Position numbers and translations under genes: made by a program. DNA of 33,077 nt from the NCBI GenBank assembly GCA_018304165.1, contig JAGVWS010000003.1, positions 1 through 33,077 on the forward strand. Reading direction: 5' to 3'. Under the pieces are notes generated by a model. The model was not told where the DNA came from. It made no database searches and was given only the letters and a program-made list of their open reading frames with translations. The stretch is from Candidatus Pacearchaeota archaeon (GTDB lineage: Archaea; Nanobdellota; Nanobdellia; Pacearchaeales; GW2011-AR1). This document shows, in pieces, positions 1 through 33,077 of this stretch (position 1 is the first letter of the stretch; each line of letters opens with the position of its first letter).

Positions 1-60
1 ATTTTACCTAAATGAGAACGCTCGGATTCAAAGTTCAAAGGTGGACGCTTCTCTGTCCGA
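1..60. repeat. 60-bp direct repeat, copy 1
   Basis: attttacctaaatgagaacgctcggattcaaagttcaaaggtggacgcttctctgtccga is identical to 2899-2958. Confidence 0.95.
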
Positions 61-132
61 ATCACGGTGGAGCTTTACAGCTCCAATACGCCCCCACCGA
101 ACTAAAAGAATTTCTCAAACGCCCTTATTTAT

Positions 133-1237
133 TTATAGATAATTGCGATGATTAGTATAATAAACTGCCAATAAAAAAAGACTTTATCACGTTAGGTTTT
201 CTTTGGATGCTTTGCATTTTAGATCTTACAAGCGGCGTAAATTCTTTCTTGTTTCTTGCTTGATGAGCTTTAAGTTTTACGTTTTTAAGGTAATTCCAGA
301 CTTCTTCATCAGGGTTTAAATCTGGAGAATAAGTTGGAAGATAATAAACTGCTATTTTACTTTTGTTTTCTTCAATAAAGTCTCTCACTGCTTTGGCAGT
401 GTGAGATGGAGCATTGTCTGTTATAACAATTATTTTTCTCCATCTATGGTTTTTCATTATTTGCCTCAGAAAATCAATAAATGTTTTTGAGTTAACATTT
501 TTCTTTTCAATCCTAAAAATCATTCTTCCAGCAGGGCTTATTGCGGATGAAACCGCAATGCTACCCCTGTTTCCAGTAACTTTTAGTTTTGGCGTTTCTC
601 CTTTCTTAGCCCATGTTGTTCCTAATACCGGAACAAGAGAAACGCTTGATTCATCCTGAAAGTAAAGCATTGCCTGCCATCTCCGTCGCTGTTCTTCAAT
701 GTCTGGCCATACTTCTCTAATCCACTTGTTTACTTTTCTCTGGTTTCTTTCTAATGCCATTTTCTCCGGCTTTTGCGGAGAAAATCCCAACTTTACCAGC
801 ATTCTCCAAACATTTGAGAAATGAATATCTTTTCCAAATTTACTTTTTATCACCTGCTTTATTTTTTTACAATCCCATAATGGTATTTCAAAACCATAAT
901 TAATTGCAGACTTTTCTATTAATTTTATTAATCTTTTTGCCTCATTTTTTGTTATCTTTGGCTCGGCACCTTTCGCCTTCTTCATTCTCAAACTATCTTT
1001 TCCATTTTGTTTATACTTCCTAATCCACTTATAAACGGCATCAATAGTAACTCCAAAAAATTCAGATATTTCACTTATCTTTTTTCCTTGTTTGTACAAT
1101 TTTATTGATTGCAACCTCATATATTCAAGAGCTTGTCTTGGTATTTTTCTACCATCCTCTTTTTTCATATGAAATAGAAGAATTCTACCTTAATTAATCT
1201 TTCTAATCTTTATACCGATTAATGCAACTATCTATAA
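133..1237 (-). mobile_element. IS630-type insertion sequence (minimum extent)
   Basis: Inverted TTATAGATAATTGC (133-146) and GCAACTATCTATAA (1224-1237), 13/14 match, flank the transposase. Confidence 0.7.
152..1168 (-). CDS. IS630-family transposase
   Basis: N-terminal HTH (ISEFFGVTIDAVYKWIRKYK), DDE domain with FQDES, ITDNAPSHTAK and YLPTYSPDLNPDEEVWNYLK. Confidence 0.93.
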   Translation of the reverse strand: MKKEDGRKIPRQALEYMRLQSIKLYKQGKKISEISEFFGVTIDAVYKWIRKYKQNGKDSLRMKKAKGAEPKITKNEAKRLIKLIEKSAINYGFEIPLWDCKKIKQVIKSKFGKDIHFSNVWRMLVKLGFSPQKPEKMALERNQRKVNKWIREVWPDIEEQRRRWQAMLYFQDESSVSLVPVLGTTWAKKGETPKLKVTGNRGSIAVSSAISPAGRMIFRIEKKNVNSKTFIDFLRQIMKNHRWRKIIVITDNAPSHTAKAVRDFIEENKSKIAVYYLPTYSPDLNPDEEVWNYLKNVKLKAHQARNKKEFTPLVRSKMQSIQRKPNVIKSFFIGSLLY

Positions 1238-1276
1238 TTCTAATAATAAAAACGCACACAAGTATTTATAGTTTTG

Positions 1277-1993
1277 CTAAGATCTAGATTTTTCAACTAT
1301 TGAACAAAATTCTGTCCACCAATCTTTTCTAGTGGTGCTCATTTTATCTTCAAGTTCCTTTCTTTCAGCGATGACTTCATCGCTATCTTTTTTATCAGGG
1401 TCGAATTCTTCTCTTCTAAATGATCGAACATAATCTTGGTGAGCAGATAAAGCAGGTATTAATTTCTCAAACTCTTTATCTCCAACTTGTCTTCTATGTA
1501 GTTCGTAATCTCTATATCTCCAAATTAACATGTGAGGATAAATCGGAGCCTCATATTTAGCTAGAGTTTCTAAACACTCATTTAAAGAATTTCCTACCGC
1601 AAAAGATGCTCCAGCTCTCTCTATATCTTCATCAGAAAAACCAGTAGTAAAAATCCTTCTAAAGTCTGGATGAACTTCGATCCCAGATACTACCTCGGGT
1701 TGAGGCATATAATAGGTTTGTGTAATTCTTTTTATTAGTCTTTCTTTAGGTAATTCAACATTTGCTGGTAAAACGCCTTCTTTTTTTAGTTGATAGTCTG
1801 TAAAACTAATATCTTTAGGTTCATGATGATAATAACCATGCATACCAGATTCGAACAATTCGTATTTTGGTAAAATCCTTAAAGGATCAGTACCTTGCTC
1901 CGCTTGAAAATCACAAGCTTTAAGCCAACTTTCTAAGCCATTGGCTAAGTAAGCTGGTTCATTCCCAAAATCAGTTAAACCTTTATTAGTCAT
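1277..1993 (-). CDS. hypothetical protein, 238 aa
   Basis: Long ORF, no family recognised. Confidence 0.7.
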   Translation of the reverse strand: MTNKGLTDFGNEPAYLANGLESWLKACDFQAEQGTDPLRILPKYELFESGMHGYYHHEPKDISFTDYQLKKEGVLPANVELPKERLIKRITQTYYMPQPEVVSGIEVHPDFRRIFTTGFSDEDIERAGASFAVGNSLNECLETLAKYEAPIYPHMLIWRYRDYELHRRQVGDKEFEKLIPALSAHQDYVRSFRREEFDPDKKDSDEVIAERKELEDKMSTTRKDWWTEFCSIVEKSRS

Positions 1994-2067
1994 TTTATTA
2001 CTCCTTAATAATTACTATAATTATAGTATGTATTTAAATAATAGCTACCACTTAATGTTGTAGTAAT

Positions 2068-2826
2068 ATGGAAATAGTTAATTACTTGGAAGCTTTAGGA
2101 TTGACAATTCCCGAAGCCCAGATTTATCTAGAGTTGCTTAAGATTGGCGAATCTAGAACTGGAAAGCTTTGTAATAATCTTGATATCCCTAATTCTCATG
2201 TTTATCGTCAGCTTGATTCTCTTATAAAGAAAGGTTTAGTGACTTACAAAATTGCTAATAACGTTAAGATATTCTCTGCTAACAGCCCCGAAAGCCTTAG
2301 TCTTTTGTATCAAAAGAAGAGGGATGAACTGAAAAGTCAAGAAAAAATTCTTGAGAAAGCTATGTCTACTTTACGAGAGTCTCCTAAAACTAAAGAGACT
2401 ATTGCTGATTACAAATATTTTGAGGGGGTTAATGGTATTAAGGCTATGTGGCTTGAGATAAATGATTTACTTATTCCGAAGTCTGAAGCTTTTTATTATG
2501 CTGGAATTGTTGAATCTTGGAAAGCTCTAGAGCCATTCTACTTAGAACATCATAAGATTAAGAGCAAGAAAAGAGTAATGTTAAACATGATTCTGCCAAA
2601 AGATGCTCGTTCTGCAGGAGAAGTTCGTAAAAAACTAGGATATTTTAATTATAGGCTTTTAGACATCAAGAATGAAGGAGAATTCGGAGTTTATGAGAAC
2701 TTTATTGTTATTCAAAATACCAGCAAAAAGGAAAAGATTCCCCGAGCCTTTTTAATCAAAGATCAGATATTCATAGTGACATTCAGAGAAATATTCAACA
2801 GAATGTGGGAAATGTCTAAGAAATAA
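2068..2826 (+). CDS. TrmB-family transcriptional regulator
   Basis: N-terminal winged HTH (LGLTIPEAQIYLELLKIGESRTGKLCNNLDIPNSHVYRQLDSLIKKGLV) followed by a TrmB-like effector region. Confidence 0.88.
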   Translation: MEIVNYLEALGLTIPEAQIYLELLKIGESRTGKLCNNLDIPNSHVYRQLDSLIKKGLVTYKIANNVKIFSANSPESLSLLYQKKRDELKSQEKILEKAMSTLRESPKTKETIADYKYFEGVNGIKAMWLEINDLLIPKSEAFYYAGIVESWKALEPFYLEHHKIKSKKRVMLNMILPKDARSAGEVRKKLGYFNYRLLDIKNEGEFGVYENFIVIQNTSKKEKIPRAFLIKDQIFIVTFREIFNRMWEMSKK

Positions 2827-2898
2827 ATTCATACCACTGCAAGATACATTGATAGGTTCACGCCCCCACCTGCTCGCATCCTCATTCTTAATAAATTT

Positions 2899-2958
2899 AT
2901 TTTACCTAAATGAGAACGCTCGGATTCAAAGTTCAAAGGTGGACGCTTCTCTGTCCGA
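2899..2958. repeat. 60-bp direct repeat, copy 2
   Basis: Identical to 1-60; directly abuts the tRNA-Glu T-arm. Confidence 0.95.
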
Positions 2959-3069
2959 TTCGAACCCGGGTTACCGGCTTTCTTCTGTCCTCCTGCTGGA
3001 GATATCGGAACCTTTTTGAGGTTCTGATCATCGAAAGGCCGGAGTCCTTGGCCTCTAGACTATGGGGGC
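2958..3069 (-). tRNA. tRNA-Glu (UUC) 5' part plus T-loop, with 52-nt intron (2980-3031); 3' T-stem and acceptor not contiguous
   Basis: GCCCCCA-TA-GTC...GAC-T-CCGGC-CTTTCG [intron] A-GCCGG-TAAC-CCGGG-TTCGAAT; expected CCCGG-TGGGGGC does not follow. Confidence 0.75.
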
Positions 3070-3360
3070 ATCTAGAAATAAATAGAGAAAAGAGATTTTT
3101 AAACCTTAACATATTGGTTCTTTGTTGTTAAAGTCTTAAAAATTTTATGAATTTTTTAAACCTATAGTAAAGGACATAAGTTTTTCACCATTAATAGACG
3201 ATAGAATTATATCAAAAAATCAAAATTAATCCTTATTGAGATGTTTACCGAAGATAATTTTATTTTTATCGCCGATTGACTAATAAAAGTTATTTATGTT
3301 TTGAGCTAATATTAATGTCCTTAGCTATAATGATGAAACCAAGGATGACTTTAGATAAAA

Positions 3361-4434
3361 TTATTTTTCTTTTTCAGGCTTTAGCTCTTCCTTTGCTATT
3401 TCATAAGGACTTATTTTATCAATGAATACTCTTCTAAAAGAATCCCATTTCTTGCTGACGTCAGCAAATAATTCTCTTAAGTTGCTAGGACTATACTTGG
3501 CTAAAGGATGACCTTTATAAGTAACGCCTCCGGAATCCTCTGTGAATTGTTCATCCCTACCTTCGCCAAGCCAAAAATTGTCAAGGTTGCCATCTCTGTC
3601 GTCGTCGTGCATCCAAATAGTGAATTTAATGTCTTTGTCTAAATCTTTTCTTCTCATTTTCCAATCAACAATTAAAGAATTATTCTGGTCACTAAAGACA
3701 GCTTGAGAAAAAAAGTGAAGTCTATACACAGAATCATTAAGATCTGCTGATAAATTTGCAGAAAAATTCCCGAGAGAAGGGAAAACTCCCGGTCTGTTAT
3801 TATCAGTAATAACATAATGAGAAGAATCAATAGTTGATGGCAGGGCTTGAATAAAAGGCAGAGCATTTCTCCACTCAGTTTTAGCTATCCATTTGTCAAA
3901 TTCTAAAATTTTAGCCCATTTAGAAACATTTGCCCTCTCTTTAGAGTAAGAATCAGAATTATTTTTATCAATAGTTATAGTACTTGAACCTCTCAATGGC
4001 GAAAAGCTTTCATAATATACCTCTCCATCTCTGGATTGAGAATACCAGGAAAAGCCTTCATTTTTTTTAGCAATAATTGTTCTAATCCTTTCTTCATCTA
4101 AATATGGATAATCATGAATAATACTGACACTCATGCTTTCACCGTTATTGTCAATATCAGCGCCAATAGTTGTAATACCGCGACTATCGCCGAGATATTC
4201 TAATTCCTTGACTTTAACGCCTTTCTCTGAAGTCTCAAAATACTTCTTAGTCTCAAGCTTGGGCATATAATAAGCGACAGCTTCCGTAAGCTTAGAATCA
4301 TCACGCATAATGACTGCGGGTTCTGCCGTCTTATCAGTTGGTTTTCCGGCCGGCTCTTCCTGAGCGGAAGCGGAGGAAAAAGCTAAACTGCCAAGAAGAA
4401 GTGCGGAGCAGACCAACCTTTCAAGCGAATGCAT
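3361..4434 (-). CDS. secreted hypothetical protein
   Basis: Signal peptide MHSLERLVCSALLLGSLAFSSASAQ; no family recognised. Confidence 0.75.
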   Translation of the reverse strand: MHSLERLVCSALLLGSLAFSSASAQEEPAGKPTDKTAEPAVIMRDDSKLTEAVAYYMPKLETKKYFETSEKGVKVKELEYLGDSRGITTIGADIDNNGESMSVSIIHDYPYLDEERIRTIIAKKNEGFSWYSQSRDGEVYYESFSPLRGSSTITIDKNNSDSYSKERANVSKWAKILEFDKWIAKTEWRNALPFIQALPSTIDSSHYVITDNNRPGVFPSLGNFSANLSADLNDSVYRLHFFSQAVFSDQNNSLIVDWKMRRKDLDKDIKFTIWMHDDDRDGNLDNFWLGEGRDEQFTEDSGGVTYKGHPLAKYSPSNLRELFADVSKKWDSFRRVFIDKISPYEIAKEELKPEKEK

Positions 4435-4488
4435 AAAGAATAGCAGACAAGAAGCCTATTTAACAATTACTATAATAAAAAACAATCA

Positions 4489-4872
4489 TCAAAACCTCAG
4501 GTACTTAACATATTTTCCAACAATTGGCACTTCCCTGAATTCACCGCCTATTGCGTAGAACCAGCTCAATATCCAAAGAAGCACGGCTGCTATGTAAATG
4601 AGCGGGCCGATAATCCATCCGAATCCGGGGAGGGATACTGCTATTGATGAAATTAAGTATACTACAAATACCAGCAGGGACTGCTTTGCGTAGAACATCA
4701 CGTAGCGGTCGCTCCTTCTGGCGAGCAATGCAATGACAAATCCGGCAAGGCTGAAAAAAGTAGCTATGAAAGCAAAGAGCTTGCTGTCGTCGTTGAGAAC
4801 TTCATTAATATTATTTTCAATTCTTTTTATTTCCCTGTCAATGCCCTTTCTGCTTTTTGCTTTTTTCGCCAT
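4489..4872 (-). CDS. small membrane protein, DUF4870/Tic20-like
   Basis: FYAKQSLLVFVVYLISSI...GWIIGPLIYIAAVLLWILSWFYAIGGEFREVPIVGKYV. Confidence 0.7.
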   Translation of the reverse strand: MAKKAKSRKGIDREIKRIENNINEVLNDDSKLFAFIATFFSLAGFVIALLARRSDRYVMFYAKQSLLVFVVYLISSIAVSLPGFGWIIGPLIYIAAVLLWILSWFYAIGGEFREVPIVGKYVKYLRF

Positions 4873-4875
4873 TTT

Positions 4876-5019
4876 TTAGTTCAAAAACAATACTTTAATT
4901 GCCCCCAATAATAAAGATAGTGGTATGGTTATTTTAAAATATTTTTGGTTAGTGAAAAACGGAATTAAATTTAATATTATTATTACCAATCCAAAGAGCA
5001 AGTTAGTAATATCTATCAT
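4876..5019 (-). CDS. small membrane protein, 47 aa
   Basis: MIDITNLLFGLVIIILNLIPFFTNQKYFKITIPLSLLLGAIKVLFLN; ATGA overlap with upstream ORF. Confidence 0.6.
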   Translation of the reverse strand: MIDITNLLFGLVIIILNLIPFFTNQKYFKITIPLSLLLGAIKVLFLN

Positions 5020-5174
5020 TTGATTACTCTTCCCATAGCTTCAAATAAAGTTGCTATTATTAAAGCTATTAAACCATAATCTCCCCTGCCAATTAAGATT
5101 AGTACTGCGCCCAGCATAGCAACAAGTGCCATTATCATATTTAATGGCTCTATTGAATATCCTTTCTCATTCAT
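5016..5174 (-). CDS. small membrane protein, 52 aa
   Basis: MNEKGYSIEPLNMIMALVAMLGAVLILIGRGDYGLIALIIATLFEAMGRVIK; ATGA overlaps on both sides. Confidence 0.6.
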   Translation of the reverse strand: MNEKGYSIEPLNMIMALVAMLGAVLILIGRGDYGLIALIIATLFEAMGRVIK

Positions 5175-5482
5175 TTTTCAGACTCCTTTATCAGTTTAAT
5201 TCCGCTTATTATCCCCCATATCCATGCTGCTATCGGAAGAATGAACATTACAGCAAATCCTAGAAACATGAGGGCAATCATTTCCGCTCCCATTGAAACA
5301 AGCACAATAAACATTCCTATAATCAGTCCTCCCAACGACATAACTAACTGCCATATTCCCTCCCTTGTTCTTCTGCCTATTAAAGTGCCAAGGCCCGGAA
5401 TAATTATTATATTGAGAATCAAAGCAACAATGGCAAGAGCCTCGCTGACTCTATGCTTTTTATTATCACCACCTTTTGCCAT
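5171..5482 (-). CDS. small membrane protein, 103 aa
   Basis: Three or more hydrophobic segments; stop overlaps next start by 4 nt. Confidence 0.7.
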   Translation of the reverse strand: MAKGGDNKKHRVSEALAIVALILNIIIIPGLGTLIGRRTREGIWQLVMSLGGLIIGMFIVLVSMGAEMIALMFLGFAVMFILPIAAWIWGIISGIKLIKESEK

Positions 5483-5732
5483 GATAAATGTTATGACTCT
5501 GCCTTTTTAAATGTTTTTTAAGATGCAGTATCTCCGATGAATAATTATTATAGCAGCATAAAAACAATATAGCTATTGGAAATAGTTCCATCGTTAGTCA
5601 GGTACAACATTTATAGCAGGTTCAACCTACCCATTAAGAGGATTTGCATTATTGGTTGATTCTTTAAATCTTCCTGCTAAATTTGGACTGTATCGGAGAT
5701 ATTCAGATCAAGCAGGCGAAAAGAATGAGGGA

Positions 5733-5805
5733 TGAGCCTGCGCAGATTTGAACCTACAGACCACCAGCGGGTCTCTAGGCTGTCCTGCAACCTATTCAAA
5801 TCTGC
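5733..5805 (-). other. tRNA 3'-end-like remnant within a strong inverted repeat
   Basis: 5733-5753 identical (21 nt) to the tRNA-Ile 3' end at 5828-5848; GCAGATTTGAA (5742-5752) pairs with TTCAAATCTGC (5795-5805). Confidence 0.55.
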
Positions 5806-5827
5806 TGATTGCTAATAAGGGAGTGAA

Positions 5828-5980
5828 TGAGCCTGCGCAGATTTGAACTGCGGACTTCCGGCTTTCTTAGCACGAATGCTGTGAAGCATTAATTGCCTTC
5901 AAATTTGCATTGATTTGCATCAGCGAAGGAAATCAACGTCGTATAAGACCGGCGTTCTAACCGGGCTGAACTACAGGCTC
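5828..5980 (-). tRNA. tRNA-Ile (anticodon UAU) with 78-nt intron (5864-5941) at the canonical 37/38 site
   Basis: GAGCCTG-TA-GTTC..GAAC-G-CCGGT-CTTATA[intron]A-GCCGG-AAGTC-CGCAG-TTCAAAT-CTGCG-CAGGCTC-A; all stems pair. Confidence 0.82.
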
Positions 5981-6098
5981 ACATCACTCACTCTTATCTA
6001 CAAATACTCACAAACACTGACTGCTCAATAAATCCAGAATATTATTTAAAGGTATTGTTGTGCATATCTTTTTATAGTTTTGATGGGAGAGTTAGGAT

Positions 6099-7295
6099 AT
6101 GCTAATCGGCCTTGTTGGCGCTCCGAATGTGGGGAAGAGCACGTTTTTCAAAGCTGCGACTCTCGCTGACATACTTATAGCAAATTATCCGTTTGCAACG
6201 ATAAAACCTAACAGAGGCGTGGCTTATGTAAGGATTGACTGTATTGACAAAGAGTTTAAAGTTAAGTGCGCTCCGCGGGAAGGATACTGCGTTAATGGAC
6301 AGAGGTTCGTACCGTTTGAATTAATGGATGTTGCAGGATTAGTGCCGGATGCTTCAAAAGGAAAAGGATTAGGAAACCAATTTCTTGATGATTTGAGGCA
6401 GGCAGACGCTTTTATTCAAATAGTAGATTTGTCCGGGGAGACTAATGAGGAGGGAAAAGCAGTAGAGGATTATTATCCCGGGAAGAGCATTGCTTTTTTG
6501 GAGAAGGAAATTGACTTATGGTATGTCGGAATATTAAAAAAGGTCTGGCATGTTTTTGCAAGAACTGCCGAGATGCAGAAGCAGAACTTCGCTCAAGCTG
6601 TCGCAAAGCAATTCTCTGGATTGAAAGTCACTGAAGATGATGTCAAGAAAGTTCTGTTAAAATTAGGACAGGAGTACAATTCAGAAAAGCCTACGAAATG
6701 GAGCGATGAGCAGCTGTTTGAGTTTGCAAGCCAGCTCAGAAAATTAACAAAGCCGATGGTTATAGTTGGAAATAAGATTGATACATTAAGAGCCAGGGAA
6801 AATTTTGATAAAATTGCCGGGGAATTTCCGGATTATAATATTATTCCGTGCTCTGCCGAAAGCGAGCTGGCTTTAAGAGAAGCTGCTAAAGCAGGAATAA
6901 TTGATTATATCCCCGGAGATAATTATTTTAAGGTAAAAGATGAGAGCAAGTTAAGTGACAAGCAAAATAAGGCCCTGAAGTTTATTAAAGAAAAGATACT
7001 TGATGTTTACGGAAGCACCGGAGTGCAGAAAGTTTTGGATTATGCAGTTTTTGATATGTTGAATTATATTGCTGTGTTTCCTGCGGGCGTTAAGAAACTA
7101 GCAGACAGCAAGGGAAATATACTGCCGGACTGTTTCTTGATTCCGAGAGGCAGCACAGCTCTTGACTTTGCATATAAACTGCACACTGACTTTGGAAAGA
7201 ACTTTGTCAAGGCAATTGATGTGAGGACAAAGCTGGCTGTAGGGAAAGAACATAAACTGAAGCATAGAGATGGAATCGAGATATTGACGAGATAA
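6099..7295 (+). CDS. YchF/Obg-like GTPase with C-terminal TGS domain
   Basis: G1 GAPNVGKST, DVAGLV, GNKID; TGS-like C-terminus (CFLIPRGSTALDFAYKLHTDFGKNFVKAIDVRT). Confidence 0.92.
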   Translation: MLIGLVGAPNVGKSTFFKAATLADILIANYPFATIKPNRGVAYVRIDCIDKEFKVKCAPREGYCVNGQRFVPFELMDVAGLVPDASKGKGLGNQFLDDLRQADAFIQIVDLSGETNEEGKAVEDYYPGKSIAFLEKEIDLWYVGILKKVWHVFARTAEMQKQNFAQAVAKQFSGLKVTEDDVKKVLLKLGQEYNSEKPTKWSDEQLFEFASQLRKLTKPMVIVGNKIDTLRARENFDKIAGEFPDYNIIPCSAESELALREAAKAGIIDYIPGDNYFKVKDESKLSDKQNKALKFIKEKILDVYGSTGVQKVLDYAVFDMLNYIAVFPAGVKKLADSKGNILPDCFLIPRGSTALDFAYKLHTDFGKNFVKAIDVRTKLAVGKEHKLKHRDGIEILTR

Positions 7296-7500
7296 TTAAG
7301 AATCTACTAATAACCCGATTATAACGATTTAGCACCAATTATGCTAGTAAAAATTAAATACGATTATTAATAATCTTGACAAATGCTCTAAACTATTGAT
7401 AACCTTATTTTGCTAATGGGTTGGCGCCATATAAGTTAATTTGTACGCAACATTAGAGTTAATTAATAACTGAGAGAATTAATGACAATTAGGCTAATTA

Positions 7501-9543
7501 TCATCTGTACTCATTTCTCTCCTTGAACCTGCTTATGAATTCGGCGTTTTCTTCTCTGTCAACTATTGATGTAACCTCATAGACATCCATATCTCCCTTG
7601 ACTTTCTTTCTTGTTTTAACGGCAGGGGATGTCTTTTTATGCATTGTCTGGGATATTAACAGCTCATTTCCTGCCTCAGCTACTTCTGCTGTTTTCTTTG
7701 CCAGCGAGATGGTGTTTCCGAGGCTTGTGAACTTGAGCTTATTGGTCTGCCTGTCAATCTCAACTACTAAGTCTCCGGTATGGACTCCTACACCAAAGCT
7801 TATTTTGTCCCTGAATTTTGAATTGTGCTCTTTAAGGAGGGAAATTATTTCCTGTGCAGCTTTGATTCCGGTTATCTCATTCCTGAATGTCTTTGTGACT
7901 GAAGGAGCGAAAATTCCTATTATAAAATCGTTGACGCTGTATACCGTTCCCTTGCTTCCGGTTATTGCAGAGTTTACAGAGTTGAGGGTTTCTCTGCAGT
8001 AATCTATTTTCCTGAGATTTTGCATGTCTTTGAGTTTTACGGCAACTATTGAGCAGAGCTCCTTGATGCCTTTGATAACCAGCGAATGCTCTGCTTCCCT
8101 TGGCGTAATACGGGAAGATTTTATACCCGTGTCAGAGCCCAAGCTTTTTGCAGATGCAGAACTTACAGAAGATTCAAGGGATGGAGATTCTTTGTGCTTC
8201 CTTCTTAAAAGAGCAGATAAATTTGGCATATGAGCAAGGAATTTCTGCTTTCCAAGGCCCTTTGAAATCCCGAAGATGAATAATCCAAGAACTCCAAGAA
8301 TGAACAGCCATACTAGGGAATATCTCGATACTACAGAGGTTCCTCTTGATAAGTCCACTACTTTGACGGCGCTTCCAGTCAATGCAACTGACGAAGCGGA
8401 GAATGTTTCAACACCGTCCGTTGCAGAAACATCATAACTTCCGTCGGGCGCCTGGAGGTTGAATGTTGAAGACTCTCCTACATTAAGTTTTATCTCTAAA
8501 ACTTCTTTGTTCTCTCCAATTCCTACTTCAACATTCTTCCTGTAAGGGATATTTCCGGTGTTTGTCACCTTTAGAGTAGTGTTGATAATTTCAAAGCTTA
8601 CTTTTTCTACTTCCGGAACATAGAAGTACCTCTTTGCTGAAAAGTCGCTTAATTTTGCAGTTATCGTCCTGTAACCAGGGCTTTCGTTTAATGGAATCTC
8701 AAGAATTATATCTTCGTTGGAAAAGACAATCCTGTCGCTTATCTTTTCGTCAGCACCATCAAATAAAGAGTAGCGGGCTTGGACATCCATTGTCTGGTTG
8801 ATTTGATCGTAGATGAGGAGCCTGAATTTGTAGTTTTCGCCGGGCTTTGCCTCCTGATTTTCAATTGATATCTCAAGCACTCTCGGCTCCTGCTTCACGA
8901 AGAGATTGTTCTCAAGGAGGGCCTTGTTTGTAGTTTCTCCTTGCTTATCTCTTTCATAGACTTCGGTCTTGATGGAGTAAATGCCGGAGGGCATGTTTAA
9001 TGGAATGCTGAAATTCGTTTCAAATTTGCCGTCGACTACATTCTTTGTCAGAGATATTCCAGCTTCTGAGAATGTTATGCTTGCGAATCCCTGGACGGGC
9101 TTTCCTGTTGCTTTTACTGCATCAAGCTTCAGAACTACAGCCTCGCTCGGGTTGAATTCCTTCTTGTCCAATTCAAGGTAGGCATCAATCCTGTTGCTTA
9201 TCTCAAACGCCTGGCTTTGGGAGGAAGTGTCTGAATAAGAAGCAATGACATAACACTGCCCAAGAAGGTCGTTGATGAATGCCTTTGTTAACGGAAAAGT
9301 TTTCTTGACTATAGTTGATGAGAGGATATCGTGAGTAATTGTTACTTTGCCGTTCTCGCAGACGAGCTGCATATCAAAATAACTGTCCGACAATTCGCTT
9401 ACTGTGGCTGAAAGAGTGATTTCATCCCCTAAATTGTAAATAGATGCAGGTTGCTCAAGGAAAATCTCGGCGCTTGCAGGAGGAATAATTAGAAAAATGC
9501 CAATCAAGGCCAATAAAAGCAAAAATAATCGTATTTTCCTCAT
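7501..9543 (-). CDS. membrane protein: signal peptide, Ig-like ectodomains, TM, C-terminal class III nucleotidyl cyclase-like domain
   Basis: TM SLVWLFILGVLGLFIFGIS; cyclase-like FGVGVHTGDLVVEIDRQTNKLKFTSLGNTISLAKKTAEVAEAGNELLIS. Confidence 0.8.
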   Translation of the reverse strand: MRKIRLFLLLLALIGIFLIIPPASAEIFLEQPASIYNLGDEITLSATVSELSDSYFDMQLVCENGKVTITHDILSSTIVKKTFPLTKAFINDLLGQCYVIASYSDTSSQSQAFEISNRIDAYLELDKKEFNPSEAVVLKLDAVKATGKPVQGFASITFSEAGISLTKNVVDGKFETNFSIPLNMPSGIYSIKTEVYERDKQGETTNKALLENNLFVKQEPRVLEISIENQEAKPGENYKFRLLIYDQINQTMDVQARYSLFDGADEKISDRIVFSNEDIILEIPLNESPGYRTITAKLSDFSAKRYFYVPEVEKVSFEIINTTLKVTNTGNIPYRKNVEVGIGENKEVLEIKLNVGESSTFNLQAPDGSYDVSATDGVETFSASSVALTGSAVKVVDLSRGTSVVSRYSLVWLFILGVLGLFIFGISKGLGKQKFLAHMPNLSALLRRKHKESPSLESSVSSASAKSLGSDTGIKSSRITPREAEHSLVIKGIKELCSIVAVKLKDMQNLRKIDYCRETLNSVNSAITGSKGTVYSVNDFIIGIFAPSVTKTFRNEITGIKAAQEIISLLKEHNSKFRDKISFGVGVHTGDLVVEIDRQTNKLKFTSLGNTISLAKKTAEVAEAGNELLISQTMHKKTSPAVKTRKKVKGDMDVYEVTSIVDREENAEFISRFKERNEYR

Positions 9544-9630
9544 TTTTATTATAGTTAAAAAGAGTGAAATACCTATTTAAAACTTATGAGAGAGGAAAAG
9601 AAGTGTTAAACTATAGCCATTCGTGAGAAA

Positions 9631-9882
9631 TTATTTTTCATAAATATTTTTTCTATAACCAATTTTTAAAATGTGCAGGATTTTAGCGTTTATGTAAACA
9701 TCAATAATCACTCTATAATCTCCTACCCTCAATTTGAAGCCGGGCATGTCTTCAAGATGCTCCAAGAACCTAAAGGGATTTTCCTTACACTGCCGGATTT
9801 TATTCCAAATCCTTTCTTTTATCTCTCCGGGAAGCTTGTTTAGAAAATCTGTAGCTTTCTTATCGAATTTTAATTCATACAT
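9631..9882 (-). CDS. RelE/ParE-family toxin
   Basis: YELKFDKKATDFLNKLPGEIKERIWNKI...FKLRVGDYRVIIDVYINAKILHILKIGYRKNIYEK. Confidence 0.88.
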   Translation of the reverse strand: MYELKFDKKATDFLNKLPGEIKERIWNKIRQCKENPFRFLEHLEDMPGFKLRVGDYRVIIDVYINAKILHILKIGYRKNIYEK

Positions 9883-9885
9883 CTT

Positions 9886-10122
9886 TTACAAGCCGAGTAT
9901 TCTTTTAGCATCTTCTTCTGAGTAGAATTCTCCTTTCTTAATCCTTTCCCTTGCCTCTTTTATTTCTCTTATTGTTTTCTGACTTAATTTTGGCTCTTTT
10001 TCAACCATTTTTACTATATAAATCAATTTCCTTAGTAATTCATCATAGCTCTCACTCTTATATTGTCTAAATTCGTCAAGTTTAAACTTTGTTTCTGGAT
10101 TAATTCTAATAGTGGTCTCCAT
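9886..10122 (-). CDS. antitoxin paired with RelE-like toxin
   Basis: Short acidic/basic ORF immediately upstream of toxin; RHH-like N-terminus TTIRINPETKFKLDEFR. Confidence 0.78.
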   Translation of the reverse strand: METTIRINPETKFKLDEFRQYKSESYDELLRKLIYIVKMVEKEPKLSQKTIREIKEARERIKKGEFYSEEDAKRILGL

Positions 10123-10210
10123 ATACGAATGTATACATTGATATACTTAAACTTTTCTATTAGTCATTTTTGCAGAGAAGTTTTAAATACATAGCAAAAT
10201 AAGGAAGAAT

Positions 10211-11347
10211 ATGACAAAAAGTGAAGGGATGAAAGTTACTCCTTATGAAACGCAGGGAAGAATTGATTATGACAGATTAATAAAAGAATTCGGCGTTTCA
10301 AAACTTGATGAAACGGTTATTAATAGAGTAAAAAAGCACACCAAGGATTTGCACTTATTTTTAAGAAGGGGAGTTTTCTTCGCGCATCGTGACCTCAATT
10401 GGCTTCTTGATGAATACGAAAAAGGGAATAAGTTTTTTCTGTATACAGGAAGGGCATCATCAAGGGGAAGCAAAGTGCATTTAGGGCATTTAATACCATG
10501 GATAATGTGCAAATGGCTGCAGGACAAGTTTGGGGCAGAGATGTGGTTCCAGTTTCCTGATGAAGAAAAATTCTTTTACAAGAAGGATGTAACTTTTGAG
10601 GATACTGAGAAAGCGACACATGAAGATATGCTTGACATTATTGCTCTGGGATTTGATTCTAAGAAGACGCACTTTCTTATTGATACAAAGCATGCAGGAA
10701 TAATGTACAAAGAGGCATGCAAGGTAGCGAAGAAGATAACATTTAATACAGTGAAAGCGAGCTTTGGGTTTGATGAAAGCACAAATATAGGCTCAATATT
10801 TTACACGAGCATGCAGGCTGTTCCGGCATTTCTTCCGTCAGTAATTAAAGGGAAAAATATTCCGTGCCTTATTCCCTTAGGGGTTGACCAGGACCCCCAC
10901 TTCAGAATATCAAGGGATGTCATGCCGAAATTAGGATATTACAAGCCGGCAATACTTCACAATGTATTTCTGCCGCCATTGACAGGAATCGGGGGAAAGA
11001 TGGCGGCTTCAGGGCAGATGGAAGCGGCAATATACACCACTGACACTACGAAAGAAGTTGAGAGAAAAATAAACAAGTATGCGTTCAGCGGGGGACGGGA
11101 CACAATTGAAGAGCACAGAAAGCTTGGCGGAAATCCTGATGTTGATGTAAGCTACCAGTACTTGAGAATGCTGTTGGAAGAAAATGATGCTAAACTAAAA
11201 AAGATTTATGATGATTACAAGAGCGGAAAGATGACGACGGGAGAACTAAAAAAATACACTATTGAAAAAATTAATGCTTTTTTGAAAGAGCATCAAAAGA
11301 AGCGCGAGGGAGCAAAAAAGATTGTGGAAAAGTTTGTGTGGAAATAG
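10211..11347 (+). CDS. trpS: tryptophanyl-tRNA synthetase, archaeal type
   Basis: GRASSRGSKVHLGHLIP, WFQFPDEEKFFYK, KMAASGQMEAAIYTTDT (KMSKS region). Confidence 0.93.
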   Translation: MTKSEGMKVTPYETQGRIDYDRLIKEFGVSKLDETVINRVKKHTKDLHLFLRRGVFFAHRDLNWLLDEYEKGNKFFLYTGRASSRGSKVHLGHLIPWIMCKWLQDKFGAEMWFQFPDEEKFFYKKDVTFEDTEKATHEDMLDIIALGFDSKKTHFLIDTKHAGIMYKEACKVAKKITFNTVKASFGFDESTNIGSIFYTSMQAVPAFLPSVIKGKNIPCLIPLGVDQDPHFRISRDVMPKLGYYKPAILHNVFLPPLTGIGGKMAASGQMEAAIYTTDTTKEVERKINKYAFSGGRDTIEEHRKLGGNPDVDVSYQYLRMLLEENDAKLKKIYDDYKSGKMTTGELKKYTIEKINAFLKEHQKKREGAKKIVEKFVWK

Positions 11348-11351
11348 TGAA

Positions 11352-11927
11352 TCATCTTTCTCTGTAAAAAACATGCCTGAATTCTTTTGAATGTTCGGGG
11401 AATTCTATTTTAGTCATCCTGCCAGATTTAGACCATCCTGGATATTTTTTCATAGATTTAGCATGGTAATTAGTCTGGCCTTTGTTTATTTTTTTTCTGC
11501 TTCCATCAAGAACATCTTCGGCAGCAGTTAAGCAGACGCTCCAATTATAAGCATCAACAGATTCTGGATCCATTAGCTTCTTTCTGTTTAGGTCATCTTC
11601 ATTGAAACAGGAATACTGCCATTTCTTTAGAACAGCTTCCCTGATAGCCTCACCATTCCATCTCTTTCCGTCTCTGGCTCTGTTGAGAGCAGTAAATCCC
11701 ACAGCAAGCCTCTCTTCATAAGAGCAGTTTCTTGCCTCTCCAAAGAGCATTCTTGCAAGAATGACTTTGTCAGAGTCTTTAGAAAAGTCATCTGTTTTGT
11801 AACTAATACCTATGCTATTATCCTCTTGCGGATTGTCGTCTTCTTCCGCTCTTCTGGCGCAGCCGTCAAAGAAACTTGCTCCGTATAATAATGCTGTGAG
11901 CCCGATGAGCTTTATTGCGCAGTTCAT
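11352..11927 (-). CDS. SleB-like (Hydrolase_2) cell-wall hydrolase, putative lipoprotein or secreted
   Basis: VILARMLFGEARNCSYEERLAVGFTALNRAR...WQYSCFN; hydrophobic N-terminus with Cys. Confidence 0.75.
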   Translation of the reverse strand: MNCAIKLIGLTALLYGASFFDGCARRAEEDDNPQEDNSIGISYKTDDFSKDSDKVILARMLFGEARNCSYEERLAVGFTALNRARDGKRWNGEAIREAVLKKWQYSCFNEDDLNRKKLMDPESVDAYNWSVCLTAAEDVLDGSRKKINKGQTNYHAKSMKKYPGWSKSGRMTKIEFPEHSKEFRHVFYRER

Positions 11928-11928
11928 A

Positions 11929-12210
11929 TTAAGCAGCCTCTTTTAATTCATCAAGTTCAGAAACTCTTATCCCTCTGCCGTTTCTTAGTTCGTCGGCAGC
12001 AAATCTTAATTCTCTGTCAAGCCTGCTAAAATTAGCCATGACACTTGTTATCCTTTTATCTCTTTCATGATTTATTCCATCGTAAATTTTTACGTGGCTT
12101 CTTATATAATCTTCAAGGAAGTCTCTAAGATAACAAAGCGCTTCATATCCTACGCCTGTTCTCAATTCAGCGAAGTAGTCTTCTTTTTTCACATTTTCTG
12201 CAATTTCCAT
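11929..12210 (-). CDS. hypothetical protein, 93 aa
   Basis: ORF directly upstream of the SleB-like gene, 1-nt gap. Confidence 0.6.
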   Translation of the reverse strand: MEIAENVKKEDYFAELRTGVGYEALCYLRDFLEDYIRSHVKIYDGINHERDKRITSVMANFSRLDRELRFAADELRNGRGIRVSELDELKEAA

Positions 12211-12342
12211 AATTGATGCAGGAAAAACAACTATTTAAAGCTTTCTATTATGTTGTCTTTATTTGGTAGTTACATAATTGGTAGATTTGTATGGATTGTA
12301 AAAGTTCAGAACTTTTATAAATTGCTATTTGCTTTCATTGCT

Positions 12343-13635
12343 ATGAATAATACTGATTTTAATTTCAATTTCGGTGATAAGGTAAGACTCAAGATATCTG
12401 ACGAGGCAGTTGAAGGAACTATCTTAGAAAGCCCCGACAGCGAGTTTTATCTTGTTAAGCTGAAGAGCGGTTATAATATCGGAGTGCGAAAGGAGAATGT
12501 CAATAATGTTGCTGTTTTGGGGAAGGCGGAAGTTGTTAAGGAAAAACCTTTAGAGTTACCTAAGAATAGCCTTCCAAGAATAGACATTATAATGACGGGA
12601 GGAACAATTTCAAGCCGCGTGGACTACAAGACGGGAGGAGTTACCAGTTTAACTAAGCCCGAAGATTTCTTTAGGTTTTATCCAGAGATATTTGAAGTTG
12701 TACAAATAAACGAGGTGATGATGCCATTCATGAAACCATCGGAAAATATGGAGTATAAAGATTGGAAGGAGATAGGAGAGTGCGTTGAGAAATCATTAAA
12801 CAATCCGGAAGTTGAAGGAGTGATAATAACTCACGGAACAGACATACTTCATTATACCTCCGCAATACTATCCTTCTTTTTCCCGAAGCCAAACAAGCCG
12901 ATAGTGCTTACATTCAGCCAGAGAAGCACTGATAGAGCGAGCAGTGACGCTTCGCTTAACCTGCAGTGTGCAGCGCAGACGGCGACAAGCAATATTGCAG
13001 AAGTAGTAATAGTAGGACACGAAAACACGAACGATGACAGTTGTTATGCATTGCTTGGAACTAAAGTAAGAAAGATGCACTCAACAGCAAGAGATACTTT
13101 CAAGCCAATAAATACAGCACCTTTGGCAAGGGTATGGGCTGATGGGAAAATAGAGAAAATAACGCCATTCAGGGAAAGGTCTCCAAGAACAGAAAAGAAC
13201 GAGAAAGTTAAGGGAGATATAGTATTTAATGAAAAGATTGGAATGATAAAATTTTATCCCGGGCAAAAGCCAGAGATTCTTGAATATTATACCAAGAATT
13301 ATGAAGGATTAATAATTGAAGGAACAGGAATGGGGCATGTAATAACCGACGGAGAAAAAAACTGGATACCAATGATAAAAAAAGCAATTAATAACGGATT
13401 ACTGATATTCATGACTACACAAACAATAAAGGGAAGAACAAACAAATATGTTTATTCACCACTAAGAGAACTTAGCAAAGCGGGGGTAATCTTCCTGGAT
13501 GACATGCTCGCAGAAACAGCATTCGTAAAGCTTGGCTGGGTGATGGGGCACAAAGCATGGAAGGACAAGGAAATGATAAAGAAGAAAATGCTTGAGAATA
13601 TAAGCGGAGAGTTCAATGAGAGGATATTGAAATGA
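12343..13635 (+). CDS. gatD: Glu-tRNA(Gln) amidotransferase subunit D
   Basis: N-terminal GDKVRLKISDEAVEGTILESPDSEFYLVKLKSGYNIGV plus L-asparaginase-like MTGGTISSRVDYKTGGV, THGTDILHYTSAILSF, GTGMGHV; start chosen at MNNTDFNF. Confidence 0.93.
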   Translation: MNNTDFNFNFGDKVRLKISDEAVEGTILESPDSEFYLVKLKSGYNIGVRKENVNNVAVLGKAEVVKEKPLELPKNSLPRIDIIMTGGTISSRVDYKTGGVTSLTKPEDFFRFYPEIFEVVQINEVMMPFMKPSENMEYKDWKEIGECVEKSLNNPEVEGVIITHGTDILHYTSAILSFFFPKPNKPIVLTFSQRSTDRASSDASLNLQCAAQTATSNIAEVVIVGHENTNDDSCYALLGTKVRKMHSTARDTFKPINTAPLARVWADGKIEKITPFRERSPRTEKNEKVKGDIVFNEKIGMIKFYPGQKPEILEYYTKNYEGLIIEGTGMGHVITDGEKNWIPMIKKAINNGLLIFMTTQTIKGRTNKYVYSPLRELSKAGVIFLDDMLAETAFVKLGWVMGHKAWKDKEMIKKKMLENISGEFNERILK

Positions 13636-13651
13636 GGCAATCGGAAGCAAA

Positions 13652-14158
13652 ATGTCCGTCAAAATAACTTATCTTGTTCACGGAACAACAACTGATAATG
13701 AGAAGGGATTATCAACGGGGCAGAATCAAGGAAAATTATCAGAATTAGGAAAGGATAAGTCGTTCACAACAATATTTTGTTCAGATTTAAAGAGAGCAGT
13801 AGACTCCGCAGAGATAAGCTTCAGGGATAAACATCCAATAATTCAGGACAAGAGATTGGGGGAGTGCAATTATGGAAGACTAAACGGAGCAAAAGAAGAA
13901 AAAGTAGATTATTCTAAACATATTGATGAGAAATTTCCGGAAGGAGAAAGCCTGAAGGATGTGCAGGCGAGAATTGAAAGCTTCATAAAATTCCTGAAGA
14001 GAAATTATTCTGGAAAACATGTAGCAATAGTCGCTCATAAGGCGCCGCAACTAGCAATGGAAGTTCTGACTAAGAATAAGAGCTGGAAAGAAGCAATAGA
14101 AACAGACTGGCGAAAGACAGGAAAGTGGCAGCCAGGATGGAGCTATACTGTTAAGTGA
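13652..14158 (+). CDS. histidine phosphatase superfamily protein
   Basis: YLVHGTTTDNEKGLSTG, IFCSDLKRAVDSAEI, VAIVAHKAP. Confidence 0.82.
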   Translation: MSVKITYLVHGTTTDNEKGLSTGQNQGKLSELGKDKSFTTIFCSDLKRAVDSAEISFRDKHPIIQDKRLGECNYGRLNGAKEEKVDYSKHIDEKFPEGESLKDVQARIESFIKFLKRNYSGKHVAIVAHKAPQLAMEVLTKNKSWKEAIETDWRKTGKWQPGWSYTVK

Positions 14159-14261
14159 AAATCATATTAGATGTAATCTACTAGCCAATACCCTGCACTA
14201 TTTTGATGGTAGCATTAATGATAACTTGTTCTTGTTTCAGCTTTACTTTAATAAACATTAA

Positions 14262-14510
14262 TTATTGTTCATCTTTGTGATAAAAATCTAAAATAATAAC
14301 TATATTCTCTGTTTTATTATAAGCATAAGATAACCTAAAAGGTCTGAGATAAACCTCTCTTGTTCCCTTCCGAAGGTTTCTCATTGGCTTTCCAATTTCA
14401 GGGTTTTCTCTTATTTTTAATATTAATTTTTCAATTCTATCTTTAATTGAAGCATCTTTTATTTTAGAAACTACCCTTTTGAATCTATCATCAAAATCAA
14501 CTTTTACCAT
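14262..14510 (-). CDS. RelE/ParE-like toxin
   Basis: DRFKRVVSKIKDASIKDRIEKLILKIRENPEIGKPMRNLRKGTREVYLRPFRLSYAYN. Confidence 0.82.
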   Translation of the reverse strand: MVKVDFDDRFKRVVSKIKDASIKDRIEKLILKIRENPEIGKPMRNLRKGTREVYLRPFRLSYAYNKTENIVIILDFYHKDEQ

Positions 14511-14773
14511 TTTTTCATTTCTTTAATAAAATCATCAAAATCCATTCTAGTAAACTCGCCACGATCATGCTTCTTCCAAGCTTTCTCAGTTCTTCTTGCG
14601 AATTCTAAGTCTTCTTCAAACTTCTTATCTAAATCATCAGCTCTCTTGAGTAAAATAGAGTCATTATTTTCAATAATTAATAAGGTGTCACCTTCTTTGA
14701 AAACTTTGCGCATGTTACTGGGTATAACTATCTGTCCCTTAGAGCTAACCTTTGTTGTACTAATATTTACCAT
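14504..14773 (-). CDS. AbrB/SpoVT-type antitoxin
   Basis: MVNISTTKVSSKGQIVIPSNMRKVFKEGDTLLIIE; overlaps toxin start; internal ATG preferred over the 105-aa start. Confidence 0.85.
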   Translation of the reverse strand: MVNISTTKVSSKGQIVIPSNMRKVFKEGDTLLIIENNDSILLKRADDLDKKFEEDLEFARRTEKAWKKHDRGEFTRMDFDDFIKEMKKW

Positions 14774-14872
14774 AGTAAGACATATCTTACTTGCTATATA
14801 AATCTTTCTGGTATGAAACAAAGTGAAAACAAAAGAATAAGATAAAAATAAAAAACAAATTTTTTCTACTGC

Positions 14873-15184
14873 TTACTTGCTGAAATGAAGCTCAACGCCG
14901 CCGGCCCAGCCGGCAACTATATTATAGAGCCATATTCCTATAGCTCCTCCGACGAAGTAAGCTATGGCATAGATTATGGGCATGGCTATTATCGCCCAGT
15001 ATCCCAAAGTTCCTAAATAGGGGTTTAGAGCCACTGCGTCAGGGCTTCTTGCCGCGAGGGCAAAGATTAGCCCAAGGACAAGCCCGTAGATGGCCCCTAT
15101 TATTGCCATAACTCTTGAAACAGACCAGACTCCAATCTTCTTAAGAATTTTCACCTCGCTGTTTTCTCTTGCAGTTTTTGCCAT
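14873..15184 (-). CDS. membrane protein, 103 aa
   Basis: Two to three hydrophobic segments. Confidence 0.7.
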   Translation of the reverse strand: MAKTARENSEVKILKKIGVWSVSRVMAIIGAIYGLVLGLIFALAARSPDAVALNPYLGTLGYWAIIAMPIIYAIAYFVGGAIGIWLYNIVAGWAGGVELHFSK

Positions 15185-15280
15185 GCTGGAAAAAGCAAAA
15201 ACGGCGTTATAAAGCTACTTATTAACTACCAAGTGGTTACATAGAGAAAGGTTTAAAAGGACTAATTTCATCTATAGAAT

Positions 15281-16123
15281 ATGGTAAATCCCGGCGAATG
15301 TGTAGAAAAAAAGAATAAATTTGAAATAAGGGGGAAAACACTAGATGACAAGATAGTCGTTGATAGCCTTAATGCAGTAAGCACACTTACTGATAAAGAA
15401 CCTTATTGTGTAGTCGGAGGCATAGCAACACAAACTTACGTAACTTCAGGTTTTAGAAGGTCAACGTCAGATGTTGATTTATCAGTAGGAATGCCACTTA
15501 ATTATACGCAATTTCAAAAACTCTTTGCTCCAGTAGTGGAATATTTAAGAGACCACCACTATAGCGTCTCATTTAAGAAAGGATCAAGGGCTTACGCACT
15601 GCATGTACTGGGGCCTGAAGGAGAGAGGGAGATAATTGAGGCATCAAGAAGAAACGAAGCAGCATTCTCAGCAAATGAAAATAGGCTAATGAGAGAGATA
15701 CAAAACGCGAGAAGAAAAATAGTTAATGGAGGAGACGGACTGACAGTGGTAATAGCGGCAGCAGAAGATATTATATTACCCAAATCTATGAGGACCGTAA
15801 ACTCAATGAAGAGAAACCAAGGATTTGTTTCAAGGTTTGGAAAAAATGCCATGGATTATGCAGCTAATGGAGCAAGACAAGTACTAGATGCAATTGAGCA
15901 CTTGAGGGAAGAAGCGTTGCTGAACGTAGGGGACCCAAGACTGGCGGAGGAATTAAGGTTTGACTCAGATATTTATGACATAAGATGCTTGTCAACAATG
16001 GCTGGAATAAACCCACAATATCTAAGAAACGCATTCTCGAGCTGGGAAGCACTAAGAGAGCAATCACCAGAAAGAGATACAGCAGTAAGAACTTTACTGC
16101 CATCATTCCATTTAGATGCGTAA
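15281..16123 (+). CDS. nucleotidyltransferase-superfamily protein (AbiEii-like)
   Basis: VVGGIATQTYVTSGFRRSTSDVDLSV (GG...R.T.DVDL core). Confidence 0.6.
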   Translation: MVNPGECVEKKNKFEIRGKTLDDKIVVDSLNAVSTLTDKEPYCVVGGIATQTYVTSGFRRSTSDVDLSVGMPLNYTQFQKLFAPVVEYLRDHHYSVSFKKGSRAYALHVLGPEGEREIIEASRRNEAAFSANENRLMREIQNARRKIVNGGDGLTVVIAAAEDIILPKSMRTVNSMKRNQGFVSRFGKNAMDYAANGARQVLDAIEHLREEALLNVGDPRLAEELRFDSDIYDIRCLSTMAGINPQYLRNAFSSWEALREQSPERDTAVRTLLPSFHLDA

Positions 16124-16156
16124 GATAACCTTTAATAATTCATTATTTCTTCTTAA

Positions 16157-17638
16157 TTGATGAGTAAAAGGCAGAGCACTTCATCTCGGAATGAAACAGC
16201 GCCTCAAAATAAAATAAGTGAGATAGCTGAAAATGAAATAAACGAAGTAGTTGAGATGAAGTGCGGGATTGAAATACATCAACAACTTAATACAGGAAAA
16301 CTATTTTGCAGATGCCCCTCAATATTGCGTTCCAATCCCCCGCACTTTACTATCAAGAGAAAACTTCATGTTGTCGCGGGTGAGAGCGGCGCCGTGGATA
16401 TTGCTGCAAAGCATGAAGCAGGAAAGGAGATGACTTTTGTCTATGAGTGTTATAAGGATAATACTTGCTTGGTTGAAATGGACGAGGAACCGCCTCATGA
16501 GATGGACAAAGAAGCTCTAAAAATTGTGATACAAATAGCCTTACTTCTAAATTGCGAGATACTTCCATTAACGCAGATAATGAGGAAGACTGTTATTGAC
16601 GGGAGCAACACTTCAGGATTCCAGAGGACGGCGCTGATAGCGAGGAAGGGATATATAGAAACTGCGAGCGGGAGAGTAGGGATTGACAGCATTTGTTTAG
16701 AGGAAGATGCTGCGAGGATAATAAGAAGCGACGAGAAAGAAAATATAAGAGTGTTCAGGCTTGATAGATTAGGAATTCCTCTGGTTGAAATTGCGACTGC
16801 TCCAGACATTAAGACACCGGAGCAGGCGAAAGAAGTGGCTCTTCATATAGGAGAAGTCCTCCGCGCTAGCAATGTCAAGAGAGGCATAGGAACAATAAGG
16901 CAGGATGTAAATGTTTCTGCCGGAGTGAATGGAAAGTGGGGCGCGCGCATTGAAATAAAAGGAGTTCAGGAGCCTGCACTAATAGAGAAGGCAATAATAA
17001 AAGAAATAGAAAGGCAGAAGGAGATGATAGCAGAAGGAAAGAGCACCGGAGAAGTGAGGAAGGCAAATGAAGACGGCTCAACAAACTTCTTAAGGCCGCT
17101 TCCGGGAGCAGCAAGGATGTATCCTGAAACTGACCTGCCCATATTAAGAATTTCCCGCGAGGAAATTAACGAAGCCAAGAAGAGCCTCCCAAAATTAAAG
17201 TCAGAAATGAGGGGAGAGTTGAGCAGGGCGGGCCTGTCACCAGAGTTCATCAAGCTGATAATTGAAAATAATAAGCTGGCAGAGCTGCAGGAATTATTAA
17301 GAGTCTATCAAAATCCAAACCTGATAGCTAAATTATTGGTTCTATGGCCGAGCGAAGTTTCAAGTAAGACAGGAAAGGACATTAGTAATATTGAGAAGAT
17401 GCTAACTTTGGATGTCCTTGAAACCATCCTCTTCGCAGTAAAGATGGGGAAGATAAGCGAGAGCAATGCGCGTGAATCGTTAGTAAAAATTATCAGCGGA
17501 GAAGATGTCAAGAAGGCACTTGTGTTTGAGAAGGCTGAAGACCTTGAGGAAAAAATAATGAAAATAGTGAAAGAAAAGCCGGGGCTGACGAAGCAGGCTT
17601 ATATGGGGCTCATCATGAAGGAGACTCTGAGACAATAA
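16157..17638 (+). CDS. gatE: Glu-tRNA(Gln) amidotransferase subunit E
   Basis: MKCGIEIHQQLNTGKLFCRCPS, NTSGFQRTALIARKGYIE, RQDVNVS, KGVQEPALIEKAI, RPLPGAARMYPETDLP. Confidence 0.92.
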   Translation: MMSKRQSTSSRNETAPQNKISEIAENEINEVVEMKCGIEIHQQLNTGKLFCRCPSILRSNPPHFTIKRKLHVVAGESGAVDIAAKHEAGKEMTFVYECYKDNTCLVEMDEEPPHEMDKEALKIVIQIALLLNCEILPLTQIMRKTVIDGSNTSGFQRTALIARKGYIETASGRVGIDSICLEEDAARIIRSDEKENIRVFRLDRLGIPLVEIATAPDIKTPEQAKEVALHIGEVLRASNVKRGIGTIRQDVNVSAGVNGKWGARIEIKGVQEPALIEKAIIKEIERQKEMIAEGKSTGEVRKANEDGSTNFLRPLPGAARMYPETDLPILRISREEINEAKKSLPKLKSEMRGELSRAGLSPEFIKLIIENNKLAELQELLRVYQNPNLIAKLLVLWPSEVSSKTGKDISNIEKMLTLDVLETILFAVKMGKISESNARESLVKIISGEDVKKALVFEKAEDLEEKIMKIVKEKPGLTKQAYMGLIMKETLRQ

Positions 17639-17670
17639 AGTTTATATTCTTGATATAATTATCAAATGTC

Positions 17671-18012
17671 ATGAGTGCCACAACTGCTACTGTGCCTGAT
17701 AAAGTTCACAATGGAAAAATGGTCTTTCCTGTTCCAATAAGAAATCTTGATGTTCACGGGGGACTTGAAAAGCTTGCTGTAGGAGATGTTGTTAAAATTA
17801 GCGTTAAAAAATGGGGAATGTTCCCTGGAACGAAAGAATATACTGCTGTAGGATATATCCAGGAGATTAGGTTAGGCCGTCCAGGAGAGTTAGTTTTATC
17901 AAATGTAAACCCCACTTATAATAAAGCTCCGCTATTTAGAGAAAGTATTCATGCTTACCCTGAGAACAAAATCAATACTATCTATTTGCTCTATAGGCGT
18001 CAAGGCATGTAG
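17671..18012 (+). CDS. hypothetical protein, 113 aa
   Basis: ORF with good spacing. Confidence 0.6.
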   Translation: MSATTATVPDKVHNGKMVFPVPIRNLDVHGGLEKLAVGDVVKISVKKWGMFPGTKEYTAVGYIQEIRLGRPGELVLSNVNPTYNKAPLFRESIHAYPENKINTIYLLYRRQGM

Positions 18013-18165
18013 CTTAATTTATTATCTTAGACATTATTGTAGATAACTCTGTTAATCACAGTGACTATTAAAATATAATCCTCGGAATTTCTATAGTTAA
18101 TTATTTGCAGTTATTGCAGTTTTTACTTGTGCTAAAATGGCTCAATCACTTAAAACAATTTGAAA

Positions 18166-18501
18166 TCACACCGCTATTTCTTCATCAGCAGTTTCGTCAG
18201 CAACTGCATCTAATGATGGAGACCGTGAATGGACAGCGTTAATGCTTCCGATGACTCTTATTTCTATCATGAATCCCTTAATTCTGTTAGTCAGAGTCTC
18301 AAGGTAGAGTTTGCTATAGCCTTTGCTTTTGTCGCTTTTGCTGCCCCTATAACCAAGAACTCTGAACTTGAAGGCGGACTCAACTTTAACTGTCTTGGTA
18401 TCATACGTGCTGTCTGGCTGCGGTATGCATCTAATTCCCACGATATTTCTGGCTAAACTAACGCTGACGATGTCTCCTTTCTTGAATTCGTAATGGACCA
18501 T
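18166..18501 (-). CDS. hypothetical beta-rich protein, 111 aa
   Basis: ORF with acidic C-terminus. Confidence 0.6.
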   Translation of the reverse strand: MVHYEFKKGDIVSVSLARNIVGIRCIPQPDSTYDTKTVKVESAFKFRVLGYRGSKSDKSKGYSKLYLETLTNRIKGFMIEIRVIGSINAVHSRSPSLDAVADETADEEIAV

Positions 18502-18613
18502 AATATAATGTAATCTACTGCGCTTTTAAGCATTATTGTCCGCACTGCACCATTATATAAAACACAACGCCAAGTAGGGCTTCGTTTAATAATTGCTTGA
18601 AATACTTATTTAT

Positions 18614-18729
18614 AGCAACAGACTTAAATATTTGACCATTTTGTCTGTTGCTGTATTCGAGAGAACAAAAAACATGGTAAAGTATTTTGTTCTCTCGTTA
18701 TGACAGATTATAGTTGTTTAACAAATCTG
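18614..18729 (+). promoter_or_regulatory. three consecutive stem-loops upstream of the first AspRS-like gene
   Basis: AGCAACAGAC/GTCTGTTGCT (18614-18652), CGAGAGAACAAAA/TTTTGTTCTCTCG (18658-18697), CAGATT/AATCTG (18704-18729). Confidence 0.6.
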
Positions 18730-18775
18730 CCAAAGTAGCAAAACTTAATAAATAACAAAAAACAGGATTATAATT

Positions 18776-20095
18776 ATGAGCGTGGAAAGAAAAGAGAGGA
18801 GTTATGTAAATGTGATAAAAGAGGGAGAGAGCGTCCTGCTTAAGGGATGGGTTCACGAAATAAGAGACTTATCAAAAATGAAATTCATTCTTTTAAGAGA
18901 TGTGACGGGGATTGTGCAATGCGTAATAAAGGATGAGAAATTGCTTAAGGAAGCGCATCAATTAACGCTTGAAAGCGTTATAGAAATAAAAGGACAGGTG
19001 AACAAAGCGCAGGTCAAGGCGGAGCTCTCACGCAAGGACGTTGAAGTGCATGTAAAAGAATTAACGATAATAAGCAAGGCTGAAACACTTCCAATACAAG
19101 TCAATGAAAAGACGATAACGACGGATTTGCCGACAAGGCTTGACTGGAGGTATTTAGACCTAAGAAAACCGAGAAATTTATTGATATTTAAAATATGGAC
19201 TTTTATGGAAAAAGCAATGAGAGAATTTTGGGAGCAAGAGGGATTTATACAGATATATTCTCCTAAGTTCATGCCATCACCAAGCGAGTCTGGAGCAGAA
19301 TTGTTTAGCGTAGATTATTTTGGAAAAAAAGCATACCTTGCTCAAAGCCCGCAATTCTACAAACAAATGGCCATGGCTGCTGGATTTGAAAAGATATTTG
19401 AGATAGGACCTGTTTTTAGAGCTAATCGTTCCCATACTGTGAGGCACGACACAGAATTTACAATGATTGATATGGAAATGTCGTTTATTAATTCGCATGA
19501 AGATGTTATGAAAACAGAAGAGAGATGGATACATCATTTTATCAAAAGAGTAAGGGAAGAATATGGAGAGGAAATAAAAAAAGTATTTGGTACAGAGGTT
19601 GTTGTGCCAAAGATACCCTTTCCCAGAGTTACTATGGCAGAAGCGCAAAAATTTGTTAGAGATAAAGGATACAAAGGGCCAAATGATGATCTTGATGCTG
19701 AAGGAGAGAAGTTATTATTTGAAGTAATAAAGGATAAATTTAATCATGAATTTGTTTTTGTTAAGGATTATCCTTGGAGTGCCCGTCCTTTTTATCATAT
19801 GAGGCATGCTGACAAACCAAATATCACGAAAAGTTTTGATTTGATATGGAAGGGAACAGAGGTAACAACCGGAGCACAGAGGGAGCACAGGCATGATATA
19901 TTGGTAAAACAGGCTAAAGAGAAAAAGATAAGCCTTGAATTAATAAAGAATTATCTAGATTTCTTCAGATGTGGCTGCCCTCCACACGGGGGTTTTGCAA
20001 TAAGCCCGACAAGATTCCTTATGTTAATGTTGAACATAAAAAATGTCAGAGAAGCGACGTTTTTGCCAAGAGATACGGAGAGGCTAACGCCATAA
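18776..20095 (+). CDS. aspS: aspartyl-tRNA synthetase-like class II aaRS (paralog A)
   Basis: OB fold GWVHEIRDLSKMKFILLRD; LDWRYLDLR; SESGAELF; motif 2 FRANRSHTVRHDTEFTMIDMEM; motif 3 PPHGGFAISPTRFLML; C-terminus FLPRDTERLTP. Confidence 0.88.
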   Translation: MSVERKERSYVNVIKEGESVLLKGWVHEIRDLSKMKFILLRDVTGIVQCVIKDEKLLKEAHQLTLESVIEIKGQVNKAQVKAELSRKDVEVHVKELTIISKAETLPIQVNEKTITTDLPTRLDWRYLDLRKPRNLLIFKIWTFMEKAMREFWEQEGFIQIYSPKFMPSPSESGAELFSVDYFGKKAYLAQSPQFYKQMAMAAGFEKIFEIGPVFRANRSHTVRHDTEFTMIDMEMSFINSHEDVMKTEERWIHHFIKRVREEYGEEIKKVFGTEVVVPKIPFPRVTMAEAQKFVRDKGYKGPNDDLDAEGEKLLFEVIKDKFNHEFVFVKDYPWSARPFYHMRHADKPNITKSFDLIWKGTEVTTGAQREHRHDILVKQAKEKKISLELIKNYLDFFRCGCPPHGGFAISPTRFLMLMLNIKNVREATFLPRDTERLTP

Positions 20096-20101
20096 TAAAA
20101 A

Positions 20102-21031
20102 ATGACTAAGTTATATGATGCACATGCACATGTAGGAACAGACTACTTTTATCATAAAATAAAAAATTATGAAGAATTTGATTTTTCACTAAAAAAACTT
20201 TTAGAAAGAATGAAAAAAAATGGAGTAGAAAAATCAATTGTTTCACAATGCCCATCAATAAAAGAAATAACCTGTTGCGCATCAGCAGATATAAAAATAG
20301 AAAATAAAAAAATAGTGACACAATGTCCAAAATGTAAAAAGATATTAGCAAGATTAAATCATGACCCTTATAGAGATTACAACATAAAAATAGCAAGAGA
20401 AATAGAAGAACTAGGAGTAAAAGAAAAAATAATACCCTTCTTTATAATACACTTGCAAAATCCACTAATAAGAGAAGAAATAGACTTTTATAAAAAGAAT
20501 TATAAAAATTTTGGATTAAAATTTCACACATTAGTATCAAGAAGATCAATAATAAGTATAAAAGAAAAGATGAAAGGTCTGAATATTCCTCTATTAGTAC
20601 ATACAGGAGAAGAAACATATTGTCACCCAAATGAATTAGTAGAATTCTCAAAAAGTTATAAAGGAAAAATAATAATGGCACATGCAGCAAGATTATCCAT
20701 AGACTGTTTGAAAAAAGTTAATCAAATAAAAAACTTATTTGTAGATGTAACTCCATTAACCTCATTTTATAGAAGAATAATGGATGATGATTTTAAAACA
20801 ATACTAGAAAAGAAAGAAGCATTTAACCAGATAAGAGCACCATCAGATGTTTATCATTTTTTGTTAAAATACCTTGATTACAAAAAGCTATTATTTGGGA
20901 CAGATGCACCATGGTGTGATAAGTACGGGTTAGGATACGGATCAGAAGTAAAAATATTCAATGATTTAGAACTTAATTCTGAAATAAAAGAAAGCATAGC
21001 CTATAAAAATTTTGATAAATTATTTAATTAA
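20102..21031 (+). CDS. amidohydrolase-2/TatD-like TIM-barrel hydrolase with Cys4 insertion
   Basis: DAHAHVG, LLVHTGEE, IIMAHAAR, LLFGTDAPW; insertion ITCCASADIKIENKKIVTQCPKCKK. Confidence 0.8.
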   Translation: MTKLYDAHAHVGTDYFYHKIKNYEEFDFSLKKLLERMKKNGVEKSIVSQCPSIKEITCCASADIKIENKKIVTQCPKCKKILARLNHDPYRDYNIKIAREIEELGVKEKIIPFFIIHLQNPLIREEIDFYKKNYKNFGLKFHTLVSRRSIISIKEKMKGLNIPLLVHTGEETYCHPNELVEFSKSYKGKIIMAHAARLSIDCLKKVNQIKNLFVDVTPLTSFYRRIMDDDFKTILEKKEAFNQIRAPSDVYHFLLKYLDYKKLLFGTDAPWCDKYGLGYGSEVKIFNDLELNSEIKESIAYKNFDKLFN

Positions 21032-21092
21032 TTATTTAAAGTGAGTCACCTCTAGAAAGCTTTATAAACCTTAATATGTTTACTACTATGAG

Positions 21093-22403
21093 ATGAATAA
21101 AAGGACTTTAATCCGGGATTTGCCTGGTAAGCATGGAGAATCTGTTACACTTGGTGGTTGGGTAGACAAGGTAAAAGATCAGAAAAGAATGCAATTCTTA
21201 GTGTTGAGAGACCACACTGGTTATCTTCAAGTAGTAAACGAAAAAGGATCAACACCTTATGATAATGTTGTATCATCATTAAGTAATGAATCTGTTGTTT
21301 ATGTTGGTGGTAAGGTCATTCCTAATCCTTCTGTAAGAACTGGTAATGGTTTAGAATTAAGGCTGGAATCAATAGATGTTGCAAATACCCCATCAGGAAG
21401 CCTACCTATTGATGCATCATCTAATATTGACGCAAGACTTGACTGGCGTTATTTAGATTTAAGAGACCCCAAAAAATTATTAATCTTTAAAATTCAAACA
21501 ACTGCTGAACATGCAATGAGGGAATGGTGGATGAATAATGGATTTATGGAAATTCACTCACCTAAACTTCTTGGTGCAGCTAGCGAATCAGGAGCAGAAT
21601 TATTCAAATTAGACTACTTTGGAAAAACAGCATGCTTAGCTCAAAGCCCACAATTCTACAAACAAATGGCAATGAGTGCAGGATTTGACAGAGTTTTTGA
21701 GATAGGACCTGTATTCAGGGCTAATTCTTCACACACAAACAGACATGACACAGAATTCACAAGCGTTGATATGGAAGTATCGTTCGTAAATTCACACGAA
21801 GATGTAATGGAAATTGAAGAAAATTGGTTAAACTATGTTTTATCAAGAGTTAAAACCGCTCATGGTGAAGAAATTAAAAGATCTTACGGTCAAGAATTAG
21901 AAATTCCATCAGTTCCATTCCCAAGAGTAACAATGGATGAAGCATATAGAATATTAGATTCACAAGGCTATGTTGTACCAAGAGAACAGAAAGGAGACTT
22001 AGACCCTGAAGGAGAAAGAAGACTTGCTAAACACATAAAAGAAACTTTCAATCATGACTTTGTATTTGTTACAGACTATCCAGCTAAATCAAGAGCATTT
22101 TATCACATGAGACATGAAGACAGACCTGATATAACTAAGAGTTTTGATCTAATATGGAAAGGAACAGAAGTAACAACAGGAGCACAAAGAGAACACAGAT
22201 ATGACAGATTAGTAAATCAAGCAACAGAAAAAGGAATTGATCCTCAATCAGTATCATCATACACTGACTTCTTCAAGTATGGAGTACCCCCACATGGTGG
22301 GTTAGGATTTGGACTAACAAGAATGCTAATGAATATTACGGGTCTAGAAAATGTAAAAGAAGTAACATTTGTATATCGCGGACCAAACAGATTGACACCT
22401 TAA
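21093..22403 (+). CDS. aspartyl-tRNA synthetase-like class II aaRS (paralog B)
   Basis: LDWRYLDLRDPKKLLIFKIQTTAEHAMREWW; motif 2 FRANSSHTNRHDTEFTSVDMEV; motif 3 HGGLGFGLTRMLMN; PNRLTP. Confidence 0.9.
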   Translation: MNKRTLIRDLPGKHGESVTLGGWVDKVKDQKRMQFLVLRDHTGYLQVVNEKGSTPYDNVVSSLSNESVVYVGGKVIPNPSVRTGNGLELRLESIDVANTPSGSLPIDASSNIDARLDWRYLDLRDPKKLLIFKIQTTAEHAMREWWMNNGFMEIHSPKLLGAASESGAELFKLDYFGKTACLAQSPQFYKQMAMSAGFDRVFEIGPVFRANSSHTNRHDTEFTSVDMEVSFVNSHEDVMEIEENWLNYVLSRVKTAHGEEIKRSYGQELEIPSVPFPRVTMDEAYRILDSQGYVVPREQKGDLDPEGERRLAKHIKETFNHDFVFVTDYPAKSRAFYHMRHEDRPDITKSFDLIWKGTEVTTGAQREHRYDRLVNQATEKGIDPQSVSSYTDFFKYGVPPHGGLGFGLTRMLMNITGLENVKEVTFVYRGPNRLTP

Positions 22404-22467
22404 AATTTTAAATTATAGTTTGTTAAATTGTTCCTTCTCATTTTTCACAACTTTAAGAAATTCAATT

Positions 22468-22502
22468 GATCTTAAATAATTCTTCATTTTTAACTTAAGA
22501 TC
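22468..22502. terminator. stem-loop between aaRS paralog genes, possible terminator
   Basis: GATCTTAA/TTAAGATC perfect 8-bp stem, 19-nt loop. Confidence 0.35.
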
Positions 22503-22609
22503 ATCAATACTATTTATCGATAACTGCGTTAATTAATGTCCCACACCCTAGTATTTCGTAAAATAAAAATAAGATTAATTTTATATATACTCAAATATAC
22601 TATTCTCTT

Positions 22610-24034
22610 ATGAATAAGGGTATATCATTAAGAGAGGTTAAAAATATTGGTCCTGAATTTATAAAAGATTTTGTTGCTCGAGCTGATAATGGTAAGAATT
22701 ATACTTTTAAAGGAAGAATTACCGCAGTTAGAAATCATTCTAAAAGAACATTTTTTGATTTGTCAGATCATACTGGAACAATTCAAATAGTAATTGAGGA
22801 AGAAAAATTTAAAGATTATAAAGAGATAATCTCTTTGTCACCAGCATCATACATTGAAGTTAGCGGAGAATACTCTAACTCAAGACAACCCTCAGAATTA
22901 AAAGCTGACTCAATTAAAATTCTTTCAGAAGCAACTCTACCTCTATCTCCTACGCCTTGGAAAATAGATGGTTCTAGCTCAGATAATGTGAACCAAGTTT
23001 TTGGTTACACTGGTTTTTATTTAGCAAATCCTCAAAGAGCAGCAATACTAAAGATAAAAACAAACTTTGTTAATGCATTACATGAATACTTTCAAAATAA
23101 CAAATTTACTCTAGTTGAACCACCAATACTAACTAATAAAATACTATATGAACCTGAAAAAGCTATAAATGCTGAAGTGCATGGAGAAAAAGTATTCTTG
23201 TCACAATGTGCAACTTTTGAACTTGAAGCTTTAGCAATGGTCTTTGGAAAAGTTTACACTATCTCGCCAGCTTTTAGAAATGAAAAAGGTGGATCAAAAA
23301 GACACCTTGCAGAATATAGTCATGCAAAAGCAGAAGTTTTATTCGCAAACGTTGATGACCTAATATTTTTAGCCGGAGACTCAATTTATAACGCAATGAA
23401 AAAAACTGTTGAAATAAGTGGTAAAGAGTTAGAAATATTAGGTGTAAAAGTTGATTTAGAATTACTTAACCCAAAAAGTCATTTAAGCATGACTTATGAT
23501 GAGGCTGTAAAAATACTTCATGATAATGATTCTAAAATTGTTTATGGTGAAGGTCTAGCAAGAAGTGATGAAATGATTCTAACAAAACATGTTGGGAACA
23601 AATATCTCTGGGTTAAATTCTTACCTTTTGCTTCAGAAGGATTTCCTTATAAAAAAGTACTTGGTTCACCACATTTATCGATGACTTGCGATCTTATAGC
23701 CCCTCATGGAGCAGGAGAAATGGTGGGAGTAGCAGAAAAAACAACAGATATAGAAGAAATAATTGATAACTTAATAAAGAAAGGCAAAAAGAAAGAAATC
23801 AAAAGGTATTGGAAGTACGTTTTACTTAGAAAGTATGGTCTACCGTCTCATGGAGGAATAGGAGCTGCTCCAGAAAGAATCATTTATGGGCTATTAGGAT
23901 TAAATCATATAAGATTAACTAAACCTTGGCCAAGATACCCTGATAGAAAAATTAATCCAATAACAAAAGATAAACTGAATCCTTGGAAAGATAAAGATCT
24001 AGATAAAATAATAAAAAAATATAATCTAAAATGA
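22610..24034 (+). CDS. divergent asparaginyl-tRNA synthetase-like class II aaRS
   Basis: OB fold YTFKGRITAVRNHSKRTFFDLSDHTGTIQIVI; motif 2 FRNEKGGSKRHLAEYSHAKAEV; motif 3 LPSHGGIGAAPERIIYGLLGLNHIR. Confidence 0.85.
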   Translation: MNKGISLREVKNIGPEFIKDFVARADNGKNYTFKGRITAVRNHSKRTFFDLSDHTGTIQIVIEEEKFKDYKEIISLSPASYIEVSGEYSNSRQPSELKADSIKILSEATLPLSPTPWKIDGSSSDNVNQVFGYTGFYLANPQRAAILKIKTNFVNALHEYFQNNKFTLVEPPILTNKILYEPEKAINAEVHGEKVFLSQCATFELEALAMVFGKVYTISPAFRNEKGGSKRHLAEYSHAKAEVLFANVDDLIFLAGDSIYNAMKKTVEISGKELEILGVKVDLELLNPKSHLSMTYDEAVKILHDNDSKIVYGEGLARSDEMILTKHVGNKYLWVKFLPFASEGFPYKKVLGSPHLSMTCDLIAPHGAGEMVGVAEKTTDIEEIIDNLIKKGKKKEIKRYWKYVLLRKYGLPSHGGIGAAPERIIYGLLGLNHIRLTKPWPRYPDRKINPITKDKLNPWKDKDLDKIIKKYNLK

Positions 24035-24851
24035 AAATTAATCAATCAGTTGTAGATAAAATCATAAATTATACCTCCCTTGTAGCAAACTCGGGACAAG
24101 TTAATACCCCCCTGGAAGTTATGGGACTATAAGAGAATGGATAATTCAATCATTCATAAATAGCTCTTCAAGAATTTTAGAAATAGGATGCTCAACAGGT
24201 TTTATAGCTTATCAAATAAATAAGCTAACAGGAGCAAAAGTAACAGGGATAGATTTATCAAAGGATAGTATAGAAAAAGCAAAAATGAACTGCTTGGGAA
24301 TGGAAGGATGTGAATTCTTTGTTAGTGATGCTATTAATCTAAATTTTAAAAATGAATCTTTTACTCATGTTATATTAGGGGGTCATCTTCCATGGGTTTT
24401 AGAATCTGAAAGAAGTAAACACCTAAAAGAAGCAGTAAGAGTTCTAAAAACTGATGGTTTTTTATTAACTTCACTTTATTATTTTTCAACTAAACCATCA
24501 AAAAACTTCTTAGATAAATTTAATAATGAGTTTGGAACTTCACTAACTGCTAATGGTGGATACAACTACTGGAGTTCATTGTTTCATATCCCAGAACTAA
24601 GTTTGTATTATGAATCAAATTACAAAATTATTTATCCATCAAACAAAAGAAAAAAAGCATATCTATCTGTATTCAACATTGATCATCTTCCAGAATGGGA
24701 AAATAAAGTTAATCTATTTATACAAAATGGAAATTATTTATCATTCTTCGTGAAAGTTTTTAGAAAAGAAAAAAACAATATTTACAGACAATATCCACGT
24801 GGGGGAATCTATACCTGGAAAAAAATTGATTTGGTAGAAAAAGAAAAATAA
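24031..24851 (+). pseudogene. class I SAM methyltransferase, frameshifted (frame 1 24031-24132; frame 0 24105-24851)
   Basis: SRILEIGCSTGFIAYQINKLTGAKVTGIDLS lies upstream of the ORF-track start; one added C in the C6 run restores ...QVNTPPGSYGTIREWIIQ... Confidence 0.75.
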
Positions 24852-24865
24852 TGAAAAAATTCACT

Positions 24866-24938
24866 GCCTCCATAGCTCAGTTGGTAGAGCACATGACTGT
24901 TAATCATGGGGTCCAAGGTTCAAGTCCTTGTGGAGACG
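24866..24938 (+). tRNA. tRNA-Asn (anticodon GUU) with C2:A71 mismatch
   Basis: GCCTCCA-TA-GCTC-..-GAGC-A-CATGA-CTGTTAA-TCATG-GGGTC-CAAGG-TTCAAGT-CCTTG-TGGAGAC-G. Confidence 0.93.
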
Positions 24939-24967
24939 TTTATAAATACAACCTTCGCTAAAATAAT

Positions 24968-25624
24968 ATGGACTGGGACAATTTATACATTAAACATCCA
25001 GAATTTTGCATAAAAGAACTTGCTGAAGAAGTAGTAGACTTTGTGCCATTATTAAAAAAATTACCTGGAAGTGAAAAAGAAAAGAAAGTATATGACTTGG
25101 GATTTGGTGCTGGAAGACATATATTATATCTTGCAAGGTTAGGATACAAAGTTTATGGTGATGACATATCAAACTCTGGTAAGGAAATAACTCAAAAACA
25201 ACTTGATAAAGAAGGATTAAAAGCTAAGCTTGGAATAAGTGATATGACTGTAATTCCTTATAAACATAATTTCTTTGATGCAATAATTAATAGAGGGGTA
25301 ATAACTCATAATACTCTTGATAACATAAAAAAATGTATTTCTGAAATGAATCGCACTATAAAAGTTGGAGGGTTAGTAATGACAACGTTTATATCAACTG
25401 AAAGCTCAGAATACGGAAAAGGAAAGGAAATTGAGCATAACACTTTTGTTCCAGATTCTGGGCCTGAAGAAGGAGTACCACACCACTTTGTTACAAAAGA
25501 AGAAGTTGAAATATTAATGTCATCATTTGAGATGATGAAACTCTACCATTACAAACATAAAGGCTTACTAAAAGTTGGAAATTATGTTTCAGCACACTGG
25601 ATTTATTTTGGGAGAAAAATATAG
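24968..25624 (+). CDS. class I SAM-dependent methyltransferase
   Basis: KKVYDLGFGAGRHILYLARLGYKVYGDDIS; FFDAIINRGVITH; GGLVMTTF. Confidence 0.88.
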   Translation: MDWDNLYIKHPEFCIKELAEEVVDFVPLLKKLPGSEKEKKVYDLGFGAGRHILYLARLGYKVYGDDISNSGKEITQKQLDKEGLKAKLGISDMTVIPYKHNFFDAIINRGVITHNTLDNIKKCISEMNRTIKVGGLVMTTFISTESSEYGKGKEIEHNTFVPDSGPEEGVPHHFVTKEEVEILMSSFEMMKLYHYKHKGLLKVGNYVSAHWIYFGRKI

Positions 25625-25635
25625 AGAGTAATAAT

Positions 25636-26484
25636 ATGGTTTTTAATGGTATGTATTATTTATTGAATGCAAAATGTCCTCATTTATGTAATGGATGTTT
25701 TCTTGATTCTCAAATGAGTTACTCTGCAAGAAATTCTGATCAAGCAATTAGAGATTTAACACAACTAAAAGAAGACTGGAAAAAAATCAGAGTAACAGGA
25801 TCAAATGTTTTAAGATTTCTAAAAATTGAAGAAATATTAAAATTATGCGAACAGGATTATATTCTTGGTGATGTTTTCACAATTAAAAGAGATAAAGAAA
25901 GATTAGAAAGACTAAAAGAATCAGGACTAAAAAGAGTTTTTATAACCAGTTCATACTCTGATAATGTTACAAAAAAAGTTTCATTAGAAGAAGCATCTAA
26001 GGCAATAAAAAAATTAGGACTTGAATTAGCAATAAGTTATATTATGACACATAATAATAAAGGAGAAGTTGCTAATATGGTAGAAGAAGCAATTAGTGTA
26101 AATGCAAATTCAATGCGTTTTATGAGGTATTTACCAACTGATGAAAAACCAAATTCATTGAACCTAACTGATGATGAAGAAAGAGAATTAATTGATAAGA
26201 TATACAAATTAAGATCTGAAATACCTAAAGATAAAATAAAAATATTCATTCATGGACATTTTGGCACAAAATTTCGCCCATCAAAAGGACCAATATGCTT
26301 TGCTGGTGAAGAAATGTTCTTTATAGGTTTAGATAATCTTGTGTACCCTTGCGAATTTTTAATAAATCCAAATAATGTAATGGGAAAATTCTTTGAAGGA
26401 AAAGTAAAAATTGATAGGAAACTATGTGGTTATGAAAATGATGAATGTAAACTTCTACAAATGCATTCTGGAAGAAAGAGATAA
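25636..26484 (+). CDS. radical SAM protein
   Basis: NAKCPHLCNGCF (CX3CX2C); C-terminal CFAGEEMFFIGLDNLVYPCEF...LCGYENDEC auxiliary-cluster-like cysteines. Confidence 0.82.
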   Translation: MVFNGMYYLLNAKCPHLCNGCFLDSQMSYSARNSDQAIRDLTQLKEDWKKIRVTGSNVLRFLKIEEILKLCEQDYILGDVFTIKRDKERLERLKESGLKRVFITSSYSDNVTKKVSLEEASKAIKKLGLELAISYIMTHNNKGEVANMVEEAISVNANSMRFMRYLPTDEKPNSLNLTDDEERELIDKIYKLRSEIPKDKIKIFIHGHFGTKFRPSKGPICFAGEEMFFIGLDNLVYPCEFLINPNNVMGKFFEGKVKIDRKLCGYENDECKLLQMHSGRKR

Positions 26485-26603
26485 TAAAATGTTTGTAAAT
26501 TTTCTTATACAAAACCTTTAAAATCTTTCAGATTTTAAGGATTTGGAATTTAAACCATAAAAAATTCCAAAGCTTAATAAACATATATAAGTTCATTTTA
26601 ATT

Positions 26604-27926
26604 ATGATAAAAAAAACTGAAACAGAAAAGGAAGAACATTATACATCAATAGCCGACGCCCTGCGTCAAGGCTCTGGAAGAGTAGCAGTGCGCGGCTGGG
26701 TTTATCGCGAGAGGGGAAGCAACGAAATGAAATTCATAGTACTAAGAGATTCCAGCAATGTAATACAATGCGTGCTCAAGAAGGAGAAGTTCACTAAGCA
26801 ATGGGCAGATATAGACAAGATAAGAATTGAATCATCGCTTGAAATATGGGGAGAGATAAAGAAGGATGAAAGAGCACCGACGGGGTATGAAATAGTGGCT
26901 GATAAAATCACTATAGTGCACATCGCTGAAGAATTCCCTATAAACAAGGACTTGAATGAAGAGTTGCTGGGAGACAGAAGGCATTTATGGCTTAGAAGCA
27001 GAAAAATGACAGCTATATTGAAAATACGCTCAACAGTATTTCATGCTATAAGAGAATATTTCGAAAGCAAAAAATTCTACGAATTCCATAGCCCCTTCCT
27101 GATTCCGGGCGGGGCTGAAGACGGGCCGACGATGTTTGAGGTAAACTACTTCAAGAAGAAGATGTACCTTGCACAGACATGGCAGTTATACGCTGAATCA
27201 GCAATATTCTCTCTTGAAAAAATCTTTACCATTGCTCCCAGCTTCAGAGCTGAAGAAAGCAAGACAAGCAGACATCTAACAGAATACTGGCACGCAGAAA
27301 TGGAAATAGCATGGGCAGGCTTGAAAGAAATAATGAATTATGCAGAAGAATTAGTTAAGCATGTGATAAAGAGAGTGATTGATAATAACAAAGAAGAGCT
27401 GAAAATATTGGAAAGAGATGTAAAGAAGCTTGAGCCATCGCTAAAAAAATCCTTTCCAAGAGTAACTTATGATGAAGTGCTCAAGGAATTAAAGAGCAGG
27501 CACAGAATGGAAGTGGCATGGGGAAAGGACTTGAGAACTATTGAAGAAGAAAAATTCATGTCATTACACGATACTCCGGTATTCGTAACTCATTATCCAA
27601 AAGACACAATGGCATTCTACAAGCCACGCGACCCCAAAAATCCGAAGGTAGCATTATGCTTTGACATGCTTGGGCCAGAAGGAAATGGAGAAATAATAGG
27701 AGGAAGCGAGAGGGACATGGATGTTGAAGACATGAAAAAAAGCCTGAAAGCAAAAGGGGAAAAAATAGAAGATTATTCTTATTATTTTGATACGCGACGC
27801 TATGGAAACATCCCGCATGGAGGATTCGGAATGGGAACTGAAAGATTAATAAAATGGATATGCGGACTAGAAAGCATTAAAGACGCAATAGCATTCCCAA
27901 GAACACAAGGAAGAATGATACCGTAA
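26604..27926 (+). CDS. asnS: asparaginyl-tRNA synthetase
   Basis: PGGAEDGPTMFEVNYF, YLAQTWQLYAESAI, motif 2 FRAEESKTSRHLTEYWHAEMEIAW, motif 3 PHGGFGMGTERLIKWICGLESIKDAIAFPRTQGRMIP. Confidence 0.93.
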   Translation: MIKKTETEKEEHYTSIADALRQGSGRVAVRGWVYRERGSNEMKFIVLRDSSNVIQCVLKKEKFTKQWADIDKIRIESSLEIWGEIKKDERAPTGYEIVADKITIVHIAEEFPINKDLNEELLGDRRHLWLRSRKMTAILKIRSTVFHAIREYFESKKFYEFHSPFLIPGGAEDGPTMFEVNYFKKKMYLAQTWQLYAESAIFSLEKIFTIAPSFRAEESKTSRHLTEYWHAEMEIAWAGLKEIMNYAEELVKHVIKRVIDNNKEELKILERDVKKLEPSLKKSFPRVTYDEVLKELKSRHRMEVAWGKDLRTIEEEKFMSLHDTPVFVTHYPKDTMAFYKPRDPKNPKVALCFDMLGPEGNGEIIGGSERDMDVEDMKKSLKAKGEKIEDYSYYFDTRRYGNIPHGGFGMGTERLIKWICGLESIKDAIAFPRTQGRMIP

Positions 27927-28031
27927 AGAAAAATCATTAAAAACTTTTGTTAATGTTGTAATCCTTACAGCTTTTATCAACTTTTGATTAGTATTATAAA
28001 CTTTTAAATATCATAGCTGCCTTGATTAACC

Positions 28032-28223
28032 ATGGCTAAGAAGATTGAAAAGAAGAAAGAATCATGGTTATCATTCATTATTGGAATACCATTGTCCTTG
28101 ATTATACATTATTTTACATTCGCAAAACTTAACATTCATCCAACATGGCACTTAGTGATAGGGCTAATATTGTTCATGGCAACAAGCACAGTGATAGCGA
28201 TGATAGTAAAAAAGTTCTCCTAA
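28032..28223 (+). CDS. small two-TM membrane protein
   Basis: FIIGIPLSLIIHYFTF and HLVIGLILFMATSTVIAMIV. Confidence 0.65.
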   Translation: MAKKIEKKKESWLSFIIGIPLSLIIHYFTFAKLNIHPTWHLVIGLILFMATSTVIAMIVKKFS

Positions 28224-28229
28224 CTTAAT

Positions 28230-29051
28230 ATGAAGAAGAGTTATCATCTTGGAATCTTTCTTGAAGGTGGTGGAATAAGAACATTTTATGGCGGGGGAGT
28301 AATTGATGGATTGAAGAAGGTGAGTGTTAAACCCGATTTTTATTGCGGTATAAGCGCATCAGCTGGGACAATATTTGGAAACATGTTTAATTGTAATAAA
28401 GCAATAATTGACATATTTGGAAAAAAGTGTAACAATAATTCTAAAAACTTTTATTTTTTCAGAAAACCTCATTTTCCTCACAACGCAATGATGGAAGGTG
28501 CACTACTAGAAATATTTAAGAAACACATAAAGAATCCAAATAATAAAGAAGAGTGGGGAATAACAAGTGGGATAACTCCAAAAGATAATTCTTATCTAAA
28601 AACACACTTAGTGCTATACTTAATGGTATTAAAGAATGTTTTTCATATTAATTTATTCAAAATTTTCAGAAGAATATTTGAAGTAAAAGAAGAAAGAGTA
28701 AGTTCTGATAATAACCTAAGCAGCAGAGAGATAGTTAATTTCATAATGGGAAGTTCGAGTATTTACCCCTTCATAAAACCACATTATTACATGGGAAAAT
28801 TGTTATTAGAAGCAAACTGTTTAGACCTGGATTATGAAAAATGCTTGAGTGATTGCAAGAAAGGAATAATAATTTATAACCGAGAAGGAAAGAGTTACAT
28901 AAAAGATAATATTTTACACTTTTACTCATCACAAAAACTAGAATGGAACATACTTGACTATACTAGTAAAGAAAAACTTCAAGAATTAAGAAAAATAGGA
29001 ATTAGCGAAGCGAAAAAGCAAAAAGAAATGATAAAAAAGTTTATTTTTTAG
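28230..29051 (+). CDS. patatin-like phospholipase-fold protein
   Basis: LGIFLEGGGIRTFYGGGVIDGL (oxyanion loop), CGISASAGT (GxSxG). Confidence 0.82.
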   Translation: MKKSYHLGIFLEGGGIRTFYGGGVIDGLKKVSVKPDFYCGISASAGTIFGNMFNCNKAIIDIFGKKCNNNSKNFYFFRKPHFPHNAMMEGALLEIFKKHIKNPNNKEEWGITSGITPKDNSYLKTHLVLYLMVLKNVFHINLFKIFRRIFEVKEERVSSDNNLSSREIVNFIMGSSSIYPFIKPHYYMGKLLLEANCLDLDYEKCLSDCKKGIIIYNREGKSYIKDNILHFYSSQKLEWNILDYTSKEKLQELRKIGISEAKKQKEMIKKFIF

Positions 29052-29530
29052 CCATCTTCCATACTTCTTCAAAATATTTCCTATATTTATCCGCTACTTG
29101 TTTGCTATGAACCAAGAAAGCAACGGGGCTATCACCCCAAACAAGAATTACAATGTTATTATTATGGATGTTAATGTTAGTCGGAAAATTGATGTTAGAA
29201 AATTTGTAATGGTAGAGTTTTAATTTAGAAAAGTCATCATCCATCTAACTTTTTAGTTTCAGGTTTCATAATAATTTTAGCAACAACTTTCTTTTCGGCT
29301 CTTCTAAGATGAAAATTCTTAAAGAAAATTTGAATTTTTTCATCAGCGAACTCTTCAGGGCCAATACCAAAAGCTAAGTATTCATCACCTGGCTTTAGAT
29401 TATTAAGGATTTCATTATAAAGCGTTTTCCAACCCTCAAAACCAACATAAACTTTAGCCTCCTGATTTTCTAAATGGCCTTTTTGCAAATCAACTAACCC
29501 TGCAATGACCTTTTTAGCATCATTTTCCAT
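29041..29530 (-). pseudogene. TrmB-like regulator C-terminal relic, split in two frames
   Basis: 97-aa ORF (AKVYVGFEGWKTLYNEILNNLKPGDEYLAFGIG) continues in another frame as the 67-aa ORF (FPTNINIHNNNIVILVWGDSPVAFLVHSKQVADKYRKYFEEVW); HTH part missing. Confidence 0.65.
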
Positions 29531-29811
29531 ATTATTAATTTCATCCTTTTTGGTTTTAATATCCTAACAGACATTTTTTGTTTAACTTCAATTCCATCAA
29601 TTGATTTAAGAATTATCTCAAAATTATCAAAGATATAACTTTGATAAGCTCTTCCACCAATTCTTATTATTTCTCCCTTCTCATTATGCGGTATATTGAG
29701 TCTTAAAGAATCACTATAATTTAAGATTGTGTGCGGGCTTCCAGTATCCACAATAAATTTAGAAGAAACGGCAGCGTGAAAGAATGAGTAAGCGAGCAGG
29801 GGAGTATACAA
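29494..29811 (-). pseudogene. retropepsin-like aspartic protease fragment
   Basis: KFIVDTGSPHTILNYSDSLRLNIP...IIRIGGRAYQSYIFDNFEIIL. Confidence 0.55.
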
Positions 29812-29850
29812 ATCCTTATTAATAGTTTAGGTGATTAGCCGTTTTCCGCA

Positions 29851-30615
29851 CTAAACTAGCCTCCTTATTGTTATATCAAATAGCAGGTTAAAAATACTTT
29901 CGTTTCTATGATTAAATCGAAACTCCATTTCTTTTAGGTAGAATGGATAGTTTGTTTTGTTAATCCCATGATACTTGTGGAATCTCTCTTTAGCATAACT
30001 CCAGAATCCTTCTATCCCATTAATATGATTACGCCCATTAGCAAATTCGTCTTCATGATGCTTGATAATATTGTGTTTACCATACTGCTCTAAACTTGCA
30101 TAGCTCTTCCATCCTTCAGTGTAGAACACTGAACCTTTGTTAGTCTTGTTCTTTATTTCATTCATTAAGGTGTCTGCACTAGCATTTGGCACTATCACTG
30201 TATGAACCTTTCCTCGTCGCTCTAAGATGCCAAATGCTATGGCTTTGTTATTAGCTCCTCTTCCTCTCTTGCCCTTTCTTCTTCCTCCCAAATAAGTTTC
30301 ATCTAACTCTAATTCTCCATCTAACTTTTTAGTTTCCTTATTGCAGTAATCTGCAATAAGCTTTCTGAAGCTCATAAACTTTGATTGAACGGTCTTATAA
30401 TTAATTCCCAGTTCTTTAGCAGTCTTTCTTGCAGATAATTCTAAATAAAAGTAGTAAAGAATTTGCAAGTCTGATTTGAGCTTCCTGATAGAATAATACT
30501 TCTTACAATTTTTACACTTAACTCTGTTATCTTTAAGTTTGTAAAGTCCATAATCACCACAAAATAAGCACTTTTTACCCTCAAAATACTTGCGTGCAAC
30601 ACCCTTTATCATCAA
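29851..30615 (-). CDS. IS1595-family (ISXO2-like) transposase
   Basis: Zn ribbon CLFCGDYGLYKLKDNRVKCKNCKKYYSIR; LELDETYLGGRRKGKRGRGANNK; FWSYAKERFHKYHGI; FRFNHR. Confidence 0.92.
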   Translation of the reverse strand: MMIKGVARKYFEGKKCLFCGDYGLYKLKDNRVKCKNCKKYYSIRKLKSDLQILYYFYLELSARKTAKELGINYKTVQSKFMSFRKLIADYCNKETKKLDGELELDETYLGGRRKGKRGRGANNKAIAFGILERRGKVHTVIVPNASADTLMNEIKNKTNKGSVFYTEGWKSYASLEQYGKHNIIKHHEDEFANGRNHINGIEGFWSYAKERFHKYHGINKTNYPFYLKEMEFRFNHRNESIFNLLFDITIRRLV

Positions 30616-30707
30616 TATCGTCGTAGTTTAGCTAATTACCTAAGTTATGACTGAAAATTAGTCACTACAAAATCTATCGAATACAAAATCGAAGCATTTA
30701 TATACTC

Positions 30708-30730
30708 GTAATGCCTATTATAGGCATTAC
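30708..30730. repeat. perfect inverted repeat upstream of IS1634-like transposase
   Basis: GTAATGCCTA-TTA-TAGGCATTAC. Confidence 0.9.
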
Positions 30731-30837
30731 AATGAATTGATGGGCAACCAGTTAAAAAGGTATTTGCCAATAAAATCAGTGTACAGAGTGTAAAACAAAG
30801 TTTAGATGTTCTGGCAATAGATAAAATTGCTGAAGAT

Positions 30838-31959
30838 TTGAATATCAAAGATTTAGAAAATCCTTATGTTCTTTCTCTAATTTATTCACAATTGTTAGAA
30901 AACAAAAGTATAAACAAACTTGAAAGTTGGATGAAGTACACAGAAATACCTTATCTGTTAGGCTTTGATAAAGTATCTGTTAAAAATCTTTATGAATCAT
31001 TATCTGATGTCAATGAAAAAGATTTTGAAAAGGTAAATGAAAAAATGTTTTTTATTTTTAACAAATATGAAGATATTTCTAAAGCCACAATTATTGATGT
31101 AACAGATACTTATTTTGCTGGAAGCAAAATAAATATTAAAAAAAGAAAAGGGAAAGATAAGAAAATAAGCAAATTAACTCAAATAGGTTTAGCAGTTTCT
31201 TTTGAGAATGGATTTCCAATTTTTCATAAACAATATCATGGAAATCTTTCTGGAATGGACCTAAAAAATAAGAAAATAGCGTCGATAATTATGGATAGGG
31301 GAATGCTTTCTAAAGAAAATATAGAGATGGCTTTAGAGTTAAAATTTAAAATTATTGCAGGTTTAAGAAAAAATTCTGCTTTAACTAAAACCTTTATTGA
31401 ACCAATAAAACGGGATGATATTTACTCTGCAAAATGCAGAGTTCCTTTAAAAAAGACAACTGTTTTCATAAAAGAATTTGATTATATGAAGGGGAAATTA
31501 ATAGTTGTTTACAATCCTGCTTTAGAAGTTGTGAAAAAAGAGATAAATTTTGAAAAAGAACTCGAAAGTAATTTTGATATAGGATATTCGTTAATTTACC
31601 ATAATACAAAATATTCTTCTGCGCAAGTTGTAAAAAGATATTATAATAAAGATATGATTGAAAGAGCATTTAAACAATTAAAAGGAGTTCTAAGTTTAAG
31701 ACCGATAAGAGTTTGGCTTTCAAATCATGTCGCAGGGCATATAAAAATTTGTTATCTTGCATATGCAATTTTATCTTTGATGAATTATAAATTGAAAAAA
31801 TTAGATATCTCTGCAGTTGAAGCTCTAGAATCTTTGAAATACGGCTATAAAGTAACTCTGAAAGATTCTACTTCAAATCATGAATGGAGCATTCATGTTC
31901 CTCTTGAACCTAAACAGAAAAAAATATTAAAAAAATTAAATGTAATGCCTAAAAACTAG
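30838..31959 (+). CDS. IS4/IS1634-type transposase, N-terminally truncated
   Basis: IIDVTDTYFAGSK, IIMDRGMLSKENIEMAL, KDMIERAFKQLKGVLSLRPIRVWLSNHVAGHIKICYLAY; frame stays open upstream only to 30736. Confidence 0.85.
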   Translation: MNIKDLENPYVLSLIYSQLLENKSINKLESWMKYTEIPYLLGFDKVSVKNLYESLSDVNEKDFEKVNEKMFFIFNKYEDISKATIIDVTDTYFAGSKINIKKRKGKDKKISKLTQIGLAVSFENGFPIFHKQYHGNLSGMDLKNKKIASIIMDRGMLSKENIEMALELKFKIIAGLRKNSALTKTFIEPIKRDDIYSAKCRVPLKKTTVFIKEFDYMKGKLIVVYNPALEVVKKEINFEKELESNFDIGYSLIYHNTKYSSAQVVKRYYNKDMIERAFKQLKGVLSLRPIRVWLSNHVAGHIKICYLAYAILSLMNYKLKKLDISAVEALESLKYGYKVTLKDSTSNHEWSIHVPLEPKQKKILKKLNVMPKN

Positions 31960-32016
31960 GGCAAACTCAGGTATGCGGATTTTACCTAATCACCTAGTTT
32001 AAATCTGAGATTTTTA

Positions 32017-32562
32017 ATGACTGATGCAGTTGTTAAGGATATAACTGAAAAAAGAATAGAAAATGCCTTTCCTTTAAGGATATGGGGAGAACACTCAAGA
32101 AATCTGGCCTGCTCTTATGAATTAAACTCTGATGATAATGCTACTTTGAGATTGCTTGAAAATGGCGGAATAGGTCATATAGAGCTTTTATCTGTGGAAG
32201 AAAAACCTTTTAGGAGGGACTTTTTATATTCAAGAACTTGGGAAGGCGGTCATGTAATTACAGCCAGAGGTTATGTCTATGATGGAGAGGTGGAAGTTTA
32301 TTCATGGAAAGGAAGAGATCCTTCATTACAATTAAACAGGGAAGAAAGAAGAGTTGTTTTTGAATTAGCAAGAGTTAGTATGTATCATGTTGGAAAAAGG
32401 AGAGGGCTATGCGAACCTCCGCCAAAAAAAGAGCCAGCAACACTTGATGAAGCGATGATTAGGCATTGGGAAAGAATAAGATTATTATCACTAAGACCTA
32501 TGACTCTGGATGACCTTGAAAAGTTCTATGACTTATTAAGAGATAATGTTCCAAGATACTGA
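32017..32562 (+). CDS. hypothetical protein, 181 aa
   Basis: Long ORF with charged residues, no family recognised. Confidence 0.65.
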   Translation: MTDAVVKDITEKRIENAFPLRIWGEHSRNLACSYELNSDDNATLRLLENGGIGHIELLSVEEKPFRRDFLYSRTWEGGHVITARGYVYDGEVEVYSWKGRDPSLQLNREERRVVFELARVSMYHVGKRRGLCEPPPKKEPATLDEAMIRHWERIRLLSLRPMTLDDLEKFYDLLRDNVPRY

Positions 32563-32912
32563 AAAATAATTATCCCTTCAGTTGTTTTCATTATCTTCTT
32601 GTATTTTTAAGTAACAACAATCAAATCTTGACAATATTTAAATAGTTCTTCTGATTCTGGATTTGGTTGGTTTAATAGGATTTATTGGAGGTTGGCTTAA
32701 TAGGCCTTATTAAGGGCTGATTTAAGTGACTTAATTTTAAATTATAGCTGATAAAAACTATTGCCTGAAGCCCTACTCTATTAATTGATCTTGGTACCGG
32801 CTTGAAACGATAAAAACAGGATGTTATTGAAGATGATGATGCATGATTGTGCATGTTTCGTTTCGCCTTACTGATAACTTCTTCTTAAAGAACCAACCAA
32901 GGTTTGGTTTTC

Positions 32913-32930
32913 CCGTCGGGACCTCGACGG
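32913..32930. other. GC-rich stem-loop next to a T-run
   Basis: CCGTCG-GGACCT-CGACGG followed by caaacttttt. Confidence 0.5.
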
Positions 32931-33077
32931 CAAACTTTTTGCAGCATTTTTAAGTGTTTAAAAATATAATATAAAATCCAGTATCTCCGCATGAGTGTTG
33001 GAACTATAAAATTAATCCAAAAAGCTTAAATAGTTAAGATATCTATTAGATATATGAAGATTATTAAGTTAAATTCT

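Follow-up and report, generated by a model that had tools for sequence, protein, structure and literature searches.

The window analysed here, a stretch of 33,077 nucleotides, is contig C3 of a Candidatus Pacearchaeota archaeon genome assembly (GCA_018304165.1; 42 contigs totalling 866,627 bases; completeness 79%). A tRNA-Asn gene lies in it within a run of genes on one strand, flanked by native AspRS and AsnRS genes:

18776..20095, plus strand: AspA, the native AspRS, outside the low-GC3 block
20102..21031, plus strand: amidohydrolase-family protein (AmidoH), low GC3, leftmost gene of the compositional block
21093..22403, plus strand: AspB, a second archaeal-type AspRS, motifs intact, low GC3
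22610..24034, plus strand: AsxD, a divergent AsnRS-like class IIb protein with an OB-fold
24031..24851, plus strand: MT1, a methyltransferase, its start overlapping the AsxD stop, frameshifted
24866..24938, plus strand: extra tRNA-Asn(GUU), mismatch C2:A71, G73, no CCA, no intron
24968..25624, plus strand: MT2, a SAM methyltransferase, low GC3
25636..26484, plus strand: radical-SAM-like protein (rSAM), a weak match below the Pfam cut-off, low GC3
26604..27926, plus strand: native AsnRS, scoring above the asnS cut-off of NCBIfam; not part of the low-GC3 block

Elsewhere in the window, a tRNA-Ser(UGA) whose 78-nt intron follows position 37 (5828-5980, minus strand) was missed by an intron-free search, and two transposase genes, one of IS1595 type (29851-30615, minus strand) and one of DDE_Tnp_1 type (30838-31959), lie to the right of the synthetase genes, near the contig end.

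The tRNA gene begins 14 nt past the MT1 stop codon (24851) and ends 29 nt ahead of the ATG of MT2 (24968), as an earlier reading made from the DNA letters alone (the sequence-only reading) had reported. The start which that reading gave for the upstream methyltransferase, 24285, has to be moved: homology begins at 24108 and the frame opens at the ATG at 24031. MT1 is interrupted by a 1-nt frameshift at a run of six C residues near 24107, while its relative in L085 is intact; the frameshift is either an assembly error or real. The genes from 20102 to 26484 form a block of low GC3 between AspA and AsnRS, with values of 0.155 for AmidoH, 0.215 for AspB, 0.16 for AsxD, 0.21 for MT2 and 0.13 for rSAM, against 0.357 for AspA, 0.40 for AsnRS and 0.36-0.45 for most native genes nearby. 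By tetranucleotide composition the second half of contig C3 is less typical than the first, and in protein trees AsxD grouped with its counterparts in LaPlata_bin-1599 (LaPlata) and LFW-170_1 (LFW), and AspA with that of genome G019. Judged by composition and relationships, the block was probably acquired, or rebuilt, from an LFW/LaPlata-like lineage; no repeats of the sort that mark an insertion were found flanking it. The nearest relatives of AspB are found also in Bacillota, Actinobacteria, Chloroflexi and Patescibacteria, and the ordinary neighbours of these bacterial genes lend no support to AspB being an exotic enzyme. PADLOC, which detects anti-phage systems, returned nothing useful for the proteins of the block, and an anti-phage role was thus not supported either.

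Both ARAGORN and Rfam called tRNA-Asn(GUU) at 24866-24938 (plus strand), in agreement with direct reading of the sequence; the RF00005 score was 68.5 bits (gathering cut-off 29), with a cloverleaf and a GUU anticodon. The acceptor strands, GCCTCCA and TGGAGAC, form G1-C72, then the mismatch C2:A71 (24867/24936), then five Watson-Crick pairs, and 2:71 is the sole non-standard pair in the full cloverleaf, which bears out the earlier description. Every invariant tRNA position is retained, CCA is not encoded, and the Asn identity set (anticodon GUU plus G73, at 24938) is complete. These invariant positions, together with compensatory pairs described below, rule out a tRNA pseudogene. An initiator-like tRNA is likewise ruled out by the GUU anticodon and the intact 1:72 pair; the bacterial initiator tRNA with its C1:A72, formerly offered as an analogy, is a loose parallel, the signal there lying at 1:72, not 2:71. 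CCACCA tagging marks unstable tRNAs that start with GG; it is disfavoured for the window tRNA, the 5' end of which is GC. The identity of tRNA-Asn resides chiefly in the anticodon and G73 (PMC9976931), and a survey, in the form in which that paper cites it, lists 2-71 among the Asn-informative positions; the C2:A71 mismatch could therefore weaken charging of the window tRNA. With the cloverleaf imposed, C2 is ~4 to 5 kcal/mol less favourable than U2, and the minimum free energy fold of the unmodified tRNA differs from the cloverleaf. Literature searches found no paper on an archaeal C:A mismatch at 2:71.

A second tRNA-Asn(GUU), detected by Rfam and by ARAGORN with introns allowed, lies at the end of contig C27 (16-110, minus strand). 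It contains a 20-nt intron, and its acceptor (GTCCTTG/CAAGGAC) is fully paired, with U2:A71. The window copy is therefore not the only tRNA-Asn of the genome, and the fully paired second gene whose presence the sequence-only reading had left to be looked for does exist. Contamination is an unlikely source of the C27 copy, since the tetranucleotide profile of C27 correlates with that of the rest of the genome at about 0.96. The genes that adjoin it (C27:1295-1798 and C27:2627-3067) are, by our reading of their sequences, KH-domain-like and aIF1A-like. Matches to both follow a tRNA-Asn on the same strand in seven of the eight family genomes tested, while in the eighth (G090) the marker pair adjoins a tRNA-Tyr in the stretch fetched; in LFW, G094 and G009 the tRNA-Asn and the marker genes are arranged as on C27. 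The window copy has no such conserved housekeeping neighbours. Given this synteny, the C27 copy is the housekeeping tRNA-Asn and the window copy is additional, a redundancy read from two copies in a genome that is 79% complete, not closed.

The genome encodes GatD, GatE and archaeal-type AspRS, and has intron-bearing tRNAs, features that mark it as archaeal; its nearest named loci come from Woesearchaeota and uncultured archaeon MAGs. GatA was not found in it and its AsnRS is a good one, which makes direct charging of the window tRNA by AsnRS likely; in LFW and LaPlata, GatA is present and a canonical AsnRS absent. Two tRNAs of the genome whose long variable arm gives them a class II shape, at C40:8088-8172 (L019) and C26:36622-36706 (L035), were read by ARAGORN as having the anticodon GUC (Asp), and an ordinary tRNA-Asp is also present (C7:7744-7815).

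Among 45 tRNA-Asn of the order, pair 2:71 was U-A in 27, C-G in nine, A-U in seven, G-C in one and C-A in one, the last being the window tRNA, the only mismatch at this position. The AsxD-linked tRNA-Asn of LFW and LaPlata both have an intact U2:A71. The linked LaPlata tRNA differs from that of the window at six bases, which make up the pairs 49:65 and 50:64 (both compensated) and positions 57 and 2. The compensated pairs indicate that cloverleaf pairing is still under purifying selection in the window tRNA, 2:71 alone being unpaired. A71 is best read as ancestral, and C2 as the product of one U-to-C transition from U2:A71; a G at position 71 would restore the pair, as had been pointed out, but the relatives show that the ancestral partner was U2. 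C:A pairs are found in the acceptor stems of other translating tRNAs in this clade, LaPlata having C6:A67 in tRNA-Glu(CUC) and tRNA-Thr(GGU), two of about 37 tRNAs; in the window's genome the only other acceptor mismatch is U6:U67, in tRNA-His. Among the 37 tRNAs found in LaPlata there was no tRNA-Asn apart from the AsxD-linked copy, nor did the native position next to the KH-like and aIF1A-like markers hold one (L289, G057 C5:112000-131999). The linked copy, as the only tRNA-Asn found, must translate there, and it seems to have replaced the native gene. Pair 2:71 is thus intact where the linked copy is alone (LaPlata) and broken where a native copy exists (the window's genome), a contrast that, with few genomes behind it, is consistent with a change being tolerated where the gene is redundant.

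The best explanation, to which we assign a probability of about 0.6, is that the window tRNA is a spare, functional elongator tRNA-Asn in an acquired block, C2:A71 being a tolerated U2-to-C change. The block (amidohydrolase-AspB-AsxD-MT1-tRNA-MT2-rSAM) would have come, probably from a relative of LFW and LaPlata, to be set between the native AspRS and AsnRS genes. The tRNA would probably be co-transcribed with AsxD and MT1, excised by RNase P and RNase Z, and provided with CCA; AsnRS (26604), the likely charger of both tRNA-Asn, would probably load it with Asn, and it would decode the codons that the native intron-bearing tRNA-Asn also reads. Since the native copy would bear the burden of decoding, the single transition in the ancestral pair would be tolerated. 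If this plain reading is true, a small tRNA set gains a spare tRNA along with a block of synthetase paralogues, and LaPlata appears to have lost its native tRNA-Asn and retained the imported one. It also carries a caution: a lone acceptor-stem mismatch, taken without comparison of orthologues, is unsafe as a functional signature. Against a spare copy stands the fact that three genera have retained a tRNA-Asn in the AsxD operon, nearer than neighbours by chance would lie, a hint that the tRNA is not simply carried along.

The weight of that hint depends on AsxD and its linkage. Family members were located as follows:

22610-24034: AsxD of the window
L083, 12366-13763: AsxD of LFW
L084, 13313-14728: AsxD of LaPlata
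L090, 3493-4812: AsxD of a Peregrinibacteria contig
L094, 8678-9985: a further AsxD family member

The best PDB match of AsxD is AsnRS (1x54; E 8.5e-42), with which it shares, by sequence, the class IIb fold, the OB-fold and the motif 2 and motif 3 Arg; the ATP motifs are kept. Unlike AsnRS, it scores below the cut-offs for the canonical enzyme (197.9 bits vs 342.6 for NCBIfam asnS, and 206.5 vs 414 for PRK03932) and has a C-terminal extension of about 25 residues. Its pocket is also altered: QRE of AspRS/AsnRS is replaced by AEK, the substrate-site Arg (R368 in 1b8a numbering, by alignment) being Lys in all AsxD, bacterial relatives included, and the Gln of the QSPQ/SxQ motif is replaced by Thr (Thr, Gly or Asn across the family). 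A further difference is that AsxD adjoins an AspRS gene in nearly all genomes checked, archaeal and bacterial. The exceptions are G365, where the AsxD contig is only 4.5 kb long and holds an AsnRS, and G058, where about 9 kb separate AspB from AsxD. In G058 (L085 / L292) the catalytic and OB-fold parts of AsxD are separate, about 6 kb apart, and MT1, a PLP-type gene, a metallo-beta-lactamase-fold gene and AsnA lie near AspB. A by-product of the analysis is therefore a clear AsnRS-like family with an altered amino-acid pocket and a near-constant AspRS neighbour, present in archaea and bacteria.

In LFW and LaPlata, the AsxD proteins of which are 77% and 79% identical to that of the window, respectively, a tRNA-Asn starts right after the AsxD stop codon, whereas in the window it lies one gene (MT1) beyond; a tRNA is thus next to AsxD in 3/3 members of the closest clade. 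In the stretches searched, no tRNA was directly adjacent to AsxD in G019, G403, G058/G390, G365, G345, G501, L090 or L094, the Peregrinibacteria and Clostridia contigs having none beside it, so the neighbour that a dedicated partner would lead one to expect in every AsxD genome is not general. Where tRNA-Asn and these synthetase genes share a contig, moreover, they tend to lie close: in 38 of 41 such genomes a tRNA-Asn is ≤15 kb from a match to AspRS, AsnRS or AsxD, mostly on the opposite strand, and closeness of tRNA-Asn to AspRS/AsnRS is therefore partly ancestral. The linkage of AsxD and tRNA is real and narrow, and a partnership is possible.

The sequence-only reading had proposed such a partnership, with C2:A71 marking a dedicated or non-translational tRNA. 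In this explanation AsxD, perhaps with AspB, would be specific for the linked tRNA-Asn, charging it with another amino acid or employing it to carry a product or modification, and the mismatch would help to channel it. The existence of a spare paired copy and the link kept in the two closest orthologues speak for a partner, as do the altered pocket beside conserved ATP motifs and the presence in the operon of methyltransferase and radical-SAM-like genes. The mismatch itself, however, is absent from the linked orthologues and so does not mark out a dedicated tRNA; that the LaPlata copy must translate, that AsxD elsewhere has no neighbouring tRNA and that nearness is partly ancestral also count against the proposal. 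The idea of a partner thus survives in part, and its supposed mark does not; taken as a whole, the explanation is unlikely.

There is a smaller chance that the organism has U at position 2 and that C was introduced in error when the metagenome contig was assembled. All linked orthologues have U at base 2, and the MT1 frameshift, which lies about 760 bases upstream, disrupts a frame that is intact in a relative; that frameshift may nevertheless be real, and a single substitution is atypical of errors in homopolymer runs.

AsxD and the linked tRNA-Asn might also form a dedicated pair within a transferable module that includes a second AspRS, either making a tRNA-dependent product or protecting Asp/Asn decoding against an inhibitor of the aspartyl-adenylate type, the mismatched tRNA being a specialised isoacceptor in this species. 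Protection is suggested by genes beside the module in two genomes. In LFW, an S66 peptidase of MccF/MccC type (L083 14146-15261; best PDB match E 1.6e-86, vs 3e-8 for murein carboxypeptidase) lies one small frame downstream of the gene that follows the linked tRNA, and on the Peregrinibacteria contig L090 an S66 peptidase beside AspB has an adjoining HIT-domain gene (6192-7223 and 7220-7759, both minus strand). Microcin C inhibits AspRS, and MccF and HIT-type hydrolases confer resistance to it (PMC9239234, PMC7157772). The block thus shares with microcin C self-immunity (MccF S66, HIT-type MccH) the adjoining genes in LFW and Peregrinibacteria, but departs from it in that the ThiF gene of LaPlata is nearer to the MoeB/ThiF families. 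Some AspB/AsxD blocks could, by this analogy, protect Asp decoding; the basis for this, seen in two genomes, is absent from the window, and a partial search by similarity found no MccF-type or HIT gene in the window's genome. For the window tRNA the idea of a dedicated pair in such a module is distinctly improbable.

Post-transcriptional repair, in which C2 is either deaminated to U or exchanged for U through 5' editing, would bring back the ancestral pair. It has precedents in the Thg1-like polymerases that mend mismatches in the first three acceptor pairs in some mitochondria (PMC4284800) and in the archaeon Methanopyrus kandleri, where tRNA undergoes C-to-U editing of base 8 (PMC3695527). 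Such repair is very improbable here: neither Thg1/TLP (PF04446) nor a PF00383 deaminase was found in the window's 79% complete genome, and the former was also missing from most of 56 relatives.

Set beside archaeal tRNA-Asn(GUU) (RF00005), the window tRNA has the same GUU anticodon, G73, G1-C72, invariant positions and cloverleaf, and differs in having C2:A71 instead of U2:A71, C2:G71 or A2:U71 and in being an extra copy in an AsxD operon. PylRS and tRNA-Pyl are a synthetase with its own tRNA gene adjoining, and the AsxD block resembles them in that a tRNA gene is linked to a synthetase paralogue and inherited together with it. Unlike tRNA-Pyl, the AsxD-linked tRNA is ordinary in its anticodon and identity set, and one genome uses it as its housekeeping tRNA.
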